A stretch of 64,000 nucleotides of DNA from Haloplanus sp. CK5-1 (GTDB lineage: Archaea > Halobacteriota > Halobacteria > Halobacteriales > Haloferacaceae): the NCBI RefSeq assembly GCF_037201915.1, contig NZ_CP147505.1, positions 2,232,001 to 2,296,000 of the forward strand. Reading direction: 5' to 3'. The notes beneath the pieces were generated by a model. That model did not search any database. It worked only from the letters and a program-made list of their open reading frames with translations, and had not been told where the DNA came from. The position numbers and the translations under genes are program-made. Positions 1-64,000 of this stretch are shown piece by piece. Within the stretch, counting starts at the first letter, position 1. Every line of letters starts with the position of its first letter.

Positions 1-683
1 AAGCCGAAGGTGGTCACGTCGGCCGATCCCGCCAGTACCTGCTCCGCGATGACGGGGAATGCTCCCTCTCCCGCGAACTTCGCCGTGCCGAAGGTGGCGA
101 AGACGGCGACGACGCCGACGAGGAAGAAGTAGTCACCGAAGCGGGTGACGAGGAACGCCTTCTTCGCGGCGCTCGGCGGCCCCTCCTCGCGGAACCAGAA
201 GCCGATCAGGAGGTACGAACAGAGGCCGACGAGTTCGAAGAACATGAACGCCATCAGCAGGTTGTCGGCGACGACGAACCCGAGCATGGAGGCGGTGAAC
301 AGGCCGAGCCCGGCGTAGTAGCGCGGCAGGCCCGTCTCGCCCTCGTCGTTCATGTATCCGAGGCTGAACACGTGGACCAGCAGCGCGACCAGCGAGACGA
401 TGAGCAGCATCATCGCCGCCAGCGGATCGAGGAGAAGTCCGAACGTGAGTGTCGTCGTCCCCTCGCCGACGCCCGCGGCCCACGTGTACAGCGTCTCGTT
501 GTATGCGTTGCCGGCGCTGACGGTCAGGAAGACCCACGCCGACAGCACCAGCGAGCCCGCGGTGGCGGCGATACCGCCGAACGCGCCGCCCTTGGGGAGG
601 TACTTCCCGCCCGCGAGCGACACGAGGAAAGATAGGAAGGGGAGGAGGACGATGGCGGGCGCGTAGTCGAACGCTCCGACCAT
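1..683 (-). CDS. nuoL: NADH-quinone oxidoreductase subunit L, N-terminal part (cut by window edge)
   Basis: Proton-pumping membrane subunit of complex I. About 227 N-terminal residues are visible, beginning MVGAFDYAPAIVLLPF, with closely packed hydrophobic segments and the family stretch FELVGLCSYLLIGFWF followed by KKAFLVTRFGDYFF. The start codon lies one base below the nuoK stop, so it is translationally close-coupled in the nuo operon. The rest of the gene (full-length family members are about 600-700 residues) lies left of the window. The Mrp subunits at 28-33 kb are paralogues, but the position directly after nuoK makes nuoL the clear assignment. Confidence 0.93.
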   Translation of the reverse strand, partial: MVGAFDYAPAIVLLPFLSFLVSLAGGKYLPKGGAFGGIAATAGSLVLSAWVFLTVSAGNAYNETLYTWAAGVGEGTTTLTFGLLLDPLAAMMLLIVSLVALLVHVFSLGYMNDEGETGLPRYYAGLGLFTASMLGFVVADNLLMAFMFFELVGLCSYLLIGFWFREEGPPSAAKKAFLVTRFGDYFFLVGVVAVFATFGTAKFAGEGAFPVIAEQVLAGSADVTTFG

Positions 684-684
684 C

Positions 685-987
685 TTACCACCTCATCCCC
701 TTGGCCAGCGTCACGTCCACGTCGCCGAAGTTGCGATACAGGACGAGGATGATGCCGATGCCGACCGCGACCTCCGCGGCGGCGAGCGCCATCGTGAACA
801 GGCCGAACGTCTGGCCGGTGACGTTCCCCCAGTACGCCGAGAAGGCGACGAGGTTGATGTTGGCCGCGTTCAGCATGAGTTCGACCGACATCAGGAACAG
901 CAGCGCGTTCGACCGTGTGAGGATCCCGAACAGGCCGATGCAGAAGACGGCCGCCGCCAGCAGCAGGTACCACTGGACCGGGACCAT
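685..987 (-). CDS. nuoK: NADH-quinone oxidoreductase subunit K
   Basis: Small membrane subunit of complex I, 100 residues, the usual length. Three hydrophobic helices are evident, with the conserved glutamate in the stretch LLFLMSVELMLNAANINLV and a second in the segment AAAEVAVGIGIILVLYRNF; in the family these buried glutamates form part of the proton path. The ATG shares a base with the nuoJ2 stop region upstream, and the stop is followed after one base by nuoL. MrpC at 33 kb is a homologue, so the name rests on the nuo context. Confidence 0.95.
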   Translation of the reverse strand: MVPVQWYLLLAAAVFCIGLFGILTRSNALLFLMSVELMLNAANINLVAFSAYWGNVTGQTFGLFTMALAAAEVAVGIGIILVLYRNFGDVDVTLAKGMRW

Positions 988-1364
988 CAGGCGTCACCTC
1001 CCTCGTCGTCGGCGTCGCCGCCGCGAAGTCGGTCGCGAACCTGCCGGCCGCCGTCGGCCAGCAGCGCCACCGGACTCCCGTCCTCCTCGCGTTTCGCCAG
1101 GAGGAGCGAGCCGTCGAGTGCGGCGTCGAGAGCGACGGCGACGACGATGAGCGCGACGAGGAAGCCCTCGCCGGGGACCGACCCCATGTCGAGGTCGAAC
1201 ATCGCGTAGCCGATGCTCGCGGTGATCCCCGCGTCGGGGGCGAACCCCTGTGGGTCGCCAAAGGAGGCCCGAAGGATCGCCACCGCCATCACGACGAACA
1301 GCGCGACGGCCGCCAGTCCGGGGAGGAAGCTCCCCTCGGTGTTCAGTTCCGGTTTCGTTGTCAT
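987..1364 (-). CDS. nuoJ2: NADH-quinone oxidoreductase subunit J, C-terminal half (separate gene)
   Basis: 125 residues starting MTTKPELNTEG, giving the C-terminal part of the NuoJ membrane subunit as an independent protein. A first helix (about residues 13-32) is followed by a loop with DLDMGSVPGEGFLVALIVV and a second helix, and the tail is very acidic. The start was chosen because its ATG overlaps the nuoJ1 stop as ATGA; a longer in-frame extension upstream has no family resemblance. Splitting NuoJ into two genes is known in haloarchaeal nuo operons. The two products presumably assemble side by side in the membrane arm. Confidence 0.85.
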   Translation of the reverse strand: MTTKPELNTEGSFLPGLAAVALFVVMAVAILRASFGDPQGFAPDAGITASIGYAMFDLDMGSVPGEGFLVALIVVAVALDAALDGSLLLAKREEDGSPVALLADGGRQVRDRLRGGDADDEGGDA

Positions 1365-1627
1365 GCCCCGCTCACCTCCGATTCGGCTGTCGATTTCGTG
1401 AGCATCACGGCGAACGTGATGAGGATCAACACCCCGCCCACGTAGACGAGGACCTGCATGGCGGCCAGAAACTCCGCCTGCAGCATCACGTAGTGCACCG
1501 CGACGCTCAACAGGGCGCCGCCCAGCAGGAGTGCGGAGTGCCACACGTCCCTGACGAGGACGACGCCCAGGCTGCACCCCACTGTCACGAGGGCGAACAG
1601 CACGAACGCGATCGTTTCATACACCAT
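1361..1627 (-). CDS. nuoJ1: NADH-quinone oxidoreductase subunit J, N-terminal half (separate gene)
   Basis: 88 residues with the NuoJ N-terminal signature: helices at about 2-22, 28-48 and 54-76, including HSALLLGGALLSVAVHYVML and the conserved VYVGGVLILITFAVML. It is followed by nuoJ2 through an ATGA overlap. A 76-bp gap separates it from nuoI, the longest gap in this operon; the gap carries the direct repeat TTGCTTGA twice (near 1627-1645) and is AT-richer than its surroundings, so an internal promoter or processing site is possible but unproven. Confidence 0.88.
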   Translation of the reverse strand: MVYETIAFVLFALVTVGCSLGVVLVRDVWHSALLLGGALLSVAVHYVMLQAEFLAAMQVLVYVGGVLILITFAVMLTKSTAESEVSGA

Positions 1628-1703
1628 TGCTTGAATTTGCTTGAGGTAATGTTTTGAACGTTTCGAGACGACTCAGCGCCGACGCGGCACCGAGCGTCCG
1701 ACT

Positions 1704-2165
1704 CTACTGATAATCGATCTCCCCGTCACCCTCGCCGATCCACGCGCCACGGTCCGGGTTGCGGGATTCGAGCGGATCGATCCCTTTGTACCACGGGACG
1801 TTCTTCAACTGCTCTTTGTTGTAGACGAAGTCGTCTTTCGTGTCGGCGGTGAACTCGAAGTTCTGTGTCAGCAGGATGGCGTCCACCGGACACACCTCCT
1901 CGCAGAGTCGGCAGTAGATACACTGGCCGATGTGGAGGTTGTACTGTTCGCCGTTGCGCTGGTCGTCCTGCACGATCTGGATCGTGTCGTTCGGACAGAC
2001 GTTCTCGCACTGCCGACACCAGATGCAGCGCTCCTGGCTGAACTTGTGGACGCCGCGGAACCGCGGGCTGACCTCCGGTGCGACGTCCGGGTACTCGACC
2101 GTGAACGTCTTGCCGTCCAGCGCGTGTTTCATCGTCACCGCCATGCCTTTCAGGATTCCAATCAT
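1704..2165 (-). CDS. nuoI: NADH-quinone oxidoreductase subunit I (two 4Fe-4S ferredoxin subunit)
   Basis: 153 residues. Two classic 4Fe-4S motifs are present: C47-x2-C50-x2-C53-x3-C57P and C82-x2-C85-x2-C88-x3-C92P. In the family these hold the clusters that carry electrons to the NuoB cluster next to quinone. The ATG at 2165 (MIGILKGMAV) overlaps the nuoH stop and gives the family-like N-terminus; an upstream in-frame extension is only nuoH sequence read in another frame. The C-terminal tail is acidic. Confidence 0.95.
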   Translation of the reverse strand: MIGILKGMAVTMKHALDGKTFTVEYPDVAPEVSPRFRGVHKFSQERCIWCRQCENVCPNDTIQIVQDDQRNGEQYNLHIGQCIYCRLCEEVCPVDAILLTQNFEFTADTKDDFVYNKEQLKNVPWYKGIDPLESRNPDRGAWIGEGDGEIDYQ

Positions 2166-3277
2166 TACGCGATCACTCCCACTATCACTGCCGTGAGCAC
2201 CAGGTTGGCGAAGGAGAGCACGAGCATCCCCTTCCAGCCCATCTCGATCAACTGGTCGATACGCACGCGCGGGACCGCCGAGCGGGCCCACTGCGTGAAC
2301 AGGAAGAACGCCCACATCTTGATGACCATCCAGACGAACCCGGGCAGGACCGGTCCCGCCGGGCCGCCCAGGAAGAGGACGGCGATCAGCGCGCCGCCGA
2401 GGAAGATGTGGATGAACTCACCCAAGTAGAACAGCACGAAGTAGACGCTGGAGTACTCGGTCTGGTAGCCGGCGACGATTTCGGTCGGCGCCTCGGGGAT
2501 GTCGAACGGGTTCCGACCGATCTCGGCCAGGTTCGCCGCCACGAACAGGACGAACCCGAACGGGTTGACGAAGGCGTACCAGCCGGGGATCGACACCCCG
2601 GCGATCGTCACCAGCGTCTCCGACTGTGCGGCAACGATTTGACTGGTCTGGAGGGTTCCGGCGAAGAGGATCACCGACGCCGCCGTGACGACCAACGGGA
2701 TCTCGTAGGCGAGGTTCTGGGCGATCGATCGCAGCGCCCCCAACAGCGAGTACTTGTTGTTCGAGGCGTAGCCGGCCATCACGAGACCGATCGACGCGAT
2801 GGAGGCGGCCGCGAACGCGAAGACGATACCGGTCTCGGGGTCGGCCAACTGGAGGCCGCTCCCCAGTGGGATGACCGCGAAGCCGAGCAGCGCCGAGAAC
2901 GGCAGGACGATCGGTGCGAGGTCCCACGCCGGGCGGTCGACGCCGTCGGGAACGATCAGTTCCTTCGACAGCAGGCGCACCGCGTCGGCCACGATGATGA
3001 GCAGGCCGAAGGGTCCGATCCGGTTGACTGCGATGCGGTCGGTGAACGCGGCCGTGATCTTCCGTTTGGCCCACGGTCCGGCGACCGCCGTCATGCCGAG
3101 CATGATGTTGGCGACGACGAACGCACCGATCAGGCCGCCGACGACGTCGCCGAGCGTCCCGCTCAGTCCGAGTGCCCCGGAGATGGTCTCCGGGAGCGTC
3201 GTCACCGAGCCGGCCGCGCTCGCGTTCGCGGTCCCCGTCGAGGTGGTCGTCCCCGACTGGAGGAGGACCCCGTCCAT
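2165..3277 (-). CDS. nuoH: NADH-quinone oxidoreductase subunit H
   Basis: 370 residues with about eight to nine membrane helices, forming the quinone-chamber membrane subunit of complex I. Family hallmarks are KRKITAAFTDRIAVNRIGPFG near residue 75, the region AEIGRNPFDIPEAPTEIVAG and, towards the end, FLFTQWARSAVPRVRIDQL. The glutamate-rich loop EAPTEIVAGYQTEYS matches the conserved segment facing quinone. ATG overlaps the nuoCD stop by one base, so it is tightly coupled in the operon. Confidence 0.95.
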   Translation of the reverse strand: MDGVLLQSGTTTSTGTANASAAGSVTTLPETISGALGLSGTLGDVVGGLIGAFVVANIMLGMTAVAGPWAKRKITAAFTDRIAVNRIGPFGLLIIVADAVRLLSKELIVPDGVDRPAWDLAPIVLPFSALLGFAVIPLGSGLQLADPETGIVFAFAAASIASIGLVMAGYASNNKYSLLGALRSIAQNLAYEIPLVVTAASVILFAGTLQTSQIVAAQSETLVTIAGVSIPGWYAFVNPFGFVLFVAANLAEIGRNPFDIPEAPTEIVAGYQTEYSSVYFVLFYLGEFIHIFLGGALIAVLFLGGPAGPVLPGFVWMVIKMWAFFLFTQWARSAVPRVRIDQLIEMGWKGMLVLSFANLVLTAVIVGVIA

Positions 3278-4938
3278 CAGCGATCCACCTCGCCGAGCAC
3301 GATGTCGAGGCTTCCGAGCGACGCGATCAGGTCGGGGATATACTCACCGTTGGACATCTCCGGGAGCGTCTGGAGGTTCGAGAAGCAGGGACTCCGGATC
3401 TTGAACCGGGCCGGCTTCTCCGTCCCGTCGGCGCGCACGTAGATGCCGAGTTCGCCTTTCGCCCCCTCGACTGCGCGGTAGACCTCCGTGTCGTCGTCGG
3501 GACGGATCGTCCGCGGGACGTTCGACTGGATCGTACGCTCCTCCTCGGGCCAGTCCTCGAGGAGGTCGACACACTGCTCGATGATCTTCGCCGACTCCTC
3601 GACCTCGCGGAGACGGACGAGCAGGCGGCTGTAGTTGTCACAACCGTCCTCGGTGACGACGTCCCAGTCGAGTTCGTCGTAGTAGCCGTAGGGGTCGTCG
3701 CGGCGCAGGTCGTAGTCGATGCCCGAGCCGCGGGCGACCGGTCCCGTGGCCCCGTAACTCTTGGCGACCTCCGGGGGCAAGACACCGGTATCGACGGTGC
3801 GGACCTGCAGAATCTCGTTGGCCGAGATCATGTCGTGGTACTCCTCGAGAGCCTCGGGCAGGTCGTCAAGGAAGTCCCGGATCATCTCGAAGAAGTCCTC
3901 GCGGGGTTCGGGCAGGTCCCAGACGACCCCACCGAGCCGGAAGTAGTTGAACATCAGCCGCTGGCCCGTCAGCTCTTCGAGGATGTTCTGGACCTTCTCG
4001 CGGTCCCGGACGGAGTACATGAAGATGGCGGTGAAGTCGCCGTACACGTCGAGGGCGAAGGTGCCGACCGCGAGCATGTGGGCAGCGATGCGACAGAGTT
4101 CCGCGCCCATCGTCCGGATGACCTGTGCGTACTCGGGCACCTCGATATCGGCGAGGTCCTCCGCGACGCGGGCGTACGCCCACTCGTTGAGCAGCCCCGC
4201 CGAGATGTAGTCCCAGCGGTCCGGGTAGGGCATGATCTGGTAGCGGTAGGTGCCCTGCTGACAGATCTGCTCCTCGCAGCGGTGGAGGTAGCCGATGTCC
4301 GACTCGACGTCGACGACCTGCTCCCCGTCGAGGACGGTCTTGAGGTGGAGGACGCCGTGCGTGGCGGGGTGGTGGGGGCCGATGTTGAGGAACATCGTGT
4401 CCCCGTCGCCGGCGTGATCCTCCTGAAGCGGGTTGGCGTGTTCGCGGAGCGGGACGATCTGTGGACGGTCCTGATCGTAGTCCCGGGAGAGCGGGTGGCC
4501 CTGCCACGTCTCGGGGAGGAGGATGCGACGCAGGTCGGGGTGGTCGTCGTACTCGACGCCGACGAGGTCGTAGGCCTCGCGTTCGTGCCAGTCGGCGGTG
4601 CGGTAGACCGGTTCCGCGGACTGGCTCACCGGATCGTCGGTCGGCGTCGGGACGACGACGCTCACCTCGTCGGTCGGATCGTCGTACTTCTTGAGGTGGT
4701 AGATCGACTCGTAGCGGTCCTCGTACTCCTGTGCGGTGACACAGGAGAGATGGTCGTACCCCGCCTCGTCGCGGAGTGCGAAGAGTACGTCCTGTACCTC
4801 GTCCGGCCGGACCACGAACCCCGGCGCGTTGAGGTGGTCGTCCCGGTCGAGGACCGAGTCGCCCAGCAGCGCTTCGATGTCCTCGGCCGTCGCCGCCTCG
4901 GCGTCGACGGTGTCGGGCTGGGACTCCTCGAGACTCAT
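3277..4938 (-). CDS. nuoCD: NADH-quinone oxidoreductase subunit C/D fusion
   Basis: 553 residues. Residues about 1-165 match the 30-kDa NuoC subunit, with DWHEREAYDLVGVEYDDHPD and LRRILLPETWQGHPLSRDY. From about 180 on it is the 49-kDa NuoD subunit: GPHHPATHGVLH, the YLHRCEEQ segment, VARGSGIDYDLRRDDPYGYY and the terminal DIVLGEVDR. NuoD supplies the quinone-binding cavity. The start at 4938 gives an ATGA overlap with the nuoB stop; an upstream in-frame extension of about 98 residues is nuoB read out of frame. A C-D fusion is common in haloarchaea. Confidence 0.95.
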   Translation of the reverse strand: MSLEESQPDTVDAEAATAEDIEALLGDSVLDRDDHLNAPGFVVRPDEVQDVLFALRDEAGYDHLSCVTAQEYEDRYESIYHLKKYDDPTDEVSVVVPTPTDDPVSQSAEPVYRTADWHEREAYDLVGVEYDDHPDLRRILLPETWQGHPLSRDYDQDRPQIVPLREHANPLQEDHAGDGDTMFLNIGPHHPATHGVLHLKTVLDGEQVVDVESDIGYLHRCEEQICQQGTYRYQIMPYPDRWDYISAGLLNEWAYARVAEDLADIEVPEYAQVIRTMGAELCRIAAHMLAVGTFALDVYGDFTAIFMYSVRDREKVQNILEELTGQRLMFNYFRLGGVVWDLPEPREDFFEMIRDFLDDLPEALEEYHDMISANEILQVRTVDTGVLPPEVAKSYGATGPVARGSGIDYDLRRDDPYGYYDELDWDVVTEDGCDNYSRLLVRLREVEESAKIIEQCVDLLEDWPEEERTIQSNVPRTIRPDDDTEVYRAVEGAKGELGIYVRADGTEKPARFKIRSPCFSNLQTLPEMSNGEYIPDLIASLGSLDIVLGEVDR

Positions 4939-5642
4939 GGCGAATCGCCCCAGTTGTAGCGCATGACCAGGTCGTCCTCGTCGATCTCCTCGGCGAGTTT
5001 GTCGACGACCTCGTCCTGTTCGAGGTCGCTGAACTGTTCGAGTTCGTACGGCTTGACCGTCACCGGCGAACTCTCTCCGTTCGCGATCCGTTCTTGCAGT
5101 TTGGCGACGCCGTAGACCAGCGCCTCCGGCCGGGGCGGACAGCCCGGCACGTGGATGTCGACCGGGATGACCTCCTCGGCCCCTTTGACGACGTTGTACC
5201 CCTCCTGGAACGGCCCGCCAGAGATGGTACACGACCCCATGCCGACGACGAACTTGGGTTCGGGCATCTGGTCGTAGACGCGCTTCATCCGAGGGGCAAA
5301 CTTGGAGACGATGGTCCCCGGCACGATGATCACGTCGGCCTGTCGCGGCGACGCCCGCGGCACGCCGGCCCCGAACCGGTCGAGGTCGTGTTTCACCGCG
5401 TAGGTGTGCATCATTTCGATGCTACAGCAGGCGATACCGAACTGTAGCATGAACATCGAGGAGCCACGGACCCACTCCATGAACCGGTCGAACTTGGTGA
5501 GGATGAACGGCGACGAGCCGAACGCCTCCCGAAGCTTCGAGTTGAACCGGTTGTCGGTTCCCGACGCCCCGATCCGGGCGTCGCGTGTGTCGCTCCCCAC
5601 TCGACTCGTGTCGGTGACGAATCGTCCTTTTTCGCTACTCAT
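4935..5642 (-). CDS. nuoB: NADH-quinone oxidoreductase subunit B
   Basis: 235 residues. The N2 iron-sulfur cluster ligands are visible: the adjacent pair C72-C73 in FGIACCSIEMM, C138 in GMGSCTISGG and C168 in HVPGCPPRPE. This cluster hands electrons to quinone. The ATG at 5642 overlaps the nuoA stop as ATGA; an alternative start 16 codons upstream lies inside nuoA. The first 35 residues are a hydrophilic extension rich in D, S and R. No nuoE, F or G genes are in the visible operon, so the NADH module typical of bacteria is absent here. Confidence 0.96.
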   Translation of the reverse strand: MSSEKGRFVTDTSRVGSDTRDARIGASGTDNRFNSKLREAFGSSPFILTKFDRFMEWVRGSSMFMLQFGIACCSIEMMHTYAVKHDLDRFGAGVPRASPRQADVIIVPGTIVSKFAPRMKRVYDQMPEPKFVVGMGSCTISGGPFQEGYNVVKGAEEVIPVDIHVPGCPPRPEALVYGVAKLQERIANGESSPVTVKPYELEQFSDLEQDEVVDKLAEEIDEDDLVMRYNWGDSP

Positions 5643-6052
5643 GATTGTCTCTCCGTTTTGCGGCGGGACGCGCGCGGACTCTTGACCCACTCGACCGCCC
5701 CGTTACGCCACGCCCACGCGAGGCCGACGACGAGGATGCCGATGAACACCAGCATCGGTGCGAGAACCTCCGTGAGCGTCGCGCCGTTCGCCAGCGCCGA
5801 CCGATAGATCAACGTCCACGGGAAGATCAGGACGGTCTCGACGTCGAAGACGACGAACAGCAACGCGACCATGTAGTACTGGATGTTGAACTGTACGTGT
5901 GCCGTCCCCGTCGGCACCTCGCCGCTCTCGTACACGACGGTCTTTCCCTGTTCGGGAACGCTCGGCCGGAGGAGCGCCGACACCATCATCATCATGAGAG
6001 GGATGCCGACGCCCATCAGCCCGAGCGCACCGATTGCTATCCACTGATTCAT
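5639..6052 (-). CDS. nuoA: NADH-quinone oxidoreductase subunit A
   Basis: 137 residues and first gene of the nuo operon. Three membrane helices occur at about 5-25, 57-77 and 85-107; the loop between the first two carries the family motif YESGEVPTGTAHVQFNIQYY and is followed by FVVFDVETVLIFPW. The hydrophilic C-terminal tail is rich in arginine. A TATA box lies about 50 bp upstream of the ATG. Confidence 0.95.
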   Translation of the reverse strand: MNQWIAIGALGLMGVGIPLMMMMVSALLRPSVPEQGKTVVYESGEVPTGTAHVQFNIQYYMVALLFVVFDVETVLIFPWTLIYRSALANGATLTEVLAPMLVFIGILVVGLAWAWRNGAVEWVKSPRASRRKTERQS

Positions 6053-6102
6053 ACCTTGGTTCCTGTCATCCCGGCGGTTGGGAACGCACCCCCATAAGCG
6101 TT

Positions 6103-6110
6103 GATTTATA
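6103..6110 (-). promoter_or_regulatory. Probable TATA box of the nuo operon
   Basis: Read on the minus strand the sequence is GGGTATAAATCAACGC, a good archaeal TATA element about 50 bp upstream of the nuoA ATG, predicting a start near 6078 and a leader of about 25 nt. It is the only AT-rich patch between purE and nuoA. Confidence 0.6.
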
Positions 6111-6183
6111 CCCGCCGGGCGGTGAGCGCGGCCTCACGGTCCGACGCCGGACGAGACGGACTCTCGGACGGCGACGGACGCCG

Positions 6184-6792
6184 TTACCGATCGCGGAAGC
6201 CCTCGATCCCCAGATCGTGGAGGGTCCGCGAGACGTCGGCGACGCCAGTTCGCAGGTCGTCGTGTTCCGCCCGGAGCCGATCCACCAATTCCCCGTGCTC
6301 GCGCGCGAGGATCTGCACCGCGGACAGCGCGGCGTTGTACGACTTGCCGGCGTCGACGGCGACGATGGGTGCACCGGTCGGCATCCCGATCACCGAGTCG
6401 ACCGACTTCTCCTGAACCGGGACGCCGATCACCGGGAGCGGGTAGGCGATGGAAGCGGTCATGTTGGGCAGGTCCGCGGACTTCCCGCCCGCGCCCGCGA
6501 TTATCACGTCCAATCCGCGATCCGCGGCCGTCTCGCCGTACGCGTACATCAGATCCGGCGTGCGGTGGGCGGAGACGACGTAGCTCTCGAAGCTGAACCG
6601 GGCCTCGGGCGGGTCGTCGTAGTCGGTCTGCTCGGCGAACTCGAGTTCCCGGAGCGCGTCGTACGCGCCCGCCATGGTGTCGAGGTCGGAGTCCGATCCC
6701 ATGATGATCCCCACCTCGGGGGTCGTCTCGGGGTCGCGGTCGTCGTCGGCCTGTGCGTGCAGGTCGTCGATGATGTCGGTCACGTCGGTCAT
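6184..6792 (-). CDS. purE: 5-(carboxyamino)imidazole ribonucleotide mutase
   Basis: 202 residues. PurE converts N5-CAIR to CAIR in purine synthesis. Conserved motifs are IIMGSDSDLDTM, the SAHRTPD segment, IIAGAGGKSADLPNM, and GVPVQEKSVDSVIGMPTGAPI. The C-terminal extension of about 45 residues is helical and charged. Its ATG overlaps the purK stop (ATGA), so the two enzymes of this step pair are co-translated from one message. Confidence 0.96.
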   Translation of the reverse strand: MTDVTDIIDDLHAQADDDRDPETTPEVGIIMGSDSDLDTMAGAYDALRELEFAEQTDYDDPPEARFSFESYVVSAHRTPDLMYAYGETAADRGLDVIIAGAGGKSADLPNMTASIAYPLPVIGVPVQEKSVDSVIGMPTGAPIVAVDAGKSYNAALSAVQILAREHGELVDRLRAEHDDLRTGVADVSRTLHDLGIEGFRDR

Positions 6793-7952
6793 CGGAAGGT
6801 GAGTCCGTCGCGGAGGTCGCGGGTCGATTCGAGGAGGGCGGTCGTGTCGTCGCCCTCTTCGGCCGTTGCCGTGACGTGGCCCATCTTGCGGAGTGGGCGC
6901 ACGTCGTCCTTGCCGTACCAGTGGAGGTGTGCTGCCTCTCGTTCGAGGACGGCCTCGACGCCGGCGAGTTCGGCCGGACGCTGTTCGTCGACGGTCCCCA
7001 GGACGTTGGCGCTCACCGTCGGGGCGCGCAGGCGGGTCGACCCCAGGGGCCACCCCAGCACCGCGCGGGCGTGCTGTTCGAACTGTGAGGCGACCGCGCC
7101 CTCGATGCTCCAGTGCCCGGAGTTGTGGGGGCGCGGGGCGATTTCGTTGACCAGAATCTCGCCCTCTGGCGTCTCGAACAGTTCGATGCCGAAGACGCCA
7201 CGCCCCGAGAGCGTGTCGAGGACGTCGCGGGCGACGGTCTGGGCACGTTCCGCCACCGCGTCGTCCGTCCGCGCGGGCACGACCGTCTCGCGGAGGATCT
7301 CCGCCTCGTGGACGTTCTCTCCGACGGGGAAGGTGCACACCTCGCCGTCGCCCTGAACGCCCATCACCGAGAGTTCGCGCTCGAAGTCGACGAACGTCTC
7401 CGCGAGCGCCGCGGGGTCGTCGGCCATCCCGATTTCGGCGAGCGCCGCCTCGGCGTCGTCGGGCGAGCGCACGGGGACGTTGCCCCGGCCGTCGTACCCC
7501 CCCATCCGGGCTTTCAGCATGACCGCACCGAACTCCTCGACTGCCGCACGGAGGTCGGCGGCCGAGTCGACCCGGTGGTAGTCGGGGACGGGGACGCCCG
7601 CCTCGGAGAGCATCTCCTTTTCGGCGTACTTGTCTTGGATCGTCCGGAGCGTCTCCGGGGTGGGGTGGACTGGCACGCCGGCGTCGTCGCTCGCGGCGGC
7701 GAGGTGGTCGGGGTCGGCGAGTTCTATCTCGTAGGTCAGCGCGTCGGTGCGCTCGGCGAGGCGACCGATCGCCTCGGGGTCGTCGAAGTCGCCGATGATC
7801 TGATCGCGAGCGACCGGCGCGGCCGGACAGTCCGGCGTCGGGTCGAGGACGACCGTTTCGACGCCCAGCGGCGCGGCCGCCTCGGCGAGCATCCGGCCGA
7901 GTTGACCGCCACCGACGACGCCGAGCGTCGGCCCGGGAACGGTTATCGTCAT
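6789..7952 (-). CDS. purK: N5-carboxyaminoimidazole ribonucleotide synthase
   Basis: 387 residues, ATP-grasp enzyme making N5-CAIR from AIR, bicarbonate and ATP. The nucleotide-binding N-terminus is LGVVGGGQLGRMLAEAA, followed by the ATP-grasp region AVMLKARMGGYDGRGNVPV and the metal-binding stretch IELFETPEGEILVNEIAPRPHNSGHW. ATG 7952 was preferred over a start 13 codons upstream because a TATA-like TTTAACC (7976-7982) sits about 25 bp above it, as for a leaderless message. Confidence 0.95.
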   Translation of the reverse strand: MTITVPGPTLGVVGGGQLGRMLAEAAAPLGVETVVLDPTPDCPAAPVARDQIIGDFDDPEAIGRLAERTDALTYEIELADPDHLAAASDDAGVPVHPTPETLRTIQDKYAEKEMLSEAGVPVPDYHRVDSAADLRAAVEEFGAVMLKARMGGYDGRGNVPVRSPDDAEAALAEIGMADDPAALAETFVDFERELSVMGVQGDGEVCTFPVGENVHEAEILRETVVPARTDDAVAERAQTVARDVLDTLSGRGVFGIELFETPEGEILVNEIAPRPHNSGHWSIEGAVASQFEQHARAVLGWPLGSTRLRAPTVSANVLGTVDEQRPAELAGVEAVLEREAAHLHWYGKDDVRPLRKMGHVTATAEEGDDTTALLESTRDLRDGLTFR

Positions 7953-8050
7953 GGCTGGAGGTGATACCGAGTCGCGGTTAAACGTTGTCACACGGGAGCG
8001 AGCCGACGCGATGAGCAGCCTACAACAACCCGAAAGCCGGTGGTGTCGGT

Positions 8051-8512
8051 ATGGAGATCAACGGTCCCTCCAGCCCTCTCGGAATCGCCTTGGTGATCCT
8101 CGTCGGACTCGGAGCCGTGGGGTACGGTGCGTACAGTCACACCGCACAGACCTCGGCGCTCGACTCGCCGGAGCGGGTCGACGCCACGGTGGTGTCGGCC
8201 TCCATCGAGACGTGGTCGACAAACGGCGTCTCGTACGCCCCGGACGTGACGTACAACTACACCTACGAGGGCGAGACGTACACGTCCTCGAACGTCTACC
8301 CCGGAACGCTCCCGAAGCAGTTCGACCGGCGGGGCGCGGCCGAGGAGGTACTCGCGGCCTACGAGTCGGACGAGACGGTGCGGGCGTACGTCCCACCCGA
8401 CTCGCCGGAGGGGGCCTACCTCGAACGGGAGACCAACAACAAGCCGTTTCTCGTGATCGGACTCGGGGCGCTGTTCCTACTCGCCGGGGTTCGATCGGCG
8501 CTTGGCGGGTGA
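8051..8512 (+). CDS. DUF3592-like membrane protein
   Basis: 153 residues. A hydrophobic helix at about 10-27 and a second near the C-terminus (about 131-149) flank an extracellular-type domain containing the DUF3592 pattern: VDATVVSASIETWS, then YAPDVTYNYTYEGETYTSSNVYPG and later VRAYVPPDSPEGAYLE. Function of this domain is unknown; it is found in many haloarchaeal genomes. It is divergent from purK and convergent with purNH, so it is probably a single-gene transcript. Confidence 0.75.
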   Translation: MEINGPSSPLGIALVILVGLGAVGYGAYSHTAQTSALDSPERVDATVVSASIETWSTNGVSYAPDVTYNYTYEGETYTSSNVYPGTLPKQFDRRGAAEEVLAAYESDETVRAYVPPDSPEGAYLERETNNKPFLVIGLGALFLLAGVRSALGG

Positions 8513-8586
8513 CCGCCGATCCCGTTAGTCGTGTCTGAGATCGCGCAGGACTCGCGTTCGCTCCCCTGTAGCTTCGGGCATTCCTT

Positions 8587-10161
8587 TCAGTCGTGCCGGA
8601 AGCACCTGCGTCCGGTGAACGCCATCGCCATGTCGTGCTCGTCGGCGGCGGCAACGACGTCCTCGTCGTTGACGGAGCCGCCGGGCTGGATCACGGCTTC
8701 GACGCCCGCCTCGGCCGCCCGCTCGACGCCGTCGGGGAACGGGAAGAAGGCGTCGGAGGCCATGACCGTCCCCTCGGCGGACTTGCCCTCCGCGTGTTCG
8801 TCGGCCTTCATCGCTGCGAGGCGGACGGCGTCGACACGACTGACCTGTCCCATCCCGATGCCGACGGTTTCGGTGCCCGACGCGAGTAGGATCCCGTTCG
8901 ACTTGACGTGTTTGAGGGTCCGCCACGCGAACAGCATCGTCTCGACTTCGTCGTCGGTCGGAGCGCGGTCGGTGACGACCTCCAGATCCTCGCGGGCCGG
9001 TGCCCAGTCGTCGCGCTCCTGGACCAGTCGGCCGCCCACGAGGGGTTTTTCGGTCGATGCGTCGCGGCGGGCGTCGAGCGCCCCCACGTCGAGCACCCGG
9101 AGGTCGTCCTTCTGGGCGAGCGCGTCGAGCGCCCCGTCGGTGTATCCCGGCGCGACGACGACTTCCTTGAACGACTCGACGATGGACTCGGCCGTCGCCG
9201 CGTCGCAGGTGCGGTTGAGTGCGACGATGCCCCCGAACGCGCTCATCGCGTCCGTGGCGAGGGCGTCGTCGTAGGCCGCGGCGAGGGTGTCGGCGGTCGC
9301 ACACCCCGCCGGGTTGGTGTGTTTGATCACCGCCGCCGCGGGGTCGTCGAACTCCCGGATCAGGTCGAGGGCGGCGTCGGCGTCGTTGTAGTTGTTGTAC
9401 GACAGCGCCTTCGCCCCCTCGTTCAACTGGTCGGCGTGGACCACACTCGCGCCGTCGAAGGCGTCGTCCGCGTACAGCGCGGCGTCCTGGTGGGGATTCT
9501 CGCCGTACCGGAGCGTCCGGCGGCGGTCCTCGGAGTCGGTTCGGCGGACGGGGAACGCCCCCGACTCGTCGCCCTCGACGGTGACGCCGTCCTCGGTAAC
9601 GGTCACGCGGTCCTCGGCGAACCACCGCACTGCCCGGGGGTAGGCCTTGAACTCCGCCTCGTAGAGGACGCGTCGCTTCAGGGCGTCGGCGTCGTCGTCC
9701 TCGTAGACGGGCACCGCCTCCTGAGTGACGATGGGGCCGGCGTCGAGTTCCTCGGTGGCGACGTGGACGGTACAGCCCGTGGTGCGGACGCCCGCGGCGA
9801 GCGCCTGTTCGTGAGCGTTCTCCCCCCGAAAGGCCGGGAGCAGGGAGGGATGGACGTTGAGCGTCGTCGGGAGGGCGTCGAGCAGCTCCCCCGAGAGGAC
9901 GCGCATGTAGCCGTCCATGCAGACCAGATCCACCTCGTAGTCCGCGAGCCGGTCGAGCAGGCGGCCCTCGTGGTCGGCCTTCGAGTCGTCACCGCGTTCG
10001 ACGACCTCAGTCGGGATGCCGCGGTCGGCGGCCGAGGACAGCACTGGAGCCGTCGAGTCGTCCGTGCAGACGACCGTCACCTCGGCACCGCCGGGTTCGG
10101 CGTCCGCGAGGTGTATCAGGTTCCGTCCGCGATTGCCGGCGAGACCCGCGATTCGTACCAT
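8587..10161 (-). CDS. purNH: Fusion of GAR transformylase (PurN) and AICAR transformylase (PurH)
   Basis: 524 residues. Residues about 1-190 are PurN, with NVHPSLLPAFRG, the formyl-folate site region ATEELDAGPIVTQ, and a Rossmann start MVRIAGLAGNRG. Residues about 215-524 are the AICAR transformylase domain of PurH: LRYGENPHQDAALY, YNNYNDADAAL, IKHTNPAGCA, SAFGGIVALNR and the end FTGRRCFRHD. The IMP cyclohydrolase domain that precedes this domain in bacterial PurH is missing; archaea use the unrelated PurO for that step. Such N-H fusions are known in haloarchaea. The fusion couples two formyl-transfer steps. The ATG at 10161 begins directly with the PurN fold. Confidence 0.93.
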   Translation of the reverse strand: MVRIAGLAGNRGRNLIHLADAEPGGAEVTVVCTDDSTAPVLSSAADRGIPTEVVERGDDSKADHEGRLLDRLADYEVDLVCMDGYMRVLSGELLDALPTTLNVHPSLLPAFRGENAHEQALAAGVRTTGCTVHVATEELDAGPIVTQEAVPVYEDDDADALKRRVLYEAEFKAYPRAVRWFAEDRVTVTEDGVTVEGDESGAFPVRRTDSEDRRRTLRYGENPHQDAALYADDAFDGASVVHADQLNEGAKALSYNNYNDADAALDLIREFDDPAAAVIKHTNPAGCATADTLAAAYDDALATDAMSAFGGIVALNRTCDAATAESIVESFKEVVVAPGYTDGALDALAQKDDLRVLDVGALDARRDASTEKPLVGGRLVQERDDWAPAREDLEVVTDRAPTDDEVETMLFAWRTLKHVKSNGILLASGTETVGIGMGQVSRVDAVRLAAMKADEHAEGKSAEGTVMASDAFFPFPDGVERAAEAGVEAVIQPGGSVNDEDVVAAADEHDMAMAFTGRRCFRHD

Positions 10162-10267
10162 GGGTGAGGGAGGAACGGCCGGGAGAAAAACAGTTGCGAC
10201 TCCACGTCTCGACCGGGCGATCCGGCCGTACCGGTACGCTTTTGCCCGGGCCACGGGGAGTTCGCGT

Positions 10268-11665
10268 ATGACGGATCTGCCACGGAGCGACCCGCTCGCG
10301 GCCGTCTCGCCGCTCGACGGTCGGTACGCGGGCTACACGGAGCCGCTGGTCCCCTACGCCAGCGAATCGGCACTCATGCGGGCACGCGTCCGCGTCGAAG
10401 TCGAGTACCTGCTCGCGCTCGCGGACCTCGACGCGACGCCCGTCGCCGTCGACGACCCCGCGCCGCTCCGGGACTGCTACGAGTCGTTCGACGCCGACGA
10501 CGCCCGCCTGATCAAGCGGTTGGAAACCGAGGGGGCGGCGGGGTACGACGCCACCAACCACGACGTGAAGGCTGTGGAGTACTTCCTCCGGACGAGAACG
10601 GCCGAGTCCCTCCACCCGTGGATCCACTTCGGCCTGACGAGCGAGGACGTGAACAACCTCGCTCACCGCCTGCTGATCCGGGGGGCCGTCGAGGAGGTGC
10701 TCCTCCCGGCACTCACGGACGTACGCGACGAACTGACGGCGCTCGCCCGCGAGGGTCGCGACACGCCGATGCTCGCACGCACCCACGGCCAACCGGCGAC
10801 GCCCACCACCTTCGGCAAGGAGATGGCCGTCTACGCCGCGCGCCTCGGCCGCGCGATGGGGCGCGTCCGCGGGGCGTCGGCCGACCTGTCGGGCAAACTC
10901 GCCGGCGCGTCGGGGACGTACGCGGCCCACGTCGCCGCCTACCCCGAGGTGGACTGGCCGGCCTTCGCCCGCGAATTCGTCGCCGACCTCGGCCTCGAAC
11001 ACACGTCGCTCGCGACGCAGGTGAACCCCTGTGACGACCTCGCCGCCCTGTTCGACGCGTGCAGGGGCGTCAACGACATCCTCCTCGATCTGGATCGGGA
11101 CATGTGGCTCTACGTCTCCGACCGATATCTGGGACAGGAGGCCGTCGCGGGCGAAACGGGGTCGTCGACGATGCCCCACAAGGTCAACCCCATCGACTTC
11201 GAGAACGGGGAGGGGAACCTCTCGAAGGCGAACAGCGATCTGACGTTCCTCGCGGACTACGTCACCACCTCCCGCCTCCAGCGAGACCTCTCGGACTCGA
11301 CGGTCAAGCGCAACGTGGGCGCGGCGCTCGCACACTGCCTGCTCGCCTACCGCAAGACCGAGAACGGACTCGGGAAGGTCGTCCCCAACGAGACGGTGAT
11401 GGCCGAAGAACTGGCGGCCACACCGGAAGTGATCGGCGAGGCCGTCCAGACCATCCTCCGGCGCGAGGGCGACACCGAGGCCTACGAGCGCGTGAAGGAA
11501 CTCACGCGAGGCCACCGGGTGACCATCGAGGACTTCCGTGGGTTGTTCGACGAGTTAGACGTCGACGAGTCGGTCCGGGACGAACTCCGGGCGCTGACGC
11601 CGGCGGGCTACACGGGCGTCGCGGCCGACCTCGCCGACTCGACCGCCGACACCGAGGGCGACTGA
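10268..11665 (+). CDS. purB: Adenylosuccinate lyase
   Basis: 465 residues. PurB acts twice in purine synthesis, cleaving SAICAR and adenylosuccinate. Family features are the N-terminal DPLAAVSPLDGRYAGYTEPL, the TSEDVNNLAHRLL segment, RTHGQPATPTTFGKEM and the fumarase/lyase signature GSSTMPHKVNPIDFE with the flexible catalytic serine. The ATG lies about 30 bp below a TTTTGCC element (near 10240), consistent with a leaderless start; longer in-frame extensions upstream run into the divergent purNH promoter region. Confidence 0.96.
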   Translation: MTDLPRSDPLAAVSPLDGRYAGYTEPLVPYASESALMRARVRVEVEYLLALADLDATPVAVDDPAPLRDCYESFDADDARLIKRLETEGAAGYDATNHDVKAVEYFLRTRTAESLHPWIHFGLTSEDVNNLAHRLLIRGAVEEVLLPALTDVRDELTALAREGRDTPMLARTHGQPATPTTFGKEMAVYAARLGRAMGRVRGASADLSGKLAGASGTYAAHVAAYPEVDWPAFAREFVADLGLEHTSLATQVNPCDDLAALFDACRGVNDILLDLDRDMWLYVSDRYLGQEAVAGETGSSTMPHKVNPIDFENGEGNLSKANSDLTFLADYVTTSRLQRDLSDSTVKRNVGAALAHCLLAYRKTENGLGKVVPNETVMAEELAATPEVIGEAVQTILRREGDTEAYERVKELTRGHRVTIEDFRGLFDELDVDESVRDELRALTPAGYTGVAADLADSTADTEGD

Positions 11666-11722
11666 GCGGACGGCAGGCGATTCCGAAGGACGTATTTGCC
11701 GCCTGGGTGACCGCCACCCCGC

Positions 11723-12709
11723 ATGAGTAGTGGAGGTCGCATCTCACGGACCGCACGGATCGCGACGACGTACTTCGTCGTCTGGGTACTGCTCGCGGCG
11801 GGACTCGCGCTCCTCTACCCGTCGACGTTCGTCCCGATACTCGACTACGTCACCCCGCTTCTGGGACTCATCATGCTCGGGATGGGGCTGACCCTCCAGC
11901 CCGAGGACTTCCGGCGACTCGTCGACCGACCGGTCGACGTCGGCATCGGCGCGGTGACCCAGTGGCTCGCGATGCCGCTGGCCGCGTACGCGCTGTATCT
12001 CTCCTTCGACCTCCCCGACGCTATCGGCGTGGGCCTCATCCTCGTCGGTGCGGCACCCGGTGGGACCGCGTCGAACGTGATGACCTACCTCGGTCGGGGC
12101 GACGTCGCGCTCTCGGTCGCCATCACGACGGTGACGACGCTCGCCGCACCCGTCGTGATGCCGGCGTGGACGCTGTTCATCCTCGGCGAGGGGATCGACG
12201 TGACGTTCGCCGAGATGTTCACCAGCATCGTCCAGATCGTTATCATTCCAGTGGTGGCCGGGTTCACGCTCCGATACCTTCTCGATCGGTACGCGCCGCG
12301 TGCGGCCGAGGTCGGTCTCGACGTGTTCCCGGTCGTGAGCGTCGCCGCCATCGTCGCCATCGTCGCCGGCGTCGTCGGCGCCAACGTCGAGAACATTCTC
12401 ACTGCGGGTGCGTTCGTGCTGGCGGCGGTCGTCCTGCACAACGCCCTCGGGCTGGGCATCGGCTACGGCGTCGGATCGGCGACCGGGATGACCGAGGACC
12501 GCAGGCGGACGAACGCCTTCGAGGTCGGCCTCCAGAACAGCGGCTTGGCCGTCGCCCTCGCCACGTCGCTGTTCGAACCCGCGGCCGCACTCGTCCCCGC
12601 CCTGTTCAGCGTCTGGCACAACGTCACCGGCCCGGCGCTGGCGAGTTACTTCACGTGGAGCGACTCGAAGGCGACGGCCGAGGGGACACCCGTCGCGGGC
12701 GGTGACTAG
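11723..12709 (+). CDS. Bile acid:sodium symporter (BASS) family transporter
   Basis: 328 residues with about nine to ten hydrophobic helices. The family pattern is visible in LLGLIMLGMGLTLQPEDFRR, LVGAAPGGTASNVMTYLGRGDVALSV and, near the C-terminus, RRTNAFEVGLQNSGLAVALA, which correspond to the sodium-binding crossover region of SBF-type carriers. Substrate cannot be told from sequence; relatives carry bile acids, pyruvate, pantothenate or other organic anions with Na+. A TATA-like TATTTGCC lies about 30 bp upstream. Confidence 0.88.
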   Translation: MSSGGRISRTARIATTYFVVWVLLAAGLALLYPSTFVPILDYVTPLLGLIMLGMGLTLQPEDFRRLVDRPVDVGIGAVTQWLAMPLAAYALYLSFDLPDAIGVGLILVGAAPGGTASNVMTYLGRGDVALSVAITTVTTLAAPVVMPAWTLFILGEGIDVTFAEMFTSIVQIVIIPVVAGFTLRYLLDRYAPRAAEVGLDVFPVVSVAAIVAIVAGVVGANVENILTAGAFVLAAVVLHNALGLGIGYGVGSATGMTEDRRRTNAFEVGLQNSGLAVALATSLFEPAAALVPALFSVWHNVTGPALASYFTWSDSKATAEGTPVAGGD

Positions 12710-12839
12710 CAGTCGGTCGCTACGACATGGGAGCCGCGCGTAGGGGAGTGCGAGCAGTTGTCGCCCGTCGCGCCGGGGACGTATCCAGACGCGTCGGGTG
12801 TGCGCAACCCCTTTCAGTCGCGCCGCCGTACACGCCCCC

Positions 12840-13184
12840 ATGACGTTCCAACCCGGGAGCGACCTCGACGCCGAAGACGTGAAGTCGCGTGTCGACGCCG
12901 CCATCGAGGAGAACGACGTCGTGCTGTTCATGAAGGGAAACCGGCTGATGCCCCAGTGTGGCTACTCCAAACGGGCGCTCGAACTCATCGACCAGTACGT
13001 CGACGACTTCGAGACGGTCGACGTGTTGCCGGCGCTGCCGGAGTTCCGGGAGGCACTCGAAGCCCACAGTGGGTGGGAGACGACGCCGCAGGCGTACGTC
13101 GAAGGGGAGTTCGTCGGCGGGAGCGACGTGCTCGCGGAACTCGACGAACGGGGCGAACTCGAGGCGACGCTTTCCGGCGAGTGA
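12840..13184 (+). CDS. Monothiol glutaredoxin-like protein
   Basis: 114 residues with the Grx4/GrxD pattern: helix, NDVVLFMKGNRLMPQCGYSKRA with a single active cysteine C40 in CGYS (canonical CGFS), then the W-T-T-P-Q loop GWETTPQAYVEGEFVGGSDV. Monothiol glutaredoxins bind and pass on 2Fe-2S clusters, often with a thiol cofactor (gamma-glutamylcysteine is the known thiol of haloarchaea). The ATG at 12840 was chosen because residues upstream of it show no family likeness. Confidence 0.9.
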   Translation: MTFQPGSDLDAEDVKSRVDAAIEENDVVLFMKGNRLMPQCGYSKRALELIDQYVDDFETVDVLPALPEFREALEAHSGWETTPQAYVEGEFVGGSDVLAELDERGELEATLSGE

Positions 13185-13200
13185 CGCGTCGTCGTGTCCG

Positions 13201-13230
13201 CTACCCAACCCGAAGGGTAGGTCATATAAG
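13201..13230 (+). promoter_or_regulatory. Inverted repeat next to a TATA box, upstream of 13290 gene
   Basis: CTACCC (13201-13206) and GGGTAG (13215-13220) form a perfect six-base inverted repeat with an eight-base spacer, immediately followed by a TATA-like CATATAAGCG (13223-13232). It could be an operator controlling the downstream gene or the end structure of the glutaredoxin message; the adjacency to TATA favours an operator. Confidence 0.4.
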
Positions 13231-13289
13231 CGTACGCACCCTATGTGTAGGTAGACGGGCGTAGTCGCGCCATTCGCCGAGTACAAACA

Positions 13290-13853
13290 ATGTCAGGCCG
13301 CGTATATCGACTCCACTCGACACTCGAACTGCCACTCGAAGACGTACAGGACTACTTCGATGGGGACCCCGATCTCCCACCGGAGGTTGCCGACGTCACC
13401 CTCACTCGACGCAACAACACGCTCATCCTGAAGGCCGTCGCCGAGGACCAGGATCTGAGCAAGTACACGCCGACGGCCCAGTTGAAAGCCAGCGTCACCG
13501 AGACGCGGGTGTACGAGGAGGAACCGCCCCAACCCGGCGGCCCGTGGCAGGAGGAGGAGGAAGAGATCCCGTCGGAACTCGTCGAGTTCGCCTGCTTCAA
13601 GGGCGACCGCGAGACCGTCCTCCAGAACACCGCGCTCCAGTACCCGATGTTCCTCGTCCTCCGGGATATCGCACGGATGGCCGAGAAGGGGACACTGACC
13701 GCCATCGTCGAGGAGGACGACGAACTCGTCGCCACCCGCATCGTCGAGGGCGAGGACCGCCCCGCCTCGGTCGAAGTCGTCGAGAATCCCAGCCAGTCTC
13801 AGGCGGAAAAGAACGGCGTCAACTGGCGGGACAACCAGTTCATCTCGGACTGA
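13290..13853 (+). CDS. Uncharacterised conserved haloarchaeal protein
   Basis: 187 residues, very acidic, no membrane helix or signal peptide. It begins MSGRVYRLHSTLELPLEDVQ, has a linker EEPPQPGGPWQEEEEEIPSE around residues 76-95 and a C-terminal region with FACFKGDRETVLQNTALQYP. The appearance is of a two-domain soluble protein. I recall similar proteins across haloarchaea as an unnamed DUF, but cannot assign a function. An inverted repeat and TATA box lie upstream (13201-13230). Confidence 0.75.
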   Translation: MSGRVYRLHSTLELPLEDVQDYFDGDPDLPPEVADVTLTRRNNTLILKAVAEDQDLSKYTPTAQLKASVTETRVYEEEPPQPGGPWQEEEEEIPSELVEFACFKGDRETVLQNTALQYPMFLVLRDIARMAEKGTLTAIVEEDDELVATRIVEGEDRPASVEVVENPSQSQAEKNGVNWRDNQFISD

Positions 13854-13864
13854 GACGATAGAAA

Positions 13865-13891
13865 ACTTCTATACTTCCGCAGTTTAGAAGT
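13865..13891 (+). promoter_or_regulatory. Seven-base inverted repeat upstream of the low-GC gene pair
   Basis: ACTTCTA (13865-13871) and TAGAAGT (13885-13891) are perfect inverted copies separated by 13 bases. They lie between the previous stop and the ATG at 13916. They may be an operator over a TATA-like CTATACTT (13869-13876), or a transcript-end hairpin of the previous gene. Confidence 0.35.
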
Positions 13892-13915
13892 GAGTACTGC
13901 GCGGAGTTGGACCAG

Positions 13916-14392
13916 ATGGCAGACAATCTCTTAGTCAGGGTGTTTGTTACTCTTCTCTTGGTGTCTTCAGCCACGGGCCTCTTGATTCACTATGATGATG
14001 CCGAGGATTCACATACAGAATATCCGACTATAGACGAGCTGAGCACGAATTATGGCGGATATGTCGGGTCAGAAATCCATTTCTGGGGGGAAGTTACGGC
14101 AGTGACCGAGAATTCATTTACTACAGAGTACTACTGGCTGTCTTTCGAAGTTGTCAATTCGGAAACGGAGGTTCGTATTGGAGATACAGTCCAAGTATAT
14201 GGAACATTAGAAACAGATCAAAGAATCTCCGCTCAAAATGTGGTGCGTTCGGACCCAATGGGACGTGAGTATATGTTTGGTGTGTCGGCCATCGCTGCTA
14301 CATTTACGCTCTTAGTTTTCTTCCGATACTGGGAGTTCGATCGGTTGACATTAACTTTGAGAGCACGCCCGGAAGAGGGGAAAGATGCCTGA
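13916..14392 (+). CDS. Membrane-anchored protein of unknown function, low-GC
   Basis: 158 residues. Helix at about 6-24 (FVTLLLVSSATGLLIHY) and a second near residues 118-136 bracket an extracytoplasmic domain of beta character with IHFWGEVTAVTENSFT and VRIGDTVQVYGTLETDQRI, which resembles an OB-fold segment; that reading is inference. Codons ending in A or T are frequent, unlike the neighbours. The start at ATG 13916 was preferred over a TTG three codons upstream. Its stop overlaps the next gene's ATG, so the two form an operon. Confidence 0.7.
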   Translation: MADNLLVRVFVTLLLVSSATGLLIHYDDAEDSHTEYPTIDELSTNYGGYVGSEIHFWGEVTAVTENSFTTEYYWLSFEVVNSETEVRIGDTVQVYGTLETDQRISAQNVVRSDPMGREYMFGVSAIAATFTLLVFFRYWEFDRLTLTLRARPEEGKDA

Positions 14393-14873
14393 CCTCTTGA
14401 CTCACATCCTTATTGCTTACGTGCTTGGAACACTCGTAAATAACAAGACGGATTTGCTAAACGGAAGGCACGTACCGGTTCTGATGATTGGCGGAGCGTT
14501 GCCCGACTTATCGAAATTGTATCTTATTGTTGAATCGGATGTGATAGAACAAGCGTTCAGTGTGCCATTTTCTTGGGGCGGTGCACATACATTTGGAGTA
14601 ACTCTCCTCCTATCGTTGGCGGGAACTCAACTGTTTCACCGAAAGGAACGGTATCCGGTCTTTGTATCCCTTTCAATTGGCTTCGTATTACACTTTATTT
14701 TAGACTCGTTCGTTATCCGTGCCGACGGACAAGTTCCCCCGTATTTATTCCCAGTGAGTTGGTGGCAGTACCCTTCCGGTAATCTGTATCTGAGTTCAAC
14801 ATTCTGGCCGTCTCTTCTCTCCATTTTGCTCGCCACGATAGTTTTCGTTTCGACCCACACTGCCGAGTCTTGA
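14385..14873 (+). CDS. Membrane-bound metal-dependent hydrolase-like protein (YdjM/DUF457 type)
   Basis: 162 residues with four to five helices. It starts MPDLLTHILIAYVLGTL, carries GGALPDLSKLYLI, a buried histidine in WGGAHTFGVTLLLSL and FVLHFILDSFVI. These His and Asp positions (H7, D46, H67 and HFILD) match the metal-binding pattern of the YdjM/DUF457 family of predicted membrane hydrolases. The ATG overlaps the upstream gene by eight bases. Low GC content sets the pair apart from the flanking genes and suggests acquisition. Confidence 0.7.
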   Translation: MPDLLTHILIAYVLGTLVNNKTDLLNGRHVPVLMIGGALPDLSKLYLIVESDVIEQAFSVPFSWGGAHTFGVTLLLSLAGTQLFHRKERYPVFVSLSIGFVLHFILDSFVIRADGQVPPYLFPVSWWQYPSGNLYLSSTFWPSLLSILLATIVFVSTHTAES

Positions 14874-14999
14874 CAGAATCGTACGCGATTCAGACTAACC
14901 GAAACCCGTCTGAATCGGCTACACACCGGGTTAATCCGGATGTATCGGGATTATCGACTGGCGCTCTATTCACGGGTTCGTGTCGAACTGCCGGTCGTA

Positions 15000-15674
15000 A
15001 TGCCTCGAACCGTGACTCCTCTCGCGATGGCCGTGTTGTTGGTAGTGACCGGTGCTGCGGTGCCGGCAGTGACGGCCCGACCGGTCGAGACGGCAACACC
15101 CGACGGGACGGACGCCCGTTCGAACGGGAGCGCGAACGGATCGGCCGGCGAACGGCTCCACGGCGCGATCGGAGCACAAGAGGCCGAGGTCGACGGCGAG
15201 ATACGGACCCGTCGGTTCGGTATCCGGACGGCACGGGCCGCGAGCGACGACGCGAAGGCCGCCGTCGTCGCCGAGGAACTCGAGGGCGTCGAGCACCGAC
15301 TCGACGCCCTCGAGGAGCGAAAACAGCGACTCCAGCAGGCGCGCGACGCGGGAGTCATCGGTCCGGGGCGATACCGGGCCGAGATGGCGACGATAGCGGT
15401 CGAGACCGGAACGGCACGGTCGCTCGTGAACGCCTCCGCGGCGGCCGCCGAGGGCCTCCCCACCGACGTTCGCGAACGCAGGGGACTCGACGCTACGACG
15501 ATCGGAGCGGTCTCGGAACGAGCGAACGAACTCGCCGGCCTTCCGACGGTCCAACGAGGCGGAACGACCGACGGCGCGACCGACTGGACGGGGAACCGAA
15601 CGGCGACTCCCCGGACCGACGGGACGTCGACCGCGGGGCACGGTCCGGCATCGCTGCGAGACCGGACAGTTTAA
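15000..15674 (+). CDS. Secreted protein with coiled-coil region, unknown function
   Basis: 224 residues. A signal peptide is likely: MPRTVTPLAMAVLLVVTGAA with cleavage after the Ala-rich stretch about residue 26. The mature part has a Ser/Asn/Gly linker followed by a long helical, heptad-like region (about 80-150: EELEGVEHRLDALEERKQRL) and a Thr/Gly/Asp-rich tail. This layout resembles exported haloarchaeal proteins of unknown role. The ATG at 15000 gives the signal peptide; an in-frame start 20 codons earlier would bury it. Confidence 0.6.
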   Translation: MPRTVTPLAMAVLLVVTGAAVPAVTARPVETATPDGTDARSNGSANGSAGERLHGAIGAQEAEVDGEIRTRRFGIRTARAASDDAKAAVVAEELEGVEHRLDALEERKQRLQQARDAGVIGPGRYRAEMATIAVETGTARSLVNASAAAAEGLPTDVRERRGLDATTIGAVSERANELAGLPTVQRGGTTDGATDWTGNRTATPRTDGTSTAGHGPASLRDRTV

Positions 15675-15699
15675 TTCGTTCGCGCGTCGAAAGTAACGT

Positions 15700-15882
15700 A
15701 TGGGATTTGGGAGCTACGATGAATCCGAACAGCAGAACCAGGACGTAAACGCCGACGAGGACGACAGCGAAGGGGTTAGCGTCCACGAGAACGACCACGA
15801 GGGCGAAGTCTCCTTCGAGACGGACGCTTCGACCGACGACCTCATCGACCAACTCGGCGAGATGAAAGACGACGAGGAGTAG
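15700..15882 (+). CDS. DUF5786 family small acidic protein
   Basis: 60 residues, extremely acidic, beginning MGFGSYDESEQQNQ and ending QLGEMKDDEE. The N-terminal MGFGSYDESEQ is the hallmark I associate with the haloarchaeal DUF5786 family, whose function is unknown. It is probably largely disordered at low salt. A TATA-like GTTTAATTC (15668-15676) lies about 28 bp above the ATG, so the message is probably leaderless. Confidence 0.82.
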   Translation: MGFGSYDESEQQNQDVNADEDDSEGVSVHENDHEGEVSFETDASTDDLIDQLGEMKDDEE

Positions 15883-15982
15883 GGCGACCGCCGATCCGTC
15901 GTTCACCACCGAGCGTGTGGCCTCCACGCCCGTTCAGGGTGGTAGTCGTCCGGTGCAGATTCACAACACATTTTACCGTCGG

Positions 15983-15998
15983 TAATTAGATCTAATTA
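15983..15998. promoter_or_regulatory. 16-bp perfect palindrome at the start of the PAPS-reductase-like gene
   Basis: TAATTAGATCTAATTA is a perfect palindrome ending four bases before the ATG at 16003. A TATA-like TTTTACC lies at 15971-15977, so the palindrome falls at the expected transcription start and would block initiation if bound. A small ACCG-T-CGGT palindrome (15976-15984) abuts it. This is a strong operator candidate for a dimeric repressor. Confidence 0.6.
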
Positions 15999-16002
15999 TA
16001 CG

Positions 16003-16971
16003 ATGAGCGAGTTCCCAGACTATCTCGACGTCGACTACACCGACGGCGAGGGCCAGACGCCCGACGACTACCCGACGCTCGAGGACAAGATCGAGAAAGC
16101 GATCGACGTCACCCGACAGGGTCTCGAACAGTACCGCAACCCCGCGGTGATGTGGACCGGCGGGAAAGACTCCACGCTCACGCTGTACTTCATCAAGGAA
16201 GTCGCCGAGAAGTACGGCTACGACACGCCGACCGCGGTGTTCATCGACCACTACCAGCACTTCGACGCCATCCACGACTTCGTCGACCACTGGGCCGACG
16301 AGTGGGACCTCGACGTGGTCTACGCCCGCAACGAGGACGTGGGCGCGTACGTCGAGGAACACGGACTGGAACCGGGCGACGACATCCCCGTCGCCGAACT
16401 CTCGGAACACAACCAGCACCACGTTCGCGAGATCCTGGAGTACGAGGAAGACACCTTCCCGTTCCTGCTCGACACCTACGTCGGCAACCACCTGCTGAAG
16501 ACCGTCGCGCTCAACGACGCCCTCGAGAGCCGCGACATCGACGGCGTCATTTCGGGCGTCCGGTGGGACGAACAGGAGGCCCGTGCCGACGAGACGTTCT
16601 TCAGCCCACGACACGAACCCGACATCTACCCGCCCCACGACCGCATCCAGCCGATCCTCCAGTTCGCCGAGCGCGACGTGTGGGACGTCTTCTGGAACTA
16701 CGTCGTCCCGGACACCGTGGAGGGATTCCCGGAGGACGGCTACGTCCCCCAGAGCGCCGACGACCTGCCGAACGGTCTGACGCAGGACGACATCCCGGTC
16801 AGCCCGAAGTACTTCGCCGGCTTCCGGTCGCTGGGCAGTGAAGTCAGCACCGAAAAATCCGACGAGAAACCCGCTTGGCTCCAGGACGTCGAGAACACGA
16901 CCGAACGCGCCGGCCGCGCCCAAGACAAGGAGGATCTGATGGAGCGCCTCCGCGACTTGGGCTACATGTAA
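16003..16971 (+). CDS. PAPS reductase / sulfate adenylyltransferase-like PP-loop protein
   Basis: 322 residues. The PP-loop ATP pyrophosphatase motif is WTGGKDSTLT at 51-60. Further CysH/CysD-like parts are FIDHYQHFDAIHDFVD, SGVRWDEQEARADETFFSPR and RIQPILQFAERDVWDVFWNY. The usual CysH C-terminal cysteine motif (ECGLH-type) is not visible, so classical PAPS reduction is doubtful; CysD-like adenylation or another sulfur or nucleotide role is possible. The start codon sits against a 16-bp palindrome, suggesting specific repression. Confidence 0.8.
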   Translation: MSEFPDYLDVDYTDGEGQTPDDYPTLEDKIEKAIDVTRQGLEQYRNPAVMWTGGKDSTLTLYFIKEVAEKYGYDTPTAVFIDHYQHFDAIHDFVDHWADEWDLDVVYARNEDVGAYVEEHGLEPGDDIPVAELSEHNQHHVREILEYEEDTFPFLLDTYVGNHLLKTVALNDALESRDIDGVISGVRWDEQEARADETFFSPRHEPDIYPPHDRIQPILQFAERDVWDVFWNYVVPDTVEGFPEDGYVPQSADDLPNGLTQDDIPVSPKYFAGFRSLGSEVSTEKSDEKPAWLQDVENTTERAGRAQDKEDLMERLRDLGYM

Positions 16972-17020
16972 CCGGGACAAAACCGCAGTCCCTTACCGCT
17001 CGCCCGCCGTAACGACACCG

Positions 17021-17740
17021 ATGACCGACACCGACGGGGCGTGGGCGAGTCTCTTTTCGGGCGGCAAGGACTCCTCGTGGGCGCTGTACCGCGCCCTCGA
17101 GGACGGGTTGGACGTGACGCGGTTGGTGACTGTCCACCCCGAGGGCGACTCCTACATGTACCACGTGCCGGCGACCGAGTTGGCGGCGCTGGCCGCCGAG
17201 AGCATCGGGATCGACCTTCTGGAGGTCGACCCCGGGGACTTGGGCGCGGCGGCCGCGACCGATGCGAGCGCACAGGGCGACGCCGAACTCGAACCGCTGG
17301 AGGCCGCCATCGCCGACCTCGCTGCGGAGACGGACCTCGTGGGCGTCACCGCCGGGGCCGTCGAGAGCGAGTTCCAGACGAGTCGCATCGAGGCGATGTG
17401 TGATCGGTTGGGGATCGACCTGTTCGCGCCGCTGTGGCAGCGCGATCCGGAAGCACTCGCGGCGGAGATGCTCGACGCGGGCTTCGAGATTCGGATCGTC
17501 CAAGTCGCCGCCGCCGGCCTCGACGAGTCGTGGCTCGGTCGCCGCCTCGACGCCAACGCCCTCGACGATCTGCTGACGTTACGGGAGGAGTACGGCGTCC
17601 ACCCGCTCGGCGAGGGCGGCGAGTTCGAGACGCTCGTCACCGACGCGCCCCACATGACCCGACCGCTGGAACTGGAGTGGGAGCCTGTGTGGGAGGGGCC
17701 CCGTGGCCACTGTCGGATCACGGACGCCCGGCTGGGGTGA
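17021..17740 (+). CDS. Diphthine--ammonia ligase-like ATP pyrophosphatase (Dph6 type)
   Basis: 239 residues. The N-terminal ATP-binding motif is ASLFSGGKDSSWALYRAL (9-26), then VTVHPEGDSYMYHVP, VGVTAGAVESEFQTSRIEAM, and GEGGEFETLVTDAPHM near the end. These are the family marks of the ATP_bind_4 domain that amidates diphthine on elongation factor 2 in archaea and eukaryotes. A second PP-loop protein lies directly upstream on the same strand with a 49-bp gap, so they may be co-transcribed. Confidence 0.88.
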   Translation: MTDTDGAWASLFSGGKDSSWALYRALEDGLDVTRLVTVHPEGDSYMYHVPATELAALAAESIGIDLLEVDPGDLGAAAATDASAQGDAELEPLEAAIADLAAETDLVGVTAGAVESEFQTSRIEAMCDRLGIDLFAPLWQRDPEALAAEMLDAGFEIRIVQVAAAGLDESWLGRRLDANALDDLLTLREEYGVHPLGEGGEFETLVTDAPHMTRPLELEWEPVWEGPRGHCRITDARLG

Positions 17741-17917
17741 GTGGCGTCCCGAAATCGGCGCCGTAGTGATAGATGCAGACGACGTGCTCGAACACGTAGC
17801 ACACGTTCGGTCCGGACCGGATCTCGTGCTGTCGGATTCGATTCACGGGGAATCGACGGTAGCCCGGAGAGTTCCTCGGATGGGTCCGAAGGACTGACGG
17901 CGACGACGGCGTCAAAA

Positions 17918-17928
17918 GTATAAATATA
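17918..17928 (+). promoter_or_regulatory. TATA-rich promoter region of the Tat-exported protein gene
   Basis: AAAGTATAAATATATTAATATAATGG (begins 17915) is the most AT-rich stretch in this part of the window and holds a full TATAAATA element. It lies about 75-80 bp above the ATG at 18001 and predicts a start near 17945, thus a leader of roughly 50 nt that includes a second TTTATG patch (17945-17951). Confidence 0.5.
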
Positions 17929-18000
17929 TTAATATAATGGAAAAATTTATGTTATTTGAATTCCATTTTCGAACCCCCCAGCGGGGAGGGGAACGGACAG

Positions 18001-18417
18001 ATGACAACCGGCGAGACGACGCACCGACGTCGAACAGTGCTGAAAACGATCGGCGGAACCTCCGTCACGCTCGGCGTGGGAACCGGTGTTGCCGTCGCCA
18101 AAAAAAAGGGTAAGGGCAGAAAAGGCGGTGCTGGCTTTACCTTCACCGAGCCGACGGTCGATACGTTCACCATCACGGACGAGAGCGCCAGCAGCGATGA
18201 AACCTTCCAACGTGGATGTGGGAAGGGCGGTAAACTACAGTCGTACAGCTTCTTCCACGTCGTCGATAGTTTCGATGGAGACGGTGAGACCGACCGGCTC
18301 TATCCACATCCCAGCGACAAGCGCTTCGGCGAGGGGCAATTCGAGATAAACGACGTCTGCGAAACCGAGACTGGACGCGACAGACCCGCCTACTGGGTCA
18401 ACTTCGCCCCCTACTGA
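18001..18417 (+). CDS. Tat-exported small protein of unknown function
   Basis: 138 residues. A twin-arginine signal is clear: THRRRTVLKTIGGTSVTLGV followed by a hydrophobic stretch and an Ala-Val-Ala cleavage region near residue 34. The mature N-terminus is unusually basic (KKKGKGRKGG), then a beta-type domain with FTFTEPTVDTFTITDES, two cysteines (C61 and C111 approximately) that could form a disulfide, and the end YWVNFAPY. No known domain recognised. Confidence 0.65.
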   Translation: MTTGETTHRRRTVLKTIGGTSVTLGVGTGVAVAKKKGKGRKGGAGFTFTEPTVDTFTITDESASSDETFQRGCGKGGKLQSYSFFHVVDSFDGDGETDRLYPHPSDKRFGEGQFEINDVCETETGRDRPAYWVNFAPY

Positions 18418-18613
18418 TCGGGAGTCGCCGCTGACCTGCGACCGATTTTTTCGGCATGTGTCGATGCGATCGGAACCAATCGTCACTACTGCACTCGCTC
18501 CGCACAGCGTCCCCGTTACTCGTGAAGGCTGCACCGAAGCCAGCCGCGGTCCTGGGTGACAAACGCCGGTCGCACCCGGGGTCCGGCAGGTCGGCGGTCG
18601 ACCCCCTCGAGCA

Positions 18614-19582
18614 CTACGTCCCGTTCGTCATCGTCGAGTGTGCGCCGATGAGTGCGTCGGCGAGGTCGAGGTTCTCGATCCGTGTATCCTCGTCGATGAT
18701 CGACCCGCGGACGTCGGCGTCCCGGATGGTCGCGTTGGGGAAGACGACGGTACGTTCGAGCGTCGAGTCGACGATCTCCGCGCCGGCCATCACGTGGACG
18801 TTCCCCCGGAGCGTCGAGTTCTCGACGGTCGCGGTGTCGTCGATCCGGTCGTCGCCGTCGAGGTGCCAGGCGACTGCGTCGAGGTAACTCTCGGGGGTGC
18901 CGATGTCGAACCACGCCCCGTCGAACGTGAAGGCGTGGACCGGCCGCCGGGACTGCATCCACTGGATGAACCACCCCGGCTCGTCGGGATTCTCGCCGGC
19001 CGAGAGGTACTCTTCGAACAGCGGGAGCGTCTCCGCGGGGAACGCGTAGCAGGCGACGGAGACGAGCGTGCTCTTGGGGTCGTCGGGTTTCTCCTGGAAG
19101 TCGACGACTCGGTCGCCGTCGAGTTCGACCAGGCCGTAGGACCGTGCCCGCTCTTTCGACCCCACGTCGTAGGCGGCGAGGGACGGTGTCCCCTTCCGCT
19201 CGAAGAAGTCGACGAACTCCGCGACGTCGAAACTGATGAGATTGTCACCGGCGACGACGACGAGGTCCTCCTCGACGCCCTCGCGGTCGATGAGTTGTGC
19301 GAGTGCGCCGACGACGCCGAACTTCTCGTCTTCGGCGGTCGTCTCCTCGACGGAGAGGGTCGGTTTCTCGAACCCGCTGTCGGCGATGTAGGCCTCGAAC
19401 TCGTCGGCGAAGCGCTCGTTGGTGCTGACGTACACCTCGGAGATCCGGTCGTCGGCCTCGAGGTCCTCGAAGACGGTGTCGATGACCGTCGAGTCGCCGA
19501 CAGGGAGGAACATCTTCGGCCGGTGTTTGGTGACCGGCCAGAGTCGCGTCGCGTACCCTCCCGCCAAGACGATAGCCTTCAT
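18614..19582 (-). CDS. Sugar nucleotidyltransferase (glucose-1-phosphate thymidylyl/uridylyltransferase type)
   Basis: 322 residues. The N-terminal nucleotidyltransferase motif is KAIVLAGGYATRLWPVTKHRPKMFLPVG (2-29), with VVVAGDNLISFDVAEF (metal-binding Asp), VVDFQEKPDDPKS, and FDGAWFDIGTPESYLDA. The last 80 residues form a left-handed beta-helix repeat (TLRGNVHVMAGAEIVDSTLE and so on), typical of two-domain enzymes. It makes an NDP-sugar for cell-surface polysaccharide or glycoprotein. No other sugar genes are adjacent, so the sugar is not known. Confidence 0.87.
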   Translation of the reverse strand: MKAIVLAGGYATRLWPVTKHRPKMFLPVGDSTVIDTVFEDLEADDRISEVYVSTNERFADEFEAYIADSGFEKPTLSVEETTAEDEKFGVVGALAQLIDREGVEEDLVVVAGDNLISFDVAEFVDFFERKGTPSLAAYDVGSKERARSYGLVELDGDRVVDFQEKPDDPKSTLVSVACYAFPAETLPLFEEYLSAGENPDEPGWFIQWMQSRRPVHAFTFDGAWFDIGTPESYLDAVAWHLDGDDRIDDTATVENSTLRGNVHVMAGAEIVDSTLERTVVFPNATIRDADVRGSIIDEDTRIENLDLADALIGAHSTMTNGT

Positions 19583-19686
19583 ACTCCACCGGACCGACTA
19601 CAGCGTCAAGTTCTTTTTGTATCCCGCCGCGTCCCACACTGGTATCGGGGGGAAGGGATTTGATCCCACCCTCACAACGGGGGCGC

Positions 19687-19968
19687 ATGGAGTCGACGAC
19701 TCGGGAACGGATCGCGGACCTACTCCGGTCGGAGGCGGCGACGCCGAGTGCCCTCTCGACGCGGGTCGGAACGGCCCGGTCGGCCGTCTACGATCACCTC
19801 CGACACGTCGCACGGTCGCTCGACGGGAGCGACGAGGAACTGCTCGTCTCGCCGCCGACCTGTCGGGAGTGTGGCTTCGACGGCTTCGACGACCCGATCA
19901 ACGACCCCTCGACCTGTCCGGAGTGCCGGAGCGAGAGCGTCGCGGAACCCGCCTTCCGGATCGACTAG
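19687..19968 (+). CDS. Winged-helix and zinc-ribbon protein, likely transcription regulator
   Basis: 93 residues. Residues about 1-45 form a helix-turn-helix ([20 protein letters not shown] then [15 protein letters not shown]). The C-terminal half has CRECGFDGF and CPECRSESV, a four-cysteine zinc ribbon. This combination is a known archaeal regulator layout. The gene is divergent from the nucleotidyltransferase and its TAG stop lies in a CTAG shared with the stop of the oppositely oriented ABC gene. Confidence 0.78.
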
Positions 19969-21509
19969 TCGTTCAGGTGGCAGGCGCTCTCCCGGAGCGG
20001 TCCGAAGGTTCCGTACAGCTCGTCGGCGGCGGCGTCGGCCCGCCCAGTCAGGAGGGCGTCGACTGCGGCCCCGACCGATCGCTCGGCGGCCGAATCCGAG
20101 AGCGGTTCGGGCAGTCGGAAGGCCGCCCGGACGGCGAGACGGTCGAGGTCACCCTCGCGGTCGGTCTCGTCGGCACACCGCTCGCGGAGGTGGTCGAGTA
20201 CCGTCTGCTCCGGGGCGTCGGCGAGCGTCGCGACCCACGTTCGCAGTTCGGTGACCGCCTCCCACTCGTCCGACCCGAGGTCGGTGTCGGTCGGGACCAG
20301 CCCCGGACGTTCGCGCCGGCACACCGTCGGGAAGGCGTCGGCCAGACGCTCGGCCGCCCCGTCGGTGTCGCCGTCGAAGACCCGGTCGAGCGCCGTCGAC
20401 AGCGCCGACTCGGCCGCCGGGTCGGCCAACTCCGCCGGTACACCGAACTCCTCGCGGATCGCCGCCCTGACTGCGTCGGGGTCGGCCGTCTCGGAGTCGT
20501 CGTCCGCCGCGGCGTACCGCCGGGCTGCGTCGAGGTCGAGGCCCTCGTCGGCGACGCGCAGGCGGAGGTTCAACACCGCCCGCCACGTCCCCTCGTCGAT
20601 GTCGTAGTCCTCGTCGAGGATCACCTCCGGACAGCGGGTGTGGAACCGACAGCCCGGCGGCGGGTCGGACGGACTCGGCACGTCCCCCGTGAGGCGTGTT
20701 CCCTGCCCCCGACGGCGTGGGTCGGCGATCGGTGTCGAGCCGAGTAGCGCGCGGGTGTAGGGGTGCTGGGGATCCTCGAACAGCCGTTCGACCGGTGCCG
20801 TCTCGACGATTTCGCCCAGGTACATCACCGCCACACGGTCGCACACCTCACGGACGACCCCCAGGTCGTGGCTGATGACGACGATGGCGAGACCGAACGC
20901 CGACTGGAGGCGGTCGATCAGGTCGAGGATGTCGGCCTGGACGCTCACGTCGAGGGCGCTGACGGGTTCGTCGGCGACGATCAGGTCGGGGTTGATGACG
21001 AGCGCCCGGGCCAGCGCGACCCGCTGTTTCTGGCCGCCGGAGAACTCGTGGGGGTAGCGGTCCATGTCGTCGGCGTCGAGGCCGACACGCTCGAGTAGGT
21101 CGCCCACGATCCGTCGGCGTCGCTCCCCGTCGCGCATCCCGTGGACGCGTAGCGGTTCGGCCACCGACTCGCCGATGCTCATCCGGGGGTCGAAACTCGA
21201 CGTGGGGTCCTGAAACACCATCTGGGCACGGCGGCGGAACCGCTTCAGTGCCGTGTCGTCGTACGCGGTCACGTCCTCGCCGTCGAAGACGATCCGACCG
21301 TCGGTCGGCTCTTCGAGTCGGAGCGTTGTCGTCGCGGCGGTCGATTTGCCACAGCCGGATTCGCCGACGAGCCCCAGCGTCTCCCCGCGGTCGACGGTGA
21401 AACTGACGCCGTCGACGGCGCGGACCCGCCCCACCTCGTTCCGGAGGACGCCCTCCGTGACCGGGTAGTGCTTGGTCAGTCCCTCCACCTCGAGCAACGG
21501 TCGACTCAT
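19965..21509 (-). CDS. Oligopeptide-type ABC transporter ATP-binding protein (OppF/DppF type) with split C-terminal domain
   Basis: 514 residues, against about 330 usual for the family. Walker A is GESGCGKST (49-57), signature [15 protein letters not shown], Walker [17 protein letters not shown]. After [11 protein letters not shown], which begins the oligopeptide C-terminal domain, comes a roughly 190-residue acidic, mostly helical insertion; the closing cysteine of the domain appears only at the very end (ESACHL). The insertion has no recognised fold and separates cysteines that normally lie close together. Start overlaps the dppD-like stop as ATGA. Confidence 0.9.
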
Positions 21510-22585
21510 CGGTCCGACCCCGCGTCGGTTGCGTGGCCACCGTCGGCAGCGGTGTCGTCCGCGGGCACCGAACCGCCATCTCCCTCCCGGACGACCGACG
21601 GGTCGCCGCCGGGTTCGTAGTGGACACACGAGACGACGTGGTCCGGGTCGCCGTCGACCGGCGTCGCCGGCGGCTGGTCGCCCTCCCGGCAGGCGTCGAT
21701 AGCGTGGGGACACCGGGGGTGGAACCGACAGCCGTCCGGCGGATCGGTCGGCGAGGGGAGTTGGCCGCCGATCGAACCGGTTCCCTCACCCCGTCCCGGG
21801 AGGCAGTCGAGCAGCGCGCGGGTGTAGGGGTGGGAGGGGCGCTCGAACACGTCGAAGACGTCGCCACGCTCCATCACCTTCCCCGCGTACATCACGACCA
21901 CGCGGTCGGCCACCTCGGCGACGACCCCGAGGTCGTGGGTGATCAGCAGGATGCTCATGTCGAACTCAGTCTGGAGGTCGTCGAGGAGGGTGAGGATCTG
22001 GTTCTGGATCGTCACGTCGAGGGCCGTCGTCGGCTCGTCGGCGATCAACAGGTCGGGGTCGGTCGCGAGCGACATGGCCAGCGCTATCCGCTGTTTCATC
22101 CCGCCCGAGAACTCGTGTGGGTAGTCGTCGAACCGGCGGGTCGCCTCGGGAATCCCCACGCGATCCAGCAGGTCGACCGCCCGGCTGCGGGCACTCTCCT
22201 GGTCCACGTCCTCGTGGAGTTGGATCGCCTCGACGATCTGCCAACCGACGGTGTAGACGGGGTTGAGCGCGCCCTGTGGGTTCTGGAATACGTGGGCGAT
22301 GCGCCCGCCTCGGAGGTCCCGGAGCGCGTCGTCGGAGAGTGTCGTGAGGTCGTCCTCGTCGAAGACGACCTCGCCGTCGGCTATCTCGCCCGGCGGCGAC
22401 CGGATCAGCCGGGTGATCGATTCGCCGGTGACGGTCTTGCCACTGCCCGACTCGCCGACGATACAGACGGTCTCGCCCCGATCGACGTCGAAACTGACGC
22501 CGTCGACGGCGCGGACGAGTCCCTCGTTGGTGTGGAAGACGGTTCGCAGGTCGCGGATCGAGAGGAGTGGATCGGCGTCGGACAT
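21506..22585 (-). CDS. Oligopeptide-type ABC transporter ATP-binding protein (OppD/DppD type)
   Basis: 359 residues. Walker [12 protein letters not shown], signature [16 protein letters not shown] and Walker [17 protein letters not shown] are intact. The oligopeptide domain [20 protein letters not shown] follows normally, with the closing cysteine in [11 protein letters not shown]; a Gly/Asp-rich acidic tail of about 35 residues ends the protein. It energises uptake together with the following ATPase. The stop of the upstream permease shares bases with its ATG. Confidence 0.93.
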
Positions 22586-23751
22586 TATGTCTCCTGTCGC
22601 GGGTCGAGCGCGTCGCGAAGCGCGTCGCCCATGAAGTTGAACGCGAGGATGGTCGTGAAGAGGAAGACGCCGGGGAAGGTGGACACCCACCACGCCGTCG
22701 AGAGGTCGCTGCGTCCGTTGGCGATCACCTGGCCCCACGAGGGGACGGTCGGATCGCCCAGCGAGAGGAAGGAGAGAGAGGCCTCGAAGAGGATGAAGCC
22801 GGGGATGAGCAGCGTCGCCGCCGTGATGACGCTGTTCGAGACGTTGGGGACGAGGTGACGACGGATCACGTAGAGGGTCCCGGCCCCGGTGCCGCGGGCG
22901 GCGGTCACGTACGCCTCCTCGGCACGCTGGAGCGCCTCGGAGCGGACTAGCCGTGCGATCGACCCCCATCCCGTCAACCCGAAGATGACGATGAACATGA
23001 ACAGGCTCCCGCCGAAGAGGTAGGTGAGCAGGAGATAGAGGAAGAAGGCGGGGAAGACGAGTTGGACGTCGACGTAGCGCATCAGCAGTTCGTCGACGAG
23101 GCCGCCGCCGTAGGCCGCGACGGTGCCGACGGCCGTCCCGATGGTCACCACGAGTAGCGTCGAGATCAGGCCGACCTTCATGCTGACCTGCATCCCGTAG
23201 ACGATCAGGACGAGGATGTCCTTGCCGTCGCCGGTGGTGCCGAGCGGGTGTGCCATCGTCCCCTGGCACCGGCCGTCGGCCACCTCGCCGAGACAGTTCA
23301 CCGGGACGGAGGAGTCGACGGAGAGGTAGGCTGGGGGCTGGTAGGCCTGATCGAGAGCGAGCGTCGGCTGATCCAGCAGGATCGGACCGACGGTCCCGAC
23401 CAGGAACACGACGACGAGGTACACCAGACTCAGGACGGCCATCCGGTTCTTGCGGAACTCCCGCCAGTAGTAGGCGGTCAGCCGGCGGTTGCCGTAGAGC
23501 GGCACGACGACGTAAAACAGAAGCGCGAGCAGCGTCGTCACGAACAGCCAGTCGAGTTGCGTGACGTTCCACTCGACCGGGACCGTGACCGTCGGTTGGT
23601 CCGCGGGCACGACGACGAAGTCGTAACAGAACGCGGCGACGAGGGCGAGAACGGCGAGCAACGCCCCCCGGTCGCGCCGGGAGAGCGTCGACAGCCGCCC
23701 GCCCGTCTCCGTCCAGTCGACCGACTCGAAGGTGTCGGGTTCCCCGCCCAT
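22585..23751 (-). CDS. Oligopeptide-type ABC transporter permease (OppC/DppC type)
   Basis: 388 residues, longer than usual because of an N-terminal region with two extra hydrophobic helices (residues about 25-48 and 67-90) before the OppC N-terminal segment YWREFRKNRMAVLSLVYL. The permease signature region is EAYVTAARGTGAGTLYVIRR, the cytoplasmic loop that docks to the ATPase. The end SFLSLGDPTVPSWGQ is typical. It is the second permease of the importer, one-base coupled to its partner. Confidence 0.92.
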   Translation of the reverse strand: MGGEPDTFESVDWTETGGRLSTLSRRDRGALLAVLALVAAFCYDFVVVPADQPTVTVPVEWNVTQLDWLFVTTLLALLFYVVVPLYGNRRLTAYYWREFRKNRMAVLSLVYLVVVFLVGTVGPILLDQPTLALDQAYQPPAYLSVDSSVPVNCLGEVADGRCQGTMAHPLGTTGDGKDILVLIVYGMQVSMKVGLISTLLVVTIGTAVGTVAAYGGGLVDELLMRYVDVQLVFPAFFLYLLLTYLFGGSLFMFIVIFGLTGWGSIARLVRSEALQRAEEAYVTAARGTGAGTLYVIRRHLVPNVSNSVITAATLLIPGFILFEASLSFLSLGDPTVPSWGQVIANGRSDLSTAWWVSTFPGVFLFTTILAFNFMGDALRDALDPRQET

Positions 23752-24719
23752 CAGCGATCACCGTAGTCGATCCGTGGGTCGAGCACCGTGTACGCCACGT
23801 CCTGGATCAGGTTGCCGACGACCGAGACGAACGTGAAGATGAGCGTCGTCCCGAGCACCAGCGACGTGTCCTGTGCGATGATGGCGTTGTACGACAACTG
23901 TCCCAGTCCGGGGATACCGAACACCACCTCGACGAGATAGGACGCGGCGAGGAAGATTCCGAGGATATCGCCGACGAGGATGGTCATCAGCGGTACTGCG
24001 GCCGGGCGCAGGATGTGTCGGGTGAGGATGCGGTAGCCGTCCGCCCCCTTCGCTCGGGCCGTCTTGACGAACTCGGCTTCGACGTACTCCAACGCCTCGG
24101 CCCGGGAGTAGCGCATGATGCCCGCGATGGTCCCGGTCACCAACACGACGACGGGGAGGACGAGTTGGCGAACCATCCCGAGGCTGAAGATGGGGACGTC
24201 GGAGTCGAACACCACGGGGAACCAGCCGAGTTGGACCCCGAACACGAGGAGGAGAATGATGGCAAACCAGAAGTTCGGGATGGCGTAGCCGAAGAAGGCG
24301 AAAAAGGTCGCGGCGTAGTCGGTCTTGGTGTACTGGTGGGTCGCCGAGTAGAGACCGATCGACAGCCCGAGTAGGATCGACAGGACCGTCGTGGGGACGG
24401 AGTAGACGGCGGTGTAGGGGAGCGCACTGGCGATTGCCTCGATCACCGGCTGTGAGCGGCTCTCGGACCACCCCCAGTTCAGGGTCGCCATGTTGATCAT
24501 ATACTCGCGGTAGCGGTCCCACAGCGACCGGTCGAGGCCGCGACGGGCCTCGAAGGCCTCCTCGGCCGCCTCGGCGGACCCCCCGCTTGCGGCCGCCTGG
24601 AACTGCAGTTGCTCGGCGGCGGGGTTCGGCGTGATGGCGAGCAGTCCCCACGTGATCGAGAGGATGAGAAACGTCGCCACGACCGCCCACGCCAGCCGCC
24701 GAACCACGTACCAGCGCAT
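23751..24719 (-). CDS. Oligopeptide-type ABC transporter permease (OppB/DppB type)
   Basis: 322 residues from the ATG at 24719 (MRWYVVRRLAWAVVATFLIL); a GTG two codons upstream (24725) is an equal alternative. Helix at the N-terminus, then a periplasmic-type loop and five helices with the docking loop EFVKTARAKGADGYRILTRH. It ends in DVAYTVLDPRIDYGDR, the family C-terminus. The gene follows the binding-protein gene by about 30 bp and overlaps the second permease. Confidence 0.92.
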   Translation of the reverse strand: MRWYVVRRLAWAVVATFLILSITWGLLAITPNPAAEQLQFQAAASGGSAEAAEEAFEARRGLDRSLWDRYREYMINMATLNWGWSESRSQPVIEAIASALPYTAVYSVPTTVLSILLGLSIGLYSATHQYTKTDYAATFFAFFGYAIPNFWFAIILLLVFGVQLGWFPVVFDSDVPIFSLGMVRQLVLPVVVLVTGTIAGIMRYSRAEALEYVEAEFVKTARAKGADGYRILTRHILRPAAVPLMTILVGDILGIFLAASYLVEVVFGIPGLGQLSYNAIIAQDTSLVLGTTLIFTFVSVVGNLIQDVAYTVLDPRIDYGDR

Positions 24720-24750
24720 GCTCACCGGTCGGATCGACCCCCAGCCGCGC

Positions 24751-26598
24751 TCACTCGAAGTACCATGTCTGGGAGTCCCATCCGGTGTTGAACTCTTCGC
24801 CGTAGCCCCGCACGTCGTCGGCGTAGCCCGTCACGCTCGACGGCATCGTGAGGAAGCCGAAGGGTTGTTCCTCGCTGATGAGGCCGAACGCCTCGCCGAA
24901 CAGTTCGCGGCGCCGTTCCTCGTCGGTCGTCGCCGTCGCCTCCTCGTACAGTGCCCCGATGTCCTCGTCGGGGTAGTAGCCGTAGAAGTTGATGCCACCA
25001 CGCCGCTCGAAGAAGCCCTTGCTCGACGCGGGCGTGAAGGGGTAGGTGTTGAACTGGAGGTTGATCGACATGTCCCACGACTCGGCGCTCGTGGCCACGT
25101 CGCGCGGCCCGCCGTTGAACGTGCCGGCGGTCCACTCCGGATCGGACCCCTCCGGAGCGGAGGTCTGGACGTAGTTACTCTGGAACGTCGACGCCGAGAT
25201 TGCCTCGGGTTTGACGGCGATGCCGGCGTTCTCCTCGAACTCCTGGGCGACGAACTCGGCGACGGTCCCTTCTGTCGGCTGGCCGGAGTCGTAGTAGATG
25301 GAGAGGGTCACTTGCTCCCCGTCGCCGTCGACGAGACGGTCGCCGTCGTAGGCGTACTCCGTGTCCGACAGCGCCGATTCGAGTCGGGAGCGGGTGGTCT
25401 CCGGGCCGTACCGGTCCCCGACGCCGAACGCCTCGACCTCGCTGTCGTCGTACCACTCCGACCACTCGGGCTGCATGGTCTGGGCGACGTCCGCGTACCC
25501 GCGGTAGATGTTGCTCGCCACCGTCTCCTTGTCGACGGCGAACCCGAGCGCCCGCCGCACCGCCTTCGAGCGGAACGGCTCCCAGCCGTTCGCCCGCATG
25601 TTGTAGACGATCAGGCGGAGGTACGGCTGGGATGTGACGTTGACTTCGACGTTCGGCAGGTTCTCGAACCGCTGGGCTTTGTCCGGCGGGATGCCTGCCG
25701 AGTCCACCTCGCCGGACTCCAGTGCGCCGAGGCGGGTGCTCTCCTCGCTGATGACGTTCACGACCTGTTCGTCGAAGTACGGCGCTTCGCCGAACCGGTC
25801 GGGAATCCCGTCGACGTCCTGCAAGTAGTAGTCCTCGTTGCGTGTGACAGTGTACCGTGAGGACTGCTCCCACGACTCGTAGGTGTACGGCCCGAGGTTG
25901 CCGGTGTAGGCCAGCGAGTTGAGTTCCTCGTCCTGTTCGAGGCCTTCGGTGTCCTTGTTCGGGACGTACTTCTCGAGGATCCCTTTGGGGATACACTGCT
26001 GTCGCCAGAGCACCGGCTTGAACGGGAAGGAGGGATCCGTCTCGAACAGACGGATCTCGAAGGTGCGGGTGCCCGTCCGCTCGACCGGGATCGGTTCGCG
26101 CTGCCCCGAGTCGGGGTTCACCCGGAACCAGTCGCCCGCGTTGGGGTAACCACTCCAGTTGGGCTGGGCCTGAAACACGTTCTCGATCATGTACACCCAG
26201 TCCTCGGCGGTCATCTCGCCGTATCCGGCCCCCCACTCCAGGTTCTCTCGGAGTCGAATCTCGTAGACTCGCCCGTCGTCGGTTTCGTAGTCGGCCCACA
26301 GGGGGAAGATCTCCCGGTCGGGCGTGATCGCCCACGTCCCGTCGAGCGTGGCGGTGATGTACGACCCGGACGTGGAGTCGGCGATGGTCAGCCAGTTGAG
26401 CGACTGCGCGTCGACGCTGGACGCCGAGACGTACTGTCCCTGGACGCTCGGTTCCCCGTCGCCGTTGCCACCACCCCCGTCGCCCGAACACCCCGCGAGT
26501 CCGGCGACCCCCGCCGTCCCGAGGAGTTTCAACAGATCACGACGCCCCGGGCGACCCGTCGTGTCCGACACGCCGCGGCGGTCGTTACCAGACGGCAT
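24751..26598 (-). CDS. ABC transporter solute-binding lipoprotein (family 5, oligopeptide type)
   Basis: 615 residues. Export signal with twin arginine GRRDLLKLLGTAGVAGLAGC, where the cysteine is the lipobox residue, so the mature protein is Tat-exported and lipid-anchored. A Gly/Asp linker follows, then the SBP_bac_5 fold: YEIRLRENLEWGAGYGEMTAEDW, RAVRRALGFAVDKETVAS-like stretch, and DIGALYEEATATTDEERR. Ligand is not identifiable; family members bind peptides, nickel or sugars. First gene of the transporter operon. Confidence 0.92.
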   Translation of the reverse strand: MPSGNDRRGVSDTTGRPGRRDLLKLLGTAGVAGLAGCSGDGGGGNGDGEPSVQGQYVSASSVDAQSLNWLTIADSTSGSYITATLDGTWAITPDREIFPLWADYETDDGRVYEIRLRENLEWGAGYGEMTAEDWVYMIENVFQAQPNWSGYPNAGDWFRVNPDSGQREPIPVERTGTRTFEIRLFETDPSFPFKPVLWRQQCIPKGILEKYVPNKDTEGLEQDEELNSLAYTGNLGPYTYESWEQSSRYTVTRNEDYYLQDVDGIPDRFGEAPYFDEQVVNVISEESTRLGALESGEVDSAGIPPDKAQRFENLPNVEVNVTSQPYLRLIVYNMRANGWEPFRSKAVRRALGFAVDKETVASNIYRGYADVAQTMQPEWSEWYDDSEVEAFGVGDRYGPETTRSRLESALSDTEYAYDGDRLVDGDGEQVTLSIYYDSGQPTEGTVAEFVAQEFEENAGIAVKPEAISASTFQSNYVQTSAPEGSDPEWTAGTFNGGPRDVATSAESWDMSINLQFNTYPFTPASSKGFFERRGGINFYGYYPDEDIGALYEEATATTDEERRRELFGEAFGLISEEQPFGFLTMPSSVTGYADDVRGYGEEFNTGWDSQTWYFE

Positions 26599-26676
26599 AC
26601 TCGTTCAAAACGGCGGGGTCAACTAATACCCATCGGTCGGTGTGACGAACCGACCGACGCCGCCGCAGTCCGGCGA

Positions 26677-27243
26677 CTACCCGTCGCCCTGCGGGTCGGT
26701 GATGACGACCTCGCCGTCCTCGACAGTGACGTTGATGAGCGTCTTGACGCTGTAGCCGGCGTCGTCGAGTTCGTTCGGCCCCGCCTTCTTGATGACGGCG
26801 ACGACGTCGACCACGTCGGCACCGATGTGTTCCAGCGAGTCGAGGATCGCTTTCATCGTCCCGCCGGTCGACAGTACGTCGTCGAGGACGAGGACCTTGT
26901 CGCCGGCCTCCACGTCGTTGATGTACATCTCGCTCTCGGAGTACCCGGTTTGGGCCGACAGCGACACCTCGCCGTCGAGACCGTACTGGCGTTTCCGGAT
27001 CACGACCAGCGGCACGTCGGTCATCAGCGAGACGGCGGTGGAGATGTGGATCCCCATCGCCGCCGGGGTGACTATCTTGTCCACGTCCTCCAGATCCGCC
27101 TTGCGGATAATCTTGATGACGATTTCGCGAAGGAGTTCTGGACGGAGCATCGGCACCCCGTCGCTGACGGGGTGGACGAAGTACTCGTACTCCCCTTTCT
27201 CGATGATCGGCGCGTCGAGAAGCGACTGCCGCAACTGATCCAT
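26677..27243 (-). CDS. Purine (hypoxanthine/guanine or adenine) phosphoribosyltransferase-like protein
   Basis: 188 residues. The PRPP-binding motif [18 protein letters not shown] is intact, preceded by the family stretch [21 protein letters not shown] and by [20 protein letters not shown]. In haloarchaea this family is called HGPRTase; adenine specificity is also possible because the fold resembles Apt. It salvages purines and complements the synthesis genes of this window. TATA-like CTTTTATTC (near 27266-27272) lies about 25 bp above the ATG. Confidence 0.85.
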
Positions 27244-27283
27244 GCTGACCGTACCGAGCGTCGAGAATAAAAGCTGGCGGTTC

Positions 27284-27600
27284 TCAGTTTTCCGGGGCGG
27301 ATCCGCGGGCGAGCACCGCCGACCCCCCGTCGTCGTCGAACGTCCCGTCGCTCACTCGTGTCGTCGGGTCGTCCGCGGCGGGGACGATGTCGCCGCCGTC
27401 GTGAGTGTCGTCACGCTATTCTCGCCGAAGTCGAACTCGGGGTTCAGTTGAGGAGGCACTTCCGACAGCTAGTCGACACCCAACATGAACGGCCCGACGG
27501 TCGCGGCGACGACGACGGTGATGGCCACCATCAGGGCGGTCCCGACCACTTCGCTCTGGGCGTCGTCTTCGGCCAGCAGTCGATGGGGTCGCCCCCCGAT
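27284..27600 (-). pseudogene. Degraded type IV pilin-like gene (internal stop and frameshift, no start)
   Basis: Reading down from 27600 on the minus strand gives RIGGRPHRLLAEDDAQ, then SEVVGTALMVAITVVVAA, the hydrophobic pilin/archaellin N-terminal helix, then TVGPFMLGVD and a TAG (27468-27470). The same frame continues as LSEVPPQLNPEFDFGENSVT, a plausible pilin head. After TLT a one-base shift leads into [19 protein letters not shown] and so on to a TGA at 27284-27286. No ATG, GTG or TTG occurs in frame before the hydrophobic helix. The best reading is a broken pilin gene; a TATA-like GCTTTATCC remains at about 27618-27626. Confidence 0.6.
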
Positions 27601-27662
27601 TCGCGACGTCGTTTCGGGATAAAGCCACTCCGGTGGGGGCGAACCGCCGGAGTAGATCCGCC

Positions 27663-28097
27663 TCAGGCGTCCCGCGGTGGCACCGTCAACACCGGCGTGT
27701 CGGCGGTCCGGACGACCCGATCGGCGACACTCCCGAGGACGACGTGGGCCACTCCCGTCCGGCCGTGCGTTCCCATCACGATCAGGTCGACGTCCTCCGC
27801 GTCGGCGTACTCACCGATGCGCTGGGAGGGGACACCGTGTCTGATCACCTCGACTGCCTCGACGCCGGCGGTCTCGGCCCGGTCTAGGGCGTCCGCTGTC
27901 GGTCGTTCGGTCGACGCCTCGACCAGTTCCATCACGTCCGCGTGGCTCGCGTCCGTCCCGATGGGGCTCATCCGGACGTCGACCACGTAGAGCACGTGGA
28001 GCGTCGCACCGTGTGCCTTCGCGAGGTCGACGGCGTGTTCGGTCGCGGCGGCTGCACCGGCGCTCCCGTCCACCGGGAGGAGGATCGTCTCGTACAT
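27663..28097 (-). CDS. UspA-family universal stress protein
   Basis: 144 residues with a complete UspA fold: MYETILLPVDGSAGAAAATE (nucleotide-binding Asp in PVDGS), LHVLYVVDVR, and the terminal signature VMGTHGRTGVAHVVLGSVADRVVRTADTPVLTV, including the G-2x-G-9x-G(S/T) ATP-binding pattern. The ATG at 28097 starts the fold directly. It lies 50 bp downstream of the Mrp operon on the same strand and may be its last gene, paralleling the UspA-like domain fused to MrpE at the operon's beginning. Confidence 0.9.
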   Translation of the reverse strand: MYETILLPVDGSAGAAAATEHAVDLAKAHGATLHVLYVVDVRMSPIGTDASHADVMELVEASTERPTADALDRAETAGVEAVEVIRHGVPSQRIGEYADAEDVDLIVMGTHGRTGVAHVVLGSVADRVVRTADTPVLTVPPRDA

Positions 28098-28146
28098 GTC
28101 GTCTCCGACACACTGGGCGGCAAAACGATTGGGGGTCCGTCGCCGG

Positions 28147-29895
28147 CTACACGACGCCCAACCACACCAGCACACCCCCGAGGACGACCATGAGGATGAA
28201 GATGCTACTGCCGATGTTGGCGCGGAAGCGGGAGAGTGGCCCGGGGTCGACGCGTATGGCGGCTCCGCGGTCGGCGAGTGCGACGGCGGCGCGGTCGACC
28301 GCCGCGTACGTCTCCGTGACGCCGTGGACGAGCGCCCGCGTCCCGTAGAAGACCAACGGATTGTAGCCCGCGTCCACGTCGGGCATCCGCCCGATCTTCG
28401 ACAGCGGCTTCTTCAGTGCCGCGAAGCCGACGACGCCCGCCGCGGCGAGAGCCACGCCCTCGACCACGTGGGGGACGGTGTAGGTGTGATAGACGTGGGC
28501 GACGACGCTTCCGTCGGTAACGTCGAAGGGCAGCAGTCCGAACAGCGCACCGTCGAAGACGCCGTAGGCCACACACAGTCCCGCGACGAGCAGCATCGGA
28601 ATCCGCTGTGTCCACGGGGCTGGCGCCACGTCGTCGCCCTCGTATGGGCCGTGGAGGAAGGCGTAGTAGCCGAACTTGATGAACGACAGGAAGGTTCCGA
28701 CGCCGCCGACGAGGAGGAGCAACTCCAGCGTGTAGAAGTCGCCGACGACGAGTGGCCCCTTCACGAACGTGTAGTGGCTGGCGGAGATGACGATACCCTT
28801 GCTGACGAAGCCGTTGAAGCCGGGAAAGCCGGCGATGGAGAGCGCTGCGACGGTGAAGGCTACGGCGGTGACGGGCATCTTCCGCGCGAGGCCGCCGAGG
28901 TACTTCAGGTTCTCCTCGCCGGTGCTGTAGACCACCGCGCCGGCGGTCATGAACAGGAGGCTCTTGTAGAGGATGTGGTTGAAGACGTGGCCGAACGCGC
29001 CCGCCTGCGCCAGCGCGCTGCCGATGCCGACGCCCGCGACCATGTAGCCCACCTGCGACTGGATGTGGTAGGAGAGCAGGCGGCGCATGTCGTTCTGGAG
29101 GAGGGCGGCGCCGGCCCCGAAGACGGCCATCGCGCCACCCATGTAGGCGATCCAGAGGTGGCCGTCGGGGAACGCCCGGTACATACCGTAGACCCCCGTC
29201 TTGGTGGTGTAGACACAGAGGAAGACGCTGGCCGCGATGTGGGGTCGCGGGTAGGTGTCGGGGAGCCACGCGTGCAGGCCGATGAAGCCGACGTTGACGC
29301 CGATGCCGAGGGCGGCGAGGAGCTGTGGCACCGTCCCGACCATCCCGTCGGCGGCGCTGAAGAGCACGGAGCCGACGGCGGCGTAGTGCCACACGATGGC
29401 CGCGAGCAGGAGGCTCCCCCCGATGCCGTGGAGGAGCGCGTACCGGAAGCCGGCGCGCACGGCCTTGCCGCCGTAGTCCCAGACCAGCAACGTGCTCGTC
29501 ACCGCCATCAACTCCCACCAGACGATCAGAGTCAGCCAGTCGCCGGCGAAGACGGCGCCGAGGCCCGACCCGACGTAGGTGAGCGCGTAGGCCGTCTGCT
29601 TGCTCTCCGCGCCGGTCGCCCACGAGTAGCCGACGGCGACGGTGCCGATGAACGCGAAGACGAGGCCGACGACCCACGAGAACGGATCGACGTTGAAGAA
29701 GACGGCGTCGAAGCCGAACAGCCGCCCGGTCAGGTGTGTCCCTTCGGGGACGACCCAGATCCAGACCGTCACGAGCGCCGTCGTCCCCCCGCCGAGCAGG
29801 TGGGCGAGGCGGCGTCGGCCGCCGGCGAGGCCGGTCGCGAGCGCCGCGGCGAGGACGACGATTCCCGGCGGGAGGGCGGTGAGCGGTCCCGTCAC
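28147..29895 (-). CDS. Mrp-type antiporter / complex I-like membrane subunit (third NuoL/M-like protein)
   Basis: 582 residues from a GTG start that overlaps the previous stop as GTGA. About 14 to 16 helices. The proton-path family motifs are present: LTLIVWWELMAVTSTLLV with the conserved glutamate, GIGVNVGFIGLHAWLPDTYP, NDMRRLLSYHIQSQVGYMVAG and FNHILYKSLLFMTAGAV. The C-terminal part carries a long cytoplasmic loop and an extra helix. It is a homologue of MrpA/MrpD and NuoL/M. Last of three such paralogues in the operon. Confidence 0.85.
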   Translation of the reverse strand: MTGPLTALPPGIVVLAAALATGLAGGRRRLAHLLGGGTTALVTVWIWVVPEGTHLTGRLFGFDAVFFNVDPFSWVVGLVFAFIGTVAVGYSWATGAESKQTAYALTYVGSGLGAVFAGDWLTLIVWWELMAVTSTLLVWDYGGKAVRAGFRYALLHGIGGSLLLAAIVWHYAAVGSVLFSAADGMVGTVPQLLAALGIGVNVGFIGLHAWLPDTYPRPHIAASVFLCVYTTKTGVYGMYRAFPDGHLWIAYMGGAMAVFGAGAALLQNDMRRLLSYHIQSQVGYMVAGVGIGSALAQAGAFGHVFNHILYKSLLFMTAGAVVYSTGEENLKYLGGLARKMPVTAVAFTVAALSIAGFPGFNGFVSKGIVISASHYTFVKGPLVVGDFYTLELLLLVGGVGTFLSFIKFGYYAFLHGPYEGDDVAPAPWTQRIPMLLVAGLCVAYGVFDGALFGLLPFDVTDGSVVAHVYHTYTVPHVVEGVALAAAGVVGFAALKKPLSKIGRMPDVDAGYNPLVFYGTRALVHGVTETYAAVDRAAVALADRGAAIRVDPGPLSRFRANIGSSIFILMVVLGGVLVWLGVV

Positions 29896-31595
29896 AGGAC
29901 ACTCACCCCCGTCGCGCCTTCGACGACGACGTCGACGAGGCGCAGGAACACCGCCGTCTCGGGGATCACGCCGATGAGGACTGCGCCAGTCATCGCCGCG
30001 AGAATGGGGCCGAGTATGAACCACGTGCTCTCACCGCCGAGCCACCCGCGGCGCTCCCAGCCGCCGGCGGGCGGGCCACCGTGGTGGTCGTCGTGTGCGT
30101 CGTCGTGTGCGTCGTCGTATCCGTGCTCGTCGTGTCCGTGGTCATCGTGGTCGTCGTGCCCGCCGTCGGTGACGGCACCGGAGTCGGGCGACGGCGTCTC
30201 GGGGAGGATCGACCGCGTCTCGCCGCCGAGGGGGAACTCCACGAGCGGTTTGGCGTCGTGTTCGTCCTCGGCCTCGAAGAAGGCCTGGTAGAAGACGGGC
30301 CAGAAGTACGCGATGTTGAGGACGCCCGAGACGAGGAGGACGACGGCGAAGACGCTCTGTTCGGCGCTCACGCTCCCGATCAGGAGGTACCACTTGCTGA
30401 CGAATCCGGCGACCAGCGGGATGCCGGCCATGCCCGCGGCGGCGACGCCGAACGCGAGCATGGTCAGAGGCATCCGCTTGCCGATGCCCGCCATGTCGCT
30501 GATGTCGTCGGTGTGGGTCTCGACGTGGATGGCTCCCGCGGTGAAAAAGAGGGTGAGCTTCATGAACGCGTGGGCGGGGATGTGCAGCAGGCCGCCGACG
30601 ATGGAGGTGGGATCGAGGATGGCGATGCCGAGGACGATGTAGGAGAGTTGGCTCACCGTCGAGAACGCCAGCCGGCGCTTGAGGTTGTCCTGTCGAAGCG
30701 CGATGACGCTGGCGAGCGTGAGCGTGGCGGCGGCGACGACGGCCAGCGGGAGCCCCAACCCCAGCGCACCGGTGAGGTCGACGCCGTACACGTCGAGGAC
30801 GACCCGCGCGATGCCGAAGACGCCGCTCTTGACGACGGCGACGGCGTGGAGCAGCCCGGAGACGGGCGTCGGCGCGACCATCGCGTCGGGGAGCCACGAG
30901 TGCAGCGGCATGAGCGCCGCCTTGACGCCGAACCCGCCGATCAGGAGGACGAACGCCGCCCGCGCGAGGACGGGATCGGCGTCGACGAGGCCGGCGATGC
31001 CGCCCGCGGTGAAGCCGGTCGTACCGGTCATCGTGGCGACCAGAATCGTGCCCGCGAGGACGGCGACCCCGCCACCGAAGGTGTAGGCGAGGTACTTCCG
31101 GCCGGCCGCCCGCGCCTCGGCCGTCTCGTCGTGGGTGACCAAAGGATACGTGGCGACGGTCAGCAGTTCGTAGAAGACGAAGAGGGTGACGAGGTTTGCG
31201 GCGAAGGCGACGCCGAGCGCGGCGGCGACGCTCGCGGCGAAGGCGGCGAAGTAGCGGGTCTGATCGCCCTCGTCGAGCCCCCGCATGTAGCCGATGCTGT
31301 AGAAACTGGTGACGAGCCACAGCAGGCTCGCGACGGTCGCGAAGAGGAGGCCGAGCGGGTCGGCCCGCAGCGAGAGGTCGACGCCCGCGACCAGCGTCCC
31401 GAGGTGGGAGACGCGAACGGTCCCGTCGAGGGCGGCGGGGAGCATGCTCGCCACGAGCGCGAACGCGCCGCCGGCCGCGAGGACGGTCCAGCCCTCGCGG
31501 ACGTCCGGTCGGCGGGCGGAGGCGAGGATCGGTACCACGGCGACCGCCGCGACTGCGACGGCCAGAGCCGGTCTGAGGGAGGCGATGTCGGTCAT
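29892..31595 (-). CDS. Mrp-type antiporter subunit D-like with histidine/aspartate-rich loop
   Basis: 567 residues, MrpD/NuoM-like: VTLFVFYELLTVATYPLVTH, KAALMPLHSWLPDAMVAPTP, RQDNLKRRLAFSTVSQLSYI, IPAHAFMKLTLFFTAGAI. Between the last two helices (about residues 484-524) is a long loop made almost only of His, Asp and Gly (for example HDDHDDHGHDEHGYDDAH), an apparent metal-binding segment not usual in MrpD. It could bind Zn, Ni or Cu and tune transport or simply buffer metal; this is inference. Overlaps both neighbours by ATGA/GTGA. Confidence 0.87.
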   Translation of the reverse strand: MTDIASLRPALAVAVAAVAVVPILASARRPDVREGWTVLAAGGAFALVASMLPAALDGTVRVSHLGTLVAGVDLSLRADPLGLLFATVASLLWLVTSFYSIGYMRGLDEGDQTRYFAAFAASVAAALGVAFAANLVTLFVFYELLTVATYPLVTHDETAEARAAGRKYLAYTFGGGVAVLAGTILVATMTGTTGFTAGGIAGLVDADPVLARAAFVLLIGGFGVKAALMPLHSWLPDAMVAPTPVSGLLHAVAVVKSGVFGIARVVLDVYGVDLTGALGLGLPLAVVAAATLTLASVIALRQDNLKRRLAFSTVSQLSYIVLGIAILDPTSIVGGLLHIPAHAFMKLTLFFTAGAIHVETHTDDISDMAGIGKRMPLTMLAFGVAAAGMAGIPLVAGFVSKWYLLIGSVSAEQSVFAVVLLVSGVLNIAYFWPVFYQAFFEAEDEHDAKPLVEFPLGGETRSILPETPSPDSGAVTDGGHDDHDDHGHDEHGYDDAHDDAHDDHHGGPPAGGWERRGWLGGESTWFILGPILAAMTGAVLIGVIPETAVFLRLVDVVVEGATGVSVL

Positions 31596-33088
31596 GAGGC
31601 GAGAAGGGTGTCGATCGTCGGTTCCAGCGCTATCTGCAGGTTCGTGACGACGAGGCCGAGGACGACGGCGACGACCGCCGCGAGGACGACGAGTGCGAGG
31701 GCGACCCGGCTCGGTCGATCCGGGCGCTCACCCTCACCTTCACCGCCGTCGGCCGCCGCGCGCACGCTCGGCGAGGCCGGCGCGACGAACATTCGCTCGA
31801 TCAGCAGCGCGAAGTACGCGAGCGTCAAAAGCGTCGAGGCGAAGATGACGACCGCGACGGGCCACGTGCCCGCTCGCACCGCCCCGAGCGCGATGTACCA
31901 CTTGCCGGCGAAGCCGACGGCGGGCGGCACGCCGACCATCGCGAGCATGAGGACGGCGCTCGCCCCCCCGAGGAACGGGAAGCGGTCGGCGAGGCCCGCG
32001 TACCCGTCGACGGTCGTGGCTCCGGTCAGGTCGTCGATCGTGCCGGCGGCGACGAACAGCCCGCCTTTCATGATCGCGTGGCCGACCAAGTGGACGACCG
32101 CGCCGAACACCGCGGCGGGGGTGCCGACCGCGAGCCCGACGACCACGAGGCCGTACTGCGAGACCGAGGAGTAGGCGAGCATCCGCTTGACTTCGGACTG
32201 GACGACCGCGAGGACGCTTCCGGCGACGATGCTCAGCGCCGCGAAGGCGACGATGGCGTCGCGGGCGACGGGGACGGCCTCGAAGAAGGCCGGCGTGTAG
32301 ACGGTGTAGAGTAGTCGCAGGAGGGCGTAGGCGGCCACCGTCGACACGAGCGCGGAGATGAGCGCGCTCACGCTGTCGGGGGCGTCGTTGTAGGCGTCCG
32401 GTTGCCACGTGTGGAGTGGGAACAGCGCCGCTTTGGTCGCGAGGCCGACGACGATGAAGCCAAAGGAGGCGAGCACCAGCGGCGAGTCGTACCCCACCTG
32501 AGCCAGTTTCACCGAGAGGTCGGCCATGTTGAGCGTCCCGGTCGCGATCAGCGCGTAGCCGACGCCCAACAGATAGAGGGAGGCGGCGACGGTGCCGAAG
32601 AGGAGGTACTTGAGCGCCGCCACCGCGGATCGGCCCGTGCCGGCACTGGCGACCAGGGCGTAGGTCGCGAGTCCGGAGATCTCGAGGAAGACGTAGAGGT
32701 TGAACACGTCGCCGGTGACGGACATGCCGGAGAGTCCAGCCACGAGGAGGAGGTACTCGGTGTAGAAGGCGGTGCCGCCGGGGTCGTCGTCGACGGCGTA
32801 GAAGAGGACGCCGAGGGAGACGACGGCGACGAGGGAGACGACGACGGCCGACACCCCGTCGACGACGAGTTCGATCCCGTAGGGCGCGACGAAGCCGCCG
32901 ACGCCGTTCGAGAGCGGCCCCTCGAGGAGCGCGCGCGATCCGATCCAGCCGGCGAGACCGACCTGACCGAGGAGGGTCAGCGCGGCCACCACCGGCGGAC
33001 CGCGGTCGTCCAGCAGTCCGGCGGCCACCGCGAGCAACGCGCCGAGCAGCGGCACCGCGACCAGCAGCGGGACGAAAGTGTCAATCAT
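31592..33088 (-). CDS. mrpD: Mrp-type antiporter subunit D
   Basis: 498 residues, close to the usual MrpD length. Key stretches: VFNLYVFLEISGLATYALVA with the conserved glutamate, KAALFPLHTWQPDAYNDAPD, VQSEVKRMLAYSSVSQYGLV and HLVGHAIMKGGLFVAAGTI. The last 45 residues include a final helix and a short tail. It begins eight bases inside the mrpC frame and is followed by a second D-like gene, an arrangement also seen in Mbh/Mrp-like archaeal clusters. Confidence 0.9.
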   Translation of the reverse strand: MIDTFVPLLVAVPLLGALLAVAAGLLDDRGPPVVAALTLLGQVGLAGWIGSRALLEGPLSNGVGGFVAPYGIELVVDGVSAVVVSLVAVVSLGVLFYAVDDDPGGTAFYTEYLLLVAGLSGMSVTGDVFNLYVFLEISGLATYALVASAGTGRSAVAALKYLLFGTVAASLYLLGVGYALIATGTLNMADLSVKLAQVGYDSPLVLASFGFIVVGLATKAALFPLHTWQPDAYNDAPDSVSALISALVSTVAAYALLRLLYTVYTPAFFEAVPVARDAIVAFAALSIVAGSVLAVVQSEVKRMLAYSSVSQYGLVVVGLAVGTPAAVFGAVVHLVGHAIMKGGLFVAAGTIDDLTGATTVDGYAGLADRFPFLGGASAVLMLAMVGVPPAVGFAGKWYIALGAVRAGTWPVAVVIFASTLLTLAYFALLIERMFVAPASPSVRAAADGGEGEGERPDRPSRVALALVVLAAVVAVVLGLVVTNLQIALEPTIDTLLAS

Positions 33089-33446
33089 CCGTCAGCACCT
33101 CCGAGAGGGTGTCCTCGTTGAGGGTGCCGTAACTGTCGTGGATGCGGACGACGAGGCCGAGTGCGACGGCGGTGAGGCTCACCCCGACCACGATGGCCGT
33201 CAGGATCAGGACGTGTGGGAGCGGGGAGACGAAGGGGCCACCGCCGCCGCCGCTCTCGACGACCGGCGAGCGCCCGTTCACGTGGTAGGCGCTCGTGATG
33301 AAGAAGACGAATATGCCCGTCTGGAAGACGTTGAGCCCGATGATCTTCTTCACCAAGTTGTCGCTCTCGATCATGACGTAGGCGCCGATGGCGAGGAGGA
33401 GAACGACGACGATGTACGTGTATCTGGTCGTGACGAGATCGATCAT
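33081..33446 (-). CDS. mrpC: Mrp-type antiporter subunit C
   Basis: 121 residues, NuoK-like, with three helices (about 10-27, 36-55 and 75-98). Characteristic is SDNLVKKIIGLNVFQTGIFVFFI and LPHVLILTAIVVGVSLTAVAL. A short glycine-rich insertion (ESGGGGGPFVS) joins helices two and three. Its ATG overlaps the mrpB stop. Confidence 0.9.
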   Translation of the reverse strand: MIDLVTTRYTYIVVVLLLAIGAYVMIESDNLVKKIIGLNVFQTGIFVFFITSAYHVNGRSPVVESGGGGGPFVSPLPHVLILTAIVVGVSLTAVALGLVVRIHDSYGTLNEDTLSEVLTDD

Positions 33447-34012
33447 TCGGTATCCTCCTCCGCGCCGACCGTGACGCTGTTGATGCCGGTCCCGAGCAGG
33501 AAGAAGAGGCCGGTGATGACGCCGGCGACGACGACGCCGATGCCGACCTCGACGAGTTCGATGCTGTACTTGGTCCCGTGGTGCATCACGCTCTCGTAGC
33601 CGCCGACCTCGAGGAAGTTGTCGCCGACGAGATACCCGCCGAACCCGATGGTGAGGAAGGTGCCCACCCCCGCCAGGAGGAGGATCCCGAGATGCTCGTT
33701 TCGCAGGCGGTCGGCGACGGGATCGATACCGAACGCGAACCCCAGCATGACGACGGTCGTGGCGGCGATGACGCCGCCCTGGAAGCCGCCGCCGGCGGAA
33801 CTCGCGCCGTGGAACATGACGAACACGCCGAGGGTCAACACGAACGGGGCGATGACCCGGACGGTCGTCATGATGATCGTGCTCTCGACGTACGGTGGGC
33901 GCTCCGTGGCGGGTCGGGAGACGCGCCCGGATCCGTCGGAGTCGGGAGCGACCCTCTGTTCGGTTGCCGCGTCGATGCCACTCGTCGTCTCTGGATCGTC
34001 GGGTCCACTCAT
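33443..34012 (-). CDS. mrpB: Mrp-type antiporter subunit B (MnhB)
   Basis: 189 residues. A 45-residue hydrophilic N-terminal extension (Asp, Ser, Thr, Arg) precedes the MnhB domain: STIIMTTVRVIAPFVLTLGVFVMFHG, SSAGGGFQGGVIAATTVVMLGFAFG and three further helices. MnhB is the companion to MrpA in sodium/proton exchange. ATGA overlap upstream with the DUF4040 gene. Confidence 0.9.
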   Translation of the reverse strand: MSGPDDPETTSGIDAATEQRVAPDSDGSGRVSRPATERPPYVESTIIMTTVRVIAPFVLTLGVFVMFHGASSAGGGFQGGVIAATTVVMLGFAFGIDPVADRLRNEHLGILLLAGVGTFLTIGFGGYLVGDNFLEVGGYESVMHHGTKYSIELVEVGIGVVVAGVITGLFFLLGTGINSVTVGAEEDTE

Positions 34013-34545
34013 ACGAACTCCTCCTGTCGAAGGACGAGCAACATGGCGACGCCGGCCGCGAAGACGACCGCCACCTCGCCGAGCGTGTCGAACCCGCGGT
34101 AGCCGACGAGCACCGCCGTCACGACGTTCGTCACGTCGGTCTGCTCGTATGCGTTTTCGAGGTAGTACTGGCTCACTTCGCCGGCGAGGACCGGTGACGA
34201 CGGATCGCCGACCGCCGGGAGCGCCGGTATCGTCGCGCCGACGGTGAGGACGACGGCGACGACGGCCAGCGCCGACCGGGGGCTGATCCCCTCGAACCGC
34301 TCGGACCGCGGGACGCTGGTGCGGGCGATAGTGAGCACGAAGAGGACGGTCGTGATGCCGGCACCGACTGCCGCCTCGGTGAGCGCCACGTCGGGGGCCC
34401 GCAACAGCGCCCAGAGGACGGCCACGCCGAAACTGTAGCCGGCGAAGGCGACGATGCTCGCGACCACGTCGTGGAGGACGGCCGCCACGAGCGCGCTCCC
34501 GATCATGAACAGGAGGACGGCCGCGACGGGCAGTGAGAGGCTCAC
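34009..34545 (-). CDS. DUF4040/MbhD-MbhE-like subunit of the Mrp complex
   Basis: 178 residues from GTG 34545 (GTGA overlap with mrpG). Helices at about 3-25, 30-50 and 55-75 carry the pattern DVVASIVAFAGYSFGVAVLW and LLRAPDVALTEAAVGAGITTVLF, the C-terminal part of MrpA (DUF4040). The second half, with YLENAYEQTDVTNVVTAVLVGYRGFDTLGE, matches the MbhE-like part. In this cluster MrpA is thus split into this protein and a separate antiporter-like protein. A longer in-frame extension upstream is mrpG out of frame. Confidence 0.83.
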   Translation of the reverse strand: MSLSLPVAAVLLFMIGSALVAAVLHDVVASIVAFAGYSFGVAVLWALLRAPDVALTEAAVGAGITTVLFVLTIARTSVPRSERFEGISPRSALAVVAVVLTVGATIPALPAVGDPSSPVLAGEVSQYYLENAYEQTDVTNVVTAVLVGYRGFDTLGEVAVVFAAGVAMLLVLRQEEFV

Positions 34546-34880
34546 GCGTCCCCCTCCTCTTCGTCGATCCACGGGGCGTCGACGTCGCCGGCAGGTTCGA
34601 CGTTCTGTTCCTTTCCGGATCTGGCGATGGCGTGGGCGGCGGTCGGACTCGTCAGGAGCAGGAAGACCAACAGAAATCCCAGCTTCAGCGACTCGGTGGA
34701 GACGCCGAGGACGACGGCGACGCCGGCGACGGCGAGCACCGACCCGAGGGTGTCGCTCTTCGAGGCGGCGTGAAGTCGAGCGTAGAGGCCCGGCAACCGG
34801 AGGAGGCCGACGGTGGCGACGAACCCGAAGAAGGTACCACCGACCACGAGTGCGGCCGCGAGGTACTCGAGGGGTGTCAT
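34542..34880 (-). CDS. mrpG: Mrp-type antiporter subunit G
   Basis: 112 residues. Three helices, with the family pattern FFGFVATVGLLRLPGLYARLHAASKSDTLG and GFLLVFLLLTSPTAAHAIAR. The C-terminal 25 residues are acidic. The ATG at 34880 overlaps the mrpF stop; five codons further upstream is another start within mrpF. Confidence 0.92.
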   Translation of the reverse strand: MTPLEYLAAALVVGGTFFGFVATVGLLRLPGLYARLHAASKSDTLGSVLAVAGVAVVLGVSTESLKLGFLLVFLLLTSPTAAHAIARSGKEQNVEPAGDVDAPWIDEEEGDA

Positions 34881-35161
34881 ATGACGCCACCCCACTCGAC
34901 GGTGAACTTCGAGACGGCGATGCTCATGACGAAGTTGAGCAGGGCGTACACCAGCGCGACGTCGAGATAGCCGTACTCGCCGAGCGCGACGCTCACCAGC
35001 GCGATGACGATGACGGTGTTGGTGCCGACGACGTTGATCGCGACGATGCGGTCCTGGGTGGTCGGGCCACGGAACACCCGGTAGAGGAGGGCGACCGCGA
35101 ACAGCACGAACGCGCCGGCGGCGGCGAGGAAGATAGTCGAGAGGGTCCCGGAGACGGCCAT
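34877..35161 (-). CDS. mrpF: Mrp-type antiporter subunit F
   Basis: 94 residues, the normal length. Helices at about 6-25, 37-57 and 63-83, with the signature RVFRGPTTQDRIVAINVVGTN and YGYLDVALVYALLNFVMSIA. Starts one base after the mrpE stop. Confidence 0.92.
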   Translation of the reverse strand: MAVSGTLSTIFLAAAGAFVLFAVALLYRVFRGPTTQDRIVAINVVGTNTVIVIALVSVALGEYGYLDVALVYALLNFVMSIAVSKFTVEWGGVI

Positions 35162-35162
35162 C

Positions 35163-36233
35163 TCAGGCCTCCCCTCCGTCGTCGTCGCGGCGTTCGAGCG
35201 GCGAGGGAATGCGTGACGACTCGCGGCCGTAGAAGACGAACCTGACGAGGCGTTCGAGTGTCCCCTCCATGAGGTCGTCCTCGGCGTCGGGGATGAGCGC
35301 GTGGACGACGAACTGCTGGCGGCTCACGTCGATGGTGAGTGTGCCCGGCGTCAGCGTGATCGAGTTGGCGAGCGTCGTGACGGGCATGTCGCCCCACACC
35401 GCGGCGTCGAACTCGACGACCCGCGGATCGATCGGGAGTCGCGGGTGGAGGACGACGTAGGCGAGTGCGACGTTCGCCTTCGCGATCTCCCAGAGGAGGA
35501 TCGGGACGTACGCCCCGAACCGGAGTAGCGTGTAGCCGACCTCGCGGACGGCCGGCACCCCGTTCTTCATGGCCACGCCCGCGAGCGTGAGCGTGACGAC
35601 GCCGGCCGTGGCAACCCCCGTGACCAGTTCGTACGGGTCCGTGACGTGCCAGCCACCGAGCGCGAAATAAAAGAGGAGGGAGGACGCGAACACGACGGAA
35701 AACTCCGCCAGACCGATGTCGGTGAGCGGCAGGCTCCGTCGCGTCTCACGGGTGACCGGTGCCTCCAGCACGTCGAAGCCGCGGTCGGCGAGCTCCGTTT
35801 CGAAGGAGCGCAACAGCGGTGCGCTCCCACCGGGCCGAAAGGACGGATCGACGACGATCCGCCCGACGCCGTTGGCGTCCGCGTAGCGGCCGATCACGTC
35901 GGCGAAGTCGCTCGGACTGAAGACGTACTCGTTGGTGCCGACGACGGTCGACTCGAACGCAACCGTCGCCGGGGTGTCCTCGCCGAGGAGTTCGTCGATG
36001 TCCTCCTCGCCCCAGAGGAGCGTCCGTTCGAGCAGTGACTCCGCGGCGTCGACGTTGGCGCGCTCCGTCTCGAAACTCCGCCAGCGAGCGGGGTAGACGA
36101 AGTGGACGGTCGCGCTCCCGCCGGCTTCGACGGCCGCCTCGTGGGCACGCTCGACGGCGTAGGTCACCGTCCGTCTGAGCGTCTCCGACCGACCCACTGG
36201 GACGAGCACGTCCCGCTCGTGGTTATCCCCCAT
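35163..36233 (-). CDS. mrpE: Mrp-type antiporter subunit E with N-terminal UspA-like domain
   Basis: 356 residues, about twice the usual MrpE. Residues about 1-165 are an alpha/beta domain of UspA type (DVLVPVGRSETLRRTVTYAV and GVGRIVVDPSFRPGG), and residues about 170-320 are MrpE (SVVFASSLLFYFALGGW, LLWEIAKANVALAYVVLHPR, ANSITLTPGTLTIDV). The fusion would place a nucleotide- or signal-sensing domain on the antiporter. First gene of the operon; a TATA-like ATAGTTATG (near 36315-36325) lies upstream. Confidence 0.87.
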   Translation of the reverse strand: MGDNHERDVLVPVGRSETLRRTVTYAVERAHEAAVEAGGSATVHFVYPARWRSFETERANVDAAESLLERTLLWGEEDIDELLGEDTPATVAFESTVVGTNEYVFSPSDFADVIGRYADANGVGRIVVDPSFRPGGSAPLLRSFETELADRGFDVLEAPVTRETRRSLPLTDIGLAEFSVVFASSLLFYFALGGWHVTDPYELVTGVATAGVVTLTLAGVAMKNGVPAVREVGYTLLRFGAYVPILLWEIAKANVALAYVVLHPRLPIDPRVVEFDAAVWGDMPVTTLANSITLTPGTLTIDVSRQQFVVHALIPDAEDDLMEGTLERLVRFVFYGRESSRIPSPLERRDDDGGEA

Positions 36234-36356
36234 CGGGCTGTCGAGCTCCGGCGGTTCGAGCAGTGGCTCCCCCGATCATACGTGTCATCGTGTAGCGTCC
36301 GGTTCCGCTCCCATAACTATTGCTATCCGTCCCGGTTTCCCGGCGTCCCGGGGCGA

Positions 36357-37526
36357 TCAGTCGAGGGCTGCAGCCAGACGGTCGGCGACGCGCGCGCCCA
36401 ACCCCCCCTTCGAGCCCTCGTACGTCGTCACCGCGTCGTCGCGGACCACCAACGCACGGGTCCGGTCGTCACCCATCACGGACGCGTCGTTGGCGACGAC
36501 GAAGTCGAGGCCGACCCGGTCGAGGAGCGCCCTCGCACGGGCGGTCATGGCGTCGTCGTCGCCCTCGGTCTCGGCTTTGAACCCGACCATCGCGAGGTCT
36601 GGCGCGCCCTCCCGAACCCGGTCGAGGAGTTTCGGCGTGGGTTCGAGGTCGAGCGTCACCGACTCGCCGGAGCGTATCTTCTCGGTCGCCGTCTCGACGG
36701 TGAAATCGCCGATGGCGGCGGCGGAGACGAGGGCGTCGGCCCCAGCGCTCCCCTCCCCCTCGACCGCACGCTCGACGGCGGCGAGCATCTCCGTCGCGCT
36801 CTCGACGGGCCGCACGTCCGCGTAGTGGACGTCGGGGCCGTCGTGGACGAGCGTCACGTCCGCCCCGCGGACGTGGCAGGCCCGGGCGACCGCCCGCCCG
36901 GTCCGGCCCGAGGCACGGTTCGAGAGCGTCCGGATCGGGTCGATCGACTCCGTGGTTGCACCGCTCGTGACGACGACGTGCCGGCCGTCGAGGGGTGACG
37001 GAGTCGTCGCCCGTGCGACCGCCGTGACGATGGCGTCCTCGCTCGCTATCTTCGCCTTCCCCTCCTCGATCCGGGGATCGACGAAGTCGACGCCCCAGGA
37101 CTCGACGCGGTCGATGGCGTCCAACACCCCGGGGTGGTCGTACATGGGTTCGTGCATGGCGGGTGCGACCACCACTGGGAGGCCGGCCCCGAGCGCCGTC
37201 GTCGCACACGTCGTCACGGGCGTGTCGTCGACGGCTGCCGCGACCTTGCCGACCGTGTTCGCGGTGGCGGGGGCGATCAACAGGACGTCGGCCCAGCCGT
37301 CCCGCCCGCAGAGGGCGACGTGTTCGACCCCGCCCGTGATCTCCGTGACCGGGCCGCGGTCGGTGGCGAACTCCACGGCCCACGGGTGGACGATCCCTCG
37401 GGCGCTCTCGGTCATGACGCCCCGGACCGCCGCACCCTGCCGTCGGAGCTCGTGGGCGAGTTCCACCGCCTTCACCGCCGCGATGCTCCCGGTGATCCCG
37501 AGGGCGACGTTCGTACCGTCGAGCAT
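36357..37526 (-). CDS. coaBC: Bifunctional phosphopantothenoylcysteine decarboxylase / phosphopantothenate-cysteine ligase
   Basis: 389 residues. The flavin-dependent CoaC part spans about 1-180: NVALGITGSIAAVKAVELAH, VHPWAVEFATDRGPVTEI, ADVLLIAPATANTVGK and the MHEPMYDHPG segment. The CoaB ligase follows: VVTSGATTESIDPIRTLSNR and SGRTGRAVARACHVRGADVT, with FKAETEGDDD and FVVANDASVMGDD near the end. It makes 4-phosphopantetheine from phosphopantothenate and cysteine for coenzyme A. A TATA-like CTTAAGACC (near 37548) lies about 25 bp above the ATG. Confidence 0.93.
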   Translation of the reverse strand: MLDGTNVALGITGSIAAVKAVELAHELRRQGAAVRGVMTESARGIVHPWAVEFATDRGPVTEITGGVEHVALCGRDGWADVLLIAPATANTVGKVAAAVDDTPVTTCATTALGAGLPVVVAPAMHEPMYDHPGVLDAIDRVESWGVDFVDPRIEEGKAKIASEDAIVTAVARATTPSPLDGRHVVVTSGATTESIDPIRTLSNRASGRTGRAVARACHVRGADVTLVHDGPDVHYADVRPVESATEMLAAVERAVEGEGSAGADALVSAAAIGDFTVETATEKIRSGESVTLDLEPTPKLLDRVREGAPDLAMVGFKAETEGDDDAMTARARALLDRVGLDFVVANDASVMGDDRTRALVVRDDAVTTYEGSKGGLGARVADRLAAALD

Positions 37527-37642
37527 TCGTCCGCATGTTCGCGCCGAGGGTCTTAAGCCCCGGTCGTCGGGGCAGGACCGACGGGGTGACGGACGTTCGC
37601 GTCCCGCGGAACGTTTACGCCGACGCCGTCCAACCGTGGCGT

Positions 37643-38179
37643 GTGGACCGCATCCACGTCAGCACGGTCGTCCGACTCCCGCCGCCGGAGGTGTACGAGT
37701 TCCTCGAGGACTTCCCACGGTACGCCCGCTACTCGGAGTACCTGACCGGCGTGACCGCCGACGGCGACGGCTCCCCGGGGACCCACTACCGCCTGCAGTT
37801 CGCGTGGTGGAAACTCACCTACACCGCCCACACGGAGGTGACCGACACCGACCCGCCGAGGCGACTCGACTGGCGCGTGACCGAGGACGTCGACGCCAGC
37901 GGCCGGTGGCGGATCGAACCGCTCGACTCCGATCCGTCGGCGCCGGCCGACGACGGCCCGGCCTGTCGTGTTCACCTCGAAGTCACGTTCGACGCCGACT
38001 CGGTCGGCGGCGGCATCGTCGACCTGCCGCGGTTCGTCTCGCTCGACTGGGTCGTCGACCGGGTGAAACCGATCCTCGTCGAGGAGGCAGAACGGGTCGT
38101 CGAGCGAATCGTCGCCGACGTTGAGGGGGAGCGCCGGGAGGTCGACCTCGTCGTCCACGAGGTTCCCGGTGACCTCTGA
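37643..38179 (+). CDS. SRPBCC (polyketide cyclase-like) family protein
   Basis: 178 residues from GTG 37643 (VDRIHVSTVVRLPPPEVYEF), which matches the usual start of this haloarchaeal family; a further GTG at 37586 would add 19 residues of no likeness. The fold is a SRPBCC/START helix-grip: PPPEVYEFLEDFPRYARYSEY, RLQFAWWKLTYTAHTEVTD, RLDWRVTEDVDASGRWRIEP, and a long C-terminal helix. Function is unknown; such proteins bind lipids or act in membrane stress. Confidence 0.77.
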   Translation: MDRIHVSTVVRLPPPEVYEFLEDFPRYARYSEYLTGVTADGDGSPGTHYRLQFAWWKLTYTAHTEVTDTDPPRRLDWRVTEDVDASGRWRIEPLDSDPSAPADDGPACRVHLEVTFDADSVGGGIVDLPRFVSLDWVVDRVKPILVEEAERVVERIVADVEGERREVDLVVHEVPGDL

Positions 38180-38287
38180 CCGGCGGTCGTGAGCCACGAC
38201 CCGCGGCGAACGGGCCGTGGTCGGGGATCATTATCAGCGGTGAAAGTCGGGGCCGTAACGTTATATCGCCGCGGTCCCCCTGTCACA

Positions 38288-38383
38288 GTGGGCTTTCCGA
38301 TCCGATGTCGGCACGGCGAGGATCCGCCGTACCGGCACGGCGTGGCTCCGGGGGGAACGCGCCGCCCGTCGGGTCGGAAGCCC
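38288..38383 (+). ncRNA. Candidate structured non-coding RNA (three-way junction)
   Basis: A TATA box GTTATATCG at 38259-38267 predicts a start near 38288. From there the sequence folds into a closed unit. The outer helix is GGGCTT-(T)-CCGATCCGA (38290-38305) against TCGGGTCGGAAGCCC (38369-38383), 15 pairs with one bulged U. Inside are a hairpin CGGCACGGCG / CGCCGTACCG with one mismatch (loop AGGATC) and a hairpin CGGCGTG / CGCGCCG. No good reading frame exists and both flanking genes end towards it. Class is unknown; I cannot match it to tRNA, 5S, SRP, RNase P or a C/D guide. Confidence 0.5.
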
Positions 38384-38441
38384 GCCGCGTATGACGACCC
38401 CTACCCTGTCCTCACCCCTCTCCGAACGGAACCCGACTTCG

Positions 38442-39719
38442 TCACGCCGACGACTCGACGGCGCTCGCGGCCCGGATGATCGTTCGCTCGCCGAAGGCCG
38501 GCCCGATCAACTGTAGCCCGACGGGGAGGCCGTCGGCCCGGCCCGCGGGAACGCTGATGGCGGGCAGGTTGGCGAGGTTCACCGGCACCGTGTTGGCGTC
38601 GGCGAGGTACATCTGGAGCGGGTCGTCGAGACTCTCGCCGAGTTCGAAGGGGAGGACCGGCATCGTCGGCGACGCCAAGACGTCGGCCTCGGAGAGCGCC
38701 TCGTCGAAGTCCTGCTTGACCCACGCACGGGCGTCCTGTGCCTTGGCGTAGTACTTGTCGTGGTAGCCGGCGGAGAGGGCGTACGTCCCGAGGAGGATGC
38801 GGCGCTTGACCTCGTCGCCGAACCCCTCCTCGCGGACGGCCGCGAACGACTCGTTCCAGTTGCCCTCGGCGTCGGTGTCGGGACCGTAGCGGACGCCGTC
38901 GAACCGGGCGAGGTTCGAGGAGGCCTCGGACATGGCGATGACGTAGTAGGCCTGCACGGCTCGCTCGACGGAGGGGAGGCTCACCTCGTGGGTCTCGGCG
39001 CCCTGGGCTTCGAGGTCGTCGAGGGTCTCGTGGAACCGGTCGACCACCCGCTCGTCGGCCCCCTCGATCAGTTCCGTCGGGACGCCGATCGAGAGGCCCT
39101 GAACGTCCCCGTCGGCGGCGTCGGCGTACTCCGCGTCGGCGCCCTCCTCGTGGGTCGTCGCGTCGCGGTCGTCGGGGCCGGCGATCACCTCGAGGACCTC
39201 GGCGGCCTCCTCGACCGTCGGGGCCAGCGGGCCGATCTGTTCGAGCGAGTTGGCGTAGGCGACCAACCCGTAGCGAGACACCAGCCCGTAGGTGGGCTTG
39301 ATGCCGACGACGCCACAGAACGCCGCCGGACAGCGGACCGATCCGCCGGTGTCGCTCCCGAGGGCGGCGTCGGCCTCGCCGGCGGCGACGGCCGCGGCAC
39401 TTCCCCCCGACGAACCACCGGGGACGCGGTCCCCGTCGACCGGGTTCGTCGTCGGCCCGAACGCCGACGTCTCCGTCGTCGTCCCCATGCCGAACTCGTC
39501 CATGTTCGTCTTGCCGACGAGCGTCGCACCGGCCGACTTGAGGCGTTCGACGACCGTCGCGTCGTACGGCGGAACGTAGTCGGCGAGCATCTCGGACCCG
39601 CAGGTCGTCCGGACCCCCTCGGTCGAGATGTTGTCCTTGACTGCGACCGTTCGGCCGGCGAGTGGCCCCTCGTCGGCTCCCGGAATCGTCTCCTCGGTGA
39701 TGAACGCGTCGTGGCTCAT
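38442..39719 (-). CDS. gatA: Glutamyl-tRNA(Gln) amidotransferase subunit A
   Basis: 425 residues. The Ser-cisSer-Lys amidase triad is visible: K28 in TVAVKDNIS, the serines of VPGGSSGGSAAA (about 103-107), and S127 in GSDTGGSVRCPA. The protein releases ammonia from glutamine for transamidation of mischarged Glu-tRNA(Gln). It is shorter than many bacterial GatA (about 480). gatB is not in the window, as is common in haloarchaea where gatB is unlinked. Coupled with gatC by ATGA. Confidence 0.95.
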   Translation of the reverse strand: MSHDAFITEETIPGADEGPLAGRTVAVKDNISTEGVRTTCGSEMLADYVPPYDATVVERLKSAGATLVGKTNMDEFGMGTTTETSAFGPTTNPVDGDRVPGGSSGGSAAAVAAGEADAALGSDTGGSVRCPAAFCGVVGIKPTYGLVSRYGLVAYANSLEQIGPLAPTVEEAAEVLEVIAGPDDRDATTHEEGADAEYADAADGDVQGLSIGVPTELIEGADERVVDRFHETLDDLEAQGAETHEVSLPSVERAVQAYYVIAMSEASSNLARFDGVRYGPDTDAEGNWNESFAAVREEGFGDEVKRRILLGTYALSAGYHDKYYAKAQDARAWVKQDFDEALSEADVLASPTMPVLPFELGESLDDPLQMYLADANTVPVNLANLPAISVPAGRADGLPVGLQLIGPAFGERTIIRAASAVESSA

Positions 39720-39994
39720 GAGACGCTCGGCCCCTCGAAGTAGCCGTCCTCGGTCGCCGGCGCGTTCTTCAGGGCTTCCTCCTGGGTCAGTCCGTCGCGC
39801 ACCTCGTCGGCCCGCATGACGTTCACGAGGTCGGCCTCGGGATCGACCTCAGGCACGTCGTCGAGGGCGTCGAAGTACGAGAGGATGTCGGCGAACTGTC
39901 CGGCGAACTGGTCCACCTCCTCGTCGTCTAGGTCGATCCGGGCGAGGTCGGCGACGTGGCGGACCTCGTCGGCGTCGACGGGCGTCTCGCTCAT
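39716..39994 (-). CDS. gatC: Glutamyl-tRNA(Gln) amidotransferase subunit C
   Basis: 92 residues with the family pattern [41 protein letters not shown] and a C-terminal [20 protein letters not shown] that wraps around GatA. The start ATG 39994 was preferred over a remote in-frame ATG that would add 37 unrelated residues crossing the trpB promoter. Confidence 0.93.
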
Positions 39995-40071
39995 GTTACT
40001 CGGGACTTCCGGCCCGGCACTAAGGGTTTCGGTCCACCGGTCGGCCGCCCGGGCGAGGGGCGGCCAGCATA

Positions 40072-40080
40072 GTTTATATA
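40072..40080 (+). promoter_or_regulatory. TATA box of trpB
   Basis: AGTTTATATA directly precedes CTCCGGG and lies about 27 bp above the ATG at 40104, the spacing of a leaderless haloarchaeal transcript. Confidence 0.65.
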
Positions 40081-40103
40081 CTCCGGGTGAGCATCGATCG
40101 TCC

Positions 40104-41255
40104 ATGGCCGACGGTACCTTCGACGGCTACGGTGGTCGTCACGTCCCCGAGATGCTCGAAGAACCCCTCGAACACCTCGCGAACGCCTACGACGAGGTGG
40201 CGAGCACCGACTCGTTCCGGGCGGACCTCCGTGACCTCTTGGAGACGTTCGCCGGGCGACCCACGCCCGTGTACTACGCCGGGAACCTCAGCGAACGCTA
40301 CGGTGCCGACATCTACCTCAAACGGGAGGACCTGCTCCACGGTGGCGCCCACAAGATCAACAACACGCTCGGGCAGGGGCTTCTCGCGAAACGGGCGGGC
40401 AAAGACCGTCTCATCGCCGAAACCGGTGCCGGACAGCACGGCACGGCGACGGCGATGGTCGGTGCCCTCCTCGATCTGGACACCGAGATCTACATGGGGA
40501 AGAAAGACGTCGAGCGCCAGAAGATGAACGTCTTCCGGATGCGACTGATGGGGGCGACGGTCACCGAGGTGACCCGTGGCGGGGCCGGCCTTGCGGACGC
40601 CGTCGACGCCGCGCTGGAGGACATGGCCGAGAACGTAGAGGATACCCACTACCTCGTGGGCAGCGTCGTCGGCCCCGATCCGTTCCCGCGGATGGTTCGG
40701 GACTTCCAGTCGGTCATCGGTGAGGAGGCCCGCGAGCAGATCCTCGATCGGACCGGCAGCCTCCCGGACGCGGCGGTCGCCTGTGTCGGCGGCGGGTCGA
40801 ACGCCATCGGGCTCTTCCACCCTCTCCGCGACGACGACGTCGCATTCTACGGCGCGGAGGGTGGCGGCGAGGGCGAAGGCTCCGGCCGCCACGCCGCCCC
40901 GCTCGCCGAGGGCGAGGACGAGGTGATCCACGGGATGAAAACGCGCGTGATCGACGACGGGACCGAGGTTCACTCGGTGTCGGCCGGCCTCGACTACCCG
41001 GGTGTCGGTCCGGAGCACGCCATGTTCCGGGCGGCCGGCCGCGCCGAGTACACCGCCGTCACCGACGACGAGGCGCTCGCGGCCTTCCGCGAACTCGCCG
41101 AGACGGAGGGTATCATCCCGGCCTTGGAGTCGAGTCACGGCGTCGCGCTGGCGATCGATCTCGCCGAACGGGGCGAACACGACAGCATCCTCGTGAACCT
41201 CTCGGGGCGCGGCGACAAGGACATGGAGACGGCTTCGGACCACTTCCACCTGTAG
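40104..41255 (+). CDS. trpB: Tryptophan synthase beta chain
   Basis: 383 residues. The PLP lysine is K84 in [13 protein letters not shown], with KREDLLHG before it, [13 protein letters not shown], the phosphate-binding [10 protein letters not shown] and [13 protein letters not shown]. This is the TrpB1-type sequence that works with TrpA. Unusually no trpA or trpC lies next to it; the gene stands alone between divergent gatC and a 386-bp gap. It could be the sole trpB, separated from its partners, or an extra copy. ATG 40104 is supported by the TATA box at 40072-40080. Confidence 0.94.
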
Positions 41256-41641
41256 ACCGGACGCACCGACGCGCCCGGTCCGTCCCCGCGTCCGGGGGCC
41301 GACGCTCGTATCCCCGACGGAACCGCGACTCCGTCGATTCGGACCCACAGAAACTCGGACACCATTTGTTTAGGCTGTCCAAAAACGAGGTATAAGCGGC
41401 TCGGACGACTGTTTCGAAGGTGGACAATTTGTAATTAGTTTTGTTTACTCTCAGTTTATCGTCTCGGCCGGAACGAGACGACAATCGTATCGTTCTCTCG
41501 AATGAAAACCATTTGTAGCGCACGTACAGGTGCTTAATCGGGGGTTTCTGGGAATAGACACCGATCCCCGTCTGTAACTCGGTTTCTCACACGGAGTAAA
41601 TACAAATACTTATCCACGCCGGGGACGGATACGTACCCGTA
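41256..41641. other. Gene-free stretch with promoter-like and repeat signals
   Basis: 386 bp without a convincing gene. It holds a TATA-like GAGGTATAAGCGG (41387-41399) with an inverted repeat GGACA (41357-41361) / TGTCC (41376-41380) just upstream, a hairpin CGTCTCG (41460-41466) / CGAGACG (41474-41480), and copies of CCATTTGT at 41362-41369 and 41509-41516 with a related CAATTTGT near 41425. A second TATA-like ACTTATCC (41608-41615) serves the next gene. Overall AT content is higher than in the flanks. Confidence 0.4.
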
Positions 41642-42091
41642 ATGGTTCAATCTATCACGCTCGACACTGCGACCGAGTTGATCGACGCCGCCGAACAGAG
41701 AGCCGACGAGATCGGCAACCCGATGGTCGTCGCCGTAACGAACAGCGAGGGGAACCTCGTCGCACAGCACCGGATGGACGGCGCGTGGCTGGCGTCCGTC
41801 TCGATATCGCGCAACAAGGCCTACACCTCGGCGGCACTCGACATGCCGACCCACGAACTCGCCGAACCGTCCGAGCCCGGTAACTCCCTGTACGGCCTCC
41901 AGTCGACCGACGAGGGTCGAATGGTCATCTTCGGCGGCGGCTACCCGCTCCTGAACGACGACGGGAACGTCGTCGGCGCGTTCGGCGTCTCCGGCGGTGC
42001 CGTCGAACAGGACATGGAAGTCGCGGAAGCCGGCGTCGCTCACTGGGAGTCGATCCGTAGCGACGACCCCAAGGTCGAGGTGACGAACTGA
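41642..42091 (+). CDS. GlcG/HbpS family protein (possible heme- or cobalamin-binding)
   Basis: 149 residues. Family stretches: LDTATELIDAAEQRADEIGNP, VAVTNSEGNLVAQHRMDGAW, SRNKAYTSAALDMPTHEL and IFGGGYPLLNDDGNVVGAFG. GlcG/HbpS proteins bind heme, corrinoid or glycolate-pathway partners, and many roles are unknown. Its TGA overlaps the ATG of the zinc dehydrogenase gene downstream (ATGA), so the two products probably act together. A TATA-like element lies about 30 bp upstream. Confidence 0.87.
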   Translation: MVQSITLDTATELIDAAEQRADEIGNPMVVAVTNSEGNLVAQHRMDGAWLASVSISRNKAYTSAALDMPTHELAEPSEPGNSLYGLQSTDEGRMVIFGGGYPLLNDDGNVVGAFGVSGGAVEQDMEVAEAGVAHWESIRSDDPKVEVTN

Positions 42092-43254
42092 TGTCGATGG
42101 ACGCCGTCGTCTACAAGGGGCCCCACGACGTCGCCGTCGAGGAGGTCGACGAACCGACGATCGAACACCCCAACGACGTCTTGATCGACATCACGACCTC
42201 GTGCATCTGTGGCTCGGACCTTCACATGTACGAGGGTCGGACGGCCGCGGAACCGGGCATCGTCTTCGGGCACGAGAACGTGGGCGTCGTCACCGAGATC
42301 GGCGACGCGGTGTCGGATCTGGAGGTGGGAGACCGCGTCGTCGCTCCGTTCAACGTCGCCTGTGGCTTCTGTGAGAACTGCGAGAACGGCAAGACCGGCT
42401 TCTGTACGAACGTCAACCCCGGCTTCGCCGGCGGCGCGTACGGCTACGTTGCCATGGGGCCGTACAAGGGCGGCCAAGCGGAAAAGCTCCGCATCCCCTA
42501 CGCCGACTTCAACGCGCTCCAGTTACCGAAGGGTGACGAACACGAGGACGCGTTCTCGTTGCTCGCCGACGTCTTCCCGACCGGGTGGCACGGGATCGAA
42601 CTCGCGAACTTCGAACCCGGCGACTCCGTCGCCGTCTACGGCGCGGGGCCGGTCGGGCTGATGGCCGCCTACAGCGCGAAGATCCGGGGGGCCGCCGAGA
42701 TCTACGTCGTCGACCGCGTCCCGAGTCGCCTCGAACTCGCCGAGGAGCACTGCGACGCGACGACGATCAACTTCGAGGAGGGCGACCCCGTCGAACAGAT
42801 CAAGGAGATCCACGGTGGCGGGGTCGACTGCGGTGTCGACGCGGTCGGCTACCAGGCCGTCGACTCCGAGAAGGAGGGTGACGGGGCCTACGACCCCGCC
42901 CGCGAGAACCCTGCGGTCGTCATCAACAATCTCATCCGGACGGTCAAGCCGACGGGCGAACTCGGTATCCCCGGCCTCTACGTGCCCGAGGACCCTGGCG
43001 CGCCGGACGACATGGCCTCACAGGGGCGGATCGGCATCGACTTCGGCCTCCTGTTCGAGAAGGGCCAGGCGCTCGGCACCGGCCAGTGTAACGTCAAGGA
43101 GTACAACCGGCAGCTCCGCGACCTGATCGTCGAGGGGCGCGCCGACCCCAGTTGGCTCGTCTCCCACCGGGTCGACCTCTCCGAGGCTCCCGAGATGTAC
43201 GAGGCCTTCGACGCCCGCGACGAGGGCGTGACGAAGGTGCTGTTGGAGCCGTAA
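42091..43254 (+). CDS. Zinc-dependent alcohol dehydrogenase, glutathione-independent formaldehyde dehydrogenase type
   Basis: 387 residues. Catalytic zinc site: CICGSDLHMYEG and GHENVGVV; structural zinc: CGFCENCENGKTGFC. NAD site: VAVYGAGPVGLMAAYSAK. The Gly-rich AGGAYGYVAMGPYKGGQAE and the long insertion with YDPARENPAVVINNLIRTVK are the marks of the formaldehyde-dismutase/dehydrogenase branch. Formaldehyde or a related aldehyde is the likely substrate. The second gene of a two-gene operon with a GlcG/HbpS protein. Confidence 0.88.
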   Translation: MSMDAVVYKGPHDVAVEEVDEPTIEHPNDVLIDITTSCICGSDLHMYEGRTAAEPGIVFGHENVGVVTEIGDAVSDLEVGDRVVAPFNVACGFCENCENGKTGFCTNVNPGFAGGAYGYVAMGPYKGGQAEKLRIPYADFNALQLPKGDEHEDAFSLLADVFPTGWHGIELANFEPGDSVAVYGAGPVGLMAAYSAKIRGAAEIYVVDRVPSRLELAEEHCDATTINFEEGDPVEQIKEIHGGGVDCGVDAVGYQAVDSEKEGDGAYDPARENPAVVINNLIRTVKPTGELGIPGLYVPEDPGAPDDMASQGRIGIDFGLLFEKGQALGTGQCNVKEYNRQLRDLIVEGRADPSWLVSHRVDLSEAPEMYEAFDARDEGVTKVLLEP

Positions 43255-43299
43255 CGCTCCGACGACAGCCCTATCACCGCCCGGCGACTTCGCACACCT

Positions 43300-43455
43300 A
43301 TGTGCCAGTACTGTAGTTACCGCCTCCACGACGGCTGGACGCAACTCCTGTCATACGACGACACCTACCGGACCGCGACGGCGGTGTCCGAGTCGACCCA
43401 CGGCTTCCACGAGTCGTGGGACGACCTGCGCGACGACGTCGGCCTCGACGCCTAG
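43300..43455 (+). CDS. 51-residue CxxC microprotein
   Basis: ATG at 43300 opens a 51-residue frame beginning MCQYCSYRLHDGWTQLLSYD and ending in an acidic DDLRDDVGLDA. The single CxxC pair (C2, C5) at the very N-terminus could bind zinc only as a dimer or with the later histidines. It lies 45 bp below the dehydrogenase gene on the same strand. Its TAG is part of a CTAG shared with the stop of the convergent CobW gene. It is supported by haloarchaeal-like composition and position, not by any family I can name. Confidence 0.5.
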   Translation: MCQYCSYRLHDGWTQLLSYDDTYRTATAVSESTHGFHESWDDLRDDVGLDA

Positions 43456-44552
43456 GACTTCCGTGGGAAGGGATCGCTCCCGGCTGACGCCGCGTCGGCC
43501 GACTCGTCCGCCAAACAGTCGTCCAGCGCCGCCGTCGTCGCGTCGGTATCGAGGCTGCGACCGATGATGACGAGTCGGGTGATGGGATCGTCGGGCCCCC
43601 ACTCGCCGATGGGTCCGGCCTGGACGGTCGGCCCCGCCTGACTCACGCCGAGGACGGTCTCCGGTCGACTCGTGACCCACGCGAACCCCTTCAGGCGAAC
43701 GATATCGCCGACCCACTCGTCGAGCCACGCGTCGAACCGATCGGGATCGAACGGCCGCTCCCGGCGATAGACGAACGAACCGACGCCGTGGGCGGCGGCC
43801 GCCGGTCGGTCGTCGTGGTCGTGATCGTCGGCTCCGTCACCCTCGGCGAGCGCGCGTTTCCACCCCTGTCGGCGCTTCGCCGCCTCGAAGTCGAACGCGC
43901 CGGTGCCGAGGACGGTCTCCGGATCGACCTCGCAGTGGGTCGTCCGGTGGAGCGTCGCCCGTGGCTGGAGTTCCCGGATCGCCGCCTCGACGGCGTCCAG
44001 TTCGCCGTCGGGGACCAGGTCGCACTTGTTCAACAGGAGCACGTCGCAGAACTCGATCTGATCGACGAGCACCTCGGTGAGCGGGCGTTCCGGCGTGGGT
44101 GCCCCGTCGGGGAGCGACGCCGACGGGTCGAACGCCTTCCAGAACCCGTAGGCGTCGATCACCGAGACGGTCGTGTCGAGGCGAACGCCCGCCGGAGGAT
44201 CGCCCCCTTCCGTCCCCTCGGTCAGCGTCCGAGCGATCGGAATCGGTTCGCTGATCCCGGAGGCCTCGACGACGAGGTAATCGACGTCTCGCTCCGCGAC
44301 CAACTCGCTCACCTGGGTCACCAGGTCGTCGCGGAGCCGACAGCAGATACAGCCGTTCGAGAGGTCGATCACGTCGTCGTCGGCCGCTTCCGACAGCAGT
44401 TCGGCGTCGACGTTCACCGCTCCCATGTCGTTGACTACGACGGCGATCCGTCGGTCGCCGGGGTCGGTCAGTAACCGATTGACCAGCGTCGTCTTGCCGG
44501 CACCCAGCGGACCGCTGACGACCGTCATCGGGATGGCTCCCTCGTCACTCAT
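43452..44552 (-). CDS. CobW/P47K family GTP-binding metallochaperone
   Basis: 366 residues. P-loop VSGPLGAGKTTLVNRLL (12-28), the metal-binding NGCICCRLRDDL (C69, C71 and C72 region), switch VEASGISEPIPIA, and LLNKCDLV for guanine recognition. A histidine/aspartate patch (DDHDHDD) lies between domains. The C-terminal CobW domain ends with ITRLVIIGRSLDTDA. The family delivers zinc, cobalt or nickel. The start at 44552 begins directly before the P-loop; the longer frame upstream overlaps the tfb promoter. Confidence 0.88.
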   Translation of the reverse strand: MSDEGAIPMTVVSGPLGAGKTTLVNRLLTDPGDRRIAVVVNDMGAVNVDAELLSEAADDDVIDLSNGCICCRLRDDLVTQVSELVAERDVDYLVVEASGISEPIPIARTLTEGTEGGDPPAGVRLDTTVSVIDAYGFWKAFDPSASLPDGAPTPERPLTEVLVDQIEFCDVLLLNKCDLVPDGELDAVEAAIRELQPRATLHRTTHCEVDPETVLGTGAFDFEAAKRRQGWKRALAEGDGADDHDHDDRPAAAAHGVGSFVYRRERPFDPDRFDAWLDEWVGDIVRLKGFAWVTSRPETVLGVSQAGPTVQAGPIGEWGPDDPITRLVIIGRSLDTDATTAALDDCLADESADAASAGSDPFPRKS

Positions 44553-44609
44553 ACCTCTCCACCGAGTCGGGGCAGCGGTATCAACCCCGCGCCCGCGGAA
44601 GTCCGTCAG

Positions 44610-44619
44610 ATTTAAATAT
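44610..44619 (+). promoter_or_regulatory. TATA box of the tfb gene
   Basis: AGATTTAAATATCTTC is a symmetric AT-rich element (ATTTAAAT is itself a palindrome) about 55 bp above the tfb ATG, predicting a start near 44640 and a leader of about 30 nt. Confidence 0.55.
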
Positions 44620-44671
44620 CTTCGCCCGAGTACTTTCTGTACAGAGCCGTTTTGCTCACCCATACAAACCA

Positions 44672-45661
44672 ATGACCGACAGCGTACGCGGTTACACGAC
44701 CGAGCGCTCACGCGCGCGCGAGAGCGAGGACGAAACCGAGAGTACCGACGGGGACAGCGAGCAGTTGCGCTGTCCGGAGTGTGGAGGCCAACTCGCCACG
44801 GATACGGAACACGGCGAGACGGTATGTGCCGACTGTGGACTCGTCGTCGAGGAGGACGAGATCGACCACGGTCCCGAGTGGCGCGCCTTCGACTCCAAGG
44901 AGAAAGACCAGAAATCGCGGGTCGGTGCACCGACGACCCAGATGATGCACGACAAGGGGCTGTCGACCAACATCGGGTGGCAGGACAAGGACGCCTACGG
45001 GAAGACCCTCTCGTCGCGCCAGCGCGAGAAGATGCAGCGCCTGCGCACCTGGAACGAGCGGTTCCGCACCCGTGACTCGAAGGAGCGCAACCTCAAGCAG
45101 GCGCTCGGCGAGATCGACCGCATGGCGTCGGCGCTGGGCCTCCCCGAGAACGTCCGCGAGACCGCGAGCGTGATCTACCGGCGTGCCCTCGGCGACGACC
45201 TCCTCCCCGGTCGGTCGATCGAAGGCGTCGCCACCAGCGCACTCTACGCCGCCGCCCGACAGGCCGGCACTCCCCGATCGCTCGACGAGATTGCCACCGT
45301 CTCCCGCGTCGAGAAGGACGAAATCGCCCGCACGTACCGCTACGTCGTCCGCGAACTCGGCCTGGAGATCCAGCCCGCGGACCCCGAGCAGTACGTCCCG
45401 CGTTTCGCCTCCGAACTCGAACTCTCGGACGAGTCCGAGCGACGGGCACGAGACCTCCTCAAGACCGCCAAGGAGCAGGGCGTCCACAGCGGCAAGAGCC
45501 CGGTCGGTCTCGCCGCCGCTGCCATCTACGCCGCCGCACTCCTCACCAACGAGAAGGTGACCCAGAGCGAGGTCAGCGAGGTGGCCAACATCTCGGAAGT
45601 GACCATCCGGAACCGATATCACGAACTGCTCGAAGCCGAAGAGCAGATCCAGGTCCCCTAG
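44672..45661 (+). CDS. tfb: Transcription initiation factor IIB (TFB)
   Basis: 329 residues. Acidic N-terminal extension, then zinc ribbon C34-x2-C37 ... C52-x2-C55, B-finger region DHGPEWRAFDSKEKDQKSRV, linker, and two cyclin-fold repeats: EIDRMASALGLPENVRETAS onward and AKEQGVHSGKSPVGLAAAAI, with the end EVANISEVTIRNRYHELL. Bridges TATA-bound TBP and RNA polymerase. Haloarchaea have several tfb paralogues, and which one this is cannot be told here. Confidence 0.95.
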   Translation: MTDSVRGYTTERSRARESEDETESTDGDSEQLRCPECGGQLATDTEHGETVCADCGLVVEEDEIDHGPEWRAFDSKEKDQKSRVGAPTTQMMHDKGLSTNIGWQDKDAYGKTLSSRQREKMQRLRTWNERFRTRDSKERNLKQALGEIDRMASALGLPENVRETASVIYRRALGDDLLPGRSIEGVATSALYAAARQAGTPRSLDEIATVSRVEKDEIARTYRYVVRELGLEIQPADPEQYVPRFASELELSDESERRARDLLKTAKEQGVHSGKSPVGLAAAAIYAAALLTNEKVTQSEVSEVANISEVTIRNRYHELLEAEEQIQVP

Positions 45662-45804
45662 CGGCGTTCGACCGTCACCGGCGTGTCTTCCGGCAGGACG
45701 ACGGTGGGCGTCTCGCCCGACAGATCGACCTCGATGGTTCCGAACTCGCAGTCGACGGGAATCGTGCGGTTCAACCGATCGCTCTTGATGCGGAGGTGAC
45801 TCAT
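45658..45804 (-). CDS. Small uncharacterised haloarchaeal protein
   Basis: 48 residues, MSHLRIKSDRLNRTIPVDCE followed by a beta-type region VDLSGETPTVVLPEDTPVTV and ending ERR. No domain recognised. A TTTTTAT element (45841-45848) lies about 35 bp above its ATG, so it has its own promoter. Its TAG stop is the reverse half of the CTAG that also ends tfb. Confidence 0.55.
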   Translation of the reverse strand: MSHLRIKSDRLNRTIPVDCEFGTIEVDLSGETPTVVLPEDTPVTVERR

Positions 45805-45892
45805 GGTGGAGGGCCGTCGACCGACACCTCTCACACGCCGATAAAAAACGTTCCGTCGGAAGGCCGATACGGTCGGCGTCCGAGCCACGGAC

Positions 45893-46369
45893 ATGGAACT
45901 GACTCGCCACGTCACCGCGACGGTGTACGTCGTCGCGGACGGTGCGACCGCGCTCCACGAACACCCCGGGCTCGGACTGCGACTCCCGCCCGGCGGTCAC
46001 GTCGACCGCGGGGAACTCCCACACCAGGCGGCACTCCGAGAGGCCCGGGAAGAGACCGGTCTCGACCCGACGCTCCTGACCGACCACGCCGACGTCCGCT
46101 CGGAGACGGCGCGGTCGATCCCTCGCCCCCGACACCTGATGCTCGCGGACGTGAACGTCTGTGACGGCGAGGTCGGCCACCAACACGTCGACCACGTCTT
46201 CTACGCGAGGGTCGGGAGCCGGAAGATCGACCCCGATCCGGGCGAACCGGGCCCCGAGGCGTGGACGTGGTACGACCGCGCTACCCTCCGGGAGGCGGAC
46301 GTCGACGACGACGTACGGGAACTGGGGATCGAAGCCATCGACGCCGCCGACCGCGCGGCCGAACCGTAA
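45893..46369 (+). CDS. NUDIX hydrolase
   Basis: 158 residues. The Nudix box reads GGHVDRGELPHQAALREAREETGLD at residues about 37-61 and fits G-x5-E-x7-REUxEExGU. The N-terminal RHVTATVYVVADGATALHEH and the later TWYDRATLREADV are typical of the fold. Substrate is not predictable (NDP-sugars, oxidised nucleotides or others). Probably a single-gene transcript. Confidence 0.9.
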   Translation: MELTRHVTATVYVVADGATALHEHPGLGLRLPPGGHVDRGELPHQAALREAREETGLDPTLLTDHADVRSETARSIPRPRHLMLADVNVCDGEVGHQHVDHVFYARVGSRKIDPDPGEPGPEAWTWYDRATLREADVDDDVRELGIEAIDAADRAAEP

Positions 46370-46372
46370 CCG

Positions 46373-47464
46373 TCAGCCGTCGACGAGCGACTCGACGTAC
46401 CGGTCGACGTGACGGTCCATTCGCCGCTTGAATCCCGCCTGTCGGGCGAGGCGATCGAGTTCGCGAGAGACGAGGCTGCCGTACTGGACGGCTTTCTTGT
46501 CGGCGTCGACGACGGCGGGCGGGAGGTGGTCGGCCGCGGCCCGCCGGAGGGCGACCTTCCGTCGGTCGTCGGTCGCGAGGAGGTGGTCGGGGAGTCCGAG
46601 TGCCGCCTCGACGATGTGGTCGTCGAGGAGGGGGACGACGGGGTCGACGCCGGCGGCCCGGAGTGTGAGGGTGTCGCGTTCGATGCCGTCGGGGAGGGCG
46701 TGGAGCGTCTCCCGAACCGCGCCGCGGACGGTCGTCGCGTCGAGGCGGTCGTCGGCCGCGGGGTCGACGACCTTCGCGTACCCGCCGAACAGTTCGTCGG
46801 CCCCCTGCCCGAGTGCGAGGCGGTCGAACCCGTCGGCGGCGGCGCGTTCGGCGACTAGATACAGGGGGAGGGCGATGCTCACGCTCATGGCGTCGGTCCG
46901 ACCGGTCGCGGCGACCACCTCGGGCACCGCGCGTTCCAGATTCGCGTGCGCGAGTTCGACCACCCGGAGGTCCCGATCCATCGCCTCGGCGGCGTCGCGA
47001 GCGGCCGCCACGTCGCCCGCGTCGGGGAATCCGGCGACGTAGCAGGGGGCGTCGGGGACACCCGCTGCGACGAGTGCGGAGTCGACGCCGCCGGAGAAGG
47101 CGACGGCGAGGCCGTCGTCGTCGACCGCCGTGACCGCCTCGGTGACCGCGCGTTCGACGGCGTCGACGGCGGCGTCGTCGTCGGTCGCGACGGGCGGGTC
47201 GGGCAGCGACCAGACGCGGCGGTCGGCCGGGCCGTCGGGTGTCGGTTCCCGGACGTGGCCGGCGGGGACGGGTGTCGGATCGGCGGCGTCGACGGCGGAC
47301 GGCGCGAACCCCCAGTCCTCAGGGGTGCCAAAGAGGGGACGGCGACCGAGGACGTCGCGGACGAGACGGCCGTCGAGTCGGCCGGCGAACCCGCTCGTTC
47401 CCGGGAGCGGGTCGCCAGAATCGAGGGCACGGCGGACCGTCCCGCCGTCGGTACCGCGGATCAC
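46373..47464 (-). CDS. Asparagine synthase-like protein with degenerate N-terminal domain
   Basis: 363 residues from GTG 47464, overlapping the PHP stop as GTGA. The synthetase domain has the ATP motif LAVAFSGGVDSALVAAGV, ALGQGADELFGGYAK, VPLLDDHIVEAALGLP and the Lys/Arg-rich end. The N-terminal about 100 residues keep traces of the glutaminase fold (GRLVRDVLGRRPLFGTPE) but lack the Cys-2 nucleophile, so glutamine cannot be the ammonia source in the usual way. It may use free ammonia or act on another substrate. Confidence 0.8.
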   Translation of the reverse strand: MIRGTDGGTVRRALDSGDPLPGTSGFAGRLDGRLVRDVLGRRPLFGTPEDWGFAPSAVDAADPTPVPAGHVREPTPDGPADRRVWSLPDPPVATDDDAAVDAVERAVTEAVTAVDDDGLAVAFSGGVDSALVAAGVPDAPCYVAGFPDAGDVAAARDAAEAMDRDLRVVELAHANLERAVPEVVAATGRTDAMSVSIALPLYLVAERAAADGFDRLALGQGADELFGGYAKVVDPAADDRLDATTVRGAVRETLHALPDGIERDTLTLRAAGVDPVVPLLDDHIVEAALGLPDHLLATDDRRKVALRRAAADHLPPAVVDADKKAVQYGSLVSRELDRLARQAGFKRRMDRHVDRYVESLVDG

Positions 47465-48144
47465 AGCAGGTCGCCGAGTGCCCGGAGGACGCGCCGTTTC
47501 GCGCCGCCGGCGGCCTGTCGGAAACTGATGTGCCAGGGGGTGCGACGCCCGACGACGCTCGTCCGCCCGGCGGCGACGGCGTCGAGGATGCCCCCGGCCG
47601 AGTGTTCGTCCGCGTCGACCTCCGTGGTCGCCTGGCCGACCATCTCGGCGATGTGGGCGTCGCTCCCGGCGGTCATCGGGAGGCCGTGGTCCGCGGCGAA
47701 GCGTTCGGCCTTGCGGTTCGCTCGCCCCGTCAGCAGGCGGGAGTTGTAGACCTCGATAGCGTCGGCGGTCGCGAGGGTCTCCTCGGAGATGTGTGCGGCG
47801 ACGCCGTGGCGCGAGGACTGGAACGGGTGGGGGACGACGGCGATGCCACCGCCGTCGTGGATGCGGTCGAGCGTCTCCTCGAAGGGCAGGCCGGCGGGGA
47901 CTGCCTCGCGGACGCCGAGCGCGAGGACGTGGCCCGCGGCGGTCGTGATCTCCATGCCGGGGATGCCGATCAGGCCGTAGTCGGGGGCCTTCTCGACGGC
48001 ATCGAGGCTGGCGTCGATCTCGTCGTGGTCGGTGACGGCAAGCGCGTCGAGGCCGACCGACGCCGCCTGTTCGAGCAGGTGGTCGACGGGGTCGCGGCCG
48101 TCGTGCGACAGCGACGAGTGGGTGTGCAACTCGACCGATAACAC
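47461..48144 (-). CDS. PHP-domain metal-dependent phosphoesterase
   Basis: 227 residues from GTG 48144 (VLSVELHTHSSLSHDGRDPV), which lies about 25 bp below a TTTTTATCG element (48170-48175), typical of a leaderless message. PHP motifs: ELHTHSSLSHDG, VTDHDEIDAS, GIPGMEITTAAGHVLALG, VVPHPF and TAGSDAHIAEM, giving the histidine/aspartate set for a trinuclear metal site. Overlaps the asparagine-synthase-like gene, so it is co-translated. Physiological substrate unknown. Confidence 0.85.
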   Translation of the reverse strand: MLSVELHTHSSLSHDGRDPVDHLLEQAASVGLDALAVTDHDEIDASLDAVEKAPDYGLIGIPGMEITTAAGHVLALGVREAVPAGLPFEETLDRIHDGGGIAVVPHPFQSSRHGVAAHISEETLATADAIEVYNSRLLTGRANRKAERFAADHGLPMTAGSDAHIAEMVGQATTEVDADEHSAGGILDAVAAGRTSVVGRRTPWHISFRQAAGGAKRRVLRALGDLL

Positions 48145-48239
48145 GGTCGTACCGTCGGACGCGGGCGATAAAAAACACGCCGGTCGGTCGCCGATCACAT
48201 GGAAAGACATTACCTCCACAGCGCGAAAGACCGAGGTGA

Positions 48240-50360
48240 ATGAGCCTGTCCGATCCGGACCACGACCTCGTCGCCGCCGAACTCGGGCGGGACCCCACGC
48301 CCGCCGAGGCGGCGCTCTTCGAGAACCTCTGGAGCGAACACTGCGCCTACCGGTCGTCCCGGCCCCTGCTGTCGGCGTTCGAGAGCGAAGGGGACCAGGT
48401 GGTCGTCGGCCCCGGCGACGACGCCGCCGTCGTCGCCCTCCCCACCCACGACCCGGACGGCGAGGAGACGTACGTCGCCGTCGGCATCGAGAGCCACAAC
48501 CACCCCTCCTACGTCGACCCGTACGACGGTGCGGCGACGGGCGTCGGTGGCATCGTCCGCGACATCCTCTCGATGGGGGCCTACCCCGTCGCCCTGACCG
48601 ACTCGCTGTACTTCGGCGGCTTCGACCGCGAACACTCCCGCTACCTCTTCGAGGGCGTCGTCGAGGGCATCGCCGACTACGGCAACGCCATCGGCGTCCC
48701 GACGGTCGGGGGGAGCGTCGAGTTCGACGACGGCTACGAGGGGAACCCGCTGGTCAACGTCGCCTGCGTCGGCCTCGTCACGCCCGACCGCCTCGTCACG
48801 GCCGACGCCAAGACCCCGGGGAACAAACTCGTCCTCGTCGGCAACGCCACCGGCCGCGACGGGTTGGGCGGGGCCTCCTTCGCCAGCGAGGACCTGAGCG
48901 AGGACGCCGAGACGGAGGACCGCCCGGCCGTCCAGGTCGGCGACCCCTACACGGAGAAACTGCTGATCGAGGCCAACGAGGCGCTGATCGGCGAGGACCT
49001 GATCCGGGCGGCCCGCGACCTGGGCGCGGCCGGACTGGGTGGGGCCTCCAGCGAACTCGTCGCCAAGGGGGGACTGGGCGCGCGGATCGACCTCGACGCG
49101 GTCCACCAGCGCGAGCCCAACATGTCGGCTCTGGAAATCCTGCTCGCGGAGTCCCAAGAGCGGATGTGTTACGAGGTGCGCCCCGAAGACGTCGAGCGGG
49201 TCGAGGAGATAGCCGACCGCTACGATCTCGGCTGTTCGGTCATCGGGGAGATCCGCGAGGGCAATTACGTTTGCACCTTCGACGACGAGACGGTCGTCGA
49301 CGTGCCCGCGGCGTTCCTCGCCGACGGAGCGCCGATGAACGACCTGCCGATAGAGGAGCCGACGGCGGCGTCCCGCGACCTGCCCGACCCCGACCTCGTC
49401 GAGGCGTTCGAGGCGGTCGTCTCTAGTCCCAACACGGCGAGCAAGGAGTGGGTGTACCGCCAGTACGACCACGAGGTCGGGACGCGGACGGCCCGGCGCC
49501 CCGGCGACGACGCGGCGATCATGGCCATCCGCGAGGCTGGGACCGGACTCGCCCTCTCGGCCGGCGCCATCCCGGCGTGGACGGACGCGAACCCTCACGA
49601 GGGCGCGCGGGCGGTCGCACTGGAGAACGCCACCAACCTCGCGGCGAAGGGCGCGACGCCGCTCGCGGCCGTCGACTGTCTCAACGGCGGCAATCCGGAG
49701 AAGCCGGACGTGTACGGCGGCTTCTCCGCCATCGTCGACGGTCTCGCCGACATGTGTTCGACCCTCGACGTCCCGGTCGTCGGCGGTAACGTCTCGCTGT
49801 ACAACGACTCGGTCGCCGGTCCCATCCCGCCGACGCCGACGGTGGCCATGCTCGGTACGCGTGAGGGGTACGACGCGCCACCCCTCTCGGTCGCCGGCGA
49901 GGGGACCCTCCTCGAAGTGGGGGCACACGGCGGTGCCCTCGGCGGGTCGGAGTACCTGTCGCAGGCGGACGGGAGCGACCGATTCCCGGATCTGCCGGCC
50001 GATCCGACGGCGGCCGTCGACGCCGTCGCGACCGTCGCGAACCTGGAGTCGACGCTCGCGACCCACGACGTGAGCCACGGCGGTCTGGCCGTGACGCTCG
50101 CGGAGATGGTCGACGACGCGGGCGTGTCGGCGAGCGTCGGGAGCGCCGAGGCGCTGTTCGACGAGACGCCCGGCCGGGTCGTCGTGGAGACGGTCGATCC
50201 CGATGCGGTGCGGGCGGCAGCGGGTGAGGTTCCGGTCCGGAAACTCGGGGAGTCGACGACCGAGGCGACGCTCTCGCTTTCGGTTGACGGGAAGACGCTG
50301 GACTACGACGCCGGCGAACTGACCGACCTGCGGGCGGTCGTCGAGCGCGAACTGGACTGA
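48240..50360 (+). CDS. purL: Phosphoribosylformylglycinamidine synthase subunit PurL
   Basis: 706 residues, the large subunit type that works with PurQ and PurS. Motifs: [78 protein letters not shown] and [12 protein letters not shown], with [16 protein letters not shown] in the second half. It makes FGAM from FGAR, ATP and ammonia delivered by PurQ. Separate from the other purine genes in the window. Divergent from the PHP gene. Confidence 0.96.
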
Positions 50361-50525
50361 CTACAGGAGAAGCGGCAGGCCGAACGTGACCGCGAGGCCG
50401 ACGAGGAGGACGACGGCACCGACGCCGGCCTGCCCGGTCGAGAAGTCCTGCATCGGCGAGGTGACGCGTCCCCCGGCGTCGCCGTGTGGGTTGTGCTCGT
50501 GGTCGTCGTGTCCGTGGTCGTCCAT
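50361..50525 (-). CDS. 54-residue membrane microprotein with His/Asp-rich N-terminus
   Basis: Minus-strand frame of 54 residues: MDDHGHDDHEHNPHGDAGG, then RVTSPMQDFSTGQAGVG and one hydrophobic helix ending at FGLPLLL. It resembles a haloarchaeal family I recall as DUF7550, with the shared GRVTSPMQ(D/E)F core. The histidine-rich head suggests metal binding. Its stop abuts the purL stop. A TTTTTGTAG element (about 50548-50556) lies upstream on the same strand. Confidence 0.65.
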   Translation of the reverse strand: MDDHGHDDHEHNPHGDAGGRVTSPMQDFSTGQAGVGAVVLLVGLAVTFGLPLLL

Positions 50526-50649
50526 ACCCCACGGTGGGAAGCCGCGCTACAAAAAGACACCTGAAGCGCGTGAGTACGGCTCCCCGACCCGCCGCTTGGC
50601 CGCCACACCGGGCGGCTTTTGACCACCCCCGTCGTAGCCGCGGGCACGG

Positions 50650-51465
50650 ATGGCCGTAACCAAGCGAATCATTCCCTGCATCGACGTGGACGTTGACGAC
50701 GACGGGGAGCCGGCGGTGTACACGGGCGTCAACTTCGAGGATCTGGAGTACACCGGCGACCCCGTCGAGATGGCACGGGAGTACAACGAGGCGGGAGCCG
50801 ACGAGTTCGTCTTCCTCGACATCACGGCCAGCGCGGAGGGACGGGAGACGATGCTCGGCGTGGTCGAGGACATCGCCGATCAGGTGTTCATCCCGCTGAC
50901 GGTGGGCGGCGGGATCCGCACCCGCGAGGACATCAAGGAGACGCTCCGGGCCGGCGCGGACAAGGTGTCGATCAACACCGCCGCCATCCAAAACCCCGAA
51001 CTCGTCGACGAGGGGGCGGCCGCCTTCGGCAGTCAGTGTATCGTCATCAGCGTCGACGCGAAGCGACGCTACGACGAAGCGGGGGAGTACTACGAGCAGG
51101 TCGACGGCGAGTCCTGCTGGTTCGAGTGTACGATCAAGGGCGGCCGCGAGGGGACTGGCGTCGACGTCGTCGAGTGGGCACGCGAGGTCGAATCCCGCGG
51201 CGCTGGCGAACTGTTCGTCAACTCCATCGACGCCGACGGCACGAAGGACGGCTACGACATTCCACTGACGAGCGCCGTGTGTGAGAACGTCTCGACGCCG
51301 GTCATCGCCTCTTCGGGGTGTGGAAGCCCGGAGGACACCTACGAGGTGTTCACCGAGGCCGGGGCGGACGCCGCGCTGGCGGCCTCTATCTTCCACTTCG
51401 ACGAGTACACGATCCGCGAGGTGAAGGAGCACCTCGACGAACGGGGCGTTCCGGTTCGGCTCTAA
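50650..51465 (+). CDS. hisF: Imidazole glycerol phosphate synthase subunit HisF
   Basis: 271 residues, (beta/alpha)8 barrel. [20 protein letters not shown] contains the catalytic aspartate (D11), [16 protein letters not shown] and [16 protein letters not shown] bind phosphate, [20 protein letters not shown] has the second acid, and [17 protein letters not shown] ends the barrel. With HisH it makes IGP and AICAR, the latter feeding PurNH in this same window. The insertion [18 protein letters not shown] is a slight family variation. Confidence 0.95.
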
Positions 51466-51743
51466 GCGGCCTGAAACGCGGCGCTGAAGTCCTCGGAGAG
51501 CTCCTGCACGCGCCGGGAGGCGTCACCCACTGCGTCTAGGGGATCGGTCCCGGATTCGGTCTTGACCGAGAGGATGGGTTCGGTCTGGCCGCCGGACTGT
51601 TCGGGGTTCATGTCGTAGGTCGCCGCCACCACGCCCGGCGTCTCCAGCAACGCCCCCTTGAGGACGTTCATGAACGTGTGGTCCTCGCCCGCGATCTCCA
51701 TGCGAAGTTCCTCGTCGGTCTTCTCGATGACCCGTAGCTCCAT
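51462..51743 (-). CDS. rpo11: DNA-directed RNA polymerase subunit L (Rpo11)
   Basis: 93 residues. Pattern: [60 protein letters not shown], then a long helix to the C-terminus. It pairs with Rpo3 in the assembly platform of archaeal RNA polymerase. The start 51743 was chosen because upstream in-frame codons lie in the structured RNA region. Its TAG overlaps the hisF TAA at CTAA. Confidence 0.94.
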
Positions 51744-51799
51744 ACCCCTCGGTACCGCCGGTTCGCGTTTCAAGGTTTCGTATGTGACCGAGACCGACG

Positions 51800-51948
51800 A
51801 ACGGGCGACGCCCGGAAGGGGCGTCCCCCGAACGGAGAACGTTGGGGCCACGTGTCGTGGCCCCCTCGACTGACCAAGCCACTGCGAGGAGCACCTGACT
51901 CGCAATGTCTGTCGGTACTGTGACGCGTCGGGCGAAGCCCGTCCGCGC
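51800..51948 (-). ncRNA. Candidate structured non-coding RNA upstream of rpo11
   Basis: Below a TATA box at 51970-51978 the minus strand holds, within about 150 nt, four hairpins: GCGCG/CGCGT enclosing CGGGC-TTC-GCCCG (51922-51948), TGCGAG/CTCGCA (51883-51904), GGGGCCACG-ACA-CGTGGCCCC (51844-51864, nine perfect pairs), and GACGCCC/GGGCGTC within CGGG/CCCG (51802-51830). The predicted start (near 51948) is the first base of the first hairpin. No credible protein frame exists. An H/ACA-type guide RNA or another small RNA is possible; alternatively it is a long structured leader of rpo11. Class is undecided. Confidence 0.5.
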
Positions 51949-51969
51949 CATTTCCAATATTTACATATG

Positions 51970-51978
51970 TATTTAAAA
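51970..51978 (-). promoter_or_regulatory. TATA box of the structured RNA region
   Basis: On the minus strand the sequence reads CTTTTTAAATACATATGTAA; TTTAAATA (51970-51977) lies about 25 bp above the first hairpin. The flank TACATATGTA is a ten-base palindrome (51962-51971). Confidence 0.5.
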
Positions 51979-52064
51979 AGCTGTTGATAGGAAAGATATA
52001 TACTGCAAATGCCAATATAGAAATCTGTATATCGGACTATCTCCCGAATATTGGGATGTATTGG

Positions 52065-52691
52065 TCACCGAACAAAATACGGTTCGTCGCCGGCGATGAA
52101 GCGCCCGAGGTCGCTCTCGCGACGGTAGTCGGTGTCCCGGAGGGTGTGGATGGCGTCGACGAGTCGATTCGCGTCGTCGCCCTCCCAGTCGGTCGGTTCA
52201 CGGATCGGTACCACGAGCCACCCGCTCCCCAGTAGTTCCGTCGCGTGGAGGCTCTCGACGTCAAGGTCGGCCGGGTCGCGGGTCGTGTACGTTTCGAGGA
52301 CGTGCCGGGTCGCACGCTCCCCCACCGGGAAGAGGACGTGTGCGGCGATGGCTCTGAGTTCGGCGTCGAAGAACGGTTCCATCGCGCCGTAGTCGTCGTC
52401 GGTCGGGTCGCCGTCGGGGACGCAGGTGTGGAGATAGGAGAGGTAGGTCAGGTCGACGTCGGGGGCGTCGCCGGTCGTCGTCAGAAGTCCAGCGTCGTGA
52501 AGCGCCTCTTGGAGTCGGCGACCGGCGACACAGTCGGTAAAGGGGACGCCCGTCTCGGCCCCGCCGTGGACACCGGGGTGGTCGCCGACGACGTGGAAGT
52601 GGGCGTTCGCGTCGCCGCATCCGGGGACGAACCGCTCACAGGGTGGCTGCATGCCGAACGGGTTCCGCGTACGGTCGGTGACGTTTCGCAC
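52065..52691 (-). CDS. Uracil-DNA glycosylase family protein
   Basis: 208 residues from GTG 52691 (VRNVTDRTRNPFGMQPPCER); ATG 52652 is an alternative that drops 13 residues. The UDG-superfamily motifs are FHVVGDHPGVHGGAETGVPF, TYLSYLHTCVPDGDPTDDDY, LFPVGERATRHVL and WLVVPIREPTDW. Cysteines in PPCERFVPGCGD and HTC may bind an iron-sulfur cluster as in family 4/5 enzymes. Excises uracil or acts on related lesions. Ends next to an AT-rich gap. Confidence 0.78.
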   Translation of the reverse strand: MRNVTDRTRNPFGMQPPCERFVPGCGDANAHFHVVGDHPGVHGGAETGVPFTDCVAGRRLQEALHDAGLLTTTGDAPDVDLTYLSYLHTCVPDGDPTDDDYGAMEPFFDAELRAIAAHVLFPVGERATRHVLETYTTRDPADLDVESLHATELLGSGWLVVPIREPTDWEGDDANRLVDAIHTLRDTDYRRESDLGRFIAGDEPYFVR

Positions 52692-52722
52692 GGCAGAGGG
52701 GTACGCACCGAGGAACGTAAAC

Positions 52723-53193
52723 CTAGAGTTCGACGCCGGAGGGGATGAGGCTCTTCGACCGGAGGAGGCTCCCGTTGGCGTCGTAGACGAGGAAGGTGCT
52801 CTTCGAGTACGTCGTGAGCGGCTCGCCGTCGATCCGGAGCGTGACGGCGTACTGACCGGTATCGCCGGTCGACTTGCCGTACTCTCGGGCAGCGCGGACG
52901 AACCGCAGTACGTCCGAGGCGTCTTCGTTGAGTTCGAGGAGGAAGTCACCGGTGATGCGGTCGGTGACGCCGACGACGCCCGTCGCGTCGGGGTCGTCGA
53001 GCGAGTCCTGCAGACGGAACGTCACGTCCGTCTCGGACGCGTCCAACAGGTCGCCGTCCGCACCAGTCAGTCGCTCCGTCAACGTCTCTTTCGGTCCGTC
53101 GAAGTCGATGATGACACGGGGTTCGGCCGGGGGGTCGTCGGTGTCCACCCAGTCGACGTTGTGTGCCTCCAGTTCGAAGTGGTCGCGCCTCAT
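52723..53193 (-). CDS. DUF5793-like haloarchaeal protein
   Basis: 156 residues, soluble. Sequence blocks MRRDHFELEAHNVDWVDTDD, RVIIDFDGPKETLTERLTGA, TDVTFRLQ and DRITGDFLLELNEDASDVLR fit the haloarchaeal DUF5793 family as I recall it, function unknown. The centre predicts beta strands followed by a helix (DVLRFVRAAREYG). Divergent promoter region with the membrane gene at 53302. Confidence 0.75.
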   Translation of the reverse strand: MRRDHFELEAHNVDWVDTDDPPAEPRVIIDFDGPKETLTERLTGADGDLLDASETDVTFRLQDSLDDPDATGVVGVTDRITGDFLLELNEDASDVLRFVRAAREYGKSTGDTGQYAVTLRIDGEPLTTYSKSTFLVYDANGSLLRSKSLIPSGVEL

Positions 53194-53301
53194 TCCGTAC
53201 CGAACTCTTTGGGTTCAGACGGTATGAACGTAACGCCATCTGGTCCCGCTCGAATCGGGACGCCGATGGGTTTTATCCCGTGGCCACCGTCGGGGGCGTA
53301 C

Positions 53302-53832
53302 ATGTGGGTTCGGTCGGAGTACGCCGGCGAACTTGCGGTGCTGTCGACGTGGCTGTCGGCGCTGATCCCGTGGACCGTGTCGTACACGTCGGGGATCGGC
53401 GGCGGAGCGCTGCTGTTCGTCCGGTTTCCGCTCGTCCAGATCAGGTACAGTTTCGGCGTCCCGCTCGCCAGGGGGATCACCGTCGCAGACCCCCTGTCTG
53501 CCGCCGCCTTCCAACAGGGTCAGAGCGTCGCGGTGGCCTACCGGATCTGGATCGTCGGCGCGGCCGTCTTCTCGCTCGCCCTCCTCGTCTCGGTCGTCTA
53601 CTACCGCCGCGAGGCGTGGGCCGAGTCGTGGTCGGTCGACCCCGTTCGCCTGCTCGGTGCCCTCCTCCTGACGACCGGCGTCGTCCTCGCCGTCGCGACG
53701 TCACTCCTCGTGACCCGCGGTTTTCCGGGCGTGCCGATCCCGGTCGGCGTCGGCTTTCTCCTCCTGTTCGGTGTGCTCCTCCTGATCGTCGAGCGGACGG
53801 ACGGCGAGTCGGAGTCGGATCCGGCGGCGTGA
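53302..53832 (+). CDS. Haloarchaeal membrane protein (DUF7549-like)
   Basis: 176 residues with about four helices. The start MWVRSEYAGELAVLSTWLSA is the typical beginning of a haloarchaeal membrane family I recall as DUF7549; the following parts are LLFVRFPLVQIRYSFGVPLA and YRREAWAESWSVDPVRLLGA. Earlier in-frame ATGs (from 53224) would add residues without membrane or family likeness. TATA-like GGGTTTTATCC (53267-53277) lies about 30 bp above the ATG. Function unknown. Confidence 0.72.
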   Translation: MWVRSEYAGELAVLSTWLSALIPWTVSYTSGIGGGALLFVRFPLVQIRYSFGVPLARGITVADPLSAAAFQQGQSVAVAYRIWIVGAAVFSLALLVSVVYYRREAWAESWSVDPVRLLGALLLTTGVVLAVATSLLVTRGFPGVPIPVGVGFLLLFGVLLLIVERTDGESESDPAA

Positions 53833-54094
53833 GCGACCCCGATTCGTGGGTCGACGCGTTGCCGGCGACATCAGCGTTCGGTACGCCACTCGACGCTCGT
53901 GACCCGTTCACCGAGTCTCCGTCGTCCGTCACCTGCCGCTCGGAGTAACGCGACGCCGCCGAACTGTCTCCCCACACAGTGACCGATCGGTTCCGGCCAG
54001 CGACACTACTGCTCTCGACCCACCGGTTTGCCGAGGTGCGACGGACGGTCGGATCGCGGTCGGACGACGGTGAGACGTCACACGTGCCGAATCC

Positions 54095-55054
54095 TCACTC
54101 GGTGTCGAAATCGGCCGGCACGTCAGCCCCTCGAAGGTCGGCACCTCGCAGATCCGCTTCCGCTATGAACGGGTGTCTCGATACGGATTCCTGTGGGAAC
54201 GCGTTTTCGTTTTCCGTCCGTTCTAACCGTGCTCCACTCAGGGTGGCCCCACGCAGATCCGCCGGACCAGAGCGATAATCCCGGTACGCTGGTTCCGCCG
54301 GAGCTTTGCCACTCAGGTTCGCGCCACGCAGATCCGCGTTTCGTAGGTTCGCTCCACGGAGGGACGCGCCGGCCAGAACCGATTGGTGTGGATCGAGCGA
54401 CGGATTCCCGACGCCGAGGCACGTCTCGGAAAGGGTCACTCCGTTCAGGTTGGCGTTCTGTAAATTTATGCCAGCCAAGTCGGCACCGATCACGGTCGAT
54501 CCTCGTAAATCGGCCCCTTGTGAGTTGACACGGGTCGGCGGGGCCGTGTCTACCGGAACCGCACTCATATCCGTCTCGTTCATATTGGCACCGCGGACGT
54601 CCGCGTCCACCAACCTCGCCGAGTTCAATTCGGCGTCTTTCAGACGACTACCGTTCAGTCGTGTGTTCCGCAGATCGGCGTCCCTGATATCGGCGTTTGA
54701 GAGGTCAGAACCTCTCAAATCGGCATATCGAAGGTTGGCACCGAGGAGATTTGCCCCGGTCAAGTCACAGCCGCGCAATGTCGCATACTGGAGGTCGGCA
54801 AACCCGAAGTCGCCATCTCTCAGGTTGGCTCCCGATAAATCCGCGCCCGATAGATCAGTCTGTGTTGGTTCTTCTCCGACGGACGGGAGGAGTCCCCCGC
54901 TCAAATCCGCGTCCCGGAGGTCGGCACCTCGGAGGTTGGCTTGGCTCAAATCTACCTCCTTCAGTTCTGCACTCCGCAAATTCGCACCCGATAGATCCGC
55001 ACCCGGTTCGATGTCGGCGGGTTCGACTCGATCACTGTTCGGTATTCCAACCAT
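54095..55054 (-). CDS. Pentapeptide-repeat protein
   Basis: 319 residues made almost throughout of A(D/N)LxX pentapeptides (GADLSGANLRSAELKEVDLS, and so on), predicted to fold as a right-handed quadrilateral beta-helix. The repeat run is interrupted at about residues 54-68 (LLPSVGEEPTQ), 163-178 (VPVDTAPPTRVN), 214-228 and 255-265 by loops. The last 12 residues leave the pattern. Soluble, no signal peptide. Such proteins can mimic DNA or act as scaffolds; no specific role is evident. Promoter-like AT-rich region at 55075-55095. Confidence 0.9.
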   Translation of the reverse strand: MVGIPNSDRVEPADIEPGADLSGANLRSAELKEVDLSQANLRGADLRDADLSGGLLPSVGEEPTQTDLSGADLSGANLRDGDFGFADLQYATLRGCDLTGANLLGANLRYADLRGSDLSNADIRDADLRNTRLNGSRLKDAELNSARLVDADVRGANMNETDMSAVPVDTAPPTRVNSQGADLRGSTVIGADLAGINLQNANLNGVTLSETCLGVGNPSLDPHQSVLAGASLRGANLRNADLRGANLSGKAPAEPAYRDYRSGPADLRGATLSGARLERTENENAFPQESVSRHPFIAEADLRGADLRGADVPADFDTE

Positions 55055-55374
55055 CGATGGGGGCTATTTTCGAGCACCACATATGTATTTCGACCGTATC
55101 TATGTAGGTCACACGTGACGGGCGACCTGGAAGTCACGAGCACCCGGCCGATCGATTCGGAGTGACATCTGTCAACGTGGTCGAGTGTTGGCACCGGTGA
55201 ACTGGCCGATTTGCCGAGACGTAGAAACACTGTCCCGGACGGCGAGGGACGTGATTTGACCGACCGGGTCGGCACCCAGAGTCGACGCTACGGCGTTGCG
55301 AGTTTCGACTGGAGTGGCTCCGACACAGCGAATCCGTGGGTTAAAGACCGTCGACCGTCGGAGTACGAGCCACC
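55055..55374. other. Gene-free stretch between divergent pentapeptide and tfs genes
   Basis: 320 bp. The part near 55070-55110 is AT-rich, with an ACATATGT palindrome (55079-55086), and probably holds the promoter of the pentapeptide gene. A GGGTTAAAG (55337-55345) lies about 30 bp above tfs and could be its TATA element. No convincing gene, tRNA or strong hairpin was seen in the rest. Confidence 0.35.
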
Positions 55375-55692
55375 ATGGAGTTCTGCGACGAATGTGGATC
55401 GATGATGCAGGCGGAAGACGAGGTGTGGGTCTGTACGCAGTGTGGACACGAGACGCTCCGGGACGAGGCGGCGGAGGCAGGAATGGTCACCACGCAGGCA
55501 CAGGAGGAGTCGGAGGTCATCGAGTCGACCGGCGGGTCGAGCGGACTGCCGACGACGAGCGCCAACTGCCCGGAGTGTGACAACGACACCGCACACTGGT
55601 ACATGCAACAGATCCGTGCGGCCGACGAGTCCGAAACCCGGTTTTTCGTCTGTACAGAGTGCGAACACAAGTGGCGAGAAGACGACCACTGA
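55375..55692 (+). CDS. tfs: Transcription factor S (TFS)
   Basis: 105 residues, archaeal TFIIS/RpoM homologue. N-terminal zinc ribbon C4-x2-C7 ... C20-x2-C23, a linker rich in Glu/Ser/Thr, and a C-terminal ribbon C65-x2-C68 ... C93-x2-C96. The catalytic acidic pair is in RAADESE (D84, E85), which enters the polymerase active site to stimulate transcript cleavage. Length and layout are those of TFS. Confidence 0.95.
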   Translation: MEFCDECGSMMQAEDEVWVCTQCGHETLRDEAAEAGMVTTQAQEESEVIESTGGSSGLPTTSANCPECDNDTAHWYMQQIRAADESETRFFVCTECEHKWREDDH

Positions 55693-55736
55693 GCGCGCCG
55701 ACGAACATATATCCACGGCCACGGGAGGTTCGAAGG

Positions 55737-56318
55737 ATGGTCGCGCCGCCGGCGGTCCCCGACGAACGACTGTCCAACTGGCGACGAGTCGACGACACGA
55801 CGGAGACGCCGTTCGACGCGGCCGGCGTCACCGTCTCGGCACGGGTCGTGCTCTTCGAGGACGACGACCTCCGGACGGTCGTCCGTGACCGTGCCGGGGT
55901 CGACCGGATCTGGCGGTTCTTCCTCGCGGCCCGCCTGTCGGTGTCGCCGGTGCCACCGGTCCCGGGGACGCTTCGCGGACTGGTCGCGACCCGCGCCGGC
56001 CGCGACTTCGCCGACCGCCTCGACGCGCGCGGGTTCACCGCCGTCGACCGCGTCGAGCGCCGCTCCCTCCGGATCGGTGACGACGACGCGACCCTGTTTC
56101 GCTACGACGCCCGGTGTCACGTCGAGGGCGTGACCCTCTCGGTCGACGGCTGGCTGGCGACGTGGGTGCCCGACCGGGACGTCCGCCTGGCCGGTGGAGC
56201 CTACCCGACCGGCGTCGTCGACGCGACCGAACCCGACGCCGCCGCGGCGCTTCGGGACGCGCTCGACCCGACGGCGTTCCGGTCGGAGCTGTTCGAGTTG
56301 ATCCGCGGGACGGGGTAG
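55737..56318 (+). CDS. Uncharacterised haloarchaeal protein
   Basis: 193 residues from ATG 55737. No membrane helix except a weak hydrophobic stretch RIWRFFLAARLSVSPVPPVP (about 63-82). Other parts: LSNWRRVDDTTETPFDAAGV at the start, RDFADRLDARGFTAVDRVER, and YDARCHVEGVTLSVDGWLAT. It follows tfs on the same strand with a 44-bp gap holding ATATATCC (55708-55715), so it may have its own promoter. Function unknown. Confidence 0.68.
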   Translation: MVAPPAVPDERLSNWRRVDDTTETPFDAAGVTVSARVVLFEDDDLRTVVRDRAGVDRIWRFFLAARLSVSPVPPVPGTLRGLVATRAGRDFADRLDARGFTAVDRVERRSLRIGDDDATLFRYDARCHVEGVTLSVDGWLATWVPDRDVRLAGGAYPTGVVDATEPDAAAALRDALDPTAFRSELFELIRGTG

Positions 56319-56319
56319 A

Positions 56320-56649
56320 TCAGCGTCGCGACAGCGCCGCGAGAAGCAGGCCCCCCGGACTGACGCGGGCGGGGTCGACGCCGAGGGCCCGCGACAGGGG
56401 ACCGGAGGTGTGGCCCGGTCCCGCCCGCGCCACGCTCCGCCCCCGGACGCGGAGGTCGACGGTCACGTCCGCCGCAGTCAGCCGATCGACGACCGTGTCG
56501 GGCGTCGCCGCGAGCGTTCGCGCGGCCGCGAACGTCGGGGCCGAGACGACGACGAGGTCGCCGTACCCTTGGACTGACACCGTCGCGTCCCCGACTTCGA
56601 CGGTCAGATCGGCTACCACGTCGAGCGGGCGGTCGTCGGCGGTCGTCAC
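56320..56649 (-). CDS. Uncharacterised protein, partner of the 78-residue gene
   Basis: 109 residues from GTG 56649, overlapping the upstream stop as GTGA. Beta-type first half (VVADLTVEVGDATVSVQGYG), helical middle, and a hydrophobic C-terminus GGLLLAALSRR. No family recognised. The coupling to the 78-residue protein suggests they act together. Confidence 0.6.
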   Translation of the reverse strand: MTTADDRPLDVVADLTVEVGDATVSVQGYGDLVVVSAPTFAAARTLAATPDTVVDRLTAADVTVDLRVRGRSVARAGPGHTSGPLSRALGVDPARVSPGGLLLAALSRR

Positions 56650-56882
56650 TCGTCGGTGTCGTCGTCGTCGGCACGGTCCCGGGTCCGGATGCGAACGGTG
56701 CCGTCGAGTCGCCAGCGTGCGTGGTCGGCCTCCGGTCCCATCCGATCGGGTACCCGCACCTCCAAGTCGTCGAACTCGTAGGTAATCTCGGCACCCCGAC
56801 CGGTGAGCCGTTCGTAGAGGCCGACCGCCAGTTCGGGCCACGTCTGGACGTCGTCGATGTTCGCGCCGCGCTCCCGACTCAT
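56646..56882 (-). CDS. Uncharacterised small acidic protein
   Basis: 78 residues from ATG 56882 (MSRERGANIDDVQTWPELAV), with GLYERLTGRGAEITYEFDDL, RWRLDGTVRIRTRDRADDDD. The pattern helix then three strands looks like a small alpha/beta domain. No known domain. First gene of a two-gene unit. Confidence 0.6.
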   Translation of the reverse strand: MSRERGANIDDVQTWPELAVGLYERLTGRGAEITYEFDDLEVRVPDRMGPEADHARWRLDGTVRIRTRDRADDDDTDE

Positions 56883-56919
56883 ACCCCCCGATTCGGCGGC
56901 CACGCACTTATACCGTCGG

Positions 56920-57648
56920 TCAGCGCCGACGCGCGACGGTCAGATACCCCGTGTGACCGACGCCACGGGTGTCCGGCCGGGAGCCGCGGTCGTCGAACTG
57001 CATCTCCCGCTGGATGGTCTCTTGGGTCGTCACGTCGTCGAGTCCGGCCGCGCGTGCGGCTTCGACTGCCTCGCGGGACCCCTCGACGAACGGCGAGTAG
57101 ACGACGGCGAAGCCGCCGCTCACGAGGAGGTCGTCGGCCCGCCGAACGACCGTCGGCGCGTCCGCCGTATCGAGAGTCAGCAGGTCGAAGCCGGGGCCGT
57201 CGGCCAGGCTATCGACGTCGTCGGTCACGTCGCCGGTCCGCACGTCGACGGCGTCTGCGACGCCGGCGAGCGTCATGTTCTCCCGGGCGACGTCGGCGAA
57301 GTCGGAGTCGACCTCGTAGGTCCGGACCTCCGCCCCGATCCGGCCGAGATAGGCCGCGAGCACGCCCGTTCCGGTGCCGGCGTCGAGGACGCGGTCCTCG
57401 GCGGCCGCGCCGGTGAGACCGATCACGAGCCCGACGTCGCGGGGCATCATCGGCGCGCCGGTCCGCTCGAAGTGGTCGAACAGGTCCGGGCCGCGTGGTT
57501 CGCGGACGACGAACTCCTCGCCCAGGTGGGTCTCCAGTCGGTCGCCGGGTTCGACGTCGTCGGGGACGGTCAACACGCCGAGGTCGGTCTGGAGTTCCTC
57601 GCCGGGCGCGCGGAGGTACTCCCGGTCGCCACGGACCAGTAGGATCAC
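56920..57648 (-). CDS. trmI: tRNA (adenine-N1)-methyltransferase, TrmI type
   Basis: 242 residues from GTG 57648 (GTGA overlap with nac). N-terminal small domain [20 protein letters not shown] with [20 protein letters not shown], then the SAM-binding fold: [20 protein letters not shown] (motif I), [37 protein letters not shown] and [16 protein letters not shown]. Archaeal TrmI makes m1A at positions 57/58 of tRNA. Confidence 0.9.
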
Positions 57649-58034
57649 TCCAGTCGGGCGACCGCCGCCGCCAAGTCGCCGTCCGTCGCTTCGAGCGCGT
57701 CGCGGGCCGTCTCCTCGTCCACGCTGGCGCGCTGGGCGACGAGCGCGACGTCGCCGGGGTCGGGACCCCCATCGGCGTCGGCGTCGTCCCCGCCGTCGCC
57801 GGCTTCGATAGCCGCTGCGCCCGAGCCGGGCTCGCGGCTCTCGGGTTCGCCGACGACCTGGTAGGTCTCCTGGCCCTGCGCGTCCATCCGCGTCACCTGC
57901 GCGTCGGAGAAGACGAGTTCCTCGTCGGCCGTCCGGATGACGACCTCTTCGGCATCGAGTTCGGTCACGTCGATGCCCATCTGTTCCATCATCTGTTTCA
58001 TCTTTCGCGGATTCATGCCGCCGCCACCAAACAT
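57645..58034 (-). CDS. nac: Nascent polypeptide-associated complex protein (archaeal NAC)
   Basis: 129 residues. N-terminal [20 protein letters not shown] is the archaeal NAC start, then the NAC beta-barrel ([20 protein letters not shown] with [12 protein letters not shown]), an acidic Gly/Asp/Ala linker (about 66-92) and a UBA domain [20 protein letters not shown]. Binds emerging chains at the ribosome. Shares its stop with trmI. Confidence 0.94.
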
Positions 58035-58309
58035 GGGTCGTGACTGGGGGTCGTGACGGCAAAAGGATGGCGAAGGGGCGATGGCGGTTCGGGTCCGTCC
58101 GACCGAGAACTGTGACCTGTGTCAAATACCGCATGATTTCGTTGCTGCCCATCTGGGGAGAAGAATCGGCAAGCGACTGAGATCGCTCGATGTATTCGGC
58201 TAACTCATCTTTCTTTATAAGCCGATGTTTCTACCCCTGACACAGATGGATAAGGGCCGTCTCTGCGGGACAAAATTTATGAGAATTTCAAGAAAATGTG
58301 GGTCTGGAT

Positions 58310-58795
58310 ATGAAAGATTCATCAAATGAGCAAAAGGTCCAGAGCCGATATTTTCCCTCAGTGGAAGAAATGGTTTCACAATGTGATGAATATAAAACAT
58401 ATTCCGACGATAGACTCAACCGGATCTCGACGCTGGTTCGGACGGCGGACACATGTCTCCAAGGGCTGAAGACAGAGGTCGCAACTCACACTGCAGCAGA
58501 ATCGGCCTCGAAAATAAAACCGATACTGTATGATACTGAAAAAGTTTTGAAAAGTCTACAATCGGAGCTACGGAAAGTACAGGCTCGAATCCATCCTAAT
58601 GTTGAAATTGAGAGTACCATTGAGTCGGCTCTGTCGCAAACGAACTCCCGGCTAGCCGAGGATCTGGAAGCTGCCTTTGAGGAAATCAGCACGATGTATG
58701 GCGAAAATATACGAGCATCACTCAGCTCGGGAGATCATGGGACGCGAACAGTAGATGCAATCGTAGCCAATAAGATCAATGAAAAATTGGAGTAG
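58310..58795 (+). CDS. Low-GC coiled-coil protein of unknown function
   Basis: 161 residues from ATG 58310 (MKDSSNEQKVQSRYFPSVEE); a GTG four codons upstream is possible. Almost entirely helical with heptad-like stretches (TEKVLKSLQSELRKVQARIH and AEDLEAAFEEISTMYGENIR). No membrane helix. A/T-ending codons are common and the composition is near balanced in charge, unlike the acidic GC-rich neighbours. It lies just left of an insertion sequence, so foreign origin is likely. Promoter-like CTTTATAAG (58212-58220). Confidence 0.65.
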   Translation: MKDSSNEQKVQSRYFPSVEEMVSQCDEYKTYSDDRLNRISTLVRTADTCLQGLKTEVATHTAAESASKIKPILYDTEKVLKSLQSELRKVQARIHPNVEIESTIESALSQTNSRLAEDLEAAFEEISTMYGENIRASLSSGDHGTRTVDAIVANKINEKLE

Positions 58796-58882
58796 TGGAA
58801 TGAGCATCAACACCCTCTCGGTTCTGGGTCCACGCTCTATATCTTGCACCGGTCCACCTGCCAATACGTGAGGTGGGCATCT

Positions 58883-58894
58883 GTTCTAGTTTAG
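58883..58894 (+). repeat. Left terminal inverted repeat of the IS
   Basis: GTTCTAGTTTAG, exact inverse of the copy at 60306-60317. It overlaps the transposase stop codon (TTA... within TTTAGTGG, stop read on minus). Confidence 0.8.
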
Positions 58895-60279
58895 TGGCGG
58901 TCAAAGCCGAACTCACCTCGTTCAACCTGCTCACGTAACCGATCTCTGTGTGGATTTGGATTTCGTGCCACCCATAACAACAGCTCGTCCAGATCTGGCA
59001 GTTCGTAGCCCAACTCGACCATGAGGTACAGCTGGATCAGATGAGCGTGGCGTTCGACGGCTAGCGAACAGCGACGGCGGGGGAGCCGCGACGCCGACGA
59101 GTCGGCGTCTTCGGCGGCTTCGGCCTCTCGTTGTCTTGCCTCAAGCGACCGTAACTCATCCACGATTACACGACTCATCAGCAGCGAAATTGCCGCCATG
59201 ATGATCAGCGCCTCGATGATGTAGGCGTCGGTCGTGTTGATCTCATCCAAGCCGAACCGCGACTTCAGCTCCTTGAACAGCAGTTCGACCTCCCAGCGCG
59301 CCCGATAGAGCTGCGCAATATCGGGCGCGCTATAGTCGTCTTTGCCGAGATTCGTCAGGTAGAGGTGGTACTCTTCGGTCTCCTCGTTGCGCAGGCCGAC
59401 CAGTCGAAACGTCCGGGTCGCGCTGGCGCCCGACCCTCCCTTGCGCTCGAATGAGAGCGTGATGCGGACGTCGATCTCCTGTCGCTGCAGGTCGTCGAGG
59501 ACGGCCTGCAGCGACTCCCCTTCGAGTGGGATACTGTTGCCCCGCCACGTCCGCAGTTCTTCGACGATCTCGAAGTTCGCGTTTTCCTTGACGCGGGAGA
59601 CGAACCAGCCGCCGTTCTGGTCGATGCGGTCGAACAGCCAGAAGTCGTAGAAGCCCAAATCGAGCAGTATGAGGGCGTCAGCTACCCACTCTCCGGTGGG
59701 TAGCTGACTCCGGTCGTGAGTAGTTCCGTCGGTTGTACGGAACCGGGTTGGAAGGCCGGTGGAGAGTGACTCTGTGAGGTGGAGCTTCAGTTCAGCCTGG
59801 TCTTCGCCAGTTGCTGCGTAGATATCAGCGGCGTCCTGGTACAGCGAAACGATAGTTGCGTCGGCAATGAGGACGTCTCGAAAGCGTTCGAGACGTCCGT
59901 TCAACTCGGCTCGTCCGGTATCGAGATTTTCGATGGCGTCATCGAGAATCTCTCGAAGGAGTGCAACGAAACCCGGTTCGAACCAGTCGTGGAACGCCGC
60001 GTAAGAGAGTTCCTCGCAGTCAGCCATCTCGACGTAGCGTTCGAGAAATGCCTGGAGAGAGCGGTCTGATCCAGCGGCGAAACCGAACGAGAGCGTGTAG
60101 AATAGCGCAACGATGTCGAACTTCCGCTCTCGTTCGACAAGTGATGTTGCGCGAGCGCGCTCGCGCAACTCGTCGGAGGGAAACGCTCTTTGAATCCGGT
60201 CAACAATCACCGAATCCGGTGGGGTATAGGTCACACTTCCCACCGGATTCCTCAACCGGGTAGTTGCAACGATATCCAA
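58891..60279 (-). CDS. IS4-family transposase (ISH8 group)
   Basis: 462 residues, complete. DDE catalytic residues are seen in VLIADATIVSLYQ (first Asp), LILLDLGFYDFWLFDRI (second Asp) and the family Y-2-R-3-E-6-K signature YRARWEVELLFKELK (Glu). An N-terminal helical DNA-binding region (about 20-130) and an acidic linker EAEAAEDADSSA near the C-terminus are typical. Starts 38 bp inside the right repeat and ends inside the left one. Confidence 0.92.
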   Translation of the reverse strand: MDIVATTRLRNPVGSVTYTPPDSVIVDRIQRAFPSDELRERARATSLVERERKFDIVALFYTLSFGFAAGSDRSLQAFLERYVEMADCEELSYAAFHDWFEPGFVALLREILDDAIENLDTGRAELNGRLERFRDVLIADATIVSLYQDAADIYAATGEDQAELKLHLTESLSTGLPTRFRTTDGTTHDRSQLPTGEWVADALILLDLGFYDFWLFDRIDQNGGWFVSRVKENANFEIVEELRTWRGNSIPLEGESLQAVLDDLQRQEIDVRITLSFERKGGSGASATRTFRLVGLRNEETEEYHLYLTNLGKDDYSAPDIAQLYRARWEVELLFKELKSRFGLDEINTTDAYIIEALIIMAAISLLMSRVIVDELRSLEARQREAEAAEDADSSASRLPRRRCSLAVERHAHLIQLYLMVELGYELPDLDELLLWVARNPNPHRDRLREQVERGEFGFDRH

Positions 60280-60305
60280 TCAACAGACGGCGGTTGGATT
60301 CTTCG

Positions 60306-60317
60306 CTAAACTAGAAC
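60306..60317 (-). repeat. Right terminal inverted repeat of the IS
   Basis: CTAAACTAGAAC, exact inverse of 58883-58894. Its outer bases provide the new stop codon (TAG) of the disrupted regulator. Confidence 0.8.
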
Positions 60318-60526
60318 GCATGGTGTTCGACCATACCGCGGTCTTTCAATCGTGAGAGTGCAGTGCTCACCGCTCCCTCGTCAACGCCGATCTGGGAGGC
60401 GATCTCGCGAGCCTTGAACGCCCGATCCTCGTTGGCGGCGAGAAACCCGAGGACTTGGTCAGGAACCGAAAGATCCGCGAGCTCATCCTCGCTGGTGTTC
60501 TCGAAGGTATCTCGGTCGATTGACAT
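60311..60526 (-). pseudogene. Winged-helix regulator (MarR-like, possible antitoxin) truncated by the IS
   Basis: 71 residues remain: MSIDRDTFENTSEDELADLS, VPDQVLGFLAANEDRAF, KAREIASQIGVDEGAVSTAL, SRLKDRGMVEHHA and then F-stop contributed by the IS end. The lost tail lies beyond the element at 58837-58882, where the minus strand reads HLTYWQVDRCKI and then TAG; joining the halves over one GCAT gives a continuous frame MVEHHAHLTYWQVDRCKI. The family is common in haloarchaea; I recall members beside a MazF/PemK-type toxin gene, but no toxin gene is seen here. The DNA-binding helices are still intact. Confidence 0.7.
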
Positions 60527-60756
60527 CGTTGAAAAGAGTACGTCATCCGCTGTGAAGGGTGTTAGGTATGAAAGCTACGAGATCACTGAACGTGAGTCAC
60601 TATCCATCGCGAAGGAGTTCGAGAACCGTATGCGTTGAGACGATCAGTCTCATCTTCTAACGGAGGAGATTCGGTATCGCGACATGAGATTTATCGGCGG
60701 GTCGGCGAGCGGTCGATGGACCCAAACATTAGGTCGGGCGGCGTCGTGTGTCCGGT

Positions 60757-61845
60757 ATGGGCCTACGGAAGCCACCGCTGCATGCGGTTCACGACGGTCG
60801 TGCCTCGTTCACCGAGTTCGGCGGGTGGGAGATGCCGGTCGAGTTCGACTCCATCCGGACCGAACACGCGGCCGTCCGCGAGGCCGCCGGCATCTTCGAC
60901 GTCTCCCACATGGGCGAGATCGAGGTGTCGGGGCCCGACGCGACGACGCTGATGGGTCGGTTGACGACCAACGACGTGACCGAACTCGACCCGGGGGACA
61001 CCCAGTACGCGTGCATCACCGACGAGGATGGTATCATCCTCGACGACACGATGGTGTTCCGACTCCCCGACGACAGTGGGGCCCAGTACCTGTTCGTGCC
61101 GAACGCCGGCCACGACGCCCAGATGTACGACCGGTGGGTCGACTACCGGGACGAGTGGGGCCTCGACGCGACGGTCGAAAACACCACCGAGGAGTGGGCG
61201 ATGCTGGCGGTCCAGGGACCGGACGCTCCGGCTCTCGCCGCCGACGCCAGCGACGGGGCGACCCGCGACGTGGACCGCTTCGGGGCGGCGTACCTCGAGG
61301 TGGCCGGCGTCCGCTCGTTCGTCAGTCGAACGGGGTACACCGGCGAGGACGGCTTCGAGTTCCTCTGCCCGTGGGACGACGCGGAGGCGGTGTGGTCGGC
61401 GTTCGACTGCCAGCCCTGCGGACTCGGGGCGCGGGACACCCTACGCCTGGAGATGGGCTTTCTGCTCTCGGGCCAGGACTTCGACCCCGACGACGAGCCC
61501 CGAACGCCGTACGAAGCGGGGGTCGGCTGGACGGTCGACCTCGACCGGGAGTTCGTGGGCCGGGACGCCCTCGAGGGCGTCGATTCGGAGGGCGTCGACG
61601 AACGGTTCCGCGGGATCCAGTTGCTCGAACGCGGGATTCCACGCGCCGGCTACGAGGTCGTCGACGCCGACGGCGAACACCTGGGCCATCTCACCAGCGG
61701 GACGATGAGTCCCACGCTCGGTGAACCCATCGGCCTGGGCTATCTCGCGAACGAAGCAGCACCCCCGGGGACCCGCGTTCGGGTCGTCGTCCGGGGCGAA
61801 CCGAAGCAGGCAAACGTAGTCACACCACCATTCATCGACACATGA
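60757..61845 (+). CDS. gcvT: Aminomethyltransferase of the glycine cleavage system (T protein)
   Basis: 362 residues from ATG 60757 ([20 protein letters not shown]); a GTG three codons upstream is possible. Family parts: [77 protein letters not shown] and [17 protein letters not shown]. It moves the aminomethyl carbon to tetrahydrofolate. A TTTATCGG (60690-60697) or AAACATTAGG (60724) may be the promoter. gcvH overlaps downstream; the P protein genes are not in the window. Confidence 0.94.
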
Positions 61846-62225
61846 GTTTCGACGTACCCACCGATCGACGGTATCTGGAATCGCACGAGTGGACGACGAC
61901 CGACGGCGACCGCGTCCGGGTCGGCATCACCGACTTCGCCCAAGACGAACTGGGGGACGTGGTGTTCGTCGAACTTCCCGAGGTGGGCGAGGACGTGACC
62001 AAGGGTGCCGAGTTCGGCGTCGTCGAGAGCATCAAGGCCGTCTCGGACCTCGTCTCGCCGCTCTCGGGGACCGTCGTCGACGTCAACGAGGACCTGATCG
62101 ACGCGCCGGAACTGGTCAACGAGGACCCGTACGGCGAGGGGTGGATGTTCGAAGTCGAACCGAGTTCGGAGAGCGAGTTCGACGCGCTCCTGTCGGCCGA
62201 CGAGTATCGCGAACGGATCGAGTAA
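61842..62225 (+). CDS. gcvH: Glycine cleavage system H protein
   Basis: 127 residues. Lipoylated lysine is K65 in [19 protein letters not shown]; flanking parts [39 protein letters not shown] and [15 protein letters not shown] are typical. Overlaps gcvT as ATGA, ensuring balanced production of the two. Confidence 0.96.
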
Positions 62226-62399
62226 CTAGGACGCGCCGTCGTGTTCCGAACTGTCGATGCCGTTGATTTGGATTAGCCCGTAGTCGCAGTCGGTACACAC
62301 CCACTTCGTCTTCTCGCCAAGGTGGAGCGTCGTGCTCGCAATCCGCCAGAATGTGTCGTTCGAACACTCCGGACAGTCGTGGTCCATCTCCAGGCTCAT
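62226..62399 (-). CDS. 57-residue zinc-ribbon microprotein
   Basis: From ATG 62399: MSLEMDHDCPECSNDTFWRI, ASTTLHLGEKTKWVCTDCDY, GLIQINGIDSSEHDGAS. Two CxxC knuckles (C9/C12 and C35/C38) form a zinc ribbon. Similar small haloarchaeal proteins exist (I recall a DUF7838 type) with unknown role. A TATA-like GGTTTATTG (62450-62458) and a 12-bp palindrome lie upstream. The stop follows the gcvH stop directly. Confidence 0.75.
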   Translation of the reverse strand: MSLEMDHDCPECSNDTFWRIASTTLHLGEKTKWVCTDCDYGLIQINGIDSSEHDGAS

Positions 62400-62460
62400 G
62401 CCTCCGTCTCGGCGGCCGGTCCAGTTGAAGATACTGGTTCCCAGCACGGCAATAAACCGA

Positions 62461-62472
62461 ATATCGCGATAT
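62461..62472. promoter_or_regulatory. 12-bp palindrome upstream of the zinc-ribbon gene TATA box
   Basis: ATATCGCGATAT is a perfect palindrome immediately upstream of the minus-strand TATA-like element (62450-62458). The position, over the factor-B recognition side of the promoter, would suit a regulator site. Confidence 0.4.
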
Positions 62473-62594
62473 CAATTCGGGTGGGCGACGGCAGGCACGT
62501 CTCGAACCACTGCAGAGGGGCGTCCGCGGGGAGCGTCGCTTCGATGTCGGGACGGCGGGACCGCTCGGACGCCGGCGGCCGGTGACGCGATCCG

Positions 62595-63842
62595 CTACTC
62601 GTACAGCGGGTGGGCGGCACACAACTCGTCGACGGCCTCGCTCACCTCGTCGCGGACGGCCGCGTCCTCGGGCGCGTCGAGGACGCGCGCGATCAGGTCG
62701 CCGACAGTCTCCATATCGTTCGCGTCGAAGCCTCGCGTGGTGAGCGCGGCCGTTCCGGCCCGTATCCCGCTGGGGTCGAACGGGGAGCGTGTCTCGCCGG
62801 GGACCGTGTTGCCGTTGAGGACGATGCCCGTCCGCTCCAGTGCCGCCTCCGCGTCGCCGCCCGAGAGGTCGGGGTGGGAGTCCCGCAGGTCGACCAGGAC
62901 GATGTGGGTGTCGGTGCCACCCGAGACGACCGAGAGGCCGTGGTCGGCGAGCGTCTCGGCCAGCGTGCGGGCGTTCTCGACGACCCCCTCGGCGTACTCG
63001 GTGAACGAGGGATCGAGCGCCTCGCGGAAGCCGACGGCCTTGCCCGCGACGTTGTGCATCAGCGGGCCGCCTTGAACACCGGGGAACACCGCGTTATCGA
63101 CGGCGTCGGCGTGCTCCTCGCCGCACATGACGATCCCGCCGCGACCGGCGCGGATGGTCTTGTGCGTCGATCCGGTGACGAAGTCGGCGACGCCGACGGG
63201 CGAGGGGTGGACACCTGCGGCCACGAGGCCGGTGATGTGAGCGATGTCGGCGACGTGGTAGGCGTCGACGGCGTCGGCGACGGCGTCGATGCGCTCCCAG
63301 TCGACCCGTCGCGGGTAGGCCGAAAAGCCGGAGACGATGGCGTCGGGGTCGAACTCGTCGGCGGTGGCGGCCAGTCCCTCGTAGTCGAGGTAGCCTGTCT
63401 CGGGGTCGACGCGGTAGTGTTCCACGTCGAAGAGTTGGCCGGCGAAGTTCGCCGGGTGGCCGTGGCTGAGGTGCCCGCCGTGTTCGAGTTCGAGCGAGAG
63501 GATGCGGTCGCCCGGATCGAGGACGGCGAAGTAGACGGCCATGTTCGCCTGCGACCCGCTGTGTGGCTGGACGTTGACGTGTTCGGCCCCCCACAGGTCC
63601 CGGGCGCGTTCGACGGCGAGGTCCTCGACGACGTCGGCGAACTCACACCCCGCGTAGTAACGCTCGCCGGGGTAGCCCTCGGCGTACTTGTTGGTCAGGA
63701 CGCTCCCCTGTGCCTCGACCACGGCTTTACTGGCGTGGTTCTCCGAGGCGATCATCGAAAGGGTCTCCCGTTGGCGGTCCGTCTCGTCGGCGATGGCGTC
63801 GGCCACCGCCGGATCGGTGGCCCGAACGTGGCTGTAGTCCAT
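62595..63842 (-). CDS. glyA: Serine hydroxymethyltransferase
   Basis: 415 residues from ATG 63842 (MDYSHVRATDPAVADAIADE); a TTTATGCC element (near 63865-63873) lies about 27 bp upstream and excludes the longer frame. Motifs: LSMIASENHASKAVVEAQGS, NKYAEGYPGERYYAGCEFAD, the PLP lysine K228 in VTGSTHKTIRAGRGG, and SPFDPSGIRAGTAALTTRGF. It interconverts serine and glycine with folate. Together with gcvT and gcvH it forms a one-carbon neighbourhood. Confidence 0.96.
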   Translation of the reverse strand: MDYSHVRATDPAVADAIADETDRQRETLSMIASENHASKAVVEAQGSVLTNKYAEGYPGERYYAGCEFADVVEDLAVERARDLWGAEHVNVQPHSGSQANMAVYFAVLDPGDRILSLELEHGGHLSHGHPANFAGQLFDVEHYRVDPETGYLDYEGLAATADEFDPDAIVSGFSAYPRRVDWERIDAVADAVDAYHVADIAHITGLVAAGVHPSPVGVADFVTGSTHKTIRAGRGGIVMCGEEHADAVDNAVFPGVQGGPLMHNVAGKAVGFREALDPSFTEYAEGVVENARTLAETLADHGLSVVSGGTDTHIVLVDLRDSHPDLSGGDAEAALERTGIVLNGNTVPGETRSPFDPSGIRAGTAALTTRGFDANDMETVGDLIARVLDAPEDAAVRDEVSEAVDELCAAHPLYE

Positions 63843-63960
63843 ACACGTCCGCGGCGCAAGCGAGGCATAAACCTGTCTCTCCACGCCACGCTCCCCGCCC
63901 GGAACGAATAATTCGAGACGAAATACGAAAAACAAACTCTGTTACGAACCGTCGATGGCG

Positions 63961-64000
63961 TTAAAATTAAATACGAATAGTCGGATTCTCGACCATGGTT
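63961..64000 (+). other. Possible promoter and start of a gene running off the window
   Basis: TTAAAATTAAATACG (63961-63975) is a TATA-rich element on the plus strand, followed after about 25 bp by ATGGTT (63995). A leaderless gene may begin here and continue to the right, but only two codons are visible. Confidence 0.3.

Follow-up and report, generated by a model that had tools for sequence, protein, structure and literature searches.

A structured small RNA of Haloplanus predicted to belong to the CsmR motility and cell-shape program

Results

A predicted small RNA gene between an SRPBCC-type gene and gatA

The window (the whole 64-kb stretch of DNA that was analyzed) comes from a closed Haloplanus genome of 3.24 Mb, and the locus described here lies between an SRPBCC-type gene and the convergent gatA (Table 1). 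A sequence-only reading had previously proposed that a TATA box at this site is followed by a folded block, closed by a 15-pair helix with a one-base bulge and enclosing two further hairpins. The TATA box was located at 38256-38266 (TAACGTTATAT); within this region TAACGTTAT is nearly invariant in 12 Haloplanus genomes, and about 22 bases separate the box from the folded stretch. Folding of positions 38288-38385 (+ strand) produced a three-way junction with a minimum free energy (MFE) of -66.6 kcal/mol, against an average of -48.4 +/- 3.6 kcal/mol for shuffled sequences (z = -5.03), and the native MFE was equaled by 0 of 200 shuffles. The closing helix (P1) was upheld together with its bulge at 38296; however, it comprises 18 pairs (38288-38306 with 38368-38385) rather than 15. 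The two hairpins proposed inside it are present as P2 and P3.

Table 1. Features of the predicted small RNA locus and its flanking genes (window coordinates).
Feature	Position	Strand	Basis or remark
SRPBCC-type gene (Pfam Polyketide_cyc2)	37643-38179	+	5' neighbor of the RNA locus
CsmR-type half-palindrome TATCA-GCGG-TGAAA	38232-38245	+	upstream of BRE/TATA; conserved in 12 genomes
TATA box region TAACGTTATAT	38256-38266	+	read from sequence
Predicted small RNA of about 109 nt with inferred 5' and 3' ends	38288-38396	+	fold and covariance-model matches in 12/12 Haloplanus
P1, 5' strand (closing helix), bulge at 38296	38288-38306	+	fold, pair counts
P2 hairpin	38307-38336	+	5+6 pairs; fold
P3 hairpin, apical part CGYGGYUCCGGGGGGAACGCG near-invariant	38338-38364	+	7+3 pairs; alignment
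G-rich apical stem-loop UCC-GGGG-GGA	38347-38356	+	invariant in 12 genomes
P1, 3' strand	38368-38385	+	fold, pair counts
3' tail, consensus UCGCGUGUGAC, here CGCGUAUGACG	38386-38396	+	conserved in 10/12 genomes; one base differs here
gatA (Amidase)	38442-39719	-	3' neighbor, convergent with the RNA

Covariation supports the fold

Each of the 12 homologues, folded one by one, adopted the same three-way layout. Paired changes in relatives had been set beforehand as a test of the structure, and these were found. When the 12 sequences were placed in a model-based alignment, which was fitted to the structure and therefore favors it, standard pairs filled 96.4% of pair cells and two-sided changes occurred in 8 of the 30 consensus pairs (13 two-sided cells; 0 of 500 shuffles). 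Sliding the 3' partners by 1-3 columns caused pairing to fall from 96% to 28-49%, and five pairs were still changed on both sides in an unfitted MAFFT alignment. The + strand folded more stably than its complement in 11 of the 12 homologues, and G-U pairs are common. P2 varies in sequence among species, yet the hairpin is always there. P3 is paired in 100% of cells across the 12 genomes, UCCGGGGGGAACG is invariant, and conservation of sequence extends beyond the loop into the stem itself. Such conservation exceeds what pairing alone would need and points to recognition of P3 itself.

The RNA appears confined to Haloplanus and has no Rfam family

Related sequences were found by blastn in genomes of the same genus. 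A covariance model built from 11 Haloplanus sequences matched all 12 Haloplanus genomes (E 1e-12 to 1e-20), including G011, which had been left out of the model. An even sample across the order yielded matches in 6 of 392 genomes, all six of them Haloplanus. No convincing homologue was obtained from other genera (about 550 genomes searched), with the first pass scoring just 9-21 candidates per genome, a setting from which highly divergent relatives could escape. Matches in four Haloferacaceae genomes outside Haloplanus were rejected as weak (E 7e-4 to 0.1) and resembling coding DNA. Pattern matches in Halosimplex and bacteria cover the short core alone. The gatA flanks of 18 other genera held nothing above chance, and no homologue was present in viral contigs. 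As far as these searches reach, the RNA appears to be restricted to the genus, and no description of it was found in the literature under Haloplanus.

A search of the window against Rfam, riboswitch families included, returned no match at the gathering score; under permissive settings the RNA itself gave nothing at E up to 5 and five homologues nothing at E up to 2. This agrees with the initial view that the locus does not fit tRNA, 5S rRNA, SRP RNA, RNase P or box C/D RNA. A conserved ACA was also looked for, as expected of an H/ACA guide RNA, and the tail UCGCGUGUGAC was without one in the 12 sequences. The predicted RNA does show what is looked for in a haloarchaeal intergenic small RNA (sRNA), being short and non-coding with its own promoter and a conserved structure. 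Covariation, the conserved promoter and the lack of an Rfam family together bear out the proposal of an unassigned structured RNA with a promoter of its own, and we consider it almost certain that the locus encodes a structured sRNA.

The gene is not tied to its neighbors

The usual gene order is coaBC - SRPBCC - trkA - trkH - (PhoX-like gene) - RNA - gatA, with losses, where trkA and trkH were named by eye from translations. The RNA lies beside gatA in 10 genomes, in which the convergent gatA ends 45-300 nt away, and in the two others (G007 and G011) trkH intervenes and places the two about 2.4 kb apart; the RNA, as the constant part of this neighborhood, is on this ground taken to be an independent gene and not an appendage of gatA. 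The gene 5' of the RNA also differs between genomes. Placement between the SRPBCC-type gene and gatA, as originally described, thus holds in the window but is not a general property of the locus. Inspection for a cis-antisense arrangement (of the type of Haloferax volcanii hvo_1211s) found the RNA to be intergenic, with no overlap with an opposed coding gene. Directly 5' of the RNA, seven genomes encode a small conserved protein marked by the motif ASYYGxKPERxxRYxNRVxKRA (upstream of position 7414 in L103, with equivalents in L104, L106, L107, L111, L112 and L113).

The promoter carries a CsmR-type element

Alignment of the 12 upstream regions identified TATCA-N4-TGAGAAYYC directly 5' of the TATA box, most of the regions carrying TATCA-N4-TGAGAA. 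The element is absent from the sequence-only reading and was recognized here from sequence, ahead of the literature search. It matches TATCA(N4)TGATA, the half-palindrome reported as the ChIP-seq motif of CsmR in Haloferax volcanii, where it adjoins the TATA box of archaellum and chemotaxis genes (PMC13286277). The site in the window has one departure from the palindrome, and its downstream half is shorter by one base.

A genus-wide search for the element returned 9-29 sites per genome, compared with 2-9 for the reversed pattern. Many of these are grouped, in each genome, in a single region of about 30 kb, where they precede genes for CheW, CheY, archaellin, ArlCE and other motility proteins (Pfam and NCBIfam identities). 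A 39-bp matrix, trained on 16 archaellum/chemotaxis promoters of two genomes only (G009 and G007) and covering the element plus TATA at the fixed spacing shared with motility genes, was then scanned across the 12 RNA loci (about 30,000 positions each), the 64-kb window and further loci. In 11 of the 12 loci the best-scoring of the roughly 30,000 positions was the RNA promoter, which came second in the remaining one. With TATA left out, the CsmR part alone still placed it among the top three in every locus, and none of 200 column-permuted matrices put it first in more than 2 of the 12. Within the window the RNA promoter scored 29.8 and the next site 7.2. The distance from the start of the scored motif to the start of P1 was a constant 57-58 nt in 12 of 12 loci, which substantiates the earlier suggestion that the coincidence of helix start and predicted transcription start is beyond chance. 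Overall, these comparisons make it very probable that the RNA promoter belongs to the CsmR-type promoter set.

Elsewhere in the window, a short, very A+T-rich island in this G+C-rich genome (17915-17963) gave a low-scoring chance match to the matrix. A CsmR-like promoter also lies about 200-320 nt 5' of the PhoX-like phosphatase gene neighboring the RNA in seven Haloplanus genomes (L103:3142, L104:3405, L107:12164, L111:5967, L112:11814 and L113:11645, with a weaker site at L106:4833). The stretch between this site and the start codon is partly conserved and not clearly structured; a second RNA upstream of PhoX was considered and found unconvincing (fold z between -0.6 and -2.1). Phosphate regulation, suspected from the PhoX-like neighbor, was dropped when sites for the motif proved to lie in the chemotaxis cluster.

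The RNA persists where the archaellum, and in one case csmR, has been lost

In 11 of the 12 genomes, archaellin and a KaiC-like gene are accompanied by a gene for a 111-aa winged-helix protein, the setting described for csmR; its assignment as csmR in Haloplanus was made by size, fold class and neighborhood. The window's genome has no csmR orthologue, only a 35%-identical paralogue. Both this genome and G008 are without ArlJ and without the CheW genes of the cluster; G008 keeps csmR and the KaiC-like gene. Despite the loss of csmR and archaellum, the window's genome has kept the RNA, its fold intact and its promoter still good. The loss may be recent; alternatively, the sites may be read by a different regulator, or the RNA may serve a branch of the program outside the archaellum.

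In G008 the csmR/KaiC-like genes and the response regulator that border the cluster in relatives are still there, but the archaellum/chemotaxis genes between them appear to be cleanly gone (L211, 1605000-1624000), making this strain a natural archaellum-less Haloplanus that retains csmR. At least three more strong CsmR-type sites survive around the former cluster in the window's genome (about 1.36-1.39 Mb; L181:5755 on the - strand, L182:3112 and 8413 on the + strand).

Discussion

Taken together, the locus is best read as a gene in its own right, encoding a structured small regulatory RNA of Haloplanus that is non-coding and acts in trans. The CsmR-type site of its promoter is spaced as in archaellum and chemotaxis genes, so the RNA is probably expressed along with the motility/cell-shape program, with CsmR acting at the RNA promoter. 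The long P1 and the variable P2 would serve as a stable scaffold on which the invariant P3 displays its G-rich loop, and P3, possibly along with the 3' tail, would contact C-rich mRNAs or a protein and thereby tune motility, surface or shape genes at the post-transcriptional level. From the sequence comparisons we infer that the RNA is transcribed, that CsmR binds at its promoter and that the RNA works through P3. A regulatory sRNA of the CsmR program acting in trans through the P3 hairpin is, as a whole, the likely interpretation; for the trans-acting regulation through P3 taken by itself, we put the chances at about even.

Searches for targets bear directly on this last point. A genome-wide search for perfect 11-base complements of the P3 loop retrieved 40 sites and no conserved target site, with only two genome pairs sharing a site, and a duplex scan at the ends of 22 cluster genes gave nothing after correction (p = 0.026 for the strongest of 44 tests, before correction). 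The RNA may instead be a protein-binding scaffold or decoy that has no base-pairing target and, for example, titrates a regulator or forms a ribonucleoprotein via P3. These empty searches would be expected of it, as would the sequence conservation of the P3 stem and not just of the loop, and retention of the RNA in two species without an archaellum fits a role beyond the tuning of archaellum mRNAs. However, seed pairing over 6-8 bases would escape the searches made, and we regard a scaffold or decoy as a rather unlikely, if serious, alternative to a trans-acting regulatory RNA.

Somewhat less likely still is that the RNA is genuine and conserved but that its element is a CsmR-like site of a different regulator, which would make the link to motility accidental. 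Occurrence of the element in the window's genome, which is without a csmR orthologue, would fit this, as would the similar sites preceding the PhoX-like gene and others. The Haloplanus sites nevertheless concentrate in the archaellum/chemotaxis cluster, csmR is present in all but one of the genomes, and both the TATA spacing and the sequence agree with the ChIP-defined motif as reported for Haloferax (PMC13286277).

A cis element of the neighboring genes, whether an antisense RNA or a 3'-end or terminator structure of gatA, is improbable. It draws on the convergence of gatA on the RNA at short distance in ten genomes, but is contradicted by the two genomes in which trkH separates them, by other haloarchaeal genera that carry gatA without such a structure, and by the promoter and G-U pairs, which put the function on the + strand. 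Leaderless mRNAs are in use among haloarchaea, and many homologues have a GTG or ATG where the RNA is predicted to start, yet a short protein-coding gene can be dismissed: from one species to another the invariant P3 is read in different frames, the lengths (105 to 117 nt) do not keep the frame, and G001 and G011 contain in-frame stops.

If a regulatory RNA of the CsmR program is the correct reading, its having outlived the archaellum in two species would place its job outside the archaellum itself. It is quite possible, though somewhat less likely than not, that with this Haloplanus-only family a structured small RNA has for the first time been found built directly into the CsmR program, with a job in its shape, surface or signaling branch. 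Although many small RNAs are known in archaea, to our knowledge those that combine a conserved fold with a clear gene boundary and an identified regulator are few. The Haloplanus RNA offers a fold backed by covariation, a promoter in a named program and natural motility-loss species for comparison, and with these it becomes testable whether archaea, like bacteria, make small RNAs part of the circuitry by which a cell chooses between swimming and other states.

Among known systems, the closest in promoter layout is the CsmR regulon of Haloferax volcanii, in which CsmR is described as a regulator of archaellum, chemotaxis and cell shape and TATCA(N4)TGATA likewise stands just 5' of BRE/TATA; the archaellum and chemotaxis genes of Haloplanus are marked by the same type of element (PMC13286277). 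That study infers activation by CsmR from the position of its site, yet the targets rise in the deletion strain, and no small RNA is named as a CsmR target in the parts of it drawn on here (PMC13286277). The regulon is described in Haloferax, whereas the RNA is known from Haloplanus. As reported in the same article, hvo_1211s of H. volcanii is likewise a regulatory RNA of the archaellum/cell-shape network, but is about 420 nt long, antisense to cirA and linked to RosR (PMC13286277), whereas the Haloplanus RNA, of about 109 nt, is intergenic, strongly folded and away from cirA. sRNA63 of H. volcanii is also a haloarchaeal intergenic, motility-linked RNA, and deleting it increases swarming and the levels of flagellin and chemotaxis transcripts; it is confined to H. 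volcanii and is likened to the Haloplanus RNA here by description (PMC3956466). sRNA132 of Haloferax shares the intergenic site, own promoter, similar length (138 nt), restriction to one genus and stable neighborhood; it differs in regulating phosphate transport, and no CsmR-type promoter is reported for it in the parts of that article drawn on here (PMC6560208). Set beside these motility-linked or genus-restricted haloarchaeal sRNAs, the Haloplanus RNA is a new family of a known kind, and what is novel is a conserved structured RNA carrying a CsmR-type promoter.
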